Part shown: positions 1 through 64,000 of the stretch, in pieces | How the letters are laid out: every line of letters begins with the position of its first letter | How positions within the stretch are numbered: the stretch's first letter is position 1 | Assembly: GCA_014896315.1 (NCBI GenBank) | Contig: JADBKP010000005.1 | Span: 186,001 to 250,000 of the forward strand | From: Limnochordales bacterium | GTDB taxonomy: Bacteria > Bacillota > Limnochordia > Limnochordales > DUMU01 | Reading direction: 5' to 3' | Length of the DNA: 64,000 bases | The notes under the pieces: model-generated | Seen by the model: only the letters and a program-made list of their open reading frames with translations | What the model was told of the DNA's origin: nothing | Databases searched by the model: none | Translations under genes and position numbers: made by a program

Positions 1-900
1 ATCTCACCCGAGCTACAGCGCCTGATCGGAGACACATTCCTGCGGAGCTTTCCCCACAAGCTGGTGATGTATCGCAACCCGGCCAATTTCGAGGGATACC
101 CGTTCGGCGTTCACTGGGACTCCTTCGCCCACCCCGACGAAATCGGCAGCCACGTGCCCCTCATCGAAATGCAAGGCGATCTCTGGAAGCGTGCGCCCCG
201 GGGCGGTGAACTCACTTGCGACTGGGGAAGACCTATGGCTGCCAGTGTGACCGACGCGATCCTTAACCACACTGATGAAATCGTCTACTGGATCCGACGA
301 CTCCACTGGAATCACCTGGGTTTCTGGCCGGACATGTACGACTGGACCAATGATGCTCTGGAACGTAACGCAGAAGAGATACACAAGGCGCTGGGTTATC
401 GGTTCGTAATTCGTGAGGCCCGTTACCCCGCTCGAATAGCCCCCGGGTCTACCTTGACGCTGTCATTATCTGTACTGAACACAGGGTCTTCCCCCTTCTA
501 CTACAATTGGCCGGTGATGGTCTACCTCCTCGATCTTGAGACCGGCAAGGTGGTCTGGAGCCAACCTTGGGAAGGAGTTGACATACGACAGTGGCTTCCC
601 GGTGGTGGTTTCCCGAAGGTTGAACCAGCAGTTTATAACATAAGCGGGCAATGGGCGTTACCGGCCACCCTGGATCCAGGAGTTTACATATTGGCCATTG
701 GAATCCTGGATCCGGGTTGGAATGAGCCTCAGCTCCGGTTCGCAGTAGTGAACCATTTATCAAACAACCTTTGCCCGCTAGGTAAGATTGGAATCGATGC
801 CAACATCGACGATCCTGCTTTGGACAGATTTGTCGATTTAAGAACCGGCGACCCGCTTTACGTCACGCTGTCCGATCCATCAGAGAAGGGAGGTGCTTAG
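1..900 (+). CDS. DUF4832-type protein, C-terminal part (5' end outside window)
   Basis: The frame is open from base 1 to a TAG stop at 898-900, so this is the last 299 residues of a longer protein. The first half reads like the end of a glycosidase-like barrel (HWDSFAHP, GGELTCDWG). The second half (from about residue 135, VIREARYPARI) looks like the beta-sandwich of DUF4832 proteins, with the pattern RYPxRIxPGSTLTLSLSVLNTG. Family members are mostly extracellular proteins of unknown activity in polysaccharide loci. The two genes downstream, a binding-domain protein and a sugar-type solute-binding protein, support a carbohydrate role. Substrate and signal peptide cannot be judged. Its codon use looks slightly less GC-biased than the genes further right. 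Confidence 0.6.
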   Translation: MSPELQRLIGDTFLRSFPHKLVMYRNPANFEGYPFGVHWDSFAHPDEIGSHVPLIEMQGDLWKRAPRGGELTCDWGRPMAASVTDAILNHTDEIVYWIRRLHWNHLGFWPDMYDWTNDALERNAEEIHKALGYRFVIREARYPARIAPGSTLTLSLSVLNTGSSPFYYNWPVMVYLLDLETGKVVWSQPWEGVDIRQWLPGGGFPKVEPAVYNISGQWALPATLDPGVYILAIGILDPGWNEPQLRFAVVNHLSNNLCPLGKIGIDANIDDPALDRFVDLRTGDPLYVTLSDPSEKGGA

Positions 901-979
901 AAAGACCGGCGATAACGGGCGCGTATCATCGAGTAAAGCGTCATGAGAGACACAAAAAGGAAAGGGAGGTATTATCGCC

Positions 980-1600
980 ATGAAGACCCGTCTTATGCCA
1001 GTCATCCTCACTGGGTTGACAGCCTTCTTCATGCTCGTTCTGACCGGCTCTGCTGCTCTAGCCGCAGAGACTCCCGCTCTCTCGACGGAGGCTGCCAGAA
1101 TGGGGGAGAATCCTGTCATTCTCATCGGTTTCGAGCCCGATGAGCCCATCTTTCTTGCCGGTGTCAACGGTGGCGAAGTAAAGGACTATGTGGTCGTATC
1201 CGATGATCGTCAGCAAGGCGAAGGCGCGGGCATGATTACCTTCGACGTTTCCGACCCTACCCAGTCCTGGAGCGGGGCGCGGGTCGGCCGGGCATTCTCA
1301 CCGGCACTCAGTATCCCGGGATATCGCAAGCTAGGTCTTTGGATCAAAGGCGATGGCCTGAAGCATTCAGTGATCGTCGGTTTTCACGATGGAGTTTATG
1401 ATGGCTCCGTCTGGTTTGATTTTGAACATGCCGGCTGGCAACACTTCGTCGTTGACTTTGGCAGTTTTGCCAACCAATGGCAACTCGACCGGCTCGACTG
1501 GTCGCATATAACCCGGGTGTTCATCGAGTTTGCCGATGGGGCTGGTACCTTGAAGAACAAGGGAACCGTGGTGCTGGACGAGCTCGTGTTAGCAAAATGA
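980..1600 (+). CDS. secreted carbohydrate-binding-like (CIA30/CBM11-like fold) protein
   Basis: A 206-residue protein with a clear Sec signal peptide (about residues 1-29, ending SAALAAE) and a single beta-sandwich-like domain. The start is fixed by GGGAGGT 8 bases upstream of the ATG. The domain carries GYRKLGLWIKGDG, FDFEHAGWQHFVVD and a terminal GTVVLDEL, a pattern seen in galactose-binding-like domains of the CIA30/CBM11 type that bind sugars in secreted enzymes. No catalytic domain is present, so it may act as a stand-alone binding protein. It lies between the DUF4832 gene and a solute-binding protein, all on one strand. A related domain occurs in the phosphodiester glycosidase at 40781-43477. 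The function is inferred from fold-like motifs only. Confidence 0.6.
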   Translation: MKTRLMPVILTGLTAFFMLVLTGSAALAAETPALSTEAARMGENPVILIGFEPDEPIFLAGVNGGEVKDYVVVSDDRQQGEGAGMITFDVSDPTQSWSGARVGRAFSPALSIPGYRKLGLWIKGDGLKHSVIVGFHDGVYDGSVWFDFEHAGWQHFVVDFGSFANQWQLDRLDWSHITRVFIEFADGAGTLKNKGTVVLDELVLAK

Positions 1601-1666
1601 CCCTGCGGCTACCTCCGGTACCTGCGCGTGCGATCATTCGAGTAACTTTCGAAAGGGGTAGTCAGC

Positions 1667-2995
1667 ATGCGGTGGCAGAGGGTGCTAATGTCAACAAAAA
1701 TAATGGCGTTCTTGATGCTTGCCCTTCTCAGCGGGACCGTAATGGCGGCCGAGCTGCGAGAATCCGTCACCATCACCTGGCTGTGCTGGGGCGGCCCGGA
1801 AGTGATCGATAGAAACCAGCGAATTGTGGAAGCATTCTACCGCCGCTATCCGGACCTGGGGGTTAAGGTCAAGAGTACCGTCTTAGGCTGGGACGACTAC
1901 GTAAGGAAACTGCCGGTGATGATCGCCAGCGGAGCCGAACTCGACGTCATTGCCGTGGAAGGAACATACATGTTCCCGTCCTTGGCCGCCGGCGGGGCTC
2001 TGGCAGATCTAAGCGTACTTGCCAGCAAGTATCGTGACGAGTTCTTCCCGGGGAGCCTTGACTCGTTAACTCGGGACGGAAAAGTCCTCGGTATCCCCAT
2101 GATGGGATGGGAAAGTGCCCCGGCGTTGTTCATAGTGTACAACAAGGATCTCTTCGACCAGGCCGGTGTTGCGTATCCTTCTTATGAATGGACCTGGGAC
2201 CACTTCATAGAGCTGGGCAAGAAGCTGACGCGCGGCGACCCCGGCCGGGAGAAGTGGGCTATGGATTGGGGCCAAAGTGACTTTTTCTGGTACTGGTACA
2301 ACCTGATCCACGCCTTCGGCGGTTGGGTGTATAACGCCGATCACACGGCCTCCGAAGTCAACTCGAAGGAGGCAGTGGCGGCAATAACGTTGCTCAACGA
2401 CTTTCGGGTCAAGTACAAGATCAGCACCTACTGGGGAGACTGGGACGCGTTTGATCAAGGGCGCTCGGCCATGACGGCCCGGTGGGACACCGAGGCTCAA
2501 AAGATGCTGGAGCGAGGAAAGGCCCGGCTCGGAGTAGCTATTTTCCCCGCCGGCCCGGCAGGAAATGGTTTTCATATCTACACCCGGCGGGCAGCCAGCG
2601 GGGCCGCCCACTCACTCGCCCTCTTCAAGGGATCTAAGCACCCGAACGAAGCTCTCAGGTTCATCGACTTCCTCGTCAGCGACCCGGAGGCCTTACGGGC
2701 CGAGGGCACCAACTGGCCGTGGGTTCCACTGCGCCGCAACATACCGGTCTTTCTCAACATCGTGAAGGATTCGACTTCGTGGATGCAAGTTTTTCGGGCC
2801 ATCACCGAGGTGCACAAACGAATCTTGCTGGTTGACCGCGCCGAGGGGTTCGGCCCAGATGCTGCTGATACTCAGCGGATAATGGCTGAAAATTTGCGCC
2901 GGTTTTACAGCGGGGAAGTATCGGCTCAAGGCGCGCTGGACACGGCCAAGAAGCAGATCGATGCAGTATTGAGCCGCCAGCGCCTGGGAAAGTAA
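1667..2995 (+). CDS. extracellular solute-binding protein, family 1 (sugar ABC type)
   Basis: 442 residues, the usual length for cluster 1 sugar-binding proteins. The N-terminus has a hydrophobic export signal ending near VMAAEL. The mature part shows ITWLCWGGPE, the hinge-like EWTWDHFIELGKKLT and many aromatic residues typical of oligosaccharide binders. AAAGGGG upstream supports the ATG at 1667; an ATG at 1688 is an alternative. A lipobox is not obvious. Family members deliver sugars to a MalFG-type permease, but no permease or ATPase gene follows: the next genes are the convergent kdp operon. It may serve a permease encoded left of the window or elsewhere. Confidence 0.8.
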   Translation: MRWQRVLMSTKIMAFLMLALLSGTVMAAELRESVTITWLCWGGPEVIDRNQRIVEAFYRRYPDLGVKVKSTVLGWDDYVRKLPVMIASGAELDVIAVEGTYMFPSLAAGGALADLSVLASKYRDEFFPGSLDSLTRDGKVLGIPMMGWESAPALFIVYNKDLFDQAGVAYPSYEWTWDHFIELGKKLTRGDPGREKWAMDWGQSDFFWYWYNLIHAFGGWVYNADHTASEVNSKEAVAAITLLNDFRVKYKISTYWGDWDAFDQGRSAMTARWDTEAQKMLERGKARLGVAIFPAGPAGNGFHIYTRRAASGAAHSLALFKGSKHPNEALRFIDFLVSDPEALRAEGTNWPWVPLRRNIPVFLNIVKDSTSWMQVFRAITEVHKRILLVDRAEGFGPDAADTQRIMAENLRRFYSGEVSAQGALDTAKKQIDAVLSRQRLGK

Positions 2996-3296
2996 CAGGA
3001 CGATTAAAAACAAGCGCTGCTCCGGGGCCGAGGTTGTCACGCCGCAGTTGGAATCCTTGCGATGTAAGTTTCTCCGTGACCTTTTTGGCGGCTGGATCCT
3101 CTGCCCCTGCGGAAAGCGGAGAGCTGCTGCACAGAATCGACGACCGTACCCAAACACGCGCCACCGTGATAGCAAGTCAGTGGTCCATTGCCGAGTCGGA
3201 TGCAACTCGGAATCGCTGGCTGGTTTCGACCGGAATTAGTGGTGGCTTTGGCCTGAATCCGCGATAAGCCAAGCGGCTTGCCACCCCTTGTGGCTG
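2996..3296. other. convergent intergenic region, no gene seen
   Basis: About 300 bases between the ends of the solute-binding protein gene and kdpE. I see no convincing gene. An inverted repeat CCGAGT / ACTCGG (3191-3196 and 3205-3210) could form a short stem, but no T-run follows on either strand, so a terminator is only possible. Confidence 0.4.
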
Positions 3297-4109
3297 TCAG
3301 GGGGAATCGGTGAGCGAAGGGGAGGAGATCAGCCGGTAACCCACGCGAGGCTCGGTGAGCAGGTAGCGGGGCCGGGCCGGGTCGGGTTCGAGCTTGCGCC
3401 GGAGTTGCCCCATATAGACCCGGAGGTAGTGCGTTTCCTCCTGGTAGCCCGGCCCCCATACGGCACGCAATATCTGAGAGTGGGTGACGACCCGGTCCCG
3501 ATGAATGGCGAGAACCTTTAGGATCTCATACTCGGTAGGAGTCAATTTGATCTCCTGGCCTGCCCGGGTCACCCGCCGCTGAACTAGATCGATGCGGAGG
3601 TCGCCGGCGACGATCACGGGATCGTTGGCAGCGTTGAGCGCGGTGTGGCGCAGGGCGACACGGATGCGGGCGAGGAGCTCGCCCATGCTAAAAGGCTTCG
3701 TGACATAGTCGTCGGCACCTGCGTCTAGGGCACCGATCTTCACCCGATCTTCCCCGCGTACCGACAGTACGATGATGGGAACGGTCGACCATTCACGTAG
3801 CCGTTGCACAACTTGCAGTCCGTCCATATCTGGCAGTCCGAGATCGAGAATGACCAGATCGGGATGGGAAGTGGCAGCCTGCGCCAGGCCCTCTTGCCCG
3901 GACTTGGCCTCTATCATTTGATAGCCATGGGCTGTGAGGGCGACGCGGAGGAAGCGGCGTATCTGGGGTTCGTCCTCCACCACCAACACGCGGGCACCAG
4001 CTTGGTTCGAATTGCGATCTTCACCACCGATGCAGGTTGCCATGGCCGCTTCAACTCCAGGCGGGGGTGGTGTAGATAATCCTGTCCGACCATCTGGCGA
4101 ATCGGTCAT
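3297..4109 (-). CDS. kdpE: response regulator KdpE
   Basis: OmpR-family response regulator, the partner of KdpD in turning on kdpFABC when potassium is scarce. The receiver domain starts at VLVVEDEPQIRRF with the acidic pocket, has the phosphorylated Asp in VILDLGLPDMDGL and the conserved Lys in KPFSMGELLARI; a winged-helix DNA-binding domain follows (LTPTEYEILKVLAIH to VGYRL). The ATG at 4109 is preceded by AAAGGAG and lies 2 bases after the kdpD stop, so the two are translated together. The chosen start gives 270 residues, about 40 more than usual; the extra N-terminus is Pro/Gly-rich and lacks a known domain. An internal Met (about residue 23) is an alternative start. Confidence 0.92.
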   Translation of the reverse strand: MTDSPDGRTGLSTPPPPGVEAAMATCIGGEDRNSNQAGARVLVVEDEPQIRRFLRVALTAHGYQMIEAKSGQEGLAQAATSHPDLVILDLGLPDMDGLQVVQRLREWSTVPIIVLSVRGEDRVKIGALDAGADDYVTKPFSMGELLARIRVALRHTALNAANDPVIVAGDLRIDLVQRRVTRAGQEIKLTPTEYEILKVLAIHRDRVVTHSQILRAVWGPGYQEETHYLRVYMGQLRRKLEPDPARPRYLLTEPRVGYRLISSPSLTDSP

Positions 4110-4111
4110 CT

Positions 4112-7100
4112 TCAGTCTCCTTTCTCCGGTCCACCGCCAAGAATGGGTAACGGCGGCGAGAGGGGTTGCGGCGCGATCGGCACGGTGAAATGAACCAACG
4201 TGCCGGACCGTGGCGGCGAACCCGAAGCGGTGGCCTCCTCCGGGATGGCCCGGTTCTCCGCCCAGATTCGGCCGCCGTGGGCTTCCACGATGCCACGGCA
4301 TATGGACAGGCCAAGGCCAGTACCGACAGCTTGCCCGGGACGTTTGAGACGGTAGAAGCGTTCGAAGATGCGTTCGAGATCTTCAGGAGGGATGCCTGGG
4401 CCGTAATCACCGACGGTGACTCGCACGTGGGTTGGGTGCTGCTGATCCACCGCTGCGCTCACCTCGATCGCAGAGCCAGACGGCGAGTACTTGACGGCAT
4501 TGTCGAGCAGGTTGACCAGCACTTGTTCGATAAGCCCGGGGTCAATCAAGACCGGTGGCAGGTCGTCCGGAATAGTGACTGTAAACGGGCGAGGCTCGAG
4601 TTCATCTTTCAGCCGTGCCAAAGCGCCGGCGACCACCTCTTGCAGGTCACAAGCATCCCGGTCCAGCTGCAAGCGCCCCGACTCGAGCCGGGCCATGTCT
4701 AGCAGATTGCCTACCAGGCGGTTCATCCGCAGTGCTTCTTCGCGAATGGTTTCCAACAAGTCACGGCGAGCTTTTGGATCATACATGTGCTCGTCCTCAA
4801 GTAGTGTGGTGACGGAACCTATAACGGACGCCAGCGGGGTCCGCAACTCGTGGGAGACGGAGTTAAGCAGTGCGGTGCGCAACCGGTCCGATTCGGCCAA
4901 GAGCTGGGCGGATTGGGCCGCCTCCGACAGTTGCACGCGTTCGATGGCAGTAGCTGCCAGTCCAGCCATGGCTTCGAGAAGGTGGCGCTGTTCGGGCGAG
5001 AAGACGGGTCCGCGACCCCTGCCTTTCGGCAGGAGGCTACTGGCAGGGGCAGGGCCATTGCTGTCTTCGGGTCCGAAGGCAGTCGCGGGGCGCAGACCGA
5101 GGACTCCCACCACACCCCTGGCCGTGGTAAGGGGCAAGTAGAGCGCGCTGGCTTCTGCCAGCGTTTCAGTGTCTAAACCGGCCGGCTGTCCGTGAGCATA
5201 TACCCATTCGGCAACGGCCAGTTCGTTATCGGGTAAAGAGGGAGGGTGGGAGGCGCCCTTCCTCTTCAACTGCAGGTGTCCAGATTGATCGGGTAACAGC
5301 AAGAGTGCTTCTCCGCCCAATGCATCCTGCACTCGCCTGATTACAGCTTCGCTGACTTCGTCTGTCGTCGTCAGCGATACAGCCTCACGGCTCAGCCCGT
5401 ACAGGGCGGCGAGCGTTGCCTCCCGCTGGCGGGCGTGCTCTACCTGCCGGCGCAGCCGCACACCCAGGGTGCTGGTCATCAGTCCGACCCCGAGGAAGAC
5501 CAACAAGGTGAATAGATAGCGTGTCTCTGCCATTTGCAGGGTGTAGTACGGCTTGATGAAGAAAAAGTCTAGTGCCAGCACACTGGCAAAGGCGGCGACC
5601 ACCGCAGGGCCTGAGCCGTAGCGCATGCCACTCCACAAGATGGGTAATAGGTAAGCGGAGGCGAGATTGACCGGATCCATGAATTCCCGTACCCAGTGGC
5701 CAATGACGGTGACCAAGGCGACCAAGGCGAGGCTTACCAGGTAGGACAATCCCCGGAAGCGGAGCATATTCGCCTGGTGGCCGGTGCCGGTCGGTTGCAC
5801 CGGGATAGATCGCTGCGGCGAAAGTAGGTCCGCTGGCGACTTCAGGACGGCGGGTGCAGCCGGGGGGAGTTGGTGACCGTCCCCTATCGGGGTCAGGCCG
5901 GATCCTTCCGACCGCGCTGTCGTTGACGGCCGGTTGACTCCTATGCCCTGACCGGAGGCTGCCGGTTCACCTACGGCAGGCAGCGGAGCCACGTGCGGCG
6001 TCAGTCCCTCGCCCTTGATAATGTGAACATTGATAGCTCCGCTCTTGCGGATGATTTCGTCCACAGGCGAACCGTGCAACCACTCCTGCCAGCGGGGGCG
6101 GTCCGGCTTGCCGATGACGATCTGGGTCACATTCCGGGTGTGGGCCAGATGAACTATTTCGTCCGCCACGTTGTCGCCGTGGAGAGTGATGACCTCCGCA
6201 CCTAACTGTTCGGCCAGGCGCAAAGTAGCTGCTACGCGCCGCCGATCTTCGGGGGACAGCTTGGCTTGAGGTCGCTCGACGTACACCGCCAACCATTCTG
6301 CCTGCAAGCCGGCGGCCATGCGCCGCGCCGCCCGCACCAGCTGGGCCGAGAGCGGACTGGGGCTGACGCAAACCAGCACCCGTTCACCGGCCGGCCATGG
6401 ACCGGGAATCTCATGGGTGTGCATGTACCTGCGCAACTGCTTGTCGACGTGGGCGGCCGTGCGGCGGAGAGCCAGTTCACGCAGGGCGTTGAGGTTGCCC
6501 GGCCGGAAGAAATGGCGCAGAGCCTGCTCGGCCTGCTGCGGCACGTACACCTTGCCCTCCTTGAGCCGCTGAATCAGCTCCTCGGGGGGGAGGTCGACCA
6601 GATTGATCTGGTCGGCTTCATCCACGATGTAATCGGGAACGGTTTCCCGTACCACTACCCCGGTAATCTGCGCCACGACGTCATTGAGGCTTTCGATGTG
6701 TTGAACGTTGAGAGTCGTGTAGACCGAGATCCCGGCCTGCAGTAACTCCTCCACGTCCTGGTAACGCCGGGCGTGGCGACAGCCGGGGGCGTTGGTGTGC
6801 GCCAGTTCATCGACCAAAGCAAGCTGAGGATGGCGGGCCAGCAGGGCGTCCAGGTCCATTTCCTGTAGCACTGTGCCGCGATAGGGAATCGACCGAGGGG
6901 GCAGCCGAGGGATCTTGGCCAGCATCGCCTCGGTTTCCCGGCGGCCGTGTGTTTCCACCCAGCCGGCTACCACATCAACCCCTTCTGCCAGGCGTTGCTG
7001 GGCTGCCTCCAGCATTGCGTAAGTCTTGCCCACTCCCGCTGCCGCGCCGAGGAAGATGGTCAGCCGCCCGCGCGGCGGACCTTCTTTTTCCGCGATCCGG

Positions 7101-7210
7101 GCGAGCAGCGCGTCTGGATCGGGACGCTGCGGGTCAATCCGGCTGGAGGCCGGTCGCGAAGGTTGAACAGTTGGGCCGGGCTCTGATACCCGCTCTACCT
7201 GCCTGACCAT
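4112..7210 (-). CDS. kdpD: osmosensitive potassium-channel sensor kinase KdpD
   Basis: 1032-residue KdpD, slightly longer than the usual 900. Order of domains: N-terminal KdpD domain with Walker A (FLGAAAGVGKT, residues 53-63) and DELAHTN; a universal-stress-protein-like domain (about 265-390); a low-complexity linker; four membrane helices of the DUF4118 type (about 485-600); a GAF-like region; the HisKA box with the phosphorylated His in SHELRTPLASV; and an HATPase with GYGPGIP and GTGLGLSIC. GGGAGAGGT precedes the ATG. In Gram-positive bacteria the USP domain of KdpD is a known c-di-AMP receptor, which fits the divergent cdaA gene. Fourth of the kdp genes after C, with a 14-base gap. Confidence 0.95.
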   Translation of the reverse strand: MVRQVERVSEPGPTVQPSRPASSRIDPQRPDPDALLARIAEKEGPPRGRLTIFLGAAAGVGKTYAMLEAAQQRLAEGVDVVAGWVETHGRRETEAMLAKIPRLPPRSIPYRGTVLQEMDLDALLARHPQLALVDELAHTNAPGCRHARRYQDVEELLQAGISVYTTLNVQHIESLNDVVAQITGVVVRETVPDYIVDEADQINLVDLPPEELIQRLKEGKVYVPQQAEQALRHFFRPGNLNALRELALRRTAAHVDKQLRRYMHTHEIPGPWPAGERVLVCVSPSPLSAQLVRAARRMAAGLQAEWLAVYVERPQAKLSPEDRRRVAATLRLAEQLGAEVITLHGDNVADEIVHLAHTRNVTQIVIGKPDRPRWQEWLHGSPVDEIIRKSGAINVHIIKGEGLTPHVAPLPAVGEPAASGQGIGVNRPSTTARSEGSGLTPIGDGHQLPPAAPAVLKSPADLLSPQRSIPVQPTGTGHQANMLRFRGLSYLVSLALVALVTVIGHWVREFMDPVNLASAYLLPILWSGMRYGSGPAVVAAFASVLALDFFFIKPYYTLQMAETRYLFTLLVFLGVGLMTSTLGVRLRRQVEHARQREATLAALYGLSREAVSLTTTDEVSEAVIRRVQDALGGEALLLLPDQSGHLQLKRKGASHPPSLPDNELAVAEWVYAHGQPAGLDTETLAEASALYLPLTTARGVVGVLGLRPATAFGPEDSNGPAPASSLLPKGRGRGPVFSPEQRHLLEAMAGLAATAIERVQLSEAAQSAQLLAESDRLRTALLNSVSHELRTPLASVIGSVTTLLEDEHMYDPKARRDLLETIREEALRMNRLVGNLLDMARLESGRLQLDRDACDLQEVVAGALARLKDELEPRPFTVTIPDDLPPVLIDPGLIEQVLVNLLDNAVKYSPSGSAIEVSAAVDQQHPTHVRVTVGDYGPGIPPEDLERIFERFYRLKRPGQAVGTGLGLSICRGIVEAHGGRIWAENRAIPEEATASGSPPRSGTLVHFTVPIAPQPLSPPLPILGGGPEKGD

Positions 7211-7224
7211 ATGTGTACCTCTCC

Positions 7225-7857
7225 CTACCGTTCGACCTCTGTGTGCCGGTCTCTAGCTTCTTCCTGGTTGCGAGCGGTTAGCCGGTCGAGGGCGAGATTA
7301 AGCTCCAGCACGTTAACTCCCGGTTCACCCAGGAAACCGAGTTGACGTCCCCGCAAGTGCTGGTAGACGAGATTCCGGATGATCGCTTCGTCCACTCCCC
7401 GGGCCCGTGCAACGCGGGGCACCTGGATCAGTGCGCCGGCAAGCGAGATCTCCGGATCGAGCCCGCTGCCCGAGGCAAGTGCCAGATCGGCGGGAATGGC
7501 GGCGTCGGCGGGCAATCCGTTTTCTTGCCGAACCCGGGCCGCTCGCTGCGCCACCTGCTCGAGCAGCGCCTTGCTGGTCGGCCCCAAGTTTGACCCGCCG
7601 GAGGCGGTGGCGTCATAGCCATTGCTGCCGGCTGCCGAGGGACGCCCGTGGAAGTACCGGGGATCGGTAAATCGCTGTCCTATCAGCTTTGATCCGACGA
7701 CCCGGCCTTCCACCGTTATCAGACTGCCGTTAGCTTGCCGGGGAAAGAGGAGTTGGGCCAGCCCGGTGGTGGCCAACGGGTAGACCAGACCCAGTAGGAG
7801 GGTGAAAAGCCCGAGCATGATTGCAGCTTGCACCAGCACGCTCGTCCGAAGTCTCAT
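7225..7857 (-). CDS. kdpC: potassium-transporting ATPase subunit KdpC
   Basis: Single-pass membrane subunit that stabilises the KdpFABC complex and helps ATP binding by KdpB. One N-terminal membrane helix (about residues 7-32) is followed by the conserved [16 protein letters not shown] and [13 protein letters not shown] segments and a C-terminal LGVNVLELN-like end (here [13 protein letters not shown]). 210 residues, close to the family norm of 190-210. ATG 7857 is chosen because GGGAG lies 8 bases upstream; an in-frame GTG at 7866 overlaps that ribosome site. It follows kdpB by 53 bases and precedes kdpD by 14. Confidence 0.94.
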
Positions 7858-7910
7858 TGCCTGCACTCCCTTATCTCATGAATAGCACGAATTGCGGGTT
7901 GTCGCATCGT

Positions 7911-10031
7911 TCAAGGTACAAGGTGCAACGCGACTACCAGCAGGTCGATCAGCTTGATACCGGCGAACGGGACAATCAACCCGCCCAGGCCATAGATCAG
8001 GAGATTGCGCCGCAGCAGTGCGGCCGCTCCCAAGGGCCGGTATTGCACGCCGCGCAAGGCGAGCGGGATCAACGCCACGATGATCAACGCATTGAAGATC
8101 ACCGCCGATAGGATGGCGCTGGCGGGCGAGTCCAGGTGCATCACGTTGAGACGATCCAGCACCGGGTAGGTGGTGGAGAACATGGCGGGGATGATGGCAA
8201 AGTACTTAGCCACGTCGTTGGCTATGCTAAACGTGGTGAGTGCGCCCCGGGTGATCAGCAACTGTTTGCCGATCTCTACCACCTCGAGCAGCTTGGTCGG
8301 GTTGCTATCCAGGTCGACCATGTTGCCGGCTTCCTTGGCAGCTTGCGTGCCGCTATTCATAGCGACTCCTACATCGGCCTGCGCCAGGGCGGGAGCATCG
8401 TTGGTACCGTCTCCGATCATGGCGACCAGGTGGCCCTCCGCCTGGTACTTGCGGATCACCTGTAGCTTGGTCTCCGGGGTTGCCTCTGCCACGAACTCAT
8501 CCACTCCTGCTTCGGCGGCAATGGCGGCCGCGGTCAGAGGATTGTCGCCCGTGATCATGACGGTGCGGATGCCCATCCGCCGCAGTTCCGCAAAACGCTC
8601 TTTGATCCCGCCCTTGACTACGTCCTTGAGATGGATGATTCCCAGGACGCGTGCTCCATCAGCAACCGCCAGGGGTGTGCCGCCGCTCTTGGCGACGTCG
8701 GCAGCTATTGCCAGAACCTCGGCGGGGATGGAACCACCCTGACGTTCTACAAAGGCTTTGATGGCTTCCACCGCGCCCTTGCGAATCTGCCGCTTTTGAC
8801 CATCACTTCCCACTTGAAGGTCCACTCCGCTCATCCGAGTCTGTGCGGTGAAGGGCACGAAGGTCGCTCCAATCTGGCGCAGGTCGCGACCGCGCAGCCC
8901 ATACTGCTCCTTCGCCAGGACGACAATGCTGCGGCCTTCAGGAGTCTCGTCGGCCAGCGAGGCCAGCTGGGCGGCGTTTGCCAGTTCAGCGGCGGTGACA
9001 CCGGGGGCGGGGATGAACTCCCTGGCCATACGGTTACCCAGCGTGATCGTTCCTGTTTTGTCCAGAAGCAGGACATCCACATCGCCTGCTGCTTCTACCG
9101 CATGTCCGGAAAGGGCCAGCACGTTGCGGCGGACCAGGCGATCCATGCCCGCTATCCCGATGGCGCTCAGTAAAGCACCAATAGTAGTGGGCGCCAAACA
9201 GACCAGCAGGGCGACCAGCACGGGAAGGGAGACGGTGGCGCGGGAGTAGCGGGCAAATGGTTCAAGGGTGGCCACAGCCAGCAGGAAAATGATGGTCAAG
9301 CCGGTCAGCAGGACCATCAAGGCGACTTCGTTGGGAGTTTTCTGGCGTCTGGCCCCCTCCACTAGGGAAATCATCCGGTCGAGAAAAGTTTCCCCCGGGT
9401 TAGCAGTGATCCGGATCTTGATTTGATCGGAAATCACCCGGGTGCCACCGGTGACAGCGCTGCGATCTCCGCCCGCCTCACGAATCACCGGGGCGGATTC
9501 GCCAGTGATCGCGCTTTCGTCTACGGACGCGATTCCTTCCACGATTTCGCCATCGCCGGGGATGATATCACCCGCCTCGGCCAGTACCAGGTCACCCTGG
9601 CGCAAGGTAGAGCTCGGCACGATCTCGATGCGCAAGGATCCGTCTGCGTTGGTCCCGACAATCTTCTTGGCTTTGGTTTCGGCACGCGTGCGTCGCAGGC
9701 TGTCTGCGTGTGCCTTACCGCGCGCCTCGGCGATGGACTCCGCGAAGTTGGCGAATAAGACAGTAAACCAAAGCCAAAGGGTGATTTGCGCATCAAATCC
9801 GAGCAGGGCTCGCCAGCCGGTGGTGATGATATTCTGCAGGACTACACCGGTCGTTAGCAGTGCACCCACCTCGACGACAAACATCACCGGGTTGTGCAGC
9901 ATATAGACCGGGTTCAATTTCCGGAGTGAATCTCGGGCAGCCTGCCTCACCATGATGGTGGAGATCCCCTCCCGGTCTGAGGCCGTCTGCGATCGACGGG
10001 ACGTATGCTTTGAATTCCGTGATACAGCCAT
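7911..10031 (-). CDS. kdpB: potassium-transporting P-type ATPase subunit KdpB
   Basis: 706-residue catalytic subunit of the Kdp pump, which hydrolyses ATP to drive potassium through KdpA. The phosphorylated Asp lies in [14 protein letters not shown], the actuator loop in [10 protein letters not shown], and the hinge in [18 protein letters not shown]. The number and spacing of hydrophobic segments fits seven membrane helices. A basic N-terminal stretch of about 25 residues precedes the first conserved part ([15 protein letters not shown]). GGGAG lies about 12 bases upstream of the ATG. Middle gene of the kdpFABCDE operon; all catalytic motifs are intact. Confidence 0.96.
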
Positions 10032-10174
10032 GGAAAAGCGGTCACTCCCTTAACTGTTCCATCGTTGTGCCTTCGCTACTCAGTTCCATTGCCAAGCCTT
10101 TGTTGTTCGGCCTGACTCGGCCGGCGGTGGGTATCTCTCATGCCAAACGGTCGGCACATATCGGAACACAATCG

Positions 10175-11887
10175 TCAGAATGCCCGGCCCGCCCACATCA
10201 GCAAGTGCTCCACGATGGGGCCAAGAGCCAGAGCGGGGAGGAAAGTAAGCGCTCCGACCAGAATGATCACCCCTGCCAGAAGGGCGGCAAAGAGCACACC
10301 CGTGGTGGGAAACGTGCCGGGACCAGCAGGCACCGCCTTCTTGGCTGCCATGTGGCCGGCAATGGCCAGGACGGGCAGAATCACTCCGAATCGTCCTAGA
10401 ATCATCTGAATTCCGAGATAGAGGGTGTAAAATGGCGTGGTCGAGTCGAGCCCCGCGAAGGCGCTGCCATTGTTCGCAGCAGTGGAAGTGAACGCGTAAA
10501 GGATCTCACTGAGCCCGTGCGGACCGGGGTTCAGGATGCTCCCCGTACCGGCGGGTAAGACTGCGGCAACAGCGGTGCCGATCAGGATCAGAACACCGGG
10601 GATCAGGACGCCGATGGTCGCCATCTTCATCTCAAAAGGCTCGATCTTCTTGCCCAGGTACTCGGGGGTGCGGCCGACCATCAGCCCGACGATGAAGACG
10701 GTAACGATTACAAAAAGCAGGATGCCGTAGAGACCCGACCCTGCACCGCCAAAGGCTACCTCCCCCAGCATCATCAGGGTCAGGGTAACCAATCCTCCCA
10801 GGGGCGTAAGACTGTCGTGCATGCCGTTGACCGCACCGCACGAGGCGGCAGTGGTGACGGTAGCAAAGAGCGCGGTGCTGCCAATGCCGAACCGGATCTC
10901 CTTCCCTTCCAGGGCGGTCGGACCAGTCAAGCCCAGAGCTGCCAGCTGCGGGTTGCCGACCATTTCACTCTGGTAGATAAGGGCAAACGCTGCTAAAAAG
11001 ATGATCAGCATCGCTCCGTAAAGAACCCATCCCTGGCGGGTATCGCCCACCATTTTCCCCAGTGTGTAGGTCAATCCGGCGCCAATGGACAGGATGGCGA
11101 CCATCTCCAAAAAATTGGTGAGCGGAGTGGGGTTTTCGAACGGGTGCGACGAGTTGGCGTTAAAGATGCCGCCGCCGTTGGTTCCCAGCACCTTGATGGC
11201 CTCCTGCGAGGCGGCGGGTGCGACGGCAATGCGTTGGATCTCGCCCTCGAGGGTGGTAACCGTATGATAGGGAGCGAACGTCTGAACGACACCCTGAGAA
11301 ACCAGGACCAGGGCCAACAGGAACGAGAAGGGCAAGAGAATCCAGAGCACGCTGCGGGTCAAGTCAAACCAGAAGTTGCCGATCCCGTCGGCGTTACGGC
11401 GCGCCAGGCCGCGGATGAAGGCAATGGCTACGGCGATTCCCGTCGCGGCCGACAAGAAGTTCTGCACCGTCAAAGCGGCCATCTGGGTCAGGTAGCTCAT
11501 GGTTGTCTCGCCGGCATACGCCTGCCAGTTGGTATTGGTGACGAAACTGGCCGCAGTGTTAAAAGCGATGGCGGGGGAGACAGCCGGCAGATGTTCGGGG
11601 TTGAAGGGCAAGACCCCCTGCATTCGTTGGATGAGGTAGACGGCCACAAGGCCGAGGGCGTTAAATGCCAGCAACGCCCGGGCGTACTGTTTCCACGTCA
11701 TCTCCTGATGACCGTCCACGCCCGCCAGACGGTAGAACCACTGCTCCACCGGCCTTAACACCGGGTCGAGGAGCGTCTTTTCGCCACTAAACACACGGGC
11801 CATGTATCCTCCGAGCAGCGGCGTGAGCGCTGTTAGAGTTATTACAAAGGCGGCGACCTCGATTAGATCCCACGTTGCGTTTCCCAT
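10175..11887 (-). CDS. kdpA: potassium-transporting ATPase subunit KdpA
   Basis: 570-residue potassium-selective channel-like subunit, related to the Trk/Ktr superfamily with four pore loops. Selectivity-filter-like segments are visible (TNTNWQAYAG; GTNGGGIFNANSSHPFENP; CGAVNGMHDSLTPLGG; STAANNGSAFAGL), in the usual order. About ten hydrophobic helices span the rest. ATG 11887 gives the family's typical N-terminus; an in-frame GTG at 11902 is possible, with neither having a strong ribosome site. It lies 63 bases after kdpF and 143 before kdpB. Confidence 0.95.
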   Translation of the reverse strand: MGNATWDLIEVAAFVITLTALTPLLGGYMARVFSGEKTLLDPVLRPVEQWFYRLAGVDGHQEMTWKQYARALLAFNALGLVAVYLIQRMQGVLPFNPEHLPAVSPAIAFNTAASFVTNTNWQAYAGETTMSYLTQMAALTVQNFLSAATGIAVAIAFIRGLARRNADGIGNFWFDLTRSVLWILLPFSFLLALVLVSQGVVQTFAPYHTVTTLEGEIQRIAVAPAASQEAIKVLGTNGGGIFNANSSHPFENPTPLTNFLEMVAILSIGAGLTYTLGKMVGDTRQGWVLYGAMLIIFLAAFALIYQSEMVGNPQLAALGLTGPTALEGKEIRFGIGSTALFATVTTAASCGAVNGMHDSLTPLGGLVTLTLMMLGEVAFGGAGSGLYGILLFVIVTVFIVGLMVGRTPEYLGKKIEPFEMKMATIGVLIPGVLILIGTAVAAVLPAGTGSILNPGPHGLSEILYAFTSTAANNGSAFAGLDSTTPFYTLYLGIQMILGRFGVILPVLAIAGHMAAKKAVPAGPGTFPTTGVLFAALLAGVIILVGALTFLPALALGPIVEHLLMWAGRAF

Positions 11888-11950
11888 GACCCCTCGCACC
11901 ACCTGTCGTTGTATCCGTCCCGAAACCTGCGCTGGCAGACCCGGGCCGGG

Positions 11951-12040
11951 CTATAAGTCCTCCGCCCTAATCAAGGCCCAGATCAGGTAGAGAAGCAGGG
12001 CAGCCGCCAGCAGACCGCCGATGATTATTTCCGTGTGCAT
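11951..12040 (-). CDS. kdpF: potassium-transporting ATPase subunit KdpF (29 aa)
   Basis: Tiny single-helix membrane protein that stabilises the KdpFABC complex. The ATG at 12038-12040 opens 29 codons ending in TAG: a short polar start (MHTE), one hydrophobic helix (IIIGGLLAAALLLYLIWAL) and a short charged tail (IRAEDL). Length and the helix followed by LIRAE match KdpF peptides, which are about 29 residues, and the position directly before kdpA is the canonical one. A purine-rich GGGGAGGGCAAG stretch lies 8 or more bases upstream and can serve as ribosome site. It completes the operon as kdpFABCDE. Confidence 0.88.
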   Translation of the reverse strand: MHTEIIIGGLLAAALLLYLIWALIRAEDL

Positions 12041-12356
12041 CGCAATATCTTGCCCTCCCCAAGGGGCTAAGATCCGCCCCAGCCTGTACGCTGCCTACAG
12101 TTTGCCGCGGCCGGCATCACTGGCCACCATTCGTTCGCCCACAGTTCCAATTCAATCAGGTGGGAAGTCAAGGGGATATCAAAAAACAGGACGCGAGTAG
12201 TCAAAAAGGCGTAAAAACAGGATTCCGACCGTCTCTGGATCCCCACCTTCTGCGCCTGTACCTGCCATTTCTAGCAACGAAGGTAACAAGGAGCGGTCCG
12301 TTCACCTGCCGAATACCGCATAGGATCTAGTAGCGCAGCGGAGGGGGGAGCCGGCC
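12041..12356. promoter_or_regulatory. divergent control region between kdpF and cdaA
   Basis: About 316 bases separate the first kdp gene from the c-di-AMP cyclase gene, so both promoters must lie here. The part at 12175-12225 is unusually A/T-rich for this genome. It holds two copies of AAAAACAGGA (12182-12191 and 12213-12222) 31 bases apart. On the minus strand a TTGACT (about 12164-12169) could be a -35 element for kdp, but I find no good -10. I searched for the conserved core of the ydaO c-di-AMP riboswitch on both strands and did not find it. Confidence 0.5.
12200..12219 (-). promoter_or_regulatory. candidate KdpE site (paired T-tracts)
   Basis: Read on the minus strand the bases are TGTTTTTACGCCTTTTTGAC: two T-runs, each followed by AC or GAC, about ten bases apart. 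The known enteric KdpE site upstream of kdpFABC is likewise a T-rich tandem repeat of the TTTATA/TTTACA kind. The site is about 160 bases upstream of kdpF. The match is by pattern only. Confidence 0.3.
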
Positions 12357-13190
12357 ACGAAAGCGGCACTACGACCCATAGATGTGGTCGATATCTTGAT
12401 CGTTGCCGCGGTGCTCTACCGCCTCCTCGTACTCCTGCGCGGTACGCGGGCAGTAGTGCTCTTGCGCGGCTTTGCCCTCCTGCTGGGTGCGGCGGCAGCC
12501 AGTCGTTGGCTTGGGTTACGCACGGTCAACTGGCTGCTGGAGAGGGCCCTGACCGCTCTGCTGGTCGCCCTCCCGGTGGTTTTCTACCCGGAAGTCCGGC
12601 GGGCGCTGGAAAGGCTGGGGAGGGGAGAACTCTTCCGCTGGAACGGCCAGAGCTTCTGGCTTGCCAGCCTCTTTGGCCGGCCCGAAGAGGCGGGCGGTTT
12701 TCAGAAAGTGGTAGAGGCGGTGGTAAAAGCGGCGGGGGAGCTATCCCGGCGACGGGTGGGGGCGCTGATCGCTATCGAACAGGAGGTTGGACTGGAGGAG
12801 TTCGTGGAAACGGGGATTCGCCTGGATGCCGTGGTCACTCCCGAACTGCTGATAAACATCTTTGAGCCCAATACCCCTTTGCATGACGGCGCGGTGATCA
12901 TCCGAAACGGCCGGGTGGTTGCTGCTGCCTGTTTCTTGCCCCTTGCCCGTCCCGACCAGGTTGAGCGGAAGATGGGCAGCCGCCACCGGGCAGCCCTCGG
13001 GCTGGCGGAGGAATCCGACGCGCTGGTGATAGTGGTTTCGGAGGAGACGGGCCGGATTTCCGGCGCCCGGGAGGGCAGGATCGATTGGGATCTGGGAGAG
13101 GAGGGGCTGAAGGAGTGGTTGAACAAGGCCGAGCGGAGCGAGGCCGGCAGGCCTGCCGCGGCCGGCGTGAGAGGGATGAGTCCTCACTAG
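12357..13190 (+). CDS. cdaA: diadenylate cyclase CdaA, probable ACG start
   Basis: Membrane-bound enzyme that joins two ATP to form cyclic di-AMP, the messenger controlling potassium and turgor. Three N-terminal hydrophobic helices (VDILIVAAVLYRLLVLL onward) precede the DAC domain with both active motifs: DGAVIIRNG and RHRAALG. The first ATG/GTG/TTG codon in frame is GTG 12384, which starts inside the first helix and has no ribosome site. An in-frame ACG at 12357 lies exactly 6 bases after GGAG in a strong GGAGGGGGGAG and adds TKAALRPID, giving 277 residues, the family norm. I therefore place the start at ACG. Followed by a cdaR remnant and glmM, as in other firmicutes. Confidence 0.88.
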   Translation, partial: TKAALRPIDVVDILIVAAVLYRLLVLLRGTRAVVLLRGFALLLGAAAASRWLGLRTVNWLLERALTALLVALPVVFYPEVRRALERLGRGELFRWNGQSFWLASLFGRPEEAGGFQKVVEAVVKAAGELSRRRVGALIAIEQEVGLEEFVETGIRLDAVVTPELLINIFEPNTPLHDGAVIIRNGRVVAAACFLPLARPDQVERKMGSRHRAALGLAEESDALVIVVSEETGRISGAREGRIDWDLGEEGLKEWLNKAERSEAGRPAAAGVRGMSPH

Positions 13191-13366
13191 AGCGATCAGA
13201 CTCATCGCCCGGGTATGAGTACTGGCGGGGACTCTGGGAGCGGCTTGTACGCTGGTGGGTGGCGGCGGACCTCTCATTGCGATTGCTCGCTTTGCTCCTG
13301 GCAATTCTGTTGTGGCTCCTGGCCCGGGGAGTATCGCAGGATCGGCTGATGGGTCTGGGAGTTTGA
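13085..13366 (+). pseudogene. cdaR: truncated cdaR (YbbR) remnant, membrane anchor only
   Basis: Between cdaA and glmM, where firmicutes carry cdaR, a short frame encodes one strong membrane helix (LSLRLLALLLAILLWLLARG) that matches the N-terminal anchor of CdaR/YbbR proteins. It then stops at 13364-13366 (TGA) without any of the extracellular YbbR repeats; the 74 bases before glmM do not contain them in any frame. The start is uncertain: the frame is open into the end of cdaA (TTG 13085, GTG about 13115) and no ATG lies between the cdaA stop and the helix. CdaR normally binds CdaA and GlmM and tunes c-di-AMP synthesis. Either a decayed gene or a minimal one-helix CdaA partner. Confidence 0.55.
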
Positions 13367-13442
13367 TGGGCAGGGCGCGGGTTCCTGTTGATCTGGCCTG
13401 ACTGGAGAGAAGATGTGTAGTGAGAGTTGCAGGTGAAGGATG

Positions 13443-14795
13443 ATGAAACGTCTTTTTGGCACGGACGGCGTACGTGGTGTCGCAAACCGTGAGATCACCC
13501 CGGAGCTTGCTTTTCGGCTGGGTCGGGCTGCGGTGGCGGTGCTGGCCGCCGATGTAGAAAGGCCGCGCATTGTCGTAGGCCGGGACACCCGGGCATCCGG
13601 GGAGATGCTGCAGTCGGCGCTGGTCGCCGGTTTTCTCTCTGCCGGGGCCGACTGCCTGGATGCCGGCGTGATACCGACTCCCGCGGTGGCCTACCTTACC
13701 CGCCTGCGCCAGGCCCAGGCAGGGGCGGTGATCTCCGCCAGCCACAACCCCGTAGAGGATAACGGCATCAAGTTTTTCGGGCCGAACGGGTACAAACTCT
13801 CCGATGAGCTGGAGGCACGCATCGAGGAGCTCGTCTATGACCTGGAGCGGCGGCAGGACCATCTGCCGCGACCGATCGGAGGTGATGTCGGCCGGCTGAT
13901 ACCTGACAAGCGGGCAGCCAACGACTATCTTGACTTCCTGCTCTCCTGTGCCCGTTTCCGCCTGAACGGCCTGCGCATCGTGATCGACACGGCCTATGGG
14001 GCGGCGTTCCGGCTGGCTCCCCGGCTCTTTAGCCGGTTAGGAGCGGATGTACTTGCTTTACACCTGAGCCCCAACGGCACCAACATAAACGTCGGTTGCG
14101 GTTCAACCCACCCGGAGCTGGCGGCGGAAAGGGTTCGGCAGGTAGGCGCAGACGTCGGCCTCACCTTTGACGGGGATGCGGACCGCCTGATTGCCATCGA
14201 TGAACAGGGGAATATCGTTGACGGTGACCACATCCTGGCCATCTGTGCACTGGACCGGTTGCGACGGCAACAGTTGCCCGGCAAGGCGGTGGTCGCCACC
14301 GTCTACTCCAACCTGGGCTTGCGCAAAGCCCTGCTTGACGCGGGAGGAGAGCTTCTCATCACCGGAGCTGGCGACCGTCAGGTGATGGAAGCCCTGCTGG
14401 CCCACAATCTGGTACTGGGCGGTGAACAGTCAGGTCATATTGTTTTCCTGGAGCACCATACTACAGGCGATGGTATGCTCACCGCCATCCAGTTGCTGGA
14501 TGTGATGATGCGGACCGGTCGGCGCCTCTCCGACCTGGCTGCGCAGATGCCTTCGTTTCCGCAGATGCTGGTCAACGTACGGGTGAGGACGAAGGAGAAC
14601 TGGGATAAGATCCCGGCGGTGCAGGAAGCTTTGGCCCGGGCTCGAGAGACGCTGGGGGCGGAGGGGGAGCTTAATGTCCGGCCGTCGGGGACAGAGCCCG
14701 TGATCCGGGTCATGGCCCAGGGACCGGAGAGGGCGGCAGTGGAGGCCGCAGTGGAGATGGTCACGCGGGCGTTGGAGGTGAGCCTGGGGGTGTAG
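13443..14795 (+). CDS. glmM: phosphoglucosamine mutase GlmM
   Basis: Converts glucosamine-6-P to glucosamine-1-P for UDP-GlcNAc and peptidoglycan synthesis. Full-length alpha-D-phosphohexomutase: start KRLFGTDGVRG, phospho-serine in ISASHNPVEDNGIKFFG, metal loop DGDADR, sugar-binding GGEQSGHI and the C-terminal phosphate loop RPSGTEPVIRV. Two ATGs stand in tandem (13440, 13443); the second gives the better distance to GAAGG and places the active serine at residue 100, as in Bacillus subtilis. GlmM is known to bind CdaA and lower c-di-AMP synthesis in several firmicutes. It precedes glmS by 6 bases. Confidence 0.97.
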   Translation: MKRLFGTDGVRGVANREITPELAFRLGRAAVAVLAADVERPRIVVGRDTRASGEMLQSALVAGFLSAGADCLDAGVIPTPAVAYLTRLRQAQAGAVISASHNPVEDNGIKFFGPNGYKLSDELEARIEELVYDLERRQDHLPRPIGGDVGRLIPDKRAANDYLDFLLSCARFRLNGLRIVIDTAYGAAFRLAPRLFSRLGADVLALHLSPNGTNINVGCGSTHPELAAERVRQVGADVGLTFDGDADRLIAIDEQGNIVDGDHILAICALDRLRRQQLPGKAVVATVYSNLGLRKALLDAGGELLITGAGDRQVMEALLAHNLVLGGEQSGHIVFLEHHTTGDGMLTAIQLLDVMMRTGRRLSDLAAQMPSFPQMLVNVRVRTKENWDKIPAVQEALARARETLGAEGELNVRPSGTEPVIRVMAQGPERAAVEAAVEMVTRALEVSLGV

Positions 14796-14801
14796 AGGCC
14801 T

Positions 14802-16781
14802 TTGTGTGGCATAATCGGTTACACGGGCGCGCGGGCGACGTTACCGCTGCTGCTTGAAGGGTTAGCCCGCCTTGAGTACCGGGGGTATGACTCAGCCGGA
14901 GTGGCACTGCTGCCGGGGCGGGGCGGTGACGGAATCCTGGCCACGAGGCAGGTGATGATGGCACCTGCCACCATTGTAGTCAGAAAAGCGGCCGGCCGGC
15001 TTGATCGGCTGCAACAGCTCCTGCGGAAACATCCCCCGGAACAGGATCTAAACGGCTTCACCGGGTCCGGTGTCATCTTCACCACCGGCATCGGTCACAC
15101 TCGCTGGGCTACGCACGGGCCGCCCACCGATAGCAATGCCCACCCGCACCTGGATTGCCGCCGACGGGTGGCAGTAGTTCACAACGGGATTATCGAGAAT
15201 ACGCTTTCTCTCCGCGAGGAGTTGCTCAGCCGGGGACACCGGTTCACCTCGGAAACGGATACCGAGGTGATTGCACACCTGCTGGAAGAGGCACTCGCCA
15301 CCGGGCAGGGGATGTACTGTGCCTGGTTGCAGGTGGTCGCCCGGCTGAAAGGCGCGTTTGCGCTGGCGGCGCTGACTGCCGATGCCCCTGGCAGCATCTG
15401 GCTGGCCCGCTTCTCCAGCCCGCTGGTGGTCGGACGCGGCGCCGACGGCTGGCTGGTTGCCTCCGACATCCCGGCCCTGCTGCCGTATACCCGGGAGGTC
15501 TATGTCTTGCAAGACCGGGAGGCCGCCGAGCTCTTGCCGGACCAGGCGCGGTTTTTCAGCTTCAACGGTGAAAGCTTGACCAAAGTTCCGCAGACGGTGG
15601 CCTGGGAGCTGGAGCAGGCCGAAAAGGGCGGCTTCCCCGATTTCATGCTCAAAGAGATCCACGAGGAGCCGGCGGTCGTGCGCCGTCTTCTCACGCGGTA
15701 CTATCCCGCCACGGGAGACGGACCCGACCTGGGGCTGCCCTGGGGTGATGGGTGGTGGGCGCAGCGCCGGAAGCTCTGGATCGTTGCCTCCGGTACGGCA
15801 GCGCATGCGGGGTTGATGGCCAAGTACTGGTTGGAGAGGGTTGCCGGCCTGCCGGTGGAGTTCGATGTGGCCTCCGAATTCCGCACCCGTGAACCGCTGC
15901 TTTCCCAGCGTGATCTGGCGCTGGTGATCAGCCAGTCCGGTGAGACGGCCGATACACTGGCGGGATTGCGCTTGTGCCGGGCAAGAGGAGTGCCGACCCT
16001 GGGCATCGTCAATGTGCCGACCAGCAGCATCGCCCGGGAGAGCGCCGCCGTGCTGCTGACCGAGGCCGGGCCGGAGATCGCCGTAGCCTCAACCAAGGCA
16101 TACGTGGCGCAGCTGGTGGTGTTGGCCTTGCTTGCCCTCAGGGTGGCGCAGGCCAGAGCCCGGCATGCAGCCGGGGTGGCTGCGGAAGCGGGCGGAACGC
16201 CGGTAGTGCTGCCCGAGGACTCGGGAACCTGGCGTCAGCAGCTCGAACGGGGGTTGACGGTCCTGCCGACCGCCATTGAAGAGCTGTTGGGCCGCCAGGT
16301 CGTAATCGATCCCAGGATCGTGGAGAAGCTTGCCAGTTCAGAACATGTTTTCTACATCGGGCGGGGACTGGATTATGCAGCCGCGGTAGAGGCCGCCCTC
16401 AAGCTCAAAGAGATCACTTACATCCATGCCGAGGCCTATGCGGCCGGAGAGCTCAAACACGGTCCGCTCGCTCTGATCGGTCCGGGGACGCCCGTGGTAG
16501 GCATCCTCACCCAGGATGAACTGATCTCCCGCACGCTGGCCAATCTCCACGAAGTGAAGGCCCGGCATGGATGGGTCGTGGGGGTAGGCCCCCAGCACGC
16601 GGTTGCCAGCGACGAGGCGGCATTTCTGGACGCGTACATTCAAATACCCCCTCTACCCGGCCCGGCCCGCCCGGTGCTGGCCGCTCCGGCCCTGCAGCTC
16701 CTCGCCTATATGGTGGCACGTGCCCGCGGGACGGATGTTGATCGTCCCCGCAACCTGGCAAAAAGCGTCACGGTGGAGTAA
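14802..16781 (+). CDS. glmS: glutamine-fructose-6-phosphate aminotransferase GlmS
   Basis: Makes glucosamine-6-P from fructose-6-P and glutamine, the entry step of amino sugar synthesis. It begins with GTG; after Met removal the catalytic Cys2 (MCGIIGYTGA) is exposed, as needed for the glutaminase domain. HTRWATHG and NGIIEN follow; then two SIS domains (SGTAAHAGLMAKYW, SQSGETADT, ASTKAY) and the C-terminal HAEAYAAGELKHGPLALI. 659 residues, about 50 more than usual; the excess sits in the N-terminal domain at about residues 37-60 and 75-92, around the HTRW strand. Only 6 bases separate it from glmM, so the metabolite ribozyme found upstream of some glmS genes cannot be present. Confidence 0.97.
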   Translation: MCGIIGYTGARATLPLLLEGLARLEYRGYDSAGVALLPGRGGDGILATRQVMMAPATIVVRKAAGRLDRLQQLLRKHPPEQDLNGFTGSGVIFTTGIGHTRWATHGPPTDSNAHPHLDCRRRVAVVHNGIIENTLSLREELLSRGHRFTSETDTEVIAHLLEEALATGQGMYCAWLQVVARLKGAFALAALTADAPGSIWLARFSSPLVVGRGADGWLVASDIPALLPYTREVYVLQDREAAELLPDQARFFSFNGESLTKVPQTVAWELEQAEKGGFPDFMLKEIHEEPAVVRRLLTRYYPATGDGPDLGLPWGDGWWAQRRKLWIVASGTAAHAGLMAKYWLERVAGLPVEFDVASEFRTREPLLSQRDLALVISQSGETADTLAGLRLCRARGVPTLGIVNVPTSSIARESAAVLLTEAGPEIAVASTKAYVAQLVVLALLALRVAQARARHAAGVAAEAGGTPVVLPEDSGTWRQQLERGLTVLPTAIEELLGRQVVIDPRIVEKLASSEHVFYIGRGLDYAAAVEAALKLKEITYIHAEAYAAGELKHGPLALIGPGTPVVGILTQDELISRTLANLHEVKARHGWVVGVGPQHAVASDEAAFLDAYIQIPPLPGPARPVLAAPALQLLAYMVARARGTDVDRPRNLAKSVTVE

Positions 16782-16794
16782 AGTAGAACCTGCC

Positions 16795-17181
16795 ATGATC
16801 GTGGGTCTGGGGACCGATATCATCGAAGTTCCCCGAATAGCACGGGCCTTCGACCGGTTCGGGGAGCGTTTCTTGCGCAAAGTTTATACCCCCGAAGAGA
16901 TTGCCTACTGCCTGCGGGCGACTCATCGGGGGCGGGTAGTGGAGAGATTGGCCGGCCGGTTTGCCGCCAAGGAGGCGGTTATGAAGAGCCTGGGGTGTGG
17001 TCCGGGGAAAGTGCCGTGGCGGAGCGTGGCGATCCTGCCACAGAAGGGCGGGCCGCCCCAGGTCGTCCTGAGTGGCCCGGCAGCCCGGCGCGCGGCAGAG
17101 CTTGGCGTGGAGCGGCTGCTGGTTAGCATCAGCCATCAGTCGCAATGGGCTGTCGCCACAGCGATCGCCGAGAGCCGGTGA
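16795..17181 (+). CDS. acpS: holo-[acyl-carrier-protein] synthase AcpS
   Basis: Transfers the 4'-phosphopantetheine arm of CoA to apo-ACP for fatty acid synthesis. 128 residues, typical for the trimeric AcpS type. The magnesium-binding Asp is in GLGTDIIEVPRI and the Glu in RFAAKEAVMKSLG; SISHQSQWAVA is the usual C-terminal strand. The ATG at 16795 gives the exact family N-terminus, although the ribosome site (GTAGAA) is weak. It follows glmS by 13 bases and starts the common firmicute trio acpS-nnr-alr. Confidence 0.95.
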   Translation: MIVGLGTDIIEVPRIARAFDRFGERFLRKVYTPEEIAYCLRATHRGRVVERLAGRFAAKEAVMKSLGCGPGKVPWRSVAILPQKGGPPQVVLSGPAARRAAELGVERLLVSISHQSQWAVATAIAESR

Positions 17182-17206
17182 GATGGCAAGGGAGGAGCAT
17201 CCGCAA

Positions 17207-19120
17207 ATGCCGGTGGGTCTACTGGTAGGTAAGGCTGATATTCTGCGTCTCCTGGACCAGCGGGCGGAGCAGGAGTTTGGCCTGGACACCAGGATGTTGA
17301 TGGAGAATGCCGGCCTCGCGGTGGCCCGGCAGGTGGCGGCGCTGGCGGGGGCTGACCTCTTTACACCGCTCTCTTTGCGGGGGCTCCGGGTTGTGGTCTT
17401 TGCCGGCGGCGGGAACAACGGCGGGGACGGTTTTGCTGCTGCCCGCCACCTTGCCCAGGCCGGAGCCCAGGTACGGGTGCTCTTTTTCGGGCAACCCCAC
17501 CGGCTCCGGGGAGCAGCTCTGGCCAACTTCCAGGCCCTGTCCGGATTTCCCATCGAAGTGCAGCCGATCGACGAGAGTACCAGCGACGACTTCCTGCGAT
17601 TCGGTGCGCGCCTTGCCGATATCCTGGTCGATGCTCTGCTTGGCACGGGTAGCCGCCTGCCGCTCAGCCCGCTCTTGCGCCGGGCGACGGCGGCGATCAA
17701 CGGGGCGGAGCGGCCGGTAGTGGCGGTGGATCTGCCCACCGGCGTGGATGCCGACACCGGCAGCGTTGACCCGGAAGCGGTCCGGGCCACCTGTACCGTC
17801 ACTTTCGGACTGCTCAAGCCGGGCCTGCTTCTGTATCCCGGCGCCAGCTACTGCGGCGAGGTAGTGCTCGAGCCGATCTCACTTCCGCTTTCCCGGCTTC
17901 TCGGGGAGGACGAAGAGAGTGCGCCAGATCCCGAAAGAACCGGGAAGGCCGGGGTGCCTGCAGATTTGTCCGGACGGGTCTCTCAAGATCTGGCCTGGCT
18001 TCTTACTCCTGACAGTTTTGCGGCGGTGATGCGGCCGCGGCGGGCCGACTCTCACAAAGGAACTTACGGGCACGTGCTTGTGGTCGCCGGCAGCCGGGGT
18101 ATGGCGGGGGCGGGCCGGCTGGCGGCCGAGGCCGCCCTGCGGGCGGGGGCCGGCCTGGTCACCCTGGCCATGCCGGCATCGCTTCTGGTTCAGGCCACGG
18201 CGGGACTGCCGGACTGCCTGACGTTGCCGTTGCCTGAGGGTCCCGATGGGCGCTGGGCGGCGGGAACGGCCACGGTCGTCCTGGAAGCAGCCAGGAGGGT
18301 GGACGCCCTGGTCATAGGCCCGGGAATCGGCCAGAGTGAATCGGTCGCATTTGAAATGGAACGCTTGCTGGCGGGGCTGGCCGAAAGCGGACTTCCGGCA
18401 GTCCTGGATGCCGATGCCTTAAACCTTCTTGCCAAATTCGGACCTTCGCTGCTGCCTGCGGGGCTCCCGGCCGGTAAGTGGGTTTTGACCCCTCATCCGG
18501 GGGAGATGGCTCGGCTGCTTGGCCGGCAGACGGAGGCGGTGCAGAGTGACCGTCCCGGGGCTGCCCGGGCGGCGGTGGCCAGCTACCGCCAAGTGGTCGT
18601 GCTCAAAGGGGCGCATACTATCGTTGCGGATCCGGCGGGCCGTCTCTGGTTGAACCCCACCGGGAACCCGGGTATGGCCACAGGTGGGGCAGGCGATGTT
18701 CTGGCCGGAATGATCGGCACCTACCTGGCCCAGAAGCTGCCGGCCGAGATGGCCGCCTGTCTTGCGGTGTATCTTCACGGGCTGGCGGGGGACCTGGCGG
18801 CGGGAGTGCGCGGGGAGGCGGCGCTCATCGCTTCTGACATCGTAAACTGTCTGGGTGCGGCCCGCAGGTGGCTGGAGTGGGCGGTGGCCGCAAGCACCGG
18901 TGATGGGCGAGGCGATCGAGGCGAGCTGCCCGGCCGTTATCCCGATCTATCGCCGGTGGCCGGCAAGCCCTGGTTGCGCCGGCCCCTGGCCCGCTGGTAC
19001 CGACCTGGTCTTTCGCCGAGCACCTGCGCGGACGGGGCGTTTGCCCCATATCCGCACATTCACGATTTGCCGATGTCAAACACCGGGAGATCTGAGGTTG
19101 GAAGGTCCGGACGTCCATGA
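17207..19120 (+). CDS. nnr: bifunctional NAD(P)H-hydrate epimerase / ADP-dependent dehydratase
   Basis: Repairs damaged NADHX/NADPHX. The N-terminal YjeF_N epimerase domain shows GGGNNGGDGFAAARHL (residues 67-82) and DLPTGVDADTG; the C-terminal carbohydrate-kinase-like dehydratase shows SHKGTYGHVLVVAGS, DADALN, LTPHPGEMARLLG and GGAGDVLAGMIG. ATG 17207 is chosen for GGGAGGAG about ten bases upstream; ATG 17183 is possible but lacks a site. 637 residues against the usual 500-520: the core ends near residue 555 (GAARRWLEW) and about 80 Pro/Arg/Gly-rich residues follow with no recognised domain. The stop overlaps the alr start (ATGA). Confidence 0.93.
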   Translation: MPVGLLVGKADILRLLDQRAEQEFGLDTRMLMENAGLAVARQVAALAGADLFTPLSLRGLRVVVFAGGGNNGGDGFAAARHLAQAGAQVRVLFFGQPHRLRGAALANFQALSGFPIEVQPIDESTSDDFLRFGARLADILVDALLGTGSRLPLSPLLRRATAAINGAERPVVAVDLPTGVDADTGSVDPEAVRATCTVTFGLLKPGLLLYPGASYCGEVVLEPISLPLSRLLGEDEESAPDPERTGKAGVPADLSGRVSQDLAWLLTPDSFAAVMRPRRADSHKGTYGHVLVVAGSRGMAGAGRLAAEAALRAGAGLVTLAMPASLLVQATAGLPDCLTLPLPEGPDGRWAAGTATVVLEAARRVDALVIGPGIGQSESVAFEMERLLAGLAESGLPAVLDADALNLLAKFGPSLLPAGLPAGKWVLTPHPGEMARLLGRQTEAVQSDRPGAARAAVASYRQVVVLKGAHTIVADPAGRLWLNPTGNPGMATGGAGDVLAGMIGTYLAQKLPAEMAACLAVYLHGLAGDLAAGVRGEAALIASDIVNCLGAARRWLEWAVAASTGDGRGDRGELPGRYPDLSPVAGKPWLRRPLARWYRPGLSPSTCADGAFAPYPHIHDLPMSNTGRSEVGRSGRP

Positions 19121-20271
19121 ACATGCTGAGCGCGGCCAATGAGCGCCGACCCACCTGGGTGGAAGTGGACCTCAAGGCGATTGCCAGCAATGTGGCGGCC
19201 ATCAAGACCCTTCTGCCGCCGGGCACACGGCTGATGGCTGTGGTCAAGGCAAATGCCTATGGGCACGGCGCAGTTCCGGTGGCGCAGGCGAGCCTCGCGG
19301 CCGGAGCTGAGTGGCTGGGGGTGGCCACGCCCGCCGAGGGTTGGGAGTTGCGGCAGGCGGGGATAGATGCGCCGATCCTGGTGCTGGGGGCAGCCTGGCC
19401 CTTTGAAGCCGAATGGTACCTGCGGGGAGATCTGCGGGCGACGGTGACTGCGCTCGATGAAGCCGAGGCCCTGTCGGAGGCGGCCGCCAGGGTGCGGGGG
19501 CGAGTGCTGGTTCATGTCAAGGTGGATACCGGCATGGGCCGTCTCGGCGTTCCGTTTGACCGGGCGGCGGAGTTTGTTGCTGCCATCTCCCGGTTACCGC
19601 ACCTCGAGGTCGAAGGGCTTTTCAGCCACTTTGCCACCTCCGACGAAGCAGAGCTCTCTTTCGCCCGGGAGCAACTCGCCCGTTTCAACCAGGCCCTTGC
19701 CGACCTTGAGAGGCTGCACATCCCCATCTCTGTGCGCCACCTCGCCAACTCGGGGGCGATCTTCAACCTCATGCCGGAGGCTGCCTTCGACATGGTACGG
19801 CTGGGCATCTCCCTGTATGGTTACTATCCTTCCGCCAGCGTGCCGCGGCGGGTGGAACTGCGGCCGGCCTTGCGCTGGTTTGCCCGGGCCGTCTTCGTCA
19901 AGCGGGTGGCCGCCGGCACGGCTATCAGTTACGGATCGACCTATCGGACGGAACGGGAGACGACCATCGTTACCCTTCCGGTCGGCTACGCTGATGGGCT
20001 GCGCCGGCAGCTCAGCAACAAAGGCGCAATGCTGATGCACGGCCGGCGCGTCCGGATTGCCGGGCGGGTCTGCATGGACCAGGTGATGCTGGATGTGGGC
20101 GACCTGCCAGTAGCTGCCGGTGACAAAGCGGTGATCATCGGTGAGGAGAACGGGGAGCGGATCACCGCGGACGATATCGCCTCCTGGTTGGGGACTATCC
20201 CGTATGAAGTTTTGACCTGCATCAGCCCGCGCGTTCCCCGCGTCTACCTGCGGGGCTCCGACTCGACCTGA
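19117..20271 (+). CDS. alr: alanine racemase
   Basis: PLP enzyme that supplies D-alanine for peptidoglycan. The cofactor lysine is Lys44 in VVKANAYGHG; VKVDTGMGRLG, the catalytic tyrosine region AISYGSTYRT and CMDQVMLDVGD follow in normal order. 384 residues, standard. The ATG overlaps the nnr stop by four bases, with GAAGG 10 bases upstream. Last gene of the cdaA-to-alr run; its 3' end overlaps the convergent membrane protein gene by 28 bases. Confidence 0.96.
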   Translation: MNMLSAANERRPTWVEVDLKAIASNVAAIKTLLPPGTRLMAVVKANAYGHGAVPVAQASLAAGAEWLGVATPAEGWELRQAGIDAPILVLGAAWPFEAEWYLRGDLRATVTALDEAEALSEAAARVRGRVLVHVKVDTGMGRLGVPFDRAAEFVAAISRLPHLEVEGLFSHFATSDEAELSFAREQLARFNQALADLERLHIPISVRHLANSGAIFNLMPEAAFDMVRLGISLYGYYPSASVPRRVELRPALRWFARAVFVKRVAAGTAISYGSTYRTERETTIVTLPVGYADGLRRQLSNKGAMLMHGRRVRIAGRVCMDQVMLDVGDLPVAAGDKAVIIGEENGERITADDIASWLGTIPYEVLTCISPRVPRVYLRGSDST

Positions 20272-21839
20272 TCTCTGGTTTGCGCTTCCAGTTGTTTCAG
20301 AATCGCCTCGGCCTCCTGCAGCCGGAGGCGCAACTCTCGCAACAGGCTCTCCACATCCGGCGAGTGAGTTTCCGGCGCGGATGAGGGAGTCCGATCAGAT
20401 CTGGACGGGGCAACCGTTTCCGCAAGAAATGCCTTGATCTCTTCGTCGCTGGTAAAGGTGAAAACCTGGTTGTTTCTGCTGTTTACGAACGCCTGGAAGG
20501 CCACGCCCGCACCATCTTCCGGTATGATCGGCGTTTTCCAGAAAAGCACTCCGTGCCGGATGAAAGGAAGGGGTTCGACAAGGCGAAAGCGGTTCCAGTC
20601 GACCAGCGGGTTGGCTTTACGGACATAATCCAGCGCCCCGACCGGACCGGTCAGCGTCTCGCCTGAGGAGGGGGTATAAACGCTCAGCCTTCCAGTGGTG
20701 GCAGAGACCAGGAAGATCTTGAAGATCCCGTGGCTGCGCCCGTAAGGTTCAGTGCTGGTAAACCAGACCAGACCCTCGTCGGTATTCATCAGGAAGGGCT
20801 GGCGGTTGCTTTCGGGTACGTCCTGTATCTCACTCTGCTCTACGTGCAGGAAAAGGCGATTGATCAGACCGCGGCGATAGGCGAAGGCCTCGACATACCG
20901 CCGGGCAAGCGTCTCCGGGAATACCCGTTCGCCGCCGGCAATCTCGTCTGCAGCTACCTCGGACACGGAGACGAAGCGGACCGTGCCCGCCGGGCTGACG
21001 GTGAAGACACCGGCAAAGTACGGCACCGTATGCAGAATTCCCCACCTGAACCTGAGTCTGTATCCGATTGCCGGGACGATGGTCCATACCTTATCGTCGA
21101 CGACCTTGTAGAACGGCTTCTCACCCGTGACCCAGTAACGGACCAGGTATACACGCCACCACAGGTTGTCGAAGAGCAGCTGACCTTCGGCCACGACGAG
21201 GGGAGACTCAATCAGCCTGGTAGCCTTGTCCTGGGTGGTGGCCCGTACCGTCATCACCCCGGCGGCAGGACGAAGGAACTTGAGGACTATACCTTGTGGA
21301 ACCAGCGGGTACGTCCAGTGCAGGTCTCCCTCTACCATGGTGAGTGACGGCCGACCCAGCCGGTACTGGCTGAGTTGGAGAGAATCGCGGGCGTAGCGGG
21401 TGGCCACCTCTTGCGGCAGGAGCCGCACGTTGGCTGCGGATTCGGGCAGATGGTCAATGGCTGTATACTGCAGCTCCTGGGACAGTGAGACCTGGCTGAG
21501 CCAGTTTCCCACCACCATGAAGCCTCCGAGAATAACCACGGCGGCAGATCCGGAAACCCACCACAACCATCGGTACTGAAAAGTCCCCTTCTTGCCGGCT
21601 TCATTCACATATGTGCCCGTGCGGGGCCTGTTTAGCCACTCCACCCGTCGCCACCAGGCAAAGTGGAGAATGCCCCAGACGAGTAGGCCTTCCAAGAGGG
21701 CAGGGTGGACGACCGCCAGCATCGCCAGGCTATGAAAGAGTGGCCGAAAGAGATACACTACCGCTGCCAGCAGAACGACTCCCAACACCCGCACAAGTCG
21801 CTTCTGTACCGGCCGTCCGGCACGGGCGTTTGCAGGCAC
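20244..21839 (-). CDS. conserved membrane protein of unknown function
   Basis: 531 residues with a GTG start and GGGAGG seven bases upstream. Three hydrophobic helices lie in the first 125 residues (VLGVVLLAAVVYLF; LLEGLLVWGILHFAWW; SAAVVILGGFMVVG). The long remainder is soluble-looking, beta-rich and presumably outside the membrane, with YVEAFAYRRGLINRLFLHVE and FTFTSDEEIKAFLAETV; the last 55 residues form a charged, Leu/Glu-rich likely coiled coil (LLRELRLRLQEAEAILKQLEAQ). I do not recognise the family. It stands alone on its strand between alr and the glycosyltransferase gene, so context gives no function. Confidence 0.75.
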   Translation of the reverse strand: MPANARAGRPVQKRLVRVLGVVLLAAVVYLFRPLFHSLAMLAVVHPALLEGLLVWGILHFAWWRRVEWLNRPRTGTYVNEAGKKGTFQYRWLWWVSGSAAVVILGGFMVVGNWLSQVSLSQELQYTAIDHLPESAANVRLLPQEVATRYARDSLQLSQYRLGRPSLTMVEGDLHWTYPLVPQGIVLKFLRPAAGVMTVRATTQDKATRLIESPLVVAEGQLLFDNLWWRVYLVRYWVTGEKPFYKVVDDKVWTIVPAIGYRLRFRWGILHTVPYFAGVFTVSPAGTVRFVSVSEVAADEIAGGERVFPETLARRYVEAFAYRRGLINRLFLHVEQSEIQDVPESNRQPFLMNTDEGLVWFTSTEPYGRSHGIFKIFLVSATTGRLSVYTPSSGETLTGPVGALDYVRKANPLVDWNRFRLVEPLPFIRHGVLFWKTPIIPEDGAGVAFQAFVNSRNNQVFTFTSDEEIKAFLAETVAPSRSDRTPSSAPETHSPDVESLLRELRLRLQEAEAILKQLEAQTRDQVESEPRR

Positions 21840-22074
21840 GTATTCCGCCTCCCGCTGTCACGCTGGTTGTTGTCGGAACCTGCCGTGTGCAGGCTTGACC
21901 CGCCCGCACAAGGTGAGTGTACCAGATGTTTCCTGAAGACACAAGAGCCGGTGATAGCGGTTTAGGTGCGCTGCCTTAATGGCTTAATGGACAGAATAAT
22001 CCCGCACGGGCTGGCAGGGCCGCGAGAGGGCCCGGCAGGTCGTGGATCACTGTCTACAGGGAGGGCGCGTGCTG

Positions 22075-23412
22075 ATGCGGGTGTTGATGTTGAGCTGGGA
22101 GTACCCGCCGCGCGTGGTTGGGGGGCTTGCCCGCCACGTGGCGGAGCTGTCGGAGCATCTTGTTCACCACGGGCATGAGGTGGTAGTGGCAACTGCGGGT
22201 GACGGGCGGCTGCCTCGTGATGAACGGATCAACGGGGTGCGGGTGCTGCGCACGGGGGCAGAAAGTCCGAACCCGCCCGATTTCCTCAGCTCGATACTGC
22301 AGCTCAACCTTGCCCTGGTCGAAGAGATCTTGAAGAGCGGCATCCTGACGGAGATCGAGATCATTCATGCTCATGATTGGCTCGTGGCCTACGCTGCCAA
22401 GCTGCTCAAGCATGGCCTGCGGCGGCCGTTGATTGCCACCATCCATGCCACCGAACACGGCCGGAACCGGGGGCTGCATAATGACCTGCAGCGCTATATC
22501 AGCAATGTCGAATGGTGGCTGACGTACGAGGCGTGGCAGGTGATCTGTTGCAGTCAATATATGAAGAGTGAGTTACGGGGTGTCTTCCAGCTGCCTGCTG
22601 ACAAGGTGCAGGTCATTCCAAACGGTGTGGTCCCGGAACGCTGCCGCGATCGCTTACCGGAGGATCTGGCCGGCTTCCGCCATCGTCACGCTGCCCCCGA
22701 TGAACAGATCGTCTTCTTCATGGGCCGGCTCGTGCCGGAGAAAGGAGTTGGGGTGTTGCTGGATGCCATCCCCCAGGTCCTTGCTTACTTCCCCAAGACC
22801 AAGTTCGTGATCTCCGGGAGCGGCCCGCAAGAGGCAGAACTGAAGGCCAGAGCGCGAGATGTGGGCGTCTTTGACCGGATCTTCTTTACCGGGTTCATCG
22901 ATGATCAGACGCGCAACGGACTGCTGGCCGTAGCCGATGTGGCGGTCTTCCCAAGCACGTACGAGCCATTTGGCATTGTCGCCCTGGAGGCGATGGCGGC
23001 CGGCGTGCCGGTTGTGGTCTCCGACACCGGAGGACTGGGGGAGATCATCGAGCACGGCCGCAACGGCCTCAAGGCCTATCCCGGCAACTCTCAGGCCCTG
23101 GCACAGCAGATCATGGCGCTCCTGGGTTCAGCCGAATTACGGGAGCGGCTGCGTACGGCAGCCCGCCAGGATGTGGAGAGCATGTATAGCTGGGAGCGGA
23201 TCAGCAGTGCCGTCAGCGCCCTCTACGAGCGGGTTTGGACCGAGTATCTGCGCAGCGGTTGGGGAGCACCGGCCGCCGTACCGGATGCTCAGTTCTCCCG
23301 GAGTTGGCTCACCGGCCAGGAGGACGGTATGGCCTGGCCCGAGACGGTAATCCCGTCCCGGTACGTTTCGGCCGGCAGTGCCGACGGTGTCAGGAAGTCC
23401 CCTGTCAGGTAG
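22075..23412 (+). CDS. GT4 glycosyltransferase (alpha-glucan/starch-synthase-like)
   Basis: GT-B glycosyltransferase of family 4. The N-terminus MRVLMLSWEYPPRVVGGLARHV is the donor-side start typical of glycogen-synthase-like GT4 enzymes; IHAHDWL, FMGRLVPEKGV, ISGSGPQ and the nucleotide-sugar motif EPFGIVALEAMAAGVPVVV follow. ATG 22075 lies ten bases after GGGAGG; an in-frame GTG at 22069 is possible. 445 residues. It converges with a GH57 branching enzyme gene, overlapping it by 8 bases, and this pairing suggests synthesis of a branched alpha-glucan (glycogen) rather than a cell-surface glycan. The exact donor is not readable from sequence. Confidence 0.88.
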   Translation: MRVLMLSWEYPPRVVGGLARHVAELSEHLVHHGHEVVVATAGDGRLPRDERINGVRVLRTGAESPNPPDFLSSILQLNLALVEEILKSGILTEIEIIHAHDWLVAYAAKLLKHGLRRPLIATIHATEHGRNRGLHNDLQRYISNVEWWLTYEAWQVICCSQYMKSELRGVFQLPADKVQVIPNGVVPERCRDRLPEDLAGFRHRHAAPDEQIVFFMGRLVPEKGVGVLLDAIPQVLAYFPKTKFVISGSGPQEAELKARARDVGVFDRIFFTGFIDDQTRNGLLAVADVAVFPSTYEPFGIVALEAMAAGVPVVVSDTGGLGEIIEHGRNGLKAYPGNSQALAQQIMALLGSAELRERLRTAARQDVESMYSWERISSAVSALYERVWTEYLRSGWGAPAAVPDAQFSRSWLTGQEDGMAWPETVIPSRYVSAGSADGVRKSPVR

Positions 23413-25135
23413 CGGCTGCGACCGGATACGGGCCGCCCGTGCATCGTTCCGCAAAACTCCGAAACTGGAGCTCGCGGGGGAGCGCGTCGGTACGATAGAG
23501 GCGGTAATCGAGCCAGGGAAAGAGATTGTCCTGGGACTCAAGGTCGGCGACGAATTCCGGATCAACCTGGCCGGCTTCTACCATGTCGATCAGCCTGTTG
23601 AACCTTTGCACGTGCTGGGCAAACCTCAGCCGGGCGTACTCCACCACCGTTCCCGTCTTTAAGATGAAGGCCCAGTCACTGCTCTGCGCCAGCAAGAGCT
23701 CACGTGCTGCCTGGTTTAAGGCCCTGCGCCGCCAGGATTCCTGGTCGCCGGCTGCGCCGTCCGGCTCCAGCCGCATGGCCCATTCAATCATCCGTTCTGC
23801 AGCCTGATACAGGTGACGGTAGATCCAGTCGTTTGAGCCTTCCAGCCAGACTTCGTGATATCCCTTGTAACCCCAGCTTGAGACGGAAGGCGAGACTACC
23901 TGGTGCCGCTTGTAACGGCCCAGGTAAGTTCCGGGGGTGATGGTGGCGATGGTTACTTGATCGTAAGCCGCCCGCCGGAGGAAATACTCCAGGAAGATGG
24001 GTCCCTCCCACCACCAGTGGCCGAAGAGTTCTGCATCGTACGGGGCGAGCACCACCGGGGGCTGTTCCATGCGGGTGCGGAGGAACTCAATCTGACGCTC
24101 GCGGTTGAAGAGAAAGTTGCCGGCGTGAACTGCCGCCCTCTCCCGGGCTGCCTGCGGGTCATAAAGATCTTTGTCCGCATTACCCCGAGCCGTAACCCGG
24201 TGGTACTTGATCCCCAGCGCGTGGCGGAAGTTGCCCTTCAGATACGGCCGCAGGTACTCAAAGTCGAGATCCCAGCCAATATCACGGTAAAACTCGCGGT
24301 AGGCGGGATCGCCCGGATACCCTTCGTCCGCACTCCACACCTGCTGGGAAGATTCCCAGTCCCGTCCAAAGCAGGCCAGGCCCGTGGGAGAGTATATCGG
24401 CGCGTATACGGCATAGCGAGGCCGCGGCTTGCCAAAGAGCAGCCCGTGGCTGTCGAGAAAGGTGGCCCGCACACCCGTCTTGGCCAGGAGCCTGTCGGCT
24501 ACGGGGGTGTAGCCGCACTCTGGCAGCCAGAAGCTGACCGGGGGCCGGCCAAACGCCCGGCGGTAACTCTCCAAGCCCACTTCAATCTGGGCCCGGACCG
24601 CCTCTGGATAAAGATCCATGAGGGGCAAGTAGCCGTGGGTGGCCGCCGACGCCAGTATCTCCAGGTGGCCGCTTTCCTGCAGTGAACGGAAATGCGGCAG
24701 AAGCCGCCGCCCGAAGCGGTATACGAAAGAAGTGTAGGTGTGACGGAAAAGATCGCGATACATCTGGGCCAGGGGGGCCAGGCGCGGATGCCAGCGTGTT
24801 CGCTCGACCTCCTTCTCCGCCAGTTCCATGAGCAGCTCGAGCCGGTGCACGTAACGGCTGATCAAGAGCTCATCGTCGAGCATGTGGGCCAGGGTGGGGG
24901 TGATGGAGAGGCTGAGCTGAAAAGGGACGCCTTCGTCCCGCAGCCTGAGCATCATGTTGAGCAGGGGTATGTACGTTTCGGTAAGCGCTTCGTAGAGCCA
25001 CTCTTCCTCAAGCTGCTGCTCGTTGTCGCGATGACGAATGAAAGGCAGATGCGCGTGCAGTACCAGGGCTATGTACCCCTGCGGTTCACTACCTTTAAGG
25101 TGAACAGGTAGCCCGGGCAATCTCTCGTCGGACAT
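23405..25135 (-). CDS. GH57 1,4-alpha-glucan branching enzyme
   Basis: Family 57 glycoside hydrolase with a DUF1957-type C-terminal helical domain, the architecture of thermophile branching enzymes that move alpha-1,4 chain ends to alpha-1,6 positions. Visible motifs: VLHAHLPFIRH at the start, the likely nucleophile Glu206 in WLPECGYT, the acid/base Asp367 in APYDAELFGHWWWEGP, and SSWGYKGYHEVWLEGSNDW. ATG 25135 (MSDERLPG) is preceded by AAAGGGG, giving 576 residues; an upstream in-frame start at 25222 would add 29 basic residues without homology. It lies 96 bases after the DUF4912 gene on the same strand. Confidence 0.92.
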   Translation of the reverse strand: MSDERLPGLPVHLKGSEPQGYIALVLHAHLPFIRHRDNEQQLEEEWLYEALTETYIPLLNMMLRLRDEGVPFQLSLSITPTLAHMLDDELLISRYVHRLELLMELAEKEVERTRWHPRLAPLAQMYRDLFRHTYTSFVYRFGRRLLPHFRSLQESGHLEILASAATHGYLPLMDLYPEAVRAQIEVGLESYRRAFGRPPVSFWLPECGYTPVADRLLAKTGVRATFLDSHGLLFGKPRPRYAVYAPIYSPTGLACFGRDWESSQQVWSADEGYPGDPAYREFYRDIGWDLDFEYLRPYLKGNFRHALGIKYHRVTARGNADKDLYDPQAARERAAVHAGNFLFNRERQIEFLRTRMEQPPVVLAPYDAELFGHWWWEGPIFLEYFLRRAAYDQVTIATITPGTYLGRYKRHQVVSPSVSSWGYKGYHEVWLEGSNDWIYRHLYQAAERMIEWAMRLEPDGAAGDQESWRRRALNQAARELLLAQSSDWAFILKTGTVVEYARLRFAQHVQRFNRLIDMVEAGQVDPEFVADLESQDNLFPWLDYRLYRTDALPRELQFRSFAERCTGGPYPVAAAT

Positions 25136-25231
25136 GGCAACCCCTTTCCGCCAACGGAAAAGAAGTGCAACCGTTTTGCCGTTGGCTACTGATCGTCTTG
25201 TCTTGGCGTTGCGACCTACCACCCGGTCTTT

Positions 25232-26218
25232 CTAAGTCGTGGTCTCCCGGCGGATGCGGATGATAGTTTCACAGGTCAGGCCGGTTTGTGGCTGCCGGGC
25301 GGTCACAGGCAGTACCAGTTCACCGTCGACCAGGTGAAACTGTAAGCGGAAGCTCCCATCAGCAGCAACCGTGACCGGTTGGTCGCCCACGGTCACGGTC
25401 GCGCCCGGTTCGGTAGCCCCATAGAGAATGAGATCTGTGCTGACTGTGAGCCAGAACTGCCGGGCTGCCCCCGGCCAGCCCTGCCATGCACCGGGGGAGA
25501 AGCCGGGGCTGATGCCCGGGCTCATCAACAGTGGAGCGGATATCCCTGGCGAGAAAGCCTCGCGGGCAAAGCGAGCCCGCAGTGCCCGGATGAAGGCTTC
25601 TGACGAGGTTCCTGGCGGCAGCCCCATGAAGTGCTGCCACACCTCCTCGATGGTCAGCCAATACTCGTCCTGTATCGGACTGACGTCCTGAGGCGGCAGA
25701 AAAGCGATGTTTGACTGCAAAAGCGGTACGAATTCGCCGCCGGGCAGGCTCCGACCCAGCTCGGCGTAGAGGGATGTATAAGAAGCCAAACCAGCTGGAA
25801 GTTCGATGTACCAGTTGTCGGCCATGCCCACTTCCGCCTGCCATACCAGTTGATGCCCGGTCGAGCCGGTATGTTTGGTCTGGTTGGCAACTGCGGGTGA
25901 GGGGAGATCGGCTGTCAGTAGTCGGAGCAGCGTCCAGCCTTGCTCCCATGCGGGCGCAGCGTAAGCGGAGCGGGCTCGCTCCCACGAACTGGCGGTCAGC
26001 TCCCAGTAGGCAAAGAGCCAGCGAGGGTCACGCACCAGGATCACGAGGCGGTCCTTGCCGTAGCTTGGCGGTAACTCCGGTACGACTGAGTGGTTGCCAA
26101 CCTGGGACGCTTCTTGTGTCGTTTTACCTGCCGGGCTGCTGGCCGCGGTATTGGTTGTGCCGGGCACGGGAGCCCGGGAAGTATCGATCAAGGCCGGGGT
26201 GGGTTGTTTCTGAGACAA
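25232..26218 (-). CDS. DUF4912 domain protein
   Basis: 328 residues, TTG start with AAGGAGGG 8-10 bases upstream. The DUF4912 signature is clear: [20 protein letters not shown] (about residues 56-75), followed by WYIELP. The first 50 residues are Pro/Thr/Ser-rich and probably disordered. The C-terminal 80 residues resemble an Ig-like repeat ([28 protein letters not shown]). DUF4912 genes are repeatedly found next to GH57 branching enzymes and glycosyltransferases; function is unknown, possibly binding an alpha-glucan. It leads the two-gene unit with the GH57 gene. Confidence 0.85.
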
Positions 26219-26555
26219 TTGGCCTTCCCTCCTTGGCTTCTCGCGCGGGCTACGAGTGCCAGGAACACCTGTTATAAACTGGCTGTCAATAGGCCAGGAA
26301 CAGGATCAGATTAGCATTTCGGACCCGGGGTTGAGGTTGACGAGCAGACAAGCGCGGCAGAAACTCGACGCCTGCGCCGCCGGTCCGGGCCGACGTCTGC
26401 TTGCCTGTGCTCTTCCCACCACGACCCCGGGCGAACCAATCGATTTCCTGGCTATTATGGGCGCCGGGTACCGCCGTTATACCTGGCCCAAGCAGAGGAA
26501 GACGCCGCGCCATGTCGAAGAACTTCGAAGGCCGGCTGGAGGAGGATTTCGCCGC
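26219..26555. promoter_or_regulatory. divergent intergenic region, DUF4912/GH57 versus murQ
   Basis: 337 bases with no gene I can support; it should hold promoters for both directions. Two direct copies of GCCAGGAACA (26258-26267 and 26293-26302) flank a TATAAA (about 26273-26278) and, on the minus strand, a TTGACA (about 26284-26289). No pair of elements has correct -35/-10 spacing. The repeats could bind a regulator. The right half is ordinary GC-rich sequence and I see nothing in it apart from GGAGGAGG, the murQ ribosome site. Confidence 0.4.
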
Positions 26556-27458
26556 ATGAAGGAATCGTTGGAGCACTTGACCACCGAGGCGCGTAACCCG
26601 TTGACCCTGGATCTGGATACCCTTCCGACGCTGGAGATCCTGCGCCGGATAAACGACGAAGACAAGACGGTGGCACTGGCAGTGGAGAAAGAACTGCCGC
26701 AGATCGCGGAGGCGGTGGACAAGATTGTGGCCGCCCTGGAGCAAGGCGGTCGCCTTTTCTACGTGGGAGCAGGTACCAGTGGTCGTCTTGGTGCACTGGA
26801 CGCAGCCGAGCTACCTCCCACCTTCGGCACCGATCCTGAGCTGGTCCAGGCGATTATTGCCGGAGGGGCAGGGGCGTTTGCCCTGGCTGCGGAAGGGGCG
26901 GAAGACGATGAGGAAGCCGGCAGGAATGAGCTCATCCACCGCAATGTCAATGCGCGTGATGTCGTAGTTGGAATTGCTGCCAGCGGGAGAACTCCTTTTG
27001 TCATCGGTGCACTACGGCAGGCGGCTGCTGTGGGGGCGGGGAGGATTGCCCTTGTCTGCAATACGGACACTCCCTTAAGTCGCCTGGCAGAGATCACCAT
27101 TGCCCCGGTGGTCGGGCCGGAAGTGATTATGGGCTCGACAAGGATGAAGGCGGGCACTGCCCAGAAACTGGTCCTAAACATGATGAGTACGGCCGTCATG
27201 GTCCGGCTGGGGCGGGTGTACAGCAACCTGATGGTGGACATGCGAGCTACCAACTCCAAGCTGCGCCGGAGGGCCGTGCGCATTCTGATGCTGGCGACCG
27301 GGTGCGGTGAGGAAGAAGCCGCCAACGCTCTGGCTGCTGCCGGCAACGAGACCAAAGTGGCGCTGGTTATGCTGCTGGCGCGCACCTCCCGGGAGCGGGC
27401 CGTCGAGGCGCTCTGCCGGGCCGGTGGCCGGGTAAGAGAGGCGCTGAAACTGCTATGA
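26556..27458 (+). CDS. murQ: N-acetylmuramic acid 6-phosphate etherase MurQ
   Basis: Cleaves the lactyl ether of MurNAc-6-P to give GlcNAc-6-P and D-lactate in wall recycling. 300 residues, the family length. The SIS domain shows [20 protein letters not shown], with the catalytic Glu in AAELPPTFG, then [11 protein letters not shown] and [16 protein letters not shown]; the C-terminal helical domain ends in [13 protein letters not shown] 26556 has GGAGGAGG 8 bases upstream. The stop overlaps anmK (ATGA), starting an unbroken murQ-anmK-nagA-nagB unit. Confidence 0.97.
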
Positions 27459-28771
27459 CTGCTGCGACCGCTCGGATTGGGCCAGGCAGGTTGATGGTAA
27501 TCGGCCTGATGTCGGGTACCTCGGCCGATGGCATCGACGCGGCCCTGGTGGAGATTGACCCGGTGCTGCTCTTCAACCTCGGCCAAGACGAAAGAGAGAG
27601 AGGTGGAGAGAAGGGGCAAACGACGCCGGCAGGCGACCGCCGCCGCGGCTTGCGTTTGCTGGCCTATCGCGAAGAGCCGTACCCCGACACCATCCGCCAG
27701 GCGATTCTGCGGCTTTGTTCTCCGGAGACCGCCCGCGTGGATGAGATCTGTCGCTGGAACTTTGCTTTGGGCGAGGCCTTTGCGGCCGCGGCCCTCCGGC
27801 TCCTGGCGGAGCAGGGGATCCCCCCGGAGGCAGTCGACCTGATCGCCTCCCACGGGCAGACCATCTACCACATCCCCCAGCCCGAGCAGGTGGGACCGTT
27901 TCAAACCCGGTCGACTCTCCAGATCGGCGAGCCGGCAGTCATCGCCGAGCGCACCGGTATCACCACGGTAGCCAATTTCCGGGTCAGGGATATTGCCGCC
28001 GGAGGCCAGGGAGCACCGCTCATAGCCTATTTCGATGCTTTGCTCTACTTTGATCGCGGCCGGGTGCTGGTGCTGCAGAATGTCGGCGGGATTGGCAATG
28101 CGACCTGCTTGCCGGGCCCCCTGGGACGGAATGCCATCTTCGCCTTCGACACCGGCCCCGGAAACATGGTCATCGACGCGGTAGTGGCCGCCTGTAGCGG
28201 AGGCCGGTTACGCTTTGACCGGGACGGCGAGTGGGCGGCCCAGGGCGCGGCCGACCGCGACTTGGTACAGGAGCTTTTGCAGGACCCCTATTTTCTGCAG
28301 CCACCGCCCAAGACTACCGGCCGAGAGTATTTCGGCCCGGAGTATGTCCGGCGCTTTTTGGCGCGCGCCGCGGCGCGGGGACTCTCCCCGGCGGATACAG
28401 TTGCCACGGCCACTCTCCTCACGGCCGCCAGCATGGCGGACCAGTACCGGCGCTGGATCCTGCCCCGTACGGGCGGGCGGCTCGACCGGGTGCTGGTGAC
28501 CGGTGGAGGAAGCTACAACCGGACCCTCATGCGCATGTTCCGGCAGGAACTGGCAGCGGTACTCTCTCATGCGGTCGAATTGGAAGCACCAGCAGAGGAT
28601 GAATGGCCGGCCGGGGCGAAAGAAGCGATAGGGTTTGCGGTTCTGGGGGCAGCGACTCTTCTCGGACTTGCCAACAACCTCCCCGCAGCAACGGGTGCGA
28701 CACACCCGGCGGTGCTGGGGGCAGTAATACCGGGTAAAGGAGGCCGTCAGCTACGATGCCACGCTGGTTGA
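27455..28771 (+). CDS. anmK: anhydro-N-acetylmuramic acid kinase AnmK
   Basis: Phosphorylates and opens 1,6-anhydro-MurNAc to MurNAc-6-P, the substrate of MurQ encoded just upstream. 438 residues against the usual 370-390. Motifs: [19 protein letters not shown] (phosphate loop), [23 protein letters not shown] and [12 protein letters not shown], and VTGGGSYN. The excess is an insertion of about 30 charged residues after LLFNLGQDE, rich in Arg/Glu/Gly, and a C-terminal tail. Start ATG 27455 overlaps the murQ stop; the 3' end overlaps nagA by 16 bases. Anhydro-MurNAc comes from lytic transglycosylases, not visible here. Confidence 0.96.
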
Positions 28772-29991
28772 TACAGGGGGGTACGGTGGTCACGGCGGAA
28801 GAGGTCATCCCCGCCGGAGTCGTACTGGTCGAAGGTGAGAAGATCGCCTTTGTGGGCAAAAGAGAAGATCTCGATCCGGCCCAGGTCGTGGGGGCGAAGG
28901 AGGTGGATGCCACCCGGTTCTACGTGGTTCCCGGTTTTGTCGATGTTCACATCCACGGTGGGGGCGGCTGCGATGCCCTGGACGGCACAGTTGAGGCCCT
29001 CACCTGCATCGCCCGCACCCATGCGCTGAGCGGGACTACTTCTTTCCTGGCGACCACGGCTACGGCGTCGGCCGAAGAGCTGTACAGGGCGGCCCGGGCT
29101 GTCCGGGCGGTGATGGAGAAGCAGGCGCGGCGAGACGCAGAACCGCAGGCAGCCACGTCGGGAGCGGCTGCGGCGGCGGAGTTTGAGGCCGAAGGCGCGG
29201 ATGTGGTGGGAATGCACCTCGAGGGCCCTTATCTTGCTCCGTCGCGCAAGGGGGCTCAGAATGAGTCCTTTATTCGCCCGGTTGACGAAGAGGAGCTTCA
29301 GAACCTGCTCGACATCCTGGGGCCGGCCTTCCGCATGATGACGATCGCCCCCGAGATGGAAAACGGCCATCTCGGCATCCAGTGGCTGGTTGAACGGGGA
29401 ATCACAGCCTCTATCGGTCACACCGATGCTACGTATGAACAGACTAAGGCGGCCATCGCCCTGGGCGCCAGCCACGCCACCCATACCTTCAATGCCATGC
29501 GCGGGCTCCACCACCGGGATCCGGGCACCGTAGGGGCAGTGCTTACTTCACCCGGTGTCTATTGTGAACTGATTGCCGACGGTATTCACGTTCATCCCGG
29601 GGCAATGCGGGTGCTCTACGAGGTCAAGGGACCGGACCGGCTGGTGCTGGTGACCGATTCCCTCTCCGCCACCGGTATGCCGGAGGGTGTCTATGAACTG
29701 GCCCACAAGAAAGTGATCGTGAAAGACGGGTCGGCGCGGCTGGAGACCGGGGAGCTGGCCGGCAGCACGCTGGGAATGGGGCGGGCTGTGGCCAACATGG
29801 TCAAGCTGGTCGGAGTAAGCCTCCTCGAGGCGGTGCGGATGGGCTCACTGACGCCGGCTCGCAGCGTCGGTATCGCCGACCGCAAGGGTAGTCTGACCCC
29901 GGGCAAAGATGCCGATCTGCTGCTGCTGGATTCGGACTTAAACGTAGTACGAACGATGATCCGGGGTGCCTGGCTGCGGGGACAGCAATAG
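28756..29991 (+). CDS. nagA: N-acetylglucosamine-6-phosphate deacetylase NagA
   Basis: Amidohydrolase that removes acetate from GlcNAc-6-P, the MurQ product. Metal and active-site motifs: DVHIHGGGG, HLEGPYL, SIGHTDATYEQ, HTFNAMRGLHHR and the catalytic Asp in VTDSLSATG. 411 residues, a little long; a low-complexity Ala/Glu-rich insertion (about residues 116-145, MEKQARRDAEPQAATSG onward) sits just before the EGP motif. Start overlaps the anmK end by 16 bases, indicating coupled translation. Confidence 0.97.
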   Translation: MPRWLIQGGTVVTAEEVIPAGVVLVEGEKIAFVGKREDLDPAQVVGAKEVDATRFYVVPGFVDVHIHGGGGCDALDGTVEALTCIARTHALSGTTSFLATTATASAEELYRAARAVRAVMEKQARRDAEPQAATSGAAAAAEFEAEGADVVGMHLEGPYLAPSRKGAQNESFIRPVDEEELQNLLDILGPAFRMMTIAPEMENGHLGIQWLVERGITASIGHTDATYEQTKAAIALGASHATHTFNAMRGLHHRDPGTVGAVLTSPGVYCELIADGIHVHPGAMRVLYEVKGPDRLVLVTDSLSATGMPEGVYELAHKKVIVKDGSARLETGELAGSTLGMGRAVANMVKLVGVSLLEAVRMGSLTPARSVGIADRKGSLTPGKDADLLLLDSDLNVVRTMIRGAWLRGQQ

Positions 29992-30005
29992 GGAGGACAC
30001 GGTCA

Positions 30006-30746
30006 ATGGAATTGGTGGTTGTTGATTCTTATCGAGAGCTCAGCCTGTGGGCGGCGAACCGGGTAGCAGACCTGATCCGGCGCAAGCCCAACGCCGTGCT
30101 GGGGTTGGCGACGGGCAGCACTCCTCTTGGCCTGTATGAGGAACTGGTTCGCCGGCATCGGGAGGAGGGCCTGGATTTCTCGCAGGTTACGACCTTTAAC
30201 CTCGACGAGTACCTGGGGCTCCCGCCCGACCATCCGGCCAGTTACCACTATTTCATGAGGGAAAACTTATTTGCTCACATCAACGTGCGGCCCGGGGCGG
30301 TGCACATACCGTCGGGTGTTGCCGCCGATATCGAGCAGGAGTGCATTCGCTATGAGGAGGCCATCCGGCAGGCGGGCGGGATCGACCTGCAGATCCTGGG
30401 GATCGGGCGTAACGGTCATATAGGCTTTAACGAGCCCGGAACGCCGTTTGACAGCCGCACCCATGTGGTTGACCTGGCCGAGGATACCCGGCGCGCCAAC
30501 GCCCGGTTCTTCAACAGCATCGATGAAGTACCCCGGCGGGCGGTGACGATGGGGATCGCCACCATCATGGAGGCGCGTGAGATCCTGCTTCTGGCATCAG
30601 GGCCGGAGAAGGCCTGGGCGGTGGCGCGGACTCTGGAGGGAGAGGTTACGCCCGAGGTGCCGGCCTCGGTCCTGCAGCGGCATCCACGGGTTTTCGTGGT
30701 CGCCGACCGGGGGGCGGCGGCACAGGTTAAGAAGCTGGCGGGCTGA
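30006..30746 (+). CDS. nagB: glucosamine-6-phosphate deaminase NagB
   Basis: Turns glucosamine-6-P into fructose-6-P and ammonia, joining wall recycling to glycolysis and opposing GlmS. 246 residues. Motifs: LGLATGSTPLGLYEELVRRH, FNLDEYLGLPPDHPASYHY with the catalytic Asp, and GIGRNGHIGFNEPGTPFDSRTH with the active His. AGGGAGG lies 10 bases before the ATG. Fourth gene of the recycling unit; rapZ follows after 56 bases. Confidence 0.97.
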   Translation: MELVVVDSYRELSLWAANRVADLIRRKPNAVLGLATGSTPLGLYEELVRRHREEGLDFSQVTTFNLDEYLGLPPDHPASYHYFMRENLFAHINVRPGAVHIPSGVAADIEQECIRYEEAIRQAGGIDLQILGIGRNGHIGFNEPGTPFDSRTHVVDLAEDTRRANARFFNSIDEVPRRAVTMGIATIMEAREILLLASGPEKAWAVARTLEGEVTPEVPASVLQRHPRVFVVADRGAAAQVKKLAG

Positions 30747-30802
30747 AGCGAGAGCAGGCAAGGAGTACAATAAAAAGCGGAGGGTAATGAAAGTACGTCT
30801 CG

Positions 30803-31765
30803 TTGGAGGGGATTGGTATTCCGGGTGAAACGCCTTCGCCGTCGCCAGTACTCCCGGGTAGCACGTCCAACGTGCAACTGGTGGTGATCACCGGCATTTC
30901 GGGAGCGGGAAAGTCGGAAGCGATCCGTTCGTTCGAGGATCTCGGGTACTTTTGTGTCGACAACCTCCCGCCCGCATTGCTCAACGGTTTCTTGCAGCTG
31001 CTGACGGAGACGGGAACGATCCGGCGGGCCGCGGTAGTGTGTGACATCCGGGGCGGGCTCTTTTTCGACCACCTGTACCAGGCGCTGGAAGAGCTGGAGC
31101 GTAACGGCTACCAGTATCAGGTGCTCTTCCTCGAGGCCGCGGATGAGATCCTCGTGCACCGGTATAAGGAGACCCGGCGGCGGCACCCGCTCGCACGCGA
31201 GGGTGGATCGATCCTGGAGGGGATCCGGGAGGAAAGGCGGCGGCTCCAGACCATCCGCGGCCGTGCCCAGCGCATCATCGATACTTCGCGGCTGAGCCCA
31301 CGGGAGCTGAAAGAGAAGATAGCAGCCGCATTCTTGAGCGAAAGTGACCGGCGTGAGCATGAGATACTGATCAACGTAGTCTCTTTCGGATTCAAACACG
31401 GCATCCCCCTCGACTGTGACCTCGTATTCGATGTGCGCTTCCTGCCCAACCCGTACTACGTTGACCGGCTGCGCCCGCTGACCGGGCTGGACGCGGAGGT
31501 GGCGGACTACGTCTTCCGGTGGCCTGTCAGCCGCACTTTCATGGAGAAACTGGCCGATCTTCTGACCTTTCTCCTGCCCAACTACATCAGTGAGGGGAAG
31601 GCCCAGCTGGTCATCGGTATTGGTTGTACGGGCGGACAGCATCGTTCGGTGGCGGTCGCCGAGCGTCTGGGGGAGTTCCTGCAGGGGGCAGGTTACCAGG
31701 TCCGAGTTGAACATCGCGATTGCAAGCTAGCGATTTCCACCAATAATGGTACGGGGGTCGACTAG
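30803..31765 (+). CDS. rapZ: RapZ/YvcJ-family nucleotide-binding protein
   Basis: P-loop protein: ITGISGAGKSEAIRSFEDLG (Walker A), FCVDNLPP, RRRHPLAREGG, and a C-terminal domain with FGFKHGIP, DVRFLPNPYY and IGCTGGQHRSVAVAE. In enterics RapZ binds GlcN-6-P and controls glmS mRNA decay; its role in Gram-positives is less clear. The start is uncertain: TTG 30803 has a poor ribosome site and gives a Pro/Ser-rich lead; GTG 30871, right at the P-loop strand, is the other option. Normally yvcK lies between rapZ and whiA; here whiA starts on the next base after the rapZ stop. Confidence 0.95.
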   Translation: MEGIGIPGETPSPSPVLPGSTSNVQLVVITGISGAGKSEAIRSFEDLGYFCVDNLPPALLNGFLQLLTETGTIRRAAVVCDIRGGLFFDHLYQALEELERNGYQYQVLFLEAADEILVHRYKETRRRHPLAREGGSILEGIREERRRLQTIRGRAQRIIDTSRLSPRELKEKIAAAFLSESDRREHEILINVVSFGFKHGIPLDCDLVFDVRFLPNPYYVDRLRPLTGLDAEVADYVFRWPVSRTFMEKLADLLTFLLPNYISEGKAQLVIGIGCTGGQHRSVAVAERLGEFLQGAGYQVRVEHRDCKLAISTNNGTGVD

Positions 31766-32746
31766 TTGGCTTTCTCCTACGATGTACGGGAGGAGCTGGC
31801 TGGGACACCTTTGGAACGGGAGTGCTGCCTCCGGGCCGAGCTGGCCGGCCTGCTCCTGACCGATGCTAGAGCCGAATCGTCCGGGTTGGTCATCCGGGCA
31901 AGTCACGCTCTGCTGGCAAGACGGATTGCCCGTGTCTGGCGTTCTCTTCAAGAGAAACCTCTTCTGGTTTTCATACGCAGGACAACCAGGCTTGGAGGAG
32001 CTTATGAATACGTGCTGACCGCCCCCGGGTTCACAGCCTGGGCTGAGCTGGGCCTGGCACCCCGGACGGTCGGGGCGGTTATCCGCGCCGACGGTCGTCG
32101 ATCCCCGGGCGTGAACCGGAGAGCCTCCGACACTCCGCGACTTTTGCCTTTGGCTTCCACTCTGCGCCGCCGCTGCTGTGCCCGAAGTTTTTTGCGGGGA
32201 GCGCTGGTGGCCCGGGGTTTCCTCAATGATCCGGCCCGTTCCTACCGGATCGAGATCGTTACCGGATTTCCTGAAGCGGCACAACTCCTTGCCCAGCAGA
32301 TGCAGCGGTTTGGCCTCGAGCCAAAGCTGCGCCAGCGCCGTTCGGGCCTGGTAGTCTACCTCCAGGATGTGGAGCAAATCTCGAGTTTCCTCGGACTGGT
32401 CGGCGCCTCCGCCGCCATGCTGGAGCTGGAAAACCAGCGGGTGATGCGGGAGATGCGGGGCCAGGTCAACCGGCTGGTCAACTCCGAAACCGCCAACGTG
32501 GGCAAGGCGGTACAGGCGGCGCTGCGCCAGCAAGAACAGATCCGCTGGCTGCTTGCGCAGATCGATCCCGGTCAACTCCCCCCCGCCCTGCTGGCCGTGG
32601 CCAGACTACGCTTACGGCATCCGGAAGCTTCTCTGCGTGAACTCGGTCAGCTACTCGACCCGCCTGCCAGCAAGTCGGCGGTTAACCATCGGTTGCGGCG
32701 GCTCACCCGCCTGGCGGAGTCACTGGGATACCCGCGAGGGACGTGA
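31766..32746 (+). CDS. whiA: WhiA-family DNA-binding protein
   Basis: 326 residues; TTG start abutting the rapZ stop, with ACGGGGGT upstream. WhiA combines an N-terminal domain related to LAGLIDADG homing endonucleases without nuclease activity and a C-terminal helix-turn-helix. Seen here: FSYDVREELAG and CCLRAELAGLLL at the start, RSFLRGALVARGFLNDPARSYRIEI in the middle and NSETANVGKAVQAALRQQ plus RHPEASLRELGQLLDPPASKSAVNHRLRRL at the end, the DNA-binding part. Linked to sporulation, division and chromosome segregation in Gram-positives. The N-terminal half has a rather Arg-rich insertion (about residues 112-135). Confidence 0.94.
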   Translation: MAFSYDVREELAGTPLERECCLRAELAGLLLTDARAESSGLVIRASHALLARRIARVWRSLQEKPLLVFIRRTTRLGGAYEYVLTAPGFTAWAELGLAPRTVGAVIRADGRRSPGVNRRASDTPRLLPLASTLRRRCCARSFLRGALVARGFLNDPARSYRIEIVTGFPEAAQLLAQQMQRFGLEPKLRQRRSGLVVYLQDVEQISSFLGLVGASAAMLELENQRVMREMRGQVNRLVNSETANVGKAVQAALRQQEQIRWLLAQIDPGQLPPALLAVARLRLRHPEASLRELGQLLDPPASKSAVNHRLRRLTRLAESLGYPRGT

Positions 32747-32811
32747 ATGGCAACTTTTTGCCGCTGATTTTCCTTGCCTGCAGGAAAACCGGAGGCGGAA
32801 GACGAATAATG

Positions 32812-32846
32812 TGGGACGCTGGTTGCTACGCGGGACGAGGTCAGAC
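32812..32846 (+). promoter_or_regulatory. candidate CggR operator upstream of cggR
   Basis: TGGGAC at 32812-32817 and CGGGAC at 32831-32836, 19 bases apart, followed by six bases and AGAC. The Bacillus subtilis CggR operator is CGGGAC-N6-TGTC-N4-CGGGAC-N6-TGTC, with the hexamers 20 bases apart, also upstream of cggR. The hexamers fit well, the TGTC parts poorly. Position, 60-90 bases before the cggR start, suits autoregulation. Confidence 0.45.
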
Positions 32847-32903
32847 CCACCGGCTCGGTTGTCCATCTGCTCGTCGTTCACGGTGGTATGGGGAAGAATG
32901 CTA

Positions 32904-33998
32904 ATGATCATGCGGACGGGTAAGGGGAGTTCGGCGCTGGAGAGCATCACGGTTTTGCAGCGCATCGCGCCTGAGCTGGTAACCCTTGTGGACCAGCGTT
33001 ATACCATCTTGCGCCAGGTTTACTTCCATCAGCCTGTCGGGCGTAGAGCGCTTTCGAGCCGGCTGAATCTGCCGGAGCGGACGGTCCGCAACAGCATGGA
33101 GGTGCTAAAGGCCCAGGGGCTTCTGGCAGCCGAACCTGCCGGGATGGTGGTGACCGAGCTGGGCGCGCAGATCCTCGCGGAGTTGAGGGATCTGGTGCGC
33201 CAATTTCACGGTCTGGCCGACGTGGAAAGGCGGCTGGCGCGCCTTTTGGGGCTCGAAAGGGTAATTGTCGTTCCGGGCGACTCCGACACCGACGAGACCG
33301 TAAAGAAGGAGATGGCCCGAGCGACTGCCCGCTATCTGCAGGAAATACTGCAGGAGGGAGATGTGGTGGCCGTCACCGGAGGAACGACCATGGCCGAGGT
33401 GGCGCGCAGTCTACCTCCCAGCTCGGCAAAGCGGAATATTATGGTCGTTCCGGCACGCGGGGGCCTGGGGGAGGAGGTGGAACTCGAGGCCAACACCGTA
33501 GCGGCCAACCTGGCCCGGGCTTTGGGTGCGAGTTACCGGTTACTGCACCTGCCGGATGAGGTTAGCGACGAAGCGCTGGCGACGCTGACGACTACCGACG
33601 AGAAGATCCGCTCGTTGCTGGAGCTGATCCGCCGGGCGGATGTGGTGCTGCACGGCATCGGTTCAGCCGAGGAGATGGCGCGCCGGCGGGGCCTGCGGCC
33701 CGAGCAGATGGAAGTGTTGCGGGCCCGCAAGGCGGTGGGGGAGGCATTCGGGTACTACTTCGACCGGGCAGGGAACATCGTCTACAGCACCGGAACCGTC
33801 GGCCTCAGGCTGGAGGAGCTGGAGAAGGTGCCGCAGGTAGTGGCCGTCGGTGGCGGAGCAAGCAAAGCTCTGGCAGCGTTGGCCGTTCTCGCACCTAAAT
33901 ATCAAAAGGTCTGCATTACCGATGAAGGGTGTGCCAGGCGGATGCTGGAGCTTCTGCGTCGCAGGCGTGAGGATGTGACGGGTGAACCGGGCAGCTAG
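32904..33998 (+). CDS. cggR: central glycolytic genes regulator CggR (SorC family)
   Basis: Repressor of the gapA operon whose DNA binding is relieved by fructose-1,6-bisphosphate. An N-terminal winged helix (LSSRLNLPERTVRNSMEVLKAQGLL) is followed by a SorC sugar-binding domain with VAVTGGTTMAEVARSLP, VVPARGGLGEEVELEANTVA, VLHGIGSAEEMARRRGL and the C-terminal YQKVCITDEG. Three in-frame ATGs lie close together (32898, 32904, 32910); 32904 has the best spacing (9 bases) from GGGGA. 364 residues, slightly longer than usual. Directly before gapA, as in bacilli and clostridia. Confidence 0.93.
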   Translation: MIMRTGKGSSALESITVLQRIAPELVTLVDQRYTILRQVYFHQPVGRRALSSRLNLPERTVRNSMEVLKAQGLLAAEPAGMVVTELGAQILAELRDLVRQFHGLADVERRLARLLGLERVIVVPGDSDTDETVKKEMARATARYLQEILQEGDVVAVTGGTTMAEVARSLPPSSAKRNIMVVPARGGLGEEVELEANTVAANLARALGASYRLLHLPDEVSDEALATLTTTDEKIRSLLELIRRADVVLHGIGSAEEMARRRGLRPEQMEVLRARKAVGEAFGYYFDRAGNIVYSTGTVGLRLEELEKVPQVVAVGGGASKALAALAVLAPKYQKVCITDEGCARRMLELLRRRREDVTGEPGS

Positions 33999-34021
33999 CC
34001 GCCCCCGGTGGGCGCAAGTAG

Positions 34022-35110
<1,089 letters not shown>

Positions 35111-35151
35111 GAGAGGCGTTACCAACCACCAGGCAGTGCTGGACCACGGCT

Positions 35152-35193
35152 GAACTGCCGGTGCGGCGGCACCGGTCGGCCCGCCGGCAGTTC
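35152..35193 (+). other. nested stem-loop between gapA and pgk
   Basis: A perfect 10-base inverted repeat GAACTGCCGG (35152-35161) / CCGGCAGTTC (35184-35193), enclosing or competing with a second perfect stem CCGGTG / CACCGG (35158-35163 and 35170-35175). No T-run follows, so it is not a classic terminator. It may be a processing or stability element that lets gapA mRNA differ from the downstream genes, or an attenuator. Confidence 0.55.
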
Positions 35194-35237
35194 ACCCTCA
35201 TACTTCACGTGATGGTACGTGCAGGGAGGTCAGGACC

Positions 35238-36434
35238 GTGAAGAAGCTGAGCGTACGGGAGATCGACGTCCGGGGCAAACGGGTGCTGGTACGCGTTGAT
35301 TTTAACGTGCCCCTGCAGGACGGGAAGATCACGGACGACACCCGCATCCGGGCCGCTCTACCGACTATTCAATTGTTGCTCGACAAAGGGGCGAAGGTGA
35401 TTCTCTGCTCCCATCTGGGCCGACCGGACGGCAAAGTGGTAGAGAGCCTGCGCCTTGCGCCCGTAGCCGAACGGCTCAGGGAGCTTCTGGGCCGACCGGT
35501 CACTATGGCTCCCGATTGTGTAGGTCCGGAGGTAGAGGCCCTGGTCGAGCGGATGCAGCCCGGCGACATCCTGATGCTGGAGAACCTTCGTTTCCACCCC
35601 GAGGAGGAGGCAAATGACCCGGAGTTTGCCCGCAAGCTGGCGCGCCTGGCTGACGTCTGGGTAAACGACGCGTTCGGGGCAGCCCACCGGGCCCATGCGA
35701 GCACGGCCGGGGTCGGGCAGTTCCTGCCGGGTGTGGCCGGCCTTCTGATGGAGAAAGAGATCACAGTGATGGGGAAGGCACTGGAGAACCCGGAGCGGCC
35801 TTTCGTGGCCATCCTGGGCGGCGCCAAGGTAAAGGACAAGATTGCGGTTATTCGTAACCTGATCCCGAAGGTCGACGCACTCCTGATCGGCGGCGGCATG
35901 GCTTATACCTTCCTGAAGTCCCAGGGTTACGAGATCGGCCGTTCGATTCTGGACGAGAAGCACCTGACCCTGGCCGGAGAGCTCCTGGAGCAGGCGCGGG
36001 CGCGCGGGGTCGAGGTGGTACTGCCGGTGGACGTGGTAGTCGCAGACCGTTTTGCTCCCGACGCCAATACTAAGGTGGTCTCTGTCAAAGAGATCCCTGC
36101 TGATTGGGAGGGCCTCGACATCGGTCCGGAAACCCGCAAGCTTTTTGCCGAATGGATTGCCAGGGCAAAAACGGTCATCTGGAATGGCCCTCTGGGCGTT
36201 TTCGAGATGCCGGCCTTTGCCGAAGGCACCAACGCGGTGGCCCGCGCCCTAGCCGAGAGCAAGGCCATCTCGATCATCGGCGGGGGAGATAGCGCTGCTG
36301 CAGTGGAACAGGCAGGGGTGGCCGACAAGATGACCCACGTCTCCACCGGCGGGGGAGCCTCTCTGGAGTTCCTCGAAGGACGGGAACTTCCCGGCGTGGC
36401 GGCTCTGCAGGATGCCCCGGCTTCCGGCCGGTAG
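35238..36434 (+). CDS. pgk: phosphoglycerate kinase
   Basis: ATP-producing step from 1,3-bisphosphoglycerate to 3-phosphoglycerate. GTG start with GGGAGGT 8-10 bases upstream. Signature [60 protein letters not shown] and the C-terminal [11 protein letters not shown] and [13 protein letters not shown] are all intact. 398 residues, standard monofunctional enzyme (no fused TIM as in Thermotogales). tpiA follows after 18 bases. Confidence 0.98.
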
Positions 36435-36452
36435 GTTGGGGAGGTTATCAGA

Positions 36453-38590
<2,138 letters not shown>

Positions 38591-38619
38591 TATTCTCTCC
38601 CGGGAAGGGGAGGTAGAGA

Positions 38620-38847
38620 ATGCTGCGTACATTGCTTGAGGTGGTACTCCTGCTGGTCGGGATCGGGTTGACGGTAGTGGTGGCCGTACAGCGAAGCAAA
38701 GGGGAGGGGCTAGGTTCGATCGGCGGCGGGGCACGCATCTTCTTCAACAACCGGCGGATGGGCAAGGAGGCCCTGCTGGATCGGCTGACGGTCATCCTGG
38801 GTGTGACTTTAGCGGTGCTCTCGATTCTTCTGATCTTCGTGCAGTGA
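38620..38847 (+). CDS. secG: preprotein translocase subunit SecG
   Basis: 75-residue membrane subunit of SecYEG. Two hydrophobic helices (LLEVVLLLVGIGLTVVVAV and LTVILGVTLAVLSILLIFV) flank a polar loop with Gly-rich GLGSIGGGARIFF, the SecG pattern. GGGGAGG is 8 bases before the ATG. secG after eno is a common firmicute arrangement; rnr and smpB, which often follow, are absent. Confidence 0.93.
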   Translation: MLRTLLEVVLLLVGIGLTVVVAVQRSKGEGLGSIGGGARIFFNNRRMGKEALLDRLTVILGVTLAVLSILLIFVQ

Positions 38848-39060
38848 GCAGCTGGGTGTAGGGACCGGAATAAAAACCGGAGCAAAGGCGTCCTCTATAG
38901 CTGGAGCTTCTTTCATCCGGCAATAGTGGGGCGCTTTTGTTTTGGCGGTAGAACCGGGCAGAAGCAGCAGCATGATGCGATGGTGCAGCGGTTTTCCGAC
39001 AGGAATGTGGGGAACCGTCTCGAAATCTTTCCATACAATCCGAGTAGAGTAGGGGAATCG

Positions 39061-40752
39061 ATGGGGACGGGAGAGATTCTGGGGCCCGAAACGGCCGGCG
39101 GGCGGGCGGTGACCCGCAATCCCTGGATCTGGATGATAACAGGCCTTGTATTTGCCTTCGCCGGCGCCATGCTGTTGTCGTGGGTGGTGCATAACCTGGA
39201 TCCGGGTCAGGAAATGAGCCGGCCGGGTGCTCGGATCGCTGTCACTGGCGGGGAGGAAAGCCCTGCCGCATCCAGCCTCGGGCTGACGCTACCCTCCATA
39301 TACTCTTTGCGTTACCCCCTGCAGCCTGACCCGGCGTCCGGGAAGGCGTACCGAATTCCCTGGGCGTCTGTGCCGCCTGTTTCTGCAGGCTTGCCGCTAC
39401 CGGCGGTGGGAAGCTTTTATCGTCCCTGGCTGCGTCCGGTTCTACCGCCGGTGTATCTCTCGCCGCGCCTTGGAGCAGGCCGAGTTCTGGATTATGAACT
39501 GCAACCGGTCGGAATGAAGTTGATGCTGCCACCACGTCTGCGCACGCCGCTTCTTGCCGGTGTGGAGGCGCTCAACCTGGCTCTTGGTCTTACTCCGGCG
39601 AGCGACACGGAAGGAGACGAGAGTAGGGCGCCTAAGGAAATCCCAGGCGGGTCCGGTCATGAAGATGAACCGGCAGCCGGGGTTCGGAACGTAGAGAAGG
39701 CAGGATCCGGTAACAGGTGGGTCATGCCCCGTCCGGCGGTGGTGCCTGTTTTCGGTATTGTGCGTCCGGCCAAAGAGTACTCGCCTATACCTCCAAATCA
39801 GGTTCGGGGAGTCCATGCCAGTAGTAATCAGGCAGGCTCACCGCGGATGGACTCCATTGTGGATATCGTGTCCAGAGTGGGGCTGAACGCCATAGTAGTA
39901 GAGATCAAGGATGAGTACGGGCGGCTTGCATACCAGAGCCAGGTGCCACTGGCGCGGGAGATCGGCGCGGGGACCAACCGGATTCCTGATGTCCGGGCCT
40001 TCCTTTCTGACCTCCACGACCGTGGGTTCTACGTCATTGCCCGCATGGTCACCTTCCAGGACGGAGTGCTGGCCACTGCCCGACCACACCTCGCCATCAA
40101 AAACCGGACTGGAGGGTTGTGGCGCAACCGTCAAAACCTGGCCTGGGTCGATCCGGGGCGGGCAGAAGTCTGGCAGTATCAGGTGGACATCGCTGAAGAA
40201 GCGCTTCAGCTCGGGTTCGATGAGGTGCAGTTCGACTATGTCCGCTTCCCGACCGATGGTGACGTGAGCAACATGCGTTCGGTTGTGCCGGAAGATCGTC
40301 GGGTGGCAGCCATCGGGGGCTTCCTCGCTTACGCCCGACAGCGGCTGGCTCCCTATGGTAGGCCCATTTCGGCTGATGTGTTCGGGTTCGTGGCCACAGC
40401 CCAGGATGACCTCGGTATCGGGCAGCGGCTCGAGGAAGTGGCCGCGTCGGTCGACTTCGTATCGCCAATGGTATACCCCTCGCACTATCCCAAAGGCTCA
40501 TACGGCATTGAGGACCCTGACGCTGAGCCTTACGCGGTGATCCGCCATGCGATGGAGGTAGCGGTGGGGCGGATCGGAGCGGAGAAACTCCGGCCCTGGT
40601 TGCAAAGCTTCAGCCTGCGCCACACCTACGGACCGGACGAGATTGCCGCCCAGATTCGTGCCGTCTCCGAGTCTGGCATCGGCAGCTGGCTCTTCTGGAA
40701 TGCGAGCGGCCGTTACGACTTGCTGGAAGCCGGAATACCGAGAACATGGTAA
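39061..40752 (+). CDS. DUF4015 putative glycoside hydrolase, membrane-anchored
   Basis: 563 residues from ATG 39061 (AGGGGAA upstream); earlier in-frame starts (38926, 38980) lack ribosome sites. One N-terminal helix (WMITGLVFAFAGAMLLSWVV) suggests an outward-facing anchored protein; a Pro-rich spacer of about 200 residues leads to the DUF4015 barrel: VRGVHASSNQAGS, NAIVVEIKDEYGRLAYQS, GFYVIARMVTFQD, DEVQFDYVRFPTDG, ISADVFGFVA, DFVSPMVYPSHYPKGSY and GSWLFWNASGRYD. The Asp/Glu at strand ends fit a TIM-barrel hydrolase. Substrate unknown. The next gene, a phosphodiester glycosidase, starts 28 bases later. Confidence 0.85.
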   Translation: MGTGEILGPETAGGRAVTRNPWIWMITGLVFAFAGAMLLSWVVHNLDPGQEMSRPGARIAVTGGEESPAASSLGLTLPSIYSLRYPLQPDPASGKAYRIPWASVPPVSAGLPLPAVGSFYRPWLRPVLPPVYLSPRLGAGRVLDYELQPVGMKLMLPPRLRTPLLAGVEALNLALGLTPASDTEGDESRAPKEIPGGSGHEDEPAAGVRNVEKAGSGNRWVMPRPAVVPVFGIVRPAKEYSPIPPNQVRGVHASSNQAGSPRMDSIVDIVSRVGLNAIVVEIKDEYGRLAYQSQVPLAREIGAGTNRIPDVRAFLSDLHDRGFYVIARMVTFQDGVLATARPHLAIKNRTGGLWRNRQNLAWVDPGRAEVWQYQVDIAEEALQLGFDEVQFDYVRFPTDGDVSNMRSVVPEDRRVAAIGGFLAYARQRLAPYGRPISADVFGFVATAQDDLGIGQRLEEVAASVDFVSPMVYPSHYPKGSYGIEDPDAEPYAVIRHAMEVAVGRIGAEKLRPWLQSFSLRHTYGPDEIAAQIRAVSESGIGSWLFWNASGRYDLLEAGIPRTW

Positions 40753-40780
40753 TGCTCCTACATACGGAGGTGTCGATGTA

Positions 40781-43477
40781 ATGAGCTGGGTTCGTTCGTT
40801 TTTCTCCCTTTGCTTCTACCCTGCGGCCTGGGGGCGAGTTCGGAAACATCTCTACGTTGCTTTTCTGGTCGCCCTCACAGCCGCAGTGTTAGCGGCGAGT
40901 TCCGTCATTCCCGGTGCCGGCCTGGCTGCGAGTGACACCACCGACCTGTGGCCGGCACGACCGGTCCAGCAGTTTGCCGGCTGGCAGTTGTCCGAATCGT
41001 GGGTGATTCCGGTCGCTCCCGGCGTGACCCATGTTGAAGAAAGGTTTGTGAACAAGACGGGTGGTCGGCTGGTTGTGCATCGGCTGCAGGTCAACCTGGA
41101 GGAGCCGACCGTTCGGATCAGGCTTTCATTGCCGCGGGGCGAAGTGCTCCCCCTCGAGACAGTGAGCAGCCGGGCGCGGCGGGAGAGCACTCCGGAGGCG
41201 CCCGTGGTGGCCGCCATCAATGGCGATTTCTACACCGTAACCCCTCCCTTTGCGGGCCTTCCCATCGGGTTTGCCGTACGCCAGGGTGAGTTGGTAAACA
41301 CGGGTGTTGGTGGATGGCGAGCGGTGGGCTTCTGGGCCGATGGCCGCGTTGATATCGATAGCCTGGGCATGCTGGGTTACGTGGAGATCTTCGACGAAGG
41401 AGATGAGGAGGAAGAAAGCAGGATCAGGCTCTCGCTTGACAGTGTCAATCGTCCCCGGGGTGCGAGCGGACTGGCCCTCTTCACCCGGACCTACGGGCCG
41501 GGAACACTGGCAGATCCAAACGGCCTGGATGTGGTGGTGAAGGCTGATAATCTGCCGCTGCGTCCGGGAGTTCCTCTTACCGGGACAATAGTAGCGGTGA
41601 TCCCGGATCAGCGTAACACCAGCATTCCGGCGGACGGTTTTGTCCTGTCGGCTGCCGGATACAGCCGCAGCCAGCTGGAAGCAGTGGCAGCGGTGGGCAA
41701 GCGGGTTAAGGTCACCGTTCACCTGGTAGGATTGGAGTCGCGCAAATCCTGGGACGATGTGTCGGAGATCGTGGGAGGCAGTCCCCGGCTCGTAGTGGAC
41801 GGCGAGGTTTCCAGTGAGCGCCACAGCAGCCTTCCCTGGAACAATCGCGAACCGCGCACTGCCGTTGGCTTTCGGGGCAAGACGGTCTTCTTCGTTACCT
41901 GGGACGGTCGCCAACCGGGGTGGAGTGTTGGCGCAACCATGCAAGAGCAGGCCGAGTATTTCCTGGCACTGGGAGCTGAAGAGGCGCTGAATCTCGATGG
42001 TGGCGGTTCGACGACGTTCGTAGTTCGCCAGCCGGGGACGTCGCTGGCAACGGTGGTCAACCGCCCCTCCGACGGCTGGGAGCGCTCCACCTCCAACTCG
42101 CTACAGGTCGTAAGCCTGGCCCAGAGCGATGGTACTCTGGCGCAGCTCCTTGTCATGCCGCAAGAAGCAAGGGTGATGCCGGGGGCGGTAGTGCAGTTTG
42201 AGACTATTCCCCTGGATGCAGCCGGGCGCAAGGCAGGTGTGGAGGGGCCGATCGAGTGGGAAGTGCGGCCGGCGGAGGCCGGGCGGGTTGACGGTGATGG
42301 CACTTTTGTCGCCGGTCAGACCGATGCCCTGGTCGTTGCCCGGGCCCGGGCGGTGGCAGACAAGGTGGTTGAGGTGGTTGAGGGACAGGCACAGGTGACG
42401 GTGGTTCAGACACCGGTTCGCCTTGAGCTTTTGCCGTCGTCGATTTCCGTGGACCCCGGGTGGGAGGTCGAGCTCAACCTCGTCGCCTATGACGAGTTCG
42501 GGCGGCGGGTTTATGTACCATCCGACCAGCTGGAATGGCAGGTTGAGGGTGACGCCGGGCGCTTTGATCCCCATACGCGGACCTTCGTGGCGGACGACAC
42601 GAACGGGGTCAGCACCGTGCGCGTGAAGCTGGGGGAGTCAGAGGCCAGCGCCACCATTTCTGTCGGCCAACCTCCCTTTTTAATTGAAGACTTTGAGGAT
42701 GTAAGTGATCTGAGAGCCGAAAGTGCCCGGGCCAACCTGGTGAGGGTAGGGCAGGGGAGACAACCGAGTGATCCGGTCAGGTTCGGAACGGGGTCCGGCC
42801 GGTTGGAGTACGACTTTACCGGACAGCCCAGCACCTCCGGAGCTTATATGGTGTTGCGCACACCGCGGGAGCTGCCGGGCTACCCGCGGCGGATAGGTGT
42901 CTGGGTTTACGGCGACGGACAGGGACATTGGCTGCGGGCACAGCTGCGCGACGGCTCCGGAGCCTTCTTCTGGATCGACCTGACGACTGCCAACCCGGGT
43001 GTGAACTGGACGGGTTGGCGGTACGTAGAGGCGGAGATTCCGTCCGGTAAGCCACTGCCTCTCAAGTTTGAGGCGCTCCGCCTGATGGAGACCAAGCCAG
43101 AGCTGAAGAACCGGGGCGTAGTCTACTTCGATAACCTGCGGGCCATCTACTCCGACACAGCTGAAGATCTTGAGGGTCCCCGTGTAGAGTTGATACAGCC
43201 GCAGAACCTGGCCAGTTCGGCACAGCCGGCTACTTTGGCCTTCCGCCTTGTGATCACAGACGACGGCGAGCCGGCTGCCGGAGTGGATTGGCAGAGCCTT
43301 AAGGTGTTGCTGGATGGGCGGGAGATCGTTCCCGGCTTCGATCCCGACAGCGGCATAGTCACCTTCCAGGTCGTCGAGCCGCTGGCGGCTGGCGCGCACG
43401 AGCTCGTGGTGCTGGTACAGGACCGGGCCGGCAATCCGCCGGAGGAAGCGACCCGCTGGAGCTTCGTGGTGGAGTAG
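40781..43477 (+). CDS. secreted phosphodiester glycosidase (NAGPA family), multidomain
   Basis: 898 residues; GGAGG ten bases before ATG 40781. Signal peptide about residues 1-45. Domains: NAGPA/DUF2233 catalytic part (about 60-440: AAINGDFYT, PRTAVGF, EEALNLDGGGSTTFVVR), two Ig-like bacterial repeats (about 450-620), a galactose-binding-like domain of CIA30 type (about 630-790: IEDFEDVSDL, RRIGVWVYGDG, NRGVVYFDNL) and a final Ig-like domain (VELIQPQNLASS to end). NAGPA enzymes uncover sugars from phosphodiester-linked glycans, such as wall teichoic-like polymers. Related proteins act on surface glycans, but the substrate here is open. A strong terminator follows. Confidence 0.87.
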   Translation: MSWVRSFFSLCFYPAAWGRVRKHLYVAFLVALTAAVLAASSVIPGAGLAASDTTDLWPARPVQQFAGWQLSESWVIPVAPGVTHVEERFVNKTGGRLVVHRLQVNLEEPTVRIRLSLPRGEVLPLETVSSRARRESTPEAPVVAAINGDFYTVTPPFAGLPIGFAVRQGELVNTGVGGWRAVGFWADGRVDIDSLGMLGYVEIFDEGDEEEESRIRLSLDSVNRPRGASGLALFTRTYGPGTLADPNGLDVVVKADNLPLRPGVPLTGTIVAVIPDQRNTSIPADGFVLSAAGYSRSQLEAVAAVGKRVKVTVHLVGLESRKSWDDVSEIVGGSPRLVVDGEVSSERHSSLPWNNREPRTAVGFRGKTVFFVTWDGRQPGWSVGATMQEQAEYFLALGAEEALNLDGGGSTTFVVRQPGTSLATVVNRPSDGWERSTSNSLQVVSLAQSDGTLAQLLVMPQEARVMPGAVVQFETIPLDAAGRKAGVEGPIEWEVRPAEAGRVDGDGTFVAGQTDALVVARARAVADKVVEVVEGQAQVTVVQTPVRLELLPSSISVDPGWEVELNLVAYDEFGRRVYVPSDQLEWQVEGDAGRFDPHTRTFVADDTNGVSTVRVKLGESEASATISVGQPPFLIEDFEDVSDLRAESARANLVRVGQGRQPSDPVRFGTGSGRLEYDFTGQPSTSGAYMVLRTPRELPGYPRRIGVWVYGDGQGHWLRAQLRDGSGAFFWIDLTTANPGVNWTGWRYVEAEIPSGKPLPLKFEALRLMETKPELKNRGVVYFDNLRAIYSDTAEDLEGPRVELIQPQNLASSAQPATLAFRLVITDDGEPAAGVDWQSLKVLLDGREIVPGFDPDSGIVTFQVVEPLAAGAHELVVLVQDRAGNPPEEATRWSFVVE

Positions 43478-43516
43478 CTCCGATCCTGCGCAAAGTCCGG
43501 CCAGGGGCAAAAGGCT

Positions 43517-43549
43517 GGCCCAGCACCAGGACTTGCCCGGTGCTGGGCC
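43517..43549 (+). terminator. intrinsic terminator between convergent genes
   Basis: Perfect 11-base inverted repeat GGCCCAGCACC (43517-43527) / GGTGCTGGGCC (43539-43549) with an 11-base loop, followed on the plus strand by CCCCTTTCATTTCC. It lies 40 bases after the phosphodiester glycosidase stop and can also end transcription of the convergent subtilase gene, though no T-run is seen on that side. Confidence 0.8.
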
Positions 43550-43638
43550 CCCTTTCATTTCCTCCCACCGCGTTGGGCCGGCGGCAACCAAGGGGGCGCA
43601 TGGTGACGCCCCGCTTCGTCTACGGTAGGCCCATCTCG

Positions 43639-45747
43639 TCAGCGGGAGGCAGAAGCCGCCCCGTCCTCGATAGCTTTCTTCAGCCCGCTCCACAGTACCT
43701 CTACCTGGTTGAGCGACTCTGCGGACACCTGGGCCAGCGGTGTGGACGAGAAGATACCTGCGTACAGCGGGAAGCTGTATGACTTGCCGGGGCTGAATTG
43801 CTGCGGCGTCTGGCTGTTGGGGTACTTGGCGATATAATCACCGTCATTGAGATAGCCATCCCGGTTAACGTCCAGCCAGGCAAAGACAAATCCCGAGCCG
43901 GGTCTGACCGAGTTGAGCGAATAGCTCCAGCCTGCGGACCCTAGCGCCGGATGGACAGCATGGCTTAACGGATTACCGGTCTCATCCACCACGCCGATCC
44001 AGGTATAACCGGGATCGGTATTTGTGACTGCAAGGTACGGATTGATCAGTCCATAACCTGTTTGCGGGTCGAACCCGGCTTGATTTCCTATATCCTCAGC
44101 CGTGCGCTCCAGGATTCTCTCGATCTCCCCGGCTGGAATCCCCGCCGCCCGCATCAAGGCCGCCACTCCGGCCACGATAGGTGCGGCCATGGAGGTGCCG
44201 CTGGCGGCCGCGGGCAGGTCGTCGCTGCCTGTGCGGTGATCGTAGTTGGTCGAGTATACCTCTACTCCCGGAGCAGCTATGTCCACTGCGCTGCCCCAAT
44301 TGGAGAAGGAAGCCCAGCTCTTGCTCGCGTCGGTGGCGGCAACGGCAATCACCGGGTCGTAGTTAGCCGGCCACAAGACCTCCGTGGGCTCGCCTGCCTC
44401 GTGATTACCGGCGGCAGCTACGACCACTGCGCCGTTTTGCAAAGCCTCGTTGATCGCCTCCCGGACGATAGGCGGGGTTTCTCCCGGTCCCCCCAGCGAG
44501 AGGTTGAGCACGTCCGCGCGATAGGGTCCCGGGGCGGTGGCCAGCCGTATGCCGTCGGCCACGTCTTCGGCGGTTCCGCCATCGAGCCCCAAGACACGGA
44601 TGGGAACGACCATTGCTCGCCAGGCCGTACCGGCCACTTGCCGGGCATTGTTGGTCTCGGCACCTACGAGCCCGGCCACCATTGTGCCGTGGCTGATCCC
44701 GGTACCGTCTCCAGGATCGGTCGGATCGTTGTCTTCATCTACGACGTCCCAGCCGGAAAGCAGATTGTTGCGAAGATCCCTGTGCTCGCGGAAGACGCCG
44801 GTGTCGAGAACGGCCACCCGCATGAGCCGGGCGTCGTTTTGGACTCCCCAGGTCTGGGGCATGCCGATCAGCTCATACTGGTACTGATCAGGGTAGTAGG
44901 GATCGTTTGGAATCCTGGTCGGGTAGATCATTGGGTAGGCGTAGCGCGCCGGTTCGGCACTTATCACCTTGCCCGTAGTCAGCAAGCGGGCGGCGAAGAT
45001 CTCGGCCGGCATTCCGTGTGGGACCTCCACGTTTACGACGCGGTGACCTAAAGCTTCCAGGCGCGGATATAGCCGGTACCTCACGTTTGCACCGACCTGG
45101 GCAAGAAGCTCGCGGATGGCCTGGTCGATGGCCTGCGCACGGAAAACGTCGGTAAGACCTGGTAGAGAAGATCCCGCCGGCAGGTGAACGGTTACATGAC
45201 GGATGCGCGGCAGGATGGGTGCCTTGAAAGTAGGCCTTACGGGTGCGGGCTGGGTTGTCGCCCGGGCTCCGGCAGCTTTTTGGGCGGCCGTACTCCAGGC
45301 GGCGTTATCGACGTAGATGATATTGCCGGAAACGTGCACGGAACCACCCTGCCCCGCCGGGTATAGCGTAAAGTCTTGCCGGAGGTTCTGCCCGGCAGAA
45401 ACCTGCAAGAGCATCTCCTCCGCATTGAAACCCGCGGCGGTAGCGCGTACGTATACCTGCCCGTTGCCGACGGGTATCCCGGTGAGGACGTAGCGGCCAT
45501 CCGCGCCAGTCGTGGCGATCCGGCCGGCGGCGGTCACCTGCGCGCCGGGGATCACCAGGCCCGTGCTTGCACTCAACACGTATCCGTTTAACGAAAAGGC
45601 ACCCGGACTGCTCCCGCCGCCCCCACCGCAACCGGCAACGGTGACCGAAAGTACGGTCACCAGCGCCGCCAGCTGCCACCAGCGTAAAGATCGTCGGAGA
45701 GAGCGGGAAGAGAAGCGGGAAGAGGAGTCAGCGCTGGGATTCCGCAT
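43639..45747 (-). CDS. S8 (subtilisin-like) serine peptidase, lipoprotein
   Basis: 702 residues; GAAGGAGG directly upstream of ATG 45747. The N-terminus is basic, then hydrophobic, and ends VTVAGCGGGGG, a lipobox with Cys about residue 40. A carboxypeptidase-regulatory-like beta domain follows (FSLNGYVLSASTGLVIPGA). The S8 domain has the full triad: Asp in VAVLDTGVFREH, His in SHGTMVAGLVG, Ser in SGTSMAAPIVAGV, plus AAAGNHE with the oxyanion Asn. The C-terminal 120 residues resemble a beta-sandwich with acidic DVNRDGYLNDGDY, possibly a calcium-binding loop. Likely a surface-attached protease for nutrition or processing. It may be read together with sodA upstream. Confidence 0.93.
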   Translation of the reverse strand: MRNPSADSSSRFSSRSLRRSLRWWQLAALVTVLSVTVAGCGGGGGSSPGAFSLNGYVLSASTGLVIPGAQVTAAGRIATTGADGRYVLTGIPVGNGQVYVRATAAGFNAEEMLLQVSAGQNLRQDFTLYPAGQGGSVHVSGNIIYVDNAAWSTAAQKAAGARATTQPAPVRPTFKAPILPRIRHVTVHLPAGSSLPGLTDVFRAQAIDQAIRELLAQVGANVRYRLYPRLEALGHRVVNVEVPHGMPAEIFAARLLTTGKVISAEPARYAYPMIYPTRIPNDPYYPDQYQYELIGMPQTWGVQNDARLMRVAVLDTGVFREHRDLRNNLLSGWDVVDEDNDPTDPGDGTGISHGTMVAGLVGAETNNARQVAGTAWRAMVVPIRVLGLDGGTAEDVADGIRLATAPGPYRADVLNLSLGGPGETPPIVREAINEALQNGAVVVAAAGNHEAGEPTEVLWPANYDPVIAVAATDASKSWASFSNWGSAVDIAAPGVEVYSTNYDHRTGSDDLPAAASGTSMAAPIVAGVAALMRAAGIPAGEIERILERTAEDIGNQAGFDPQTGYGLINPYLAVTNTDPGYTWIGVVDETGNPLSHAVHPALGSAGWSYSLNSVRPGSGFVFAWLDVNRDGYLNDGDYIAKYPNSQTPQQFSPGKSYSFPLYAGIFSSTPLAQVSAESLNQVEVLWSGLKKAIEDGAASASR

Positions 45748-45834
45748 GAGCGACCTCCTTCGGTGGTTCCTGTTTCTACTGCCGGAACCAGGGACGCCAG
45801 GGTCAACGACCCGTGGTCATCGTAACATATGAGA

Positions 45835-45881
45835 CGCCCCTGGCGGGTATCCGTTCAGGACGGGATTCCCAACCAGGGGCG
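45835..45881. repeat. inverted repeat between sodA and the subtilase gene
   Basis: CGCCCCTGG (45835-45843) and CCAGGGGCG (45873-45881), a perfect 9-base repeat around 29 bases that contain a smaller GGGATTCCC palindrome. On the minus strand it lies 68 bases after the sodA stop and 87 before the peptidase start. No T-run follows, so a terminator, attenuator or stability element are all possible. Confidence 0.45.
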
Positions 45882-45948
45882 CGGAGGGGAAGCGTGATGT
45901 GATCGGCTGGATGACCGGGTGGGTTAACCCGGCGCTGCAGCTCGAGGG

Positions 45949-46545
45949 TTACTTCTTTGCCTGGGCGAAGCGCCGTGCCACCTCCGGCCAGTTGACTACA
46001 TTCCACCAATTGTTGACGTACTCCGCCCGGCGGTTCTGATACTTGAGATAGTAGGCGTGCTCCCAGACGTCGAGCACCAGCAGAGGAACAACTCCCCATT
46101 CCGTCAAGTTCTGGTGCTTCTCGGCCTGCAGGATGATGAGCTTGTTCGCGTTCGGCTCCCAGGCCAGAATTGCCCAACCGGATCCTTCCACTGCTACCGC
46201 CGCAGCGGTGAAGTGCTTCTGAAAGGCGTCGAAGCTGCCAAAATCCCTTTCGATCTGAGCAAGCAATTCACCCGACGGCCTGCCGCCCTGGTTGGGCCCC
46301 ATAATGGTCCAAAAGATGCTATGGAGCAGATGTCCGCTGCCGTTGAACGCAGCCTCGCGGGACCAGTGCTTCACCAGTGCGAAATCACCCTTGGCCCGCG
46401 CTTCTGCGAGAGCGGCTTCGGCTTTGTTCAGACCATCGACATATGCCTTGTGGTGTACGTCATGGTGAAGCCGCATCGTCTGTTCATCGATATAAGGCTC
46501 CAGGGCGTTATACGGATACGGAAGAGGTGGAAGCTCGTACGGCAT
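45949..46545 (-). CDS. sodA: superoxide dismutase, Fe/Mn family
   Basis: 198 residues. Metal ligands fit the family: His in MRLHHDVHHKAYVDGLN, His in GSGHLLHSIFW, Asp and His in LDVWEHAYYLKYQNR. The second-sphere segment reads QAEKHQN, as in archaeal and some thermophile enzymes, where typical Mn enzymes have ANQD; the metal preference cannot be decided. AAGGAGG is nine bases before the ATG. It sits alone behind its own promoter (46667-46693) and upstream of the peptidase gene. Confidence 0.96.
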   Translation of the reverse strand: MPYELPPLPYPYNALEPYIDEQTMRLHHDVHHKAYVDGLNKAEAALAEARAKGDFALVKHWSREAAFNGSGHLLHSIFWTIMGPNQGGRPSGELLAQIERDFGSFDAFQKHFTAAAVAVEGSGWAILAWEPNANKLIILQAEKHQNLTEWGVVPLLVLDVWEHAYYLKYQNRRAEYVNNWWNVVNWPEVARRFAQAKK

Positions 46546-46666
46546 CTCCCATGGCCTCCTTGTAAAGTCTTCTCGGGTTGCTGTGATTTAATATGCTGTC
46601 GCTCTCCATCGGGTACTAAGCCGCGGCACTCACGACAGCCCTGGCCACGGCAACCTTCGCAGCTTG

Positions 46667-46693
46667 ATTATAGCATAGATTATCATTAAGCAA
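46667..46693 (-). promoter_or_regulatory. sodA promoter (extended -10)
   Basis: On the minus strand TTGCTT (46688-46693), a 15-base spacer and TATAAT (46667-46672) preceded by TGC, an extended -10 that tolerates a short spacer. It predicts a 5' leader of about 115 bases before sodA. On the plus strand GATTAT occurs twice 13 bases apart, resembling the A/T-rich boxes of Fur/PerR regulators, but without clear symmetry. Confidence 0.55.
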
Positions 46694-46728
46694 CTACCAA
46701 AATCACCGCCACCCTGAGAGGAGTATCC

Positions 46729-47994
46729 GTGTTGTTCTTCCGAGGCCAGGGTACTATCATGATTGGGGTTGCAAAGGAGCTGACAGGAGTGGCGCAACTA
46801 GCCGTGCGGGGTGGCCAGCCCCGGGTCTCACGCCCGCTGCCCGCCTGGCCGGTGGCGGGGGAGGCAGAACGCCGCCTCTTGCTGCAGGTCTTAGAGAGCG
46901 GTATCTGGGGGCTGGGCGGGGCATTGATCCCCAAATTCGAGGAACGGTTTGCCAGCTATCAGCATACCCGCTTTGCGGTTTTGGCCGCCAACGGCACCGT
47001 GACGCTAGAGATGGCACTGCGGGCGCTTAGCATTGGCCCGGGCGATGAGGTCATCGTCCCGGCATACACTTTCATCGCTACCGCGGCGGTCATCTTTCAG
47101 GTTGGTGCTATTCCGGTAGTGGTCGATATCGATCCGCGTGATTGCAACATCGATCCGGTAAAGGTTGAGGCAGCCATAAGCGAGCGGACGCGGGCGATCA
47201 TCGCCGTGCATGTGGGCGGAGGCCCGGCGGATCTTGACCGGCTGACGCAGCTCTCCTCCCGCTACGGTGTGGCACTGATCGAGGATGCCGCCCAGGCCCA
47301 CGGAGCGGAATGGCGCGGCCGGCGGGTGGGAAGTTTCGGCGTCTGCGGTTCATTCTCGTTTCAATCCAGCAAGAACCTGACTTGTGGCGAAGGCGGTGCC
47401 CTCGTAACTAACGACGAAAGCATTGCTGACTTTTGCCGGGCACTGCGCAACGCCGGGCGCTGGACAGGGAGAACGCCCCGGCGCCGCGTGCTTGGAACAG
47501 ACTACCGCCTGACGGAATTCCAGGCGGCGCTGTTGCTGGCCGGGTTGGACAGGCTGGATGAGCAGACGAATCGCCGCAACCAGAACGCTCTCTACCTTGC
47601 ATCTTTGTTGCAACAGATGCCGGACTCGCCGTTCATTCCGGCCTTGCGGGATGAACGGGTCACACGCCATGCCTATCACCTGTTTCTTATCCGGCTGCCG
47701 GAAGAGAGATGGCAGCTGCCGCTCGAGAGAGTGGTCGAGGCCTTACAGGCAGAAGGCGTACCGGCACGCCGTGGCTATCAGGCTCTCTATCAAGATCCTC
47801 TCTGGATCGGTTCGGATGGAGAGGGCTTGACCTGGAGGCTGGGGCCCGGAGGAGCACCGGAGGCAGAGCGAGCCGCCCGGGAGGTGATCTGGTTGCCGCA
47901 GCGTCTTTTCCTGGGCGATTCGGCACTGATGGAGGAGATCTGGGCCGCCCTGGAGAAGGTCTGGCGCTACAGGGACGAACTGCGGGGCTGGTAG
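46729..47994 (+). CDS. DegT/DnrJ/EryC1-type sugar aminotransferase
   Basis: 421-residue PLP enzyme that transaminates nucleotide keto-sugars or related compounds. Motifs: IWGLGGALIPKFEERFASY, AANGTVTLEMALRAL, EVIVPAYTFIATA, DIDPRDCNIDP, IEDAAQAHGAEW, the PLP lysine in SFQSSKNLTCGEGG and TDYRLTEFQAALL. GTG 46729 has AGAGGAG six bases upstream; an ATG at 46759 is the alternative. No nucleotide-sugar genes are nearby, so it may act in spore-coat or surface glycan modification, or in a pathway encoded elsewhere. It stands alone, 90 bases or so from the next structured leader. Confidence 0.9.
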   Translation: MLFFRGQGTIMIGVAKELTGVAQLAVRGGQPRVSRPLPAWPVAGEAERRLLLQVLESGIWGLGGALIPKFEERFASYQHTRFAVLAANGTVTLEMALRALSIGPGDEVIVPAYTFIATAAVIFQVGAIPVVVDIDPRDCNIDPVKVEAAISERTRAIIAVHVGGGPADLDRLTQLSSRYGVALIEDAAQAHGAEWRGRRVGSFGVCGSFSFQSSKNLTCGEGGALVTNDESIADFCRALRNAGRWTGRTPRRRVLGTDYRLTEFQAALLLAGLDRLDEQTNRRNQNALYLASLLQQMPDSPFIPALRDERVTRHAYHLFLIRLPEERWQLPLERVVEALQAEGVPARRGYQALYQDPLWIGSDGEGLTWRLGPGGAPEAERAAREVIWLPQRLFLGDSALMEEIWAALEKVWRYRDELRGW

Positions 47995-48030
47995 GCCGAG
48001 TACCCGGTCCCTGCTAAGGCGCATGACGAT

Positions 48031-48073
48031 GCACGAGCAAGAGAGCTTTCGCCGGGGAGACGCCGGTACGTGC
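48031..48073 (+). other. candidate structured leader RNA
   Basis: GCACG (48031-48035) pairs with CGTGC (48069-48073) and encloses AGC...GCT and CCGG...CCGG stems, giving a three-way-junction-like fold. It lies upstream of the alpha/alpha-barrel gene. It matches no riboswitch I know, and may be chance in GC-rich sequence. Confidence 0.25.
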
Positions 48074-48082
48074 GGCACCCAG

Positions 48083-48110
48083 AAAGGAAGGAAGGAAGGG
48101 AGGAAGGAAG
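48083..48110 (+). repeat. GGAA purine microsatellite
   Basis: Tandem GGAA/GGGA units (about seven) in an all-purine tract on the plus strand, 41 bases before the GTG start of the following gene. Each unit resembles a Shine-Dalgarno core. Repeat number may vary between strains. Confidence 0.75.
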
Positions 48111-48150
48111 CTACCCCTCCGCGTTCTTTCCAGCGAAGGGAGGTAAGACC

Positions 48151-49341
48151 GTGTACACTGCGAAGGGACCGGACGAGAGATTGGTCAGTCTGCTGGTGGT
48201 GCTCCTGCTCATCATGGGGGCGGTGGGTTTCGCCGGGGTAGGGTGTGTGCAGGCGACGACGGCCGCAGCCGAGCTCTCTGAGGAGGCATGGCGAGTGATC
48301 GAGGAGTACAGCCGGTGGATCGCCGAGGAACAGGAGTGGATAGTCAGCACCCAATTGGCAGAAGGGCCATTTCCGACGGGCAAGCGGGTCGTCCCTTACT
48401 TCGCCAACTTTGCAACCTACGGTCTTTTGCTTTCGCCCACCGACGGGGAGAAATACGGGCCGGCCGTGCGCAGACATCTTGAGTGGTATCTTTCCAAGTT
48501 GGAGCGACCCGACCGTTTCGGTGTCCGGGGAACGGTATACGATTACGAGCTCTCCTGGACCGGCAAGCTGGAGTCTAAGGAAGATTATGACTCTTCCGAT
48601 TCATACGGGGCAACCTTCTTCTCTGCCCTCTACCGCTACTACAAAGCCACCGGTGATCGCGCGTTCGTGGTGAGTCACCGTGCTGAACTGGAAGAGATAG
48701 CCGGAGCGGTATTGGCCACTCAGGAGCCCGACGGTCTGACCTGGGCCAAGGTCAATTACAAGATGAAATACCTCATGGACAATGCCGAGGTATACCGCGG
48801 TCTGCTGGACCTGGCCGCGCTATACCGGGAGGCTATCGGTGACATTGAGCGGGCAGTTCACTATGAGAACGAGGCCGCCCGCATTCGAGATGCCATCGAA
48901 AAGAAGATGTGGAAGGGAGACCACTATACCCTGGCTCTCGATGCCGCCGGTCGGGCGCTACCTTTCAACGGCAAGAAGTGGTACCCCGATGCCACCTCAC
49001 AGCTCTTCCCCATCTGGCTGGGAGTGATCGATCCGTCAGGTGAGAAAGCCAGCCGGATCTACCAGCGTTTCTGCGCCGATCAGCCGGGCTGGGTTGAGTT
49101 GGAGAAAGATGATCCTTTCCCCTGGGCGCAGGTAGGGTATACCGCCGCGCTTGTAGGTGATTATCAACGGGCCGACGCTTATGTCCGGGCCGTGCGCCGC
49201 CGCTACGTCGAGGCCGGCTGGCGTGCTTGGCCGTGGCATCCGGCCGAGGCAAGCTTCTACGTTCTTACCCTCGACCTCCTGAGGCAGGCCGTGGAGAAGG
49301 GGGCTTGGCGGCCGGACCGTACTCAGGACCGTACTCAATGA
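48151..49341 (+). CDS. secreted (alpha/alpha)6-barrel, glycosidase-like protein
   Basis: 396 residues, GTG start with GGGAGGT eight bases upstream. Export signal LVSLLVVLLLIMGAVGFAGVGC; the Cys could be lipidated but the box is not canonical. The rest is helical with repeated aromatic-rich pairs (EEYSRWIAEEQEWI; DYELSWTGKLE; DSYGATFFSALYRYY; DNAEVYRGLLDLAALY; WAQVGYTAALVGDY; WPWHPAEASFYVL), as in six-hairpin glycosidases such as GH8/GH15-like families. DSSDSYGATF and DNAEVYRG carry acidic residues that could be catalytic. The exact family is not clear. Its last 77 bases overlap the convergent vanW gene. Confidence 0.7.
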   Translation: MYTAKGPDERLVSLLVVLLLIMGAVGFAGVGCVQATTAAAELSEEAWRVIEEYSRWIAEEQEWIVSTQLAEGPFPTGKRVVPYFANFATYGLLLSPTDGEKYGPAVRRHLEWYLSKLERPDRFGVRGTVYDYELSWTGKLESKEDYDSSDSYGATFFSALYRYYKATGDRAFVVSHRAELEEIAGAVLATQEPDGLTWAKVNYKMKYLMDNAEVYRGLLDLAALYREAIGDIERAVHYENEAARIRDAIEKKMWKGDHYTLALDAAGRALPFNGKKWYPDATSQLFPIWLGVIDPSGEKASRIYQRFCADQPGWVELEKDDPFPWAQVGYTAALVGDYQRADAYVRAVRRRYVEAGWRAWPWHPAEASFYVLTLDLLRQAVEKGAWRPDRTQDRTQ

Positions 49342-50314
49342 CGCGGGGAAGGGCACGGTAGTACGTGACCCCCAGATTCCGACGTTCCGCAGGCCGATCG
49401 GTATGATGGATGACGATCCAGGTCCGGACGGTCACACTGTCATAACCGGGAAAAACAACCCGTTCCTCACCGGGCGGCAGGTCCCGGGCGGCGCGGCGGT
49501 GCAGGGGCGGGGAAGACCGGGAGATCAGCTGATGTTCCCAGGTTATCTTCGGCGGCTGGTAGTTGCTGTAGATGGCGACGTAGAGGGTGTGCCCGTGAAC
49601 TTCAGACCAGATGATGACCGGTGCTTGCTGGTTGTTGCGGATACGCAGGTCCTTGCCGCCAAAGGTCACTGCGGCATCCCGCCCGGGGGCGATGTAGGAA
49701 ACCATCATGCTGTGTGGATGTCGTTCCACGATCTCAAGGCCGGCCAGGACGGCAGCATTGTAGAGGTTGGTGGCCACCTTGCAGACCCCTCCGCCTTCGG
49801 CGCGCAGAAGCTGCCCGTCGGCGTACATCGGGCCATCCCGGTATCCCCTGGCCCTGGTGTAAGGGCCCAGTGCCCTGTTGATCGAGAAGAGCTCTCCGGG
49901 TTGGATGACGGTTCCGGCCAGCAACTCCGCACCCCGTTTGACGTTGGCCAGCTCTTCATAAAGCGGACGGGGGAGGGTTGTGCGGAAGGCGGCCACAAGG
50001 CGTGCTGCCCCGTGTTCTTCCTGCAGCAAGCGGAGTCTGGCAGGGGGAGTCGAACTCCACGGGAGCTCCGCCGCGGTCACCTGACCGTAGAGGTGGGGAT
50101 TGACCAGCTTGGACAGTTCAGCTGCGGAGATGGATTCGTTGCCGGTGCTGGTGGGTATGGCCAGGAGGGTGGTGAAGCCGTCGGGGGCGATCCACCCGTG
50201 ACCGATCAGCGCGGACAAAAGGAAGAAGCCGACGGCGAGGCCGCTTGCCAGAAGCCCGTACCGGCGCGCTTCGATCACCAGGAATAGCTGCTTTCGTCGG
50301 TATCCATATCGCAT
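49265..50314 (-). CDS. VanW family protein
   Basis: 349 residues with one N-terminal helix (YGLLASGLAVGFFLLSALIG), so membrane-anchored and outward-facing. The VanW domain is clear: LANVKRGAELLAGTVIQPGE, FSINRALGPYTRARGYRDGP, AEGGGVCKVATNLYNAAVLAGLEIVERHPHS and the beta-strand end IWSEVHGHTLYVAIYS. VanW proteins are frequent in Gram-positives, sometimes beside vancomycin resistance genes, mostly with unknown role in the envelope. The C-terminal tail is Pro/Gly-rich and its coding end overlaps the facing gene. GAAGGGG, the likely ribosome site, is partly inside a hairpin that abuts the ATG. Confidence 0.88.
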   Translation of the reverse strand: MRYGYRRKQLFLVIEARRYGLLASGLAVGFFLLSALIGHGWIAPDGFTTLLAIPTSTGNESISAAELSKLVNPHLYGQVTAAELPWSSTPPARLRLLQEEHGAARLVAAFRTTLPRPLYEELANVKRGAELLAGTVIQPGELFSINRALGPYTRARGYRDGPMYADGQLLRAEGGGVCKVATNLYNAAVLAGLEIVERHPHSMMVSYIAPGRDAAVTFGGKDLRIRNNQQAPVIIWSEVHGHTLYVAIYSNYQPPKITWEHQLISRSSPPLHRRAARDLPPGEERVVFPGYDSVTVRTWIVIHHTDRPAERRNLGVTYYRALPRVIEYGPEYGPAAKPPSPRPASGGRG

Positions 50315-50327
50315 GGGGCGATGCCCC
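50315..50327 (-). promoter_or_regulatory. hairpin over the vanW ribosome site
   Basis: In the mRNA GGGGC-ATC-GCCCC directly precedes the ATG at 50314. The 5' arm includes the end of the likely Shine-Dalgarno GAAGGGG, so folding would block initiation. Confidence 0.45.
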
Positions 50328-50530
50328 TTCCTGCTGCTGACCTCGGATCTCGTCAGGATTACGGTTATGAAGTGCCGTGGGACCTCATACCTTGGCGTGG
50401 TCTTCCGGGCGGTAGCATACGGGCTGCTTTCCAGCTGATGTCTCGTCGTTCACAGCTAGACATCGTAACCATTATCAGTTATCAGTTAACCTGGATAGGT
50501 GTTTTCGTGCTGCTAAAGGAGGGCTCGTGT
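50328..50530. promoter_or_regulatory. divergent promoter region vanW / ABC exporter
   Basis: No gene seen. At 50472-50485 TTATCAG occurs twice in tandem in an A/T-rich patch (CATTATCAGTTATCAGTTAACC), which stands out in this GC-rich DNA and likely marks the promoter or operator of the exporter. I could not fix a -35/-10 pair. Confidence 0.4.
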
Positions 50531-50629
50531 GTGGAGCTGCCCGCGCCGACCGCAGCCGGGGCGCAAACAGCCGGCCGTGATGGATGGTGCTCGGTATCAC
50601 GGCGAGTCCGGGGAGGTAGGGATGCTTGA
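50531..50629 (+). CDS. possible leader peptide of the ABC exporter (32 aa)
   Basis: GTG start seven bases after AAAGGAGGG (50515-50523), a near-perfect ribosome site. The 32-codon product begins MELPAPTAAG and ends RGGRDA; it matches no family. Its TGA overlaps the TTG start of the ATPase gene by two bases, so ribosomes ending here could restart there. A real small ORF or just coupled leader; alternatively the SD belongs to an overlapping 17-codon frame from GTG 50527. Confidence 0.35.
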   Translation: MELPAPTAAGAQTAGRDGWCSVSRRVRGGRDA

Positions 50630-51564
50630 CAGCAACAGTGGCCATAGAGGTACATGATCTGGTTAAGCGTTATGGGGACCTGGTGGCGGTGGGGGGAGTC
50701 AGCTTCACCGTTTACCAGGGCGAAACCTTTGGGTTGCTCGGGCCAAACGGCGCCGGGAAGACAACCACGCTGGAGATCATCGAGGGTTTGCGGCGCGCCG
50801 ATTCCGGGCGGGTGGTGGTGCAGGGGATCGATGTGTTCACCCACCCCCGGAAGGCCCGGGAGCTGATGGGAGTGCAACTGCAGGAGGCGGGCTTCTTCGA
50901 GAAGCTGACGGTTGCCGAGACGATCGCGACCTTCGGCAGGTTTCACCAGAAATCCGTGCCGGTAGAGCAGCTTCTGGCTCGCCTGCAGCTAGAGGAGAAA
51001 GCCCGCACCCTTGTGGAGAATCTCTCGGGCGGACAGCGGCAGCGGCTTTCCATTGCCCTGGCACTGGTGAACGATCCGCAGATCGTCTTCCTCGATGAAC
51101 CGACTACCGGTCTGGATCCGCAAGCTCGTCGTAACCTCTGGGACATCATCCGTTCTATTCGGGACGAGGGCAGGACTGTGATCCTGACCACCCACTACAT
51201 GGACGAGGCTGAGGAGCTTTGCGATCGGGTGGCGATCATGGATCAGGGGAAGATAATTGCCATCGACACTCCCGTCAACCTGATCCAGACTTACGCTCCC
51301 GGGGCGAAGGTGTACATTACCCCGCACCGGGAAGAGGAGGGCGAACGCATTGCTGAGCAGCTTCGAAGTCTACCCGGAGTTGAGGGAGTTGGAAAGAACG
51401 GCAATGGCGAGATCAGGCTGGATACGGAGCAGCTTGAGGCGACCGTTGGGGCTTTGGTCGAGCTGGGGCGGGGTGGAGAGGTTCAGTACCGCTCCATGCG
51501 TATCGAGGTGTCGAATCTCGAAGATGTCTTCCTCAAACTGACCGGCAGACGCCTGCGGGAGTAA
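50626..51564 (+). CDS. ABC transporter ATP-binding protein (ABC-2/DrrA type)
   Basis: 312-residue ATPase of an exporter. TTG start with GGGGAGG nine bases upstream. Walker A GPNGAGKTTTLEIIEG, Q-loop MGVQLQEAGFF, signature LSGGQRQRLSIAL, Walker B VFLDEPTTGLDP and the switch His in TTHYMDEAEELC. The C-terminal 80 residues form the extra domain common in DrrA/CcmA-like proteins. The permease gene follows after 13 bases. Substrate unknown; such pairs export drugs, lipids or peptides. Confidence 0.94.
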   Translation: MTATVAIEVHDLVKRYGDLVAVGGVSFTVYQGETFGLLGPNGAGKTTTLEIIEGLRRADSGRVVVQGIDVFTHPRKARELMGVQLQEAGFFEKLTVAETIATFGRFHQKSVPVEQLLARLQLEEKARTLVENLSGGQRQRLSIALALVNDPQIVFLDEPTTGLDPQARRNLWDIIRSIRDEGRTVILTTHYMDEAEELCDRVAIMDQGKIIAIDTPVNLIQTYAPGAKVYITPHREEEGERIAEQLRSLPGVEGVGKNGNGEIRLDTEQLEATVGALVELGRGGEVQYRSMRIEVSNLEDVFLKLTGRRLRE

Positions 51565-51577
51565 GGGGAAGAACGGG

Positions 51578-52729
51578 ATGGGGGTGATAGGGTTGCTTAA
51601 GGGGTTCTTAGCGGTGGCCGGCATGTCTCTTAGGACATTCTTGCGGGACAGAGGAGCGCTCTTTTGGGGGATCGCCTTCCCCCTGATGCTGATGGGCTTG
51701 ATCGGCGGCGTCTTTGGCCGCGCGGATAATCTGATCCTCACTACGTCGGTGGTCGGTAAGTCGGACCATCCTCTGATAGCAGGAATCGTCCAGGCGCTAA
51801 AAGAGATTCCCACCCTTAAGGTGGTGGAAGAGGACGAAGGAACTGCCCGTGAGGCGCTGAAGAAGGGGGATCGCAGTCTGGTAGTGGTCTTGCCCGCGCC
51901 GGACGATCTGGCAGCCTTTACGTCACCGCCGCAGCCGGCCGGGGCGGTTCCTGGCGTGGACGCCCCGCCTGCACCGGTGGCCATCAAAGTCTACTACGAC
52001 GAAGGACGGGCGCAGGTCTCCCAGGCCGGCATCGCCATCGTGCAGAGCGTTGTTCAAGAGTTTAACCGCCGTTTGACGCAGCGCCCCGATATATTGACGG
52101 TAGAAGCGACAGGAATCGCGAGTGCACAGGAGTTCAGAATGTTTGATTTCCTCCTGCCGGGATTTCTGGCGATGACCATCATGCAGACGGGCCTCATGGG
52201 AGTTACATGGGTGGTGAGTACTTATCGGGAACGTAGAGTTCTCAAAAGGGTACTGGCTACCCCCTTTCCTGCGGCCGCTTTCCTGGCCGGCCTGGTTGCC
52301 CGCTTCACCCTGACGAACCTGATGCAGGCGGCGATCATTGTGCTTGTGGCAGTACTTGTCTTCCACGCACGGGTGGTGGGGAGCTATGCCATCCTGGCCT
52401 TGCTGGCCGTGCTGGGATCGCTCACCTTCCTCGCCGTCGGCTTTGCCATCTCCACGGTCTCCAAGACCCCGGAGGCAGCGAACAACCTGGGTAGTGCTAT
52501 CGGTTTTCCCATGATGTTCTTGTCAGGGACTTTCTGGCCGAAGGAGATGATTCCGGACGCGCTGCAACCGGTGATTCAGGCACTGCCGCTAACCCCGCTG
52601 GTCGATGCGATGCGCGGCGTCGCCACCCAGGCCGCACCGCTCAGCGATTACGCGGGCGGACTGGCATACATGACCGTCTGGATGCTGGCCGCCTTTGCGC
52701 TGGCGACCTGGCGTTTCCGGTGGGAATGA
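51578..52729 (+). CDS. ABC-2 type exporter permease
   Basis: 383 residues. One helix at the N-terminus (LFWGIAFPLMLMGLIGGVFG), a large extracytoplasmic region (about residues 45-185) and five C-terminal helices (LLPGFLAMTIMQTGLMG; LMQAAIIVLVAVLVF; ILALLAVLGSLTFLAVGFAI; FPMMFLSGTFWPKEMIP; YMTVWMLAAFALATW), the ABC-2/DUF3533-like layout. The motif FLSGTFWPKEMIPDALQ is typical. ATG with AAGGGGAAGAACGGG upstream. Partner of the ATPase encoded before it. Confidence 0.92.
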   Translation: MGVIGLLKGFLAVAGMSLRTFLRDRGALFWGIAFPLMLMGLIGGVFGRADNLILTTSVVGKSDHPLIAGIVQALKEIPTLKVVEEDEGTAREALKKGDRSLVVVLPAPDDLAAFTSPPQPAGAVPGVDAPPAPVAIKVYYDEGRAQVSQAGIAIVQSVVQEFNRRLTQRPDILTVEATGIASAQEFRMFDFLLPGFLAMTIMQTGLMGVTWVVSTYRERRVLKRVLATPFPAAAFLAGLVARFTLTNLMQAAIIVLVAVLVFHARVVGSYAILALLAVLGSLTFLAVGFAISTVSKTPEAANNLGSAIGFPMMFLSGTFWPKEMIPDALQPVIQALPLTPLVDAMRGVATQAAPLSDYAGGLAYMTVWMLAAFALATWRFRWE

Positions 52730-52959
52730 ACCGGTGGTCACCCTGGTCACGGCCTGTCGTTCCCTTGGTACTCTCGGTTCACAGGGCAAGCGGGGCTGGT
52801 GATCCTGCTTTCCGCTGGCCACAACCGCAAACCAAACATCGATACGAACCATCGACGGCCGGCCGAGACCCTGAGCAGGATCTGCCATGGGACTGCACGG
52901 TCCGTCCACCAAGTGACGGGGGAACCTCACAGGCCGGTACAGCACTCGATCAGGGGGCT

Positions 52960-52988
52960 TTGACGGGAGCCTGTCCGCGCCTTAACCT
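52960..52988 (+). promoter_or_regulatory. possible promoter of the HAD gene
   Basis: TTGACG (52960-52965), 17 bases, TAACCT (52983-52988). The -35 is good, the -10 weak. It would start RNA about 20 bases before the coding region. In the rest of 52730-52959 I see only a TGGTCAC direct repeat and no gene. Confidence 0.35.
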
Positions 52989-53014
52989 GATTAGGATAAG
53001 TGTTCAGGAGGCAG

Positions 53015-53779
53015 GTGAGTCGCACGGTTTTCCGGGCTGTCCTCTTTGATTTCGACGGAACCCTGGTAGATACCATACCGGTCATTCTGGACTGCCTGGA
53101 GCAATCCTGGCGAGAAGTGATGGCAGACGCAGACGTGCCGGCAGGTGCTGAGTTCTTGAGCCTGGTCGGCAAGCCGCTGGAAACGATGATGGTGGAGCTT
53201 GTCACTCCCCGCTGGCAGCCTTGTATGCCGGCCATTGCGGAACTCACCGATAAGCTGGTATCTGCTTACCGGCGTCGGTATGAGACTGTGTCGCTGGAAG
53301 CTCGGGCGTTTCCGGGCACCACAAAGCTCCTTGAAGATCTGGGAGCCATGGAAGTACGGCGGGGGATCGTCACAAACAAAATCCGCCGCACCACTCTGCG
53401 GCAACTTCAACACCTGGGGCTGCGGTCCGAGTTTGACGTGGTTGTGACCGTTGAAGACGTCACTTGCCCCAAGCCGCACGCCGAGCCCCTTCAAGTTGCC
53501 GCCGAGCAGCTGGGCGTGAAGCTGGAAGAGACCGTATATGTTGGTGATACGGTTGCCGATGTGATGGCGGCTCGGAATGCCGGGGTGGGGTGCGTGGCCA
53601 TCGTTAGCTGGGGCGTGGCCGGGCGGTTGTACCGCCTCGCCCATGGCGACGAGCCCTGTGACCCGGCGCAGCTGACCGAGCCTGCTGCCGACATGCTATT
53701 GAAGGAGTGGGACTCCCTCATTCGTTTGATCCATTCCGGCTTCGGCACAACTCCGGGGTTGGATACTTACTGTCGGTGA
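53015..53779 (+). CDS. HAD-superfamily phosphatase (PpaX/Gph-like)
   Basis: Phosphatase of small phosphorylated compounds. HAD motifs: nucleophile Asp in LFDFDGTLVDT, VTNK for motif II, CPKPHAEPL (Lys) and YVGDTVADVMAARNAG for motif IV; the cap is alpha-helical (subfamily IA). 254 residues, longer than PpaX (about 216) because of a C-terminal tail after the usual end. The start is unclear: GTG 53015 is only 3 bases after AGGAGG; GTG 53000 has no site; the conserved part begins at VFRAVLFDFDGT, only a few codons later. Stands alone. Confidence 0.85.
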   Translation: MSRTVFRAVLFDFDGTLVDTIPVILDCLEQSWREVMADADVPAGAEFLSLVGKPLETMMVELVTPRWQPCMPAIAELTDKLVSAYRRRYETVSLEARAFPGTTKLLEDLGAMEVRRGIVTNKIRRTTLRQLQHLGLRSEFDVVVTVEDVTCPKPHAEPLQVAAEQLGVKLEETVYVGDTVADVMAARNAGVGCVAIVSWGVAGRLYRLAHGDEPCDPAQLTEPAADMLLKEWDSLIRLIHSGFGTTPGLDTYCR

Positions 53780-53794
53780 GAAGCCGCCGGGGGG

Positions 53795-53823
53795 TTGCAC
53801 CTGTGGCGGCAGCGGCGTATCCT
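53795..53823 (+). promoter_or_regulatory. sigma-A-like promoter of the MFS/HTH pair
   Basis: TTGCAC (53795-53800), a 17-base spacer and TATCCT (53818-53823). It predicts a transcript start near 53830, at the edge of the 24-base palindrome that follows, and 55 bases before the exporter's ATG. Confidence 0.55.
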
Positions 53824-53830
53824 TGTAGCA

Positions 53831-53854
53831 GACGTCAAATATTGCTTTGACGTC
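53831..53854 (+). promoter_or_regulatory. operator-like palindrome before the MFS gene
   Basis: Perfect 9-base inverted repeat GACGTCAAA (53831-53839) / TTTGACGTC (53846-53854) around TATTGC. It starts at the predicted transcription start, so a bound protein would block the promoter. The likely ligand is the winged-helix regulator encoded at 55244-55903. Confidence 0.65.
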
Positions 53855-53885
53855 CAATGTGAATTTGGAAGAGGCGGATGGAGAT

Positions 53886-55265
53886 ATGGCTGAAGACGCT
53901 GCCGCGAAACGGGCAGAGGCTGATGAACGCTCCGGCGAGGCCGAGATCGGCGCTAAAGCCCGAGGGAACGCTGAGAGGCCATGGGCCGTGTTGACCTTCT
54001 TGCGTACCTATCCCGCCTTCACGTGGCTCTGGGTGGGTCAAATGGTATCCCGCCTTGGTGACTCTATTGACGCCATCGCCTTCGTATGGCTTGTGCTCGA
54101 ACTGACCGGCTCGACATTGCTGATGGGGACCCTGCTGGTGGTCAACATGCTCCCATCCATCCTGCTCAACCCTGTTGCCGGTGTCTGGATCGATCGTTTG
54201 CCCCGCCGCCCGGTCATTGTCATAAGCGACGCGGCGCGGGCTGTGACCACGGGTCTTGTTGCCGCCCTTTATCTGGCCGGCCTTCTGGAAGTCTGGCATC
54301 TTTACGTCGTGACCACCCTCAACTCCATCTTCGAAGCTTTTGCCGTCCCGGCCAGGGTGGCAGTCATAGCGCAGGTAGTATCAGGGGAGGATCTGGTCTC
54401 CGCCAACTCCCTGACCAGCCTTTCCTCGAGTCTGGCCTCGCTTTTCGGGCTTCTTCTGGCCGCTCCTCTCTTTAAACTGCTGGGCATTGCCGGGGCGATA
54501 GGGCTGGATGCAGCCACCTTTCTATTTGCTGCTCTCACCGCGCTGACGGCTTCCATCCCGGAGATCCCGACGGTCTCCGCCGGGCAGGAGGGAGGTAGGA
54601 CGACGCTGACCGGTGCCCTGACCTCGTTCTGGTCTGACCTGAGGGAGGGGATGCACCTAGTTATTACCCAGCGCGTCATACTCTATCTCATAATCCTGGC
54701 CGGATTGGCCAACTTCGCCTTCGGTCCGCTCGAGGTACTGATGCCCGTGTATGTAAGAGAAGTCTTGAAGATGGACGTCGGGCAGTTGTCCCAGGTCTAC
54801 CTGGCCTTTAGTCTAGGCGCCCTTGCCAGCGGTCTTCTTACTATGCGAGTGGCACGGAAGTGGCCGGAGGCGGTCCTGGTGCTAGTGGGGCTGGGCCTTA
54901 TGGGAACGGGGTACGCTTTCCTCTACTTCGCCCGCAGCTTTCTTGTTACACTTGGGCTGATAACGTTAATGGGGATTGGCCAGGCGCCGGCCCAGGCAGG
55001 GCTGAGGACGGCCGTCCAACGGAGGACACCTCCTGCGGTGCTCGGACGGGTGGCCGGTCTGCTGGGGACCTTTTCCCTCTCGGCTACGCCCCTCTCCCTG
55101 GCCCTTACCGGCGCCGTGGCAGAGGCGGTGGCAGCCCCGGTCATCTTTGGGGCTTTTGGCCTGCTGGTGCTTGTGCTCACCGTACTGATCCTAAGCCGCC
55201 CGGTCTTCGGTCTGTTTCAAACCTGCAAACCGGGAGCTATTCTATGGAAAAAGTCAAGCGGCTGA
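53886..55265 (+). CDS. MFS exporter (12-helix, macrolide-efflux-like)
   Basis: Major facilitator protein. From ATG 53886 there are 459 residues: a charged N-terminal tail of about 35, then twelve hydrophobic helices beginning FTWLWVGQMVSRLGDSIDAI, with the loop 2-3 motif DRLPRRPVIVISD. This layout fits the MefA/DHA3-like drug efflux group. TTG 53847 is in frame but falls inside the operator palindrome and has no ribosome site; ATG 53886 has GGAG nearby. The 3' end overlaps the HTH regulator gene by 22 bases. Substrate unknown. Confidence 0.88.
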   Translation: MAEDAAAKRAEADERSGEAEIGAKARGNAERPWAVLTFLRTYPAFTWLWVGQMVSRLGDSIDAIAFVWLVLELTGSTLLMGTLLVVNMLPSILLNPVAGVWIDRLPRRPVIVISDAARAVTTGLVAALYLAGLLEVWHLYVVTTLNSIFEAFAVPARVAVIAQVVSGEDLVSANSLTSLSSSLASLFGLLLAAPLFKLLGIAGAIGLDAATFLFAALTALTASIPEIPTVSAGQEGGRTTLTGALTSFWSDLREGMHLVITQRVILYLIILAGLANFAFGPLEVLMPVYVREVLKMDVGQLSQVYLAFSLGALASGLLTMRVARKWPEAVLVLVGLGLMGTGYAFLYFARSFLVTLGLITLMGIGQAPAQAGLRTAVQRRTPPAVLGRVAGLLGTFSLSATPLSLALTGAVAEAVAAPVIFGAFGLLVLVLTVLILSRPVFGLFQTCKPGAILWKKSSG

Positions 55266-55903
55266 ACCTGGAGCAACTGAAGCTGCTGGCGCACCCGTTG
55301 CGGCAGCGAATCCTGAGGGCTTTTGCCGGCGCCGAGCAACTCTCCGTGCAGGAGCTGGCCGAGCGGCTCAAACTACCGCACGGCAAAGTGTACTACCACG
55401 TGCAGCGGCTGGTAGCAGGGGGGTTGCTTGCCGAAAGCGGGCATCGCACCGTCAACGGCATCGTGGAAAGGCTTTATGAACCGGCGGCCGCCGATTTCAT
55501 CGTTGCAGACGAAGAGTTACGGCACCTGCCCGGCTACCATGTTCTTGCCGCCTGCGTCGTTGACAATGTGTTTGCCCAGTTAATCGAGATGTACCGGCGA
55601 TTTCAACAACTTCAGGCAGAACGGGCCGCAGCCGAACCTTCCCACCGTGCCAGTGATAACAACACCAACCGGCAGCCGGCCGGTTTTTCCGCCAGTTTTG
55701 CCGACCTGCTGCTCACAGCAGAAGAGGCGGAAGATCTGGGCCGCCGGGTCGCCGATCTTATTGACCGGTATCGGCAACGGCAAAGGGCGCGACAGAGCGC
55801 AGACGGAAGCAATGCTGTGTCACTGCAGCGGGTACAGTACGTCGTGCTCACCTTCACCAACCTTCCCCCCGAGTCTCCGAAGGCGGGAGAAGACAAACAG
55901 TAG
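55244..55903 (+). CDS. winged-helix (ArsR-like) transcription regulator
   Basis: 219 residues. Residues 8-75 form an ArsR/HTH_20-type winged helix: LKLLAHPLRQRILRAF, VQELAERLKLPHGKVYYHVQ, GLLAESGHRTVNGIVERLY. The C-terminal 130 residues are helical with a polar stretch (RASDNNTNRQPAG) and LLLTAEEAEDLGRRVADLIDRYRQ, a possible ligand or dimer domain. ATG 55244 has GGGAG nine bases upstream and overlaps the exporter gene, so both come from one mRNA. Probably controls the exporter through the palindrome at 53831. Confidence 0.88.
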   Translation: MEKVKRLNLEQLKLLAHPLRQRILRAFAGAEQLSVQELAERLKLPHGKVYYHVQRLVAGGLLAESGHRTVNGIVERLYEPAAADFIVADEELRHLPGYHVLAACVVDNVFAQLIEMYRRFQQLQAERAAAEPSHRASDNNTNRQPAGFSASFADLLLTAEEAEDLGRRVADLIDRYRQRQRARQSADGSNAVSLQRVQYVVLTFTNLPPESPKAGEDKQ

Positions 55904-56012
55904 CCTCAGGGAATGCTTTCACGTCAGAGGCAAATGAAGGAGGAAAGTTCAGAAATGGGAAGAATACGTAATTCGGTTAACCACACTCGCGAGCCGGAGG
56001 GAGGCAGGAGAG

Positions 56013-57362
56013 GTGTTCACTGGAAGGAAGGCAGGGCACAAAGCGCGTACAGGGGCGGCGCAGGTGCTGGTTGGGGGTCTGGGGATCGCGGCGCTGCTCG
56101 GGTTCGTTGTCGCCGGTCCGGCAGCCGCGGCGACAAAGGTTACCATTGTTCACTACGGATACTACTGGCATGGGGAGGCGTGGCGTAACTTCGTTGACTG
56201 GGCGGCCAGGGAGTTTGAGAAGAGCCATCCCAACATCGACATTCAGATCACCGTAGCGGGCGGCCCAAACCAGGGAGCCTACGATCAGAAGCTTGTCAGC
56301 ATGATTGCTGGTGGCACTCCTCCCGACGTCGCTGAGATGAATGCCAACCAAGCTCATAGCTTTGTCAGCCAGGATGTCTTCCTTGATCTGCGACCCCTGA
56401 TGGCAAAGGAAAAGAGCCTTTCCTGGGATGTTTTTTCGCCCGCAGCGGTGCAGATGGCTACCTGGACCGATGGCCGCATCTGGGGCGTTCCGATCGACGT
56501 CTTCCCCACGTTCACCTTTTTCAACCAGGATCTCTTCGAGGAAACCGGATTGCAGACGCCGGTAGACCTTGGGCCCAAGGGTTGGACATGGGATGCACTG
56601 CTCAAGGCAGCCACCCGGCTGACCGTTGATACCAACGGCGACGGGATCATGGACCGGTACGGCCTGGATCGGCTGTGGGCCTGGTGGGGTGCGGCAGTAC
56701 ATCAGGCCGGCGGAGAGCTCTATAACAGGACGATTAACCCGACCCGGGCTACCTACAACACCCCTGCGGTCATCCAGGGGCTCAAGTTTGTGCAGGATCT
56801 GTACTGGAAGTACAAGGTAGCAGTGCCCAACACCACGGGTACATCGTCGACTCACACCTTCTGGTTTGGCAACGTGGGGATATCGACGGTTGACGGCCCC
56901 GGTCGTATCGGGGCGTCCCTGCGGGACGTCAAGTTCACCTGGGATGTAGGCCCGCAGCCGCGCGGTCCGGCACGGGGTGGTAGCCGGTTTACCATGGATG
57001 CCATCGAAGTGTTGGCCAGCACTAAGCACCCCGCGGAGGTCTGGGAGTGGGTTAAGTTCCTGACCACCAATGAAACCGTCGTACGCCGCTTTGTGGCCGA
57101 TACCGGCCGCCTGCCGGCGCTCAAATCGGTACAGGGTGAGTATACCCGGCTTGTGCCTTACGGTCCCCGCCATGCTGCCTACATGGCCTACGAGGCCGCC
57201 AATCCCGAAAGCGCTCCGGTTTACCTGATTCCGCGAGCCATGGAGGTCGATGCCATCAAGAACCCGCTTATCCAGCAGGTGCTCGATGGCACGAGAGATC
57301 CGGCCGCGGTGGTGGTGGAGATCGACGAGAAACTAAACCGGCTCTTTGCGAGTCAGAAGTAG
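56013..57362 (+). CDS. extracellular solute-binding protein, family 1
   Basis: 449-residue sugar-type binding protein. GTG start behind GGAGG/CAGGAGAG; Sec signal ending VVAGPAAAATK. Mature part: VTIVHYGYYWHGEAWRNFVDWA, NPIDI-like SHPNIDIQIT, GGTPPDVAEMNANQ, GKGWTWDALLKAATRLT-like KGWTWDALLKAATRLT and MDAIEVLASTKHPAEVWEWVKFL, all typical. As with the protein at 1667-2995, no permease is next to it; the next gene faces it. A second, strongly SD-led ATG at 55954 opens another frame across this start (see findings). Ligand unknown. Confidence 0.88.
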   Translation: MFTGRKAGHKARTGAAQVLVGGLGIAALLGFVVAGPAAAATKVTIVHYGYYWHGEAWRNFVDWAAREFEKSHPNIDIQITVAGGPNQGAYDQKLVSMIAGGTPPDVAEMNANQAHSFVSQDVFLDLRPLMAKEKSLSWDVFSPAAVQMATWTDGRIWGVPIDVFPTFTFFNQDLFEETGLQTPVDLGPKGWTWDALLKAATRLTVDTNGDGIMDRYGLDRLWAWWGAAVHQAGGELYNRTINPTRATYNTPAVIQGLKFVQDLYWKYKVAVPNTTGTSSTHTFWFGNVGISTVDGPGRIGASLRDVKFTWDVGPQPRGPARGGSRFTMDAIEVLASTKHPAEVWEWVKFLTTNETVVRRFVADTGRLPALKSVQGEYTRLVPYGPRHAAYMAYEAANPESAPVYLIPRAMEVDAIKNPLIQQVLDGTRDPAAVVVEIDEKLNRLFASQK

Positions 57363-57399
57363 TGGCCGGCAGCTACCCAGCTACCCGGTATTCGCACAA

Positions 57400-57426
57400 C
57401 CAGGGGGGCAAGCATGCCCCCCCTGG
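57400..57426. terminator. bidirectional terminator hairpin
   Basis: CCAGGGGGGCA (57400-57410) pairs with TGCCCCCCCTGG (57415-57426, one extra C) around a 4-base loop. It lies 37 bases after the solute-binding protein stop and 2 bases after the stop of the convergent DUF4855 gene, so it can serve both. U-tracts are weak (CTTT on the plus side). Confidence 0.65.
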
Positions 57427-57428
57427 CT

Positions 57429-59678
57429 TTACTCGGCTGGGGTGGGCTTGCCCGGCTCAAGCCAGGCTTCCAGCAGTGCACCGGCTCCGATGAAAGAGAG
57501 CTCCCAGTCTCCCCCGCCGGGTACAGGCACGATGATCTCCGATGTGCCGCCGCCGACGCGGCCCGAAGCCACCTCCGCACTGTCGCCCTGCTGCCTGAGC
57601 TTCCAGTCCAGTTTGACTACCGCGGTGGTCCGCAAACGAAGGGTGTACGGCCGGCCGTCACCTGGTACTGCTACCCGCAGACTCCCCTGGCCCACGATCC
57701 GCCGGCTTGTTCCTACGGGCTTGCCTGTGAACTTCCATGCCGGACCGGGAAGTATCGAGACACCCACCGGCCGCCAGGCCGCGGCTGTATCCCCTTCACT
57801 GCCAAACGTAGTTACGAAGGGTGCATCCGCGGGGTGAATCCAGACGGTCGATACTTTGCTTCCGGCCGGCAGGTCGGCCGGCTTGAGGCTGCCGCTGCCG
57901 TCACCTGCCAGGGTACCGGGCGCTATCTCATACACTCTGGACCATCCTTCTTCCGTCTGAATACCCACGAGCAGGGGGCGGGAGTCGTCCGCACCGCTCC
58001 AGATGACCTTGCCTTCCGCCTCACTCCAGTGCACTCCCGGGAGCAAGGCTCCCTCCTGGGCCACCAGTGCCTGCGGATCGGTCTTCGCCCAGAGCTGGGC
58101 TGATTGAGAATCCCAACTCGCCACCCATTGAGTGGACCGGGCCCAGCTGGCATGGAGCTCTACCGGCGTGGAGAAGGTTATGTGGTAGCTCAGACGGCCA
58201 ACCGGTATATCGTCTACTCCCCGCTTCAGGACGGAACTGGGGATCATGTACCAGCGGGTATGCAGTTCTCCATCCAGAGGGTACGTTCCCAATATCACTT
58301 CGCTGCCGTCCTTCGCAGTCAGGGTTATGGTCCCTTTGGCCTGCCGGCCGCTACCGCTTCCGTTGCCAGATGAGCCGCTCGCAGCCTGTGCTTTTTGCGC
58401 GTCGGGGCCGAAGGCGCGGAAGGTAAGGATGAGCCAGTAGGTCTGATTCGGATCAGGTTCGACCAGGCGCAGTGTGGTGACCGCGGTCGGCTCTTCCCCC
58501 CGTCCGATCCACAGCCCCTGGGGGATGATAGAGTCGCTGAGGAATTGGAGCCGCAGGGCTGCCTCGAACTCCCCGCTTCCGGGTCCCAGCCAGCGTGCTC
58601 CGAGGATTAGTGAACGGGGTGCATAACGATCGCGTACAAAGGCAAAGGTCTCCTCGTACAGCTGTCGCAGGGCGGATATGGGTGAACGGGCCACCGTCGC
58701 GTACCCTCCGCCACCTTCATAGTAAGCAAGGGGGAGCGCGGAATAACCATAGGTTTTGCCGGAAGCGAGGTAGTGATGGTATCGCGCTGTTCTCCATCCG
58801 CGTTCGGCGACGCCGTTATCGAACTCGATTTCAACTGATGCGCCCTGACCCAAAGCGAAGGTTACGGTCTCATCCAGATCCTGAGTGTCGTATCCGCGCA
58901 GCCGGTCAGCCCAGAGGAAGTTGGGCTGCAGCCAGAGAGCATCCAAAGGCAGCCGTCCTGCTGCCCATTCCTGAACTTGCGGGCGATTTGGATGGCCCAC
59001 GTCGTAAGGGATCCAGACCAGCAAGAGCCGCGACCTTTCCACCGGCTCCCGCCCGGTTAACGAATGGATATACGCCGCAGTCAACTCGGCCGCTTTCCGA
59101 TTGACCGGGTCACGGATGCCCTCGTCAAACCAGTAATAGCCGGCAAGCTGCAGGTGCTGGAACCCGGCAGCAGCGAACCGATCCCGGGTCTCTTCGACAA
59201 ACTTCCGGGCAGACTCTGCCCTGGCCTCGCCGGTCGTTCCCGCAAGCTCTGGCAACGATATGTATACCTGGTAGCGGAAGTCTGGGTCGGCTTGCAGCCC
59301 TGCTACCTGCGCGGCGGCCGCCTCCAGAGCGTACAACATCTGGCCCGGTGCAAAAAGAGCCTCTTCCCAATGGGGCGACTTGCGGTCGGAGATCGACAGG
59401 AAGAGAAAACCGTCGAAGAAGGGAGCGGCTTGCGGTTCACCATTCCGGTTGAGGTAGGCGACATACGGCAGCAGCGTGCTGACATCAATACTACTTCCCT
59501 GGCGGTAGTAAATGAGCACAGTATCCGCGGGAACTGGCCAGCTCGCCGCCGGCAGGCTTCGTTCGGAAGGCTGCGCTGCCGCCAGCGCGCCTGCGACCGC
59601 CAGATCGCCCCCGATCAGCAAGATACCTCCCAGCACCAGTCCGATGAATAATACTGCTCTGCTATCACCGGGCCCCAC
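57429..59678 (-). CDS. DUF4855 protein, secreted glycosidase-like
   Basis: 749 residues; GTG start behind AGGAGGGG. One N-terminal helix/signal (AVLFIGLVLGGILLIGGDLAVAGALA). Residues about 50-370 form the DUF4855 domain: LIYYRQGSSIDVSTLLPYVAYL, DGFLFLSI, YQVYISLP, GFQHLQLAGYYWFDEGI, LLVWIPYD, ALWLQPNFLWAD, GASVEIEFDNG and YYEGGGGYATVARS. Its acidic positions suggest a TIM-barrel glycosidase, but activity is unproved. The C-terminal 370 residues are beta-rich, with a Gly/Ser linker (ASGSSGNGSGSG) and strands that look like sugar-binding or Ig modules. Confidence 0.85.
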   Translation of the reverse strand: MGPGDSRAVLFIGLVLGGILLIGGDLAVAGALAAAQPSERSLPAASWPVPADTVLIYYRQGSSIDVSTLLPYVAYLNRNGEPQAAPFFDGFLFLSISDRKSPHWEEALFAPGQMLYALEAAAAQVAGLQADPDFRYQVYISLPELAGTTGEARAESARKFVEETRDRFAAAGFQHLQLAGYYWFDEGIRDPVNRKAAELTAAYIHSLTGREPVERSRLLLVWIPYDVGHPNRPQVQEWAAGRLPLDALWLQPNFLWADRLRGYDTQDLDETVTFALGQGASVEIEFDNGVAERGWRTARYHHYLASGKTYGYSALPLAYYEGGGGYATVARSPISALRQLYEETFAFVRDRYAPRSLILGARWLGPGSGEFEAALRLQFLSDSIIPQGLWIGRGEEPTAVTTLRLVEPDPNQTYWLILTFRAFGPDAQKAQAASGSSGNGSGSGRQAKGTITLTAKDGSEVILGTYPLDGELHTRWYMIPSSVLKRGVDDIPVGRLSYHITFSTPVELHASWARSTQWVASWDSQSAQLWAKTDPQALVAQEGALLPGVHWSEAEGKVIWSGADDSRPLLVGIQTEEGWSRVYEIAPGTLAGDGSGSLKPADLPAGSKVSTVWIHPADAPFVTTFGSEGDTAAAWRPVGVSILPGPAWKFTGKPVGTSRRIVGQGSLRVAVPGDGRPYTLRLRTTAVVKLDWKLRQQGDSAEVASGRVGGGTSEIIVPVPGGGDWELSFIGAGALLEAWLEPGKPTPAE

Positions 59679-59865
59679 AACGGATCACCCCTCCTGCTTA
59701 ATCGTCTTACCTTATGCCGGTAATAAGGCCGCACCCAGGCCGCCGGCTTTCGGCCAACTCAGCGACTGCGGTGAACAACAAAGCGGCCGGGTGCGGTGAG
59801 TGGATGGTCGAACCTACCAATCGCTGATTGTGCATTCTACAGTGAACGGTCCTTTCCTTGTCCTC

Positions 59866-59894
59866 TTGACAGTCGGCAGGCGGGCAATTAAGGT
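59866..59894 (+). promoter_or_regulatory. sigma-A promoter of the second MFS gene
   Basis: Consensus TTGACA (59866-59871), a 17-base spacer and TAAGGT (59889-59894). It predicts a start near 59901, about 50 bases before the ATG. The rest of 59679-59865, between the divergent DUF4855 gene and this promoter, shows no gene. Confidence 0.65.
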
Positions 59895-59899
59895 AGACA

Positions 59900-59914
59900 G
59901 ACAAGGGCCTTGTC
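59900..59914 (+). promoter_or_regulatory. operator-like palindrome at the transcript start
   Basis: GACAAGG-G-CCTTGTC, a perfect 7+1+7 palindrome six bases after the -10. Its place at +1 suits a repressor. No regulator gene is adjacent, so the protein would be encoded elsewhere. Confidence 0.5.
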
Positions 59915-59949
59915 CCATCCTCATGCTGGGGTTATGTGTGGAGCGCAAG

Positions 59950-61467
59950 ATGTTGAGTAGAGATGCCGTAGGTGCTGGCGAGGCAGGAGTTGCCAGCTCT
60001 TCCCGGTGGGTTATACTGACCGCTCTTGCCGTCGGCACGATCATGGGGCCGCTCGATAGCAGCGTGGTCAACATTGCGTTGCCGCAGATTCAGGCCGCGT
60101 TTGGAGTGGACCTGGCTGCTGTCGAGTGGGTCTCCATGATCTACTTGTTCGTCATCAGTTCTCTGTTGCTGACGTTTGGCCGCGTGGGCGATCTTTACGG
60201 GCATCGCTCTGTATATCTGGCAGGCTTCACGGTTTTTACCGCGGGTTCACTGTTGTGCAGCATCGCCCCGTCACTCCCGGTCCTGCTGGTCTCCCGGGGC
60301 ATTCAGGCCGTCGGAGCGAGTATGTTGATGGCCGCCGGACCGGCCATCCTTACCGAAGTCTTCCCGCCGCGAGAACGCGGTCAGGCGCTGGGGCTTAACG
60401 CCATGGTGGTGGCGGTTGGCTTGGCGATGGGGCCGATCGCGGGTGGCTACCTGGTTGACCATCTGGGGTGGCGTGCCATTTTCTACATAAACTTGCCCAT
60501 TGGTCTGCTCGGGACTGCCTGGGCCTCTCGGGTGCTGCCAAAGGTTGCCCCGGCAGCCGCAAGCGAAGGCGGATTGCACCAGCGGACCCGGTTCGATTAT
60601 GGGGGAGCTACTCTCCTTGCTATTGCTTTGGGAGCTCTGCTGCTTGCCATCAGCCAGGGTCAGAACTGGAGCTGGGGATCGATGCCCGTGATAGGACTCT
60701 TGGTGGGAGGGGTATTGTCGCTTGTTCTTTTTGTCCATACCGAGCGACAGAACCCGGCCTCCCTGGTCGACCTGAGCCTTTTCCGCCAGCGCCTTTTCGC
60801 TGCTGCCAACGCCAGCGCGCTCTTGAACTACCTGACGCAATACATGGTCACGTTCTTGATGCCCTTCTACCTGCAGAACTTGCTCGGTCTTCCTCCCAGT
60901 CGTGCCGGTGAACTGTTGATTGCCTACCCGCTGGCGGTGATGCTGGTCGCCCCGCTGGCCGGATGGCTCTCAGATAGAATCGGCTCGCTCTATCTGGCCG
61001 CGACGGGAATGGGAGTAATGTCATTGGCCGCGTTGTGCCTCAGCCAGCTGAACGCGGCTGCTACTGCCTCCGACGTTCTCTGGCGGCTCAGCCTGTTTGG
61101 GATCGGCAGCGGACTCTTCCAGTCGCCTAACAACAACGCGATCATGGGCAGCGTTCCGCGTCCGCGCCTGGGCCAGGCATCGGGGATGCTGGCCACCATG
61201 CGGAATATGGGGATGGTACTGGGGATTGCGGTGAGCGGAGCAACCTTCAGCGGGCGGCTGGCGGTGCATCTGCGGGACCTGGGAGTAGCCCACGTGGCCC
61301 AAGATGTGGCCGCGGCCGACATCCTGCGCCGGCAGGCTTTCGTGATGAGTCTGCACGACACCTTTCTCGTTGCGGCGGCGCTGGCCGCGTTCGGAGTAGT
61401 AACCTCCCTTGTGCGCGGTCGCAGCCTTCCACAACCTGGACAGCGGAGTAGGATCGAGGCCAGGTAG
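59950..61467 (+). CDS. EmrB/QacA-type MFS drug exporter (14 helices)
   Basis: 505 residues. DHA2-family marks: WVILTALAVGTIMGPLDSSVVNIALPQI (helix 1, motif D-like), GRVGDLYGHRSVYLAG (motif A), SRGIQAVGASMLMAAGPAILTE (motif B) and MGPIAGGYLVDHLGWRAIFYINLPIG (motif C, antiporter signature). About 14 helices. ATG 59950 has GGAG six bases upstream; ATG 59923 is an alternative. It is likely a proton-driven exporter of toxic compounds. Single gene with its own promoter and palindrome. Confidence 0.93.
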   Translation: MLSRDAVGAGEAGVASSSRWVILTALAVGTIMGPLDSSVVNIALPQIQAAFGVDLAAVEWVSMIYLFVISSLLLTFGRVGDLYGHRSVYLAGFTVFTAGSLLCSIAPSLPVLLVSRGIQAVGASMLMAAGPAILTEVFPPRERGQALGLNAMVVAVGLAMGPIAGGYLVDHLGWRAIFYINLPIGLLGTAWASRVLPKVAPAAASEGGLHQRTRFDYGGATLLAIALGALLLAISQGQNWSWGSMPVIGLLVGGVLSLVLFVHTERQNPASLVDLSLFRQRLFAAANASALLNYLTQYMVTFLMPFYLQNLLGLPPSRAGELLIAYPLAVMLVAPLAGWLSDRIGSLYLAATGMGVMSLAALCLSQLNAAATASDVLWRLSLFGIGSGLFQSPNNNAIMGSVPRPRLGQASGMLATMRNMGMVLGIAVSGATFSGRLAVHLRDLGVAHVAQDVAAADILRRQAFVMSLHDTFLVAAALAAFGVVTSLVRGRSLPQPGQRSRIEAR

Positions 61468-61506
61468 TACGACCCGGCCTCCAGGTCGCGTGCGCCCTGC
61501 CGGGCG

Positions 61507-62394
61507 CTAGAAAGGCAGGCTGTTGACGGCCCGGTCGATCCCTTCGTCGTTGCCTGTCCAGGCCAGCCAGCCGCTGGTAGCCGAGCCGGTTCCCCCCGTT
61601 TGTCGCAGTTCTAGCGGACAGATGCTCTGGTAGTCACAGAAGCGACACAGCGGGTTAGCGATGGGCAGGAACTGGTCGTCGGCGCGGATTTTCCGGACCA
61701 GCTCGCGCAAGTAGCGCCGCACCCCTTCCACCTCTTCGCGGGTGAACGTGGCGGTATACGGGGTCGGGGTCTGCAAATAGAGATAGCTGATGCGCCCCAC
61801 CGGCCGTCCGAAGGTACTCTCGGCCATCAGCCAGTAGGCTGGCAGCTGGAGATCGCTGCGCAGGTATCCGGCACTGGCTGGCGGTTTGCCCGTCTTGTAA
61901 TCGATCAGATGCAGGCGACCGTCGGGGTCGATGTCGATCCGGTCGATCTTGCCCAGCAGGCCGCTGTCGTCATCAAGCGGCGACTCCACCCATTCTTCGA
62001 GCTTGAACGGCCGGCCGCTCGTATCATGATGGGTGAAGAACTGGCGGAGCAGCTCAAGCCCTTTGAGGCCAAACTCCCGCTCCGTGGCCACATCGGTGAA
62101 GGTCTCTTGGCGTTTGCCGTCGACCGCCCAGGCCCGGCGAAAGAGATTGTGCAGCACCTCGAGGCTCCGCTCGGAGGGGTCGAGTTCAAAGAAGCGGCGC
62201 AGGGCCGCGTGGATCTGGTTCCCGAGGAACAACTCGGGGCGGGGCTTCTCAAACTGGGGGGCAAGATTATCAATGTAGATGAACCGATACTTGCGCGGAC
62301 AGGTCTCATATGTTTTGAGGCGACTGGGACTATACTTCTCCAACGTGATCCCTTCCAAGGCCAGTGGTTTTCCGGCAAGAGAGTTCCAGTCCAT
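61507..62394 (-). CDS. PD-(D/E)XK nuclease, RecB/Cas4-like with Fe-S cysteines
   Basis: 295 residues. Start YSPSRLKTYETCPRKYRFIY is the usual opening of this nuclease family (PDDEXK_1). Catalytic part: His region FLGNQIHAALRRFF, Asp in LLGKIDRIDID, and LIDYKTGKPP (the D-x-K pair). One Cys (ETCPRKY) plus CRFCDYQSIC near the end give the 1+3 cysteine layout that holds a 4Fe-4S cluster in AddB and Cas4. ATG 62394 (MDWNSLAG) with AGGT close upstream; a TTG at 62457 would add 21 residues. No helicase or CRISPR gene is near. Single-strand or DNA repair nuclease; partner unknown. Confidence 0.88.
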   Translation of the reverse strand: MDWNSLAGKPLALEGITLEKYSPSRLKTYETCPRKYRFIYIDNLAPQFEKPRPELFLGNQIHAALRRFFELDPSERSLEVLHNLFRRAWAVDGKRQETFTDVATEREFGLKGLELLRQFFTHHDTSGRPFKLEEWVESPLDDDSGLLGKIDRIDIDPDGRLHLIDYKTGKPPASAGYLRSDLQLPAYWLMAESTFGRPVGRISYLYLQTPTPYTATFTREEVEGVRRYLRELVRKIRADDQFLPIANPLCRFCDYQSICPLELRQTGGTGSATSGWLAWTGNDEGIDRAVNSLPF

Positions 62395-62476
62395 TTTACC
62401 TGATTCCCGCCGGGTGCGACGGCCTTGTGACTGTGCGGGGAGAAGTCCGGCTGTCAAATGGGAAAGGAGGTGCTAT

Positions 62477-62491
62477 ATGATTGTGGCATGA
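62477..62491 (+). CDS. four-codon SD-led leader ORF
   Basis: AAAGGAGGTG (62463-62472), a perfect anti-16S match, then CTAT and ATG ATT GTG GCA TGA (MIVA). The TGA overlaps the ATG of the next small frame (ATGA), a translational-coupling arrangement. Too short to be a working protein; likely a regulatory leader or an artefact. Confidence 0.3.
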   Translation: MIVA

Positions 62492-62649
62492 GAAGGAGCC
62501 AGGCGGCGACCGTTAGCAGCCGGAGTTCACGGGTCCGGCACGGCCACCGGCCGCAGCATGGGGTGAGAAGCCGGGCAGGAGTCTCCCGAAGGCTGGCCGG
62601 GCGGAATGGTGATATTTGCCAGGATCAAAATAAAGAGAGAAAGAGGTAA
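62488..62649 (+). CDS. possible 53-aa arginine-rich peptide
   Basis: From ATG 62488 (overlapping the MIVA stop) to TAA 62647-62649, 10 bases before the NYN gene start. The product is Arg/Ser/Gly-rich (MRRSQAATVSSRSSRVRHG...), very basic, without a known family. In GC-rich DNA such frames can be chance; the coupled, SD-led context is the only support. The region also contains an inverted repeat GCCGGA / TCCGGC (62519-62524, 62534-62539). Confidence 0.25.
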   Translation: MRRSQAATVSSRSSRVRHGHRPQHGVRSRAGVSRRLAGRNGDICQDQNKERKR

Positions 62650-62659
62650 AAGGAGTGCG

Positions 62660-63211
62660 ATGAAGAGTAAAAAAAGGGTGGCGATCTTTATTGACGGTTC
62701 GAACATGTTTTATGCCCAACGGGCCCTGGGATGGCGCATCGACTGGGCCAAAGTACTGACCTTCTTCTCTCGCGATAAGGAACTGTATAACGGCTTTTAC
62801 TACGCGGCCGAAAATGAGGGAGAGTATGCCCAGGAGTCGTTCTTGCGGGCGCTCACCCATATGGGCTATATAGTGCGCCGGCGTCCGCTGAAGAGTATCG
62901 TCGACCAAGAAACGGGACTGACTCTGTACAAGGCTAATCTGGATGTTGATATCGTAGTTGACATGTTGTCAACTATGGATCTGTACGATGTGGCGGTTTT
63001 GATGAGCGGGGATGGTGATTTCGAACGGGCTTTTGAATATCTCCGTTCCCGGGGGAAAGAGGTACACTGCGCTTCGATACGCACCATGATCTCGTTTGAA
63101 CTCCTGAACTCGTCAGACTCCCCCCGTTACTTCCTGGAAGACCTTAAGGCTGAGCTGCAGCGAACGACGGAAAGTCCGGAGTTTGGGACTTCCCTGGGTC
63201 AGGGAGCGTGA
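62660..63211 (+). CDS. NYN-domain (LabA/DUF88) protein
   Basis: 183 residues. The PIN-like NYN domain is plain: VAIFIDGSNMFYAQRALGWRIDW, then YAAENEGEYAQESF, KANLDVDIVVDMLST and YDVAVLMSGDGDFERAFEYLRSRGKEVHCAS; the Asp residues (DGSN, DVDIV, SGDGDF) form the expected metal site of a ribonuclease. ATG 62660 has AAAGGAG five bases upstream. LabA/LimkainB-like proteins are thought to cleave RNA or regulate expression; the role in bacteria is uncertain. Divergent from the Cas4/RecB-like nuclease and followed by a hairpin. Confidence 0.9.
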   Translation: MKSKKRVAIFIDGSNMFYAQRALGWRIDWAKVLTFFSRDKELYNGFYYAAENEGEYAQESFLRALTHMGYIVRRRPLKSIVDQETGLTLYKANLDVDIVVDMLSTMDLYDVAVLMSGDGDFERAFEYLRSRGKEVHCASIRTMISFELLNSSDSPRYFLEDLKAELQRTTESPEFGTSLGQGA

Positions 63212-63212
63212 G

Positions 63213-63229
63213 CCGGCGGCGCCCGCCGG
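63213..63229 (+). terminator. GC hairpin after the NYN gene
   Basis: CCGGCGG-CGC-CCGCCGG, a perfect 7-base stem beginning one base after the stop codon. No T-run follows, so termination is possible but not certain. Confidence 0.45.
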
Positions 63230-63262
63230 GGGCGAGGGTCAGGTACGAGCCATACTAGCCAG

Positions 63263-63284
63263 AGCCCGGACGGAGCCCGGACGG
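63263..63284 (+). repeat. tandem 11-base repeat
   Basis: AGCCCGGACGG occurs twice back to back in the space before the last gene. A TTGACA at 63329-63334 lies further on but has no -10 at proper distance. Function unknown. Confidence 0.6.
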
Positions 63285-63362
63285 AGAGCCTCTGCGAGCC
63301 GGGCCGGGGGGTGGCAAGCGAGAGAGTCTTGACAGCACTCGATCTTGATAAGGATGTGGACC

Positions 63363-64000
63363 ATGATGAGCGACGTTCTGGAATCAGAGAAGTGGAGCGG
63401 GCTGGTCGCGGCGACGGATGGCGGCCAGACCAAGACGGTGACGGTACTGGCCGATCTGACGGGGCGGTGCCTGGCGGCGGGCTGGGCCGGGCCCGCCAAT
63501 CATATCAACGAACCCGGAGGACCGGATCGCTGCCGGCGGGCGGTGCGCGGGGCTTTGGCCGCAGCCTGGCAGAAGGTGCAGGGTGAGTTGGCGAAGCAAG
63601 GAGTTGCCTTGCCGGACCAGCTTCCCCCGCTGGTGGCGGCTGCCTACGGTATGAGCGGCGGCAACGCGGCTATGGCAGAGATCATCCGCAGTGAAATCCA
63701 CGCCGAGCGCGACGTTATCGTCGTACACGATAGCCGCACGGCCTGGCAGGCAAGTCTGTGTGGCCGCCCTGGTGTTGTGGTGATCGGCGGGACGGGCTCA
63801 GTCGGCCTTGCCCGCAACGCCTCCGGGCAGGAGGCGACCAGCGGCGGCTGGGGCCACCTCATGGGTGACGAGGGATCTGCTTCCTGGCTCGCCTACCAGG
63901 CTCTCTCCGCAGCCACCCGGGCCTGCGATGGCCGGGGGCCAGCCACCCTGTTGGTGGACGAGCTCCCGGCTGCCGCCGGCAAGAAGGACCTGCATGAGTT
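63363..64000 (+). CDS. N-acetylglucosamine-kinase-like (BadF/BcrA ATPase family), 3' end outside window
   Basis: The frame is open from ATG 63363 (or 63366) to the window edge, about 212 residues of an ASKHA-fold kinase. Phosphate 1 motif ATDGGQTKTVTVLAD, then AAYGMSGGNAAM, VVHDSRTAWQASLCG with the catalytic Asp, and phosphate 2 GTGSVGLAR followed by GGWGHLMGDEGSASWLA. This is the pattern of GlcNAc/GlcN kinases of the BadF/BadG/BcrA/BcrD family. AAGG (63351-63354) lies eight bases upstream. A product GlcNAc-6-P would feed NagA and NagB encoded at 28.8-30.7 kb. Confidence 0.82.
   Translation, partial: MMSDVLESEKWSGLVAATDGGQTKTVTVLADLTGRCLAAGWAGPANHINEPGGPDRCRRAVRGALAAAWQKVQGELAKQGVALPDQLPPLVAAAYGMSGGNAAMAEIIRSEIHAERDVIVVHDSRTAWQASLCGRPGVVVIGGTGSVGLARNASGQEATSGGWGHLMGDEGSASWLAYQALSAATRACDGRGPATLLVDELPAAAGKKDLHE

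Follow-up and report, generated by a model that had tools for sequence, protein, structure and literature searches.

A candidate ACG start codon for the diadenylate cyclase gene cdaA in a Limnochordales genome, with a counterpart in a histidine kinase gene of the same family

The DNA analysed here, referred to as the window, is a stretch of 64,000 nucleotides (G000:C16:186001-250000) from the draft genome of a Limnochordales bacterium (G000; 2.59 Mb in 20 contigs). It carries a gene for the diadenylate cyclase CdaA, followed by a cdaR remnant and by glmM (Table 1). The window genome was compared with another genome of the same genus (G001), with one of the sister genus in the same family (G002), these three being called the family below, and with the remaining 11 of the 14 order genomes compared (G003-G013). 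The CdaA product matches the equivalog model TIGR00159 at 239.5 bits (cut-off 188.8) and contains the DAC catalytic domain PF02457 (146.6 bits, cut-off 27); the DGA and RHR motifs are readable in its sequence. The N-terminal transmembrane domain CdaA_N (PF19293) scores 22.8 bits, slightly below its cut-off of 23.8. Relative to G001 the whole gene has a pN/pS of 0.28, with synonymous sites saturated, and it evolves under purifying selection.

CdaA/DacA cyclases of the cdaA-cdaR-glmM locus possess a DAC domain, N-terminal helices and a downstream glmM. The window CdaA shares all three features, but it differs from these proteins in its apparent ACG start and in the reduction of cdaR to a helix stub. 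A cdaR with YbbR domains is the usual partner, though it is not needed for the identification of CdaA. None of the three family genomes has a YbbR domain (PF07949), and the stub helix, ADLSxRLLALxLAxxLWL as judged by eye, is kept between cdaA and glmM in all of them (at about 2206-2411 of locus L067 in G001). The G001 CdaA also bears an insertion of about 40 residues, rich in Gly, Thr and Ala, between its membrane and cyclase domains (L067, about 1535-1700). On the upstream side, kdpB and kdpA (window 7911-12340) are divergent to cdaA in G000, and a different gene, cimA/leuA-like by eye, is found at this place in G001 and G002.

Table 1. Positions of the features discussed. Coordinates refer to the window, except for the kinase start, which is given by locus.
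Feature	Position	Strand	Remarks
In-frame upstream stop TAG	12321..12323	+	Closes the cdaA frame; from sequence
Shine-Dalgarno (SD) stretch GGAGGGGGGAG	12340..12350	+	SD index 17 for the ACG
Proposed cdaA start codon ACG	12357..12359	+	The one in-frame codon backed by an SD from the stop to the conserved N-terminus
cdaA, diadenylate cyclase CdaA, 277 aa from the ACG	12357..13190	+	NCBIfam TIGR00159, Pfam DAC
Codons 5-9 (LRPID)	12369..12383	+	Protein conserved, third positions divergent relative to G001
GTG, first canonical in-frame start	12384..12386	+	Poor SD (index 7); judged an internal Val codon
cdaR stub, single membrane helix, no YbbR domains	13115..13366 (start uncertain)	+	ORF; matching stubs in G001 and G002
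glmM, phosphoglucosamine mutase, usual cda-locus neighbour	13440..14795	+	TIGR01455, 548.2 bits
Histidine kinase, ACG start column	L086:12261 (G000:C16:112261), L209:1501, L210:1501		Same column in 3/3 family genomes

The reading frame of cdaA has an unusual beginning. The codons following the TAG, up to and including the ACG, are GAT-CTA-GTA-GCG-CAG-CGG-AGG-GGG-GAG-CCG-GCC-ACG, and from the ACG the frame continues as ACG-AAA-GCG-GCA-CTA-CGA-CCC-ATA-GAT-GTG. An earlier note on this DNA, made from the letters alone, had reported that the frame holds no ATG, GTG or TTG ahead of GTG 12384, which is correct from the TAG onward, and that the ACG lies 6 bases past GGAG, which agrees with our count (GGAG at 12347-12350, then CCGGCC). 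To compare candidate starts, we used an SD index, a home-made score of pairing to the anti-SD, for which canonical starts picked by the same index in the sampled part of G000 have a median of 14 and a 10th percentile of 8. The index is 17 for the ACG and 7 for the GTG, which the earlier note described as having no ribosome site. Two remarks of that note need some adjustment: the GTG is not deep inside the first membrane helix but marks its N-terminal edge, and the N-terminus obtained from the ACG reads KAALRPID-V-VDIL, the GTG encoding the first V. An SD index of at least 16 is found at about 3.4% of the in-frame codons near gene starts, and 1.5% of these codons are ACG; the arrangement at cdaA, which also recurs in G001, appears to exceed what chance would give.

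The alignment of cdaA start regions, proposed in the earlier note as a check, included 64 loci, of which 61 have an alignable N-terminus (L058, L061 and L065 were dropped as non-alignable, and L067 replaces L027). Of these 61, 60 possess a canonical start no later than column 9, the column just ahead of GTG 12384, the window being the sole exception. An Asp occupies column 9 in 44 of the 61 loci and column 12 in 59. Moreover, profile position 14 of TIGR00159 pairs with residue 10 of the ACG product, so that further N-terminal residues are expected. The codons between the two candidate starts point in the same direction: codons 5-9, encoding LRPID in G000 and LRPVD in G001, are identical at 3, 5 and 0 of 5 sites for codon positions 1, 2 and 3, respectively. 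Such synonymous divergence between species indicates that translation begins upstream of GTG 12384. When 186 ortholog pairs are ranked by the synonymous differences that precede the first canonical start of G000, cdaA shares the second-highest value, with 4 such differences, affecting all but one of 5 codons.

These data bear directly on the possibility of initiation at GTG 12384, with a weak SD, with none, or on a leaderless mRNA, the region upstream being untranslated. This codon is the first canonical one in frame, and its product would retain most of helix 1 and still reach 238.2 bits with TIGR00159. However, its SD index falls below even the 10th percentile of the canonical starts, the codons ahead of it diverge as coding sequence does, and all the other alignable loci have a canonical start no later than column 9; no promoter-like match was found in 11850-13500. 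Initiation at the GTG thus seems unlikely.

Examination of the relatives within the family provides support from a second species. In G001, the in-frame stop of cdaA is followed by CCGGGGAGGCGCGC-ACG-ACG, that is, by GGGGAG, 6 nt and ACG, an arrangement matching that of the window. This ACG has an SD index of 16, compared with 5 and 8 at two in-frame TTG codons further down, which are without an SD. Starting from the ACG, the G001 protein would bear a Pro-rich N-terminal extension of 16-17 residues. Since G001 could use a TTG instead, its SD-ACG arrangement may be taken as support and not as proof, and the putative homology of the two ACG codons rests on the SD and its spacing. In the sister genus (G002), cdaA starts at a TTG whose SD is strong (index 21), and in most relatives in the class the start is a GTG or ATG located one or two codons past the ACG column. 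This distribution does not support the suggestion of the earlier note that the ACG arose as a point change from ATG: with TTG in G002 and mostly GTG in the class, the ancestral cdaA start was probably GTG or TTG rather than ATG.

A second ACG case, a sensor histidine kinase with HAMP, PAS, HisKA and HATPase domains, turned up in a scan of those sampled genes that have no good canonical start; the genome-wide start scans cover the sampled third to half of the genomes. The kinases of G001 and G002 are 67% and 52% identical to that of G000. The frame opens shortly before the ACG, directly behind the place where, by eye, a response regulator seems to end. From the upstream stop up to the ACG, the frame is free of ATG, GTG and TTG in G000, G001 and G002. 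The SD index at the ACG is 20, 16 and 23 in these three genomes, respectively, and the first canonical codon comes 6, 17 and 14 codons later, where initiation would remove part of the first membrane helix. All three genomes share the ACG, although over the 23 codons that follow it the third position is the same in just 9, 4 and 10 of 23 codons in the three pairwise comparisons. To place this start among relatives, 26 of 30 kinase loci were used, one of which (L248) has no match, leaving 25 rows, 3 from the family and 22 from elsewhere. All 22 of the latter have an ATG or GTG with an SD within three codons of the ACG place. In G000, an ATT just ahead of the ACG is a possible alternative start.

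The weak codon combined with a strong SD, seen at cdaA of G001 and at the kinase in all three family genomes, suggests an inherited design and not an error, and inheritance of the ACG start of cdaA is likely. Two other explanations for the missing canonical codon were considered in this context. The first is that cdaA is decaying, having lost its start, and is hardly or not translated. CdaA is present in 3 of the 14 order genomes, all of this family, while the other 11 have no CdaA and only a weak DisA-like match; the protein thus looks dispensable in this order. Furthermore, cdaR is down to a helix stub, and DisA is found in G000 (502 bits). On the other hand, the frame is open over its full length, matches the complete CdaA model and is constrained at the protein level relative to G001, and the kinase with the same type of start is conserved, which makes decay improbable. 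The second is a sequencing or assembly error concealing an ATG or other canonical start, for which a change of one base in a draft genome would do. It is opposed by the recurrence of the SD-ACG arrangement in G001 and of the kinase ACG in three genomes. An indel in the G-run of the cdaA start region of the window would not create a start either, as none of the frames offers a canonical one that stays open into this run, and we regard such an error as very improbable. Other non-standard routes, such as the use of ATA 12378 as start codon, or a beginning in a different reading frame followed by a frameshift or by ribosome bypass, the latter having been put forward for phage Corndog as the alternative to ACG initiation (PMC4351075), are likewise very improbable, given that none of the frames has a start leading openly into the region and that no SD-like stretch is visible by eye ahead of the ATA.

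We therefore favour translation of cdaA from ACG 12357 as a real but weak, SD-driven start, with a probability of about 75%. The strong SD would position the 30S subunit at the ACG, where the initiator fMet-tRNA (CAU), assumed to be the ordinary one, would accept this codon despite the mismatch at its second base, yielding formyl-Met at position 1 and a low amount of product. Known biology would lead one to expect that the ordinary initiator tRNA reads this codon, that initiation is sensitive to IF3 and that the level of CdaA is low. An explanation by a special tRNA was discarded, the tRNA-Thr(CGT) in the sampled part looking ordinary. IF3 is reported to have accepted in vitro nothing but Watson-Crick pairing at codon bases one and two (PMC10158994), which speaks against efficient initiation at ACG.

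Some well-documented starts have a comparable design. In a study on S. aureus and B. subtilis, near-cognate starts with an extended SD are described for infC (AUA), cvfC1 (AUU) and ccpN (AUA); in S. aureus in poor medium, those of cvfC1, ccpN and citZ yield about 10% of what AUG gives, and some of these starts are conserved across species and belong to regulatory genes (PMC13009471). The cases presented here resemble them in the rescue of a weak codon by a strong SD, in cross-species conservation and in the regulatory nature of the genes; those starts, however, mismatch the third base and their output was measured, whereas the ACG of cdaA mismatches the second base and is known from sequence. 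Closest to an ACG start is the tape-measure gene of mycobacteriophage Corndog, in which a putative ACG replaces the ATG of relatives and peptides begin right after it. The authors of that article knew of no other mycobacterial gene with such a start, noted expression without an obvious drop, and left undecided whether ACG initiation or bypass is at work (PMC4351075). That example is a phage gene with peptide evidence, while ours are chromosomal genes with strong SDs and recurrence in several genomes, identified by sequence analysis alone. An example is also present in the window genome itself, where infC starts at an ATT after an SD (L070, 1930-2060, minus strand). Like the ACG of cdaA, this is a near-cognate codon following an SD in the same genome, but its mismatch is at the third base. 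The AUU-type start of infC is autoregulated by a well-known mechanism.

An ACG start presumably keeps CdaA scarce. By analogy with the near-cognate starts of S. aureus, which are AUU and AUA and not ACG, it could plausibly also keep c-di-AMP low. Nevertheless, because G000 also has DisA, a low level of CdaA need not mean a low level of c-di-AMP. Given the presence of CdaA in 3 of 14 order genomes and of a weak DisA-like match in the rest, a weak cdaA start may be tolerated or even favoured beside DisA, which would fit a minor or specialised role of CdaA. One c-di-AMP riboswitch is present in G000, and likewise in G001 and G002; within the window, no c-di-AMP riboswitch or other Rfam family was found at the gathering threshold.

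A regulatory meaning of the ACG start can be hypothesized for the family as a whole. We consider it an evenly balanced proposition that ACG is here the inherited start of selected low-abundance signalling proteins, combined with strong SDs and acting as an IF3-sensitive throttle. If so, the kinase would be affected in all three genomes and the c-di-AMP cyclase in one genus, and gene callers would hide the true N-termini of such genes. No report of an ACG start for cdaA or for a bacterial chromosomal kinase was found in the literature searched, part of which was available as excerpts. To our knowledge, NCBI table 11 does not list ACG as a start codon, and standard gene callers do not accept it. 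If a chromosomal ACG start were conserved across species, this would extend the range of start codons that bacteria naturally use, the more so as ACG mismatches the initiator anticodon at its second base, a position reportedly policed by IF3. Such a start would also reveal a throttle on signalling proteins exerted at the level of the codon, and N-termini that gene callers miss.

The extent of ACG initiation was assessed in several ways. ACG is not enriched after SDs in the sampled DNA of G000 and G001. Among genes without a good canonical start, an ACG with a strong SD occurs in 5 of 50 in G000 (background 3.6%, uncorrected P 0.03), in 4 of 84 in G001 (background 4.2%) and in 1 of 25 in the control G004 (4.4%). 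Of 319 reciprocal-best pairs, the kinase is the sole one with an ACG in the same column and a strong SD in both members and no good canonical start in either; cdaA is absent from this list because its N-termini differ in length. Lineage-wide use of ACG starts was rejected, none of the tests by SD-codon, start-less gene or ortholog pair revealing a general enrichment. ACG initiation, if real, would appear to be confined to a few genes.

Other start regions with uncommon features were noticed. In rapZ of G001 (L117:1450), an ACG follows a strong SD above a poorly supported GTG; this candidate was set aside, the arrangement being unshared by G000 (window about 30791). In the HAD phosphatase-like gene of the window (53015-53026), GTG 53015 lies 3 nt past AGGAGG and an in-frame ACG, at 53024, lies 12 nt past it. 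Finally, spoIIIAF probably starts at a CTG after a very strong SD, with an index of 25 in G000 (L120:1498) and 22 in G001 (L121:1495). TIGR02896 aligns with its product from residue 2, at a score below the cut-off, and in the sister genus the gene starts at GTG.

Follow-up and report, generated by a model that had tools for sequence, protein, structure and literature searches.

Two overlapping genes in the 64,000-nucleotide stretch of DNA analysed here (the window) probably form a self-contained, locally autoregulated export operon, with a winged-helix (wHTH) repressor that would sit at the predicted transcription start and be released by a ligand. We put the probability of this reading, which is built on sequence comparison, at roughly 0.8. 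We infer that the product of the second gene, an HTH_20/ArsR-type wHTH protein, binds the dyad CGTCAAA-N6-TTTGACG at the predicted start as a dimer, and that it acts by repression rather than activation; a second dimer would probably occupy a weaker dyad 18 bp downstream. The bound regulator would block initiation or early clearance at the single promoter serving both genes, and in Clostridia its dimers would also cover the -35 box. A small molecule exported by the pump, or a relative of it, would bind the C-terminal domain and release the repressor, after which export and fresh regulator synthesis would restore repression.

The exporter and regulator genes

The first gene, predicted to be an MFS pump and confirmed as such by a score above the Pfam gathering threshold, lies on the + strand at 53886-55265 and encodes a 459 aa protein whose N-terminus carries a charged extension ahead of TM1 (E-values of 4.9e-38 for PF07690 and 9.7e-20 for PF05977). 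The match to PF07690 (MFS_1) reaches 131.4 bits against a gathering cut-off of 33.4, and the gathering score of MFS_3 is also exceeded. The best start is the ATG at 53886, with the stop at 55265; a longer frame from a TTG at 53847 is unlikely because it opens within the palindrome described below. The exporter belongs to a broad MFS branch in common with TIGR00900 (2A0121 H+ antiporter), the Mef macrolide exporters and EntS, but unlike members of these families it scores under each curated NCBIfam cut-off (225 bits against 320 for TIGR00900, 88 against 324 for EntS, and 101 against 675 for Mef(A), too low for a Mef-type macrolide exporter), and its substrate can therefore not be named.

The second gene, also as predicted, encodes a winged-helix protein and overlaps the first by 22 bp (55244-55903, + strand, starting at the ATG at 55244). 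Its 219 aa product has a wHTH at residues about 10-80, with the recognition helix beginning at H46, and a C-terminal domain at about 90-219. HTH_20 (PF12840) is matched at 55.1 bits (E-value 7.3e-15, cut-off 27), and is matched by 6/6 regulator homologues tested; there is also a weaker similarity to ArsR (HTH_5). Scores stay below the cut-offs of NF033788 for ArsR/SmtB metalloregulators (32.4 bits against 55) and of PRK06474 (NF005061; 38.5 against 121). With only one cysteine, C104, the protein lacks a cysteine-pair metal site.

Modelling of the C-terminal part, one of the checks proposed with the original prediction, left its 130 residues without a confident structure: in the AlphaFold model pLDDT is about 90 for the wHTH and about 45, mostly below 55, for the C-terminal part, and given this poor model a fold match there is not counted as evidence. 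The regulator had been called undescribed, which is true in that it matches no curated equivalog above cut-off; however, a wHTH with a similar C-terminal domain is present in solved structures, and the same layout recurs in many Bacillota proteins.

Promoter and palindrome

The predicted promoter TTGCAC-N17-TATCCT is found exactly as described, with a -35-like box at 53795-53800 and a -10-like box at 53818-53823 (+ strand) separated by exactly 17 bp. The TTGC and the 17-bp spacing are kept in two related Limnochordia genomes (L019 and L020), as is a TAT..T 9 bp from the operator core. The hexamers taken alone are weak, and a promoter scan with a threshold of 9 of 12 detected none here. Transcription is predicted to start at about 53830, immediately ahead of the perfect 9-6-9 palindrome (53831-53854, strandless), which also stands as predicted. 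This putative primary operator reads GACGTCAAA-TATTGC-TTTGACGTC, has the core CGTCAAA-N6-TTTGACG at 53833-53852, and is kept upstream of orthologous exporters. A dimer site centred on TTTGACGTCAAA was considered and is less likely, since its half-sites would be only about 5 bp apart.

With up to 3 mismatches allowed, 0.01 chance occurrences of the palindrome are expected per window. At the same tolerance, the proposed search of the genome (2.59 Mb) returned this copy as the sole intergenic match. The two other matches (2 and 3 mismatches) both fall inside open frames, so the palindrome is taken as a single local site; a regulon of such sites was rejected, as a second intergenic site with up to 3 mismatches is absent genome-wide.

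Conservation of the gene pair and its operator

Full-length homologues were first found in the two Limnochordia genomes and in Clostridia (L021-L023); a profile search added many more genomes, and longer stretches were taken round 60 homologues. Among the loci examined, 21, including the window, have the order exporter then regulator, in Limnochordia and Clostridia. A dyad CGTYAAA-N5/6-TTTRACG lies in the 130 bp preceding the exporter in 20 of these 21 related and hence not independent loci, two pairs of which are near copies. Compared with dinucleotide shuffles, the best upstream dyad has p <= 0.02 in 20/21 loci (mostly 0 to 0.005), values that are descriptive only, since the loci scored were also the source of the consensus. 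A fixed N6 spacer was dropped: scanning the homologues with N6 only gave almost no dyads beyond the window, and a scan of N4 to N7 revealed that Clostridia use N5.

The single exception is a related Limnochordia genome (G004), in which the exporter directly follows another gene without an operator before it, and in which the regulator frame opens within the recognition helix, the remainder of the wHTH being lost. This is one event, and it is what a joint loss of operator and DNA-binding domain would look like. The regulator homologue next to the exporter in this genome (L024; G004:C1:2070800-2076500, minus strand) thus lacks most of its winged helix and keeps the C-terminal domain, which makes it a natural test of that domain acting alone.

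Since the gene neighbours of the cassette are unlike one another in the window and in the two Limnochordia relatives, the operator site travels with the gene pair. The comparison of 21 loci thus backs the view of an ArsR-like regulator and an MFS exporter as one operon, and the architecture of an autoregulated repressor-exporter operon, namely a shared operon with a conserved promoter dyad, is present. The claim of autoregulation is strengthened to the extent that the palindrome, being kept at the promoters of orthologous operons despite different neighbourhoods, is a probable autoregulatory operator. Other homologues (L123-L136 and similar) have no such exporter upstream and no clear dyad; many of them carry PHAKINYH or PHAKVNYH helices, and several sit behind their own promoter.

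Tandem dyads

The original prediction named a single palindrome, which is present, but it overlooked a probable weaker dyad, CGTCCAA-tgtgaa-TTTGGAA (53851-53870, strandless), which lies 18 bp downstream of the first and has a CG in common with it. This second dyad matches 10 of 14 consensus positions, a score attained by 0.2% of the CG-anchored sites of the window, and the site at the matching offset scores 11/14 in L019 and 9/14 in L020. Self-similarity at a lag of 18 bp has p 0.01 in the window and is not significant in L019 or L020 taken singly. The second dyad is probably real, though weak, and the palindrome at 53831-53854 probably belongs to a longer tandem array as its strongest element.

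Arrays of this kind are clearer elsewhere. In a larger group of Clostridia, two or three copies of CGTTAAA-N5-TTTAACG follow one another in tandem with a period of 17 bp, and two loci in which the regulator gene comes first (L167-L168) have CGATAAA-N6-TTTATCG with an 18-bp period; a third regulator-first locus (L169) has a weaker version of the CGATAAA type that is not significant. In each array the period is 12 bp longer than the spacer, giving 17 bp for N5 and 18 bp for N6. One further locus (L122; G288:C30) has three direct copies of the 17-bp unit GAACGTTATAATAAATT upstream of the exporter, with only a short outer dyad, and this repeat is a divergent form of the array.

Promoter geometry

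The window, L019 and L020 are identical in geometry, with boxes N17 apart and 9 bp from the end of the -10 box to the core dyad. In four Clostridia (L021, L022, L023 and L142) the boxes are also N17 apart, the distance from the -10 end to the core dyad is 8 bp, and the -35 hexamer falls inside a second dyad located exactly 50 bp upstream. These four have near-consensus promoters (10-12 of 12). In Limnochordia the promoter boxes match poorly (7-8 of 12).

Such poor boxes might suit an activated promoter, and the regulator could then be an activator, or a dual regulator requiring its ligand to bind. We consider this very unlikely. The sites overlap about +1 to +24, positions that are typical of repression and where a bound activator is unlikely, and the Clostridia sites also cover the -35 box of promoters that are already close to consensus.

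The geometry also bears on whether the palindrome works in RNA, where a hairpin at the 5' terminus of the mRNA would make it more stable or attenuate its translation. In the window transcript the perfect repeat does form a hairpin of 9 bp (z -1.6), but the hairpin is not the best fold in the L019 transcript (z +0.9) and is only shorter in L020. Conservation concerns the sequence CGTCAAA/TTTGACG and not the pairing, and the second copy over the -35 box in the four Clostridia lies beyond the transcript. A role in RNA is accordingly rated as highly improbable, and a DNA operator for a repressor is the reading followed here.

Recognition helix and operator

The opening residues of the recognition helix vary together with the operator base, C or T. 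Residues H-G at positions 46-47 (PHGKVYYH or AHGKVYYH) are found in 7/7 proteins whose dyads are CGTCAAA, CATCAAA or CGCCAAA; CGTTAAA dyads go with VPA-type residues and CGATAAA dyads with VPS. This covariation is indirect but specific evidence that a regulator of the window type, and not another protein, would read the dyad. In the regulator tree the HG proteins of Limnochordia and Clostridia stand apart, and a single HG clade is rejected (AU p 0.019); given that the AU test was chosen after the tree had been seen and that the tree has long branches, a double origin of HG is a suggestion.

The covariation can be set against the idea that the palindrome is read by a different, global regulator and that the neighbouring wHTH gene has another target. 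The regulator gene does come last in the operon, and its binding to the palindrome is deduced from sequence. However, the only intergenic copy of the palindrome in the genome is here, the site and the gene pair co-occur in unrelated neighbourhoods, operator and wHTH are both lost in G004, and the recognition helix changes with the operator base; a global regulator is on these grounds distinctly unlikely, and the cognate wHTH protein remains the favoured reader of the site.

More tentatively, and at a little short of even odds, Bacillota wHTH-MFS cassettes may share abutting tandem dyads with a period of spacer plus 12, with the PHG, VPA or VPS residues setting the half-site and the HG-CGTCAAA combination having possibly arisen twice. 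PHG would then specify CGTCAAA, and VPA/VPS would specify CGTTAAA/CGATAAA, in a cassette family widespread in Bacillota; if this is true, the period of spacer plus 12 would line dimers up across the promoter. What began as a guess at one palindrome is now an operator family open to testing, with a candidate code linking protein and DNA. A compact cassette moving as a unit helps to predict the targets of unnamed ArsR-like regulators, and might be usable as a sensor part, given the identity of the ligand.

Comparison with known systems

ArsR/SmtB metalloregulators (SmtB, CadC, CzrA) have a dyad operator at the promoter, as in the window cassette. The regulator matches them in its winged-helix fold and partially in HTH_5 and NF033788, but differs in being 219 aa long, with an extended C-terminal domain, and in having no cysteine pair; the relatives of the cassette also differ in carrying tandem dyads with a 17/18-bp period. 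PRK06474/NF005061, whose function is unnamed, is matched by 6/6 aligned proteins over much of their own length (residues 11-188 of the window protein, which is a relative of this family and not a member).

The nearest solved matches in sequence and fold are PH1932 of Pyrococcus horikoshii (1uly/2cwe) and Kfla_6221 of Kribbella flavida (4g6q). In both, a C-terminal domain of about the same length comes after the wHTH, but identity to the window regulator is about 22%, and the poor model of the C-terminal part makes the match in that region uncertain. No functional study of PH1932 or Kfla_6221 was found in a literature search. The search, which covered few subscription papers, also returned no study of these operator sequences or of a Clostridium ArsR-MFS operator, and none on PH1932-like regulators of MFS pumps.

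The closest functional precedent considered is PyeR of Pseudomonas aeruginosa, an ArsR-family repressor that, in the account of Mac Aogain 2012 given in PMC7950407, autorepresses an operon with the MFS gene pyeM. By that account, the PyeR-PyeM-XenB system likewise combines an ArsR-family repressor and an MFS transporter in one operon, but has the regulator gene first, xenB as a third gene, and control by MexT. Because of this precedent, the repressor-exporter kind is already known; what the present comparison would add to it is a well-supported operator family, as predicted from sequence.

Genes neighbouring the cassette

Just upstream of the cassette lie an ABC exporter pair (50626-52729; a DrrA-like ATPase and an ABC-2 permease) and, after it, a HAD-family hydrolase (53000-53779). 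Directly downstream of the regulator is an extracellular solute-binding protein (56013-57362; PF01547), and a terminator search of the + strand between these two genes found none. About 4 kb downstream there is a second MFS gene (59800-61467), predicted to be a drug transporter of the 14-TM type.
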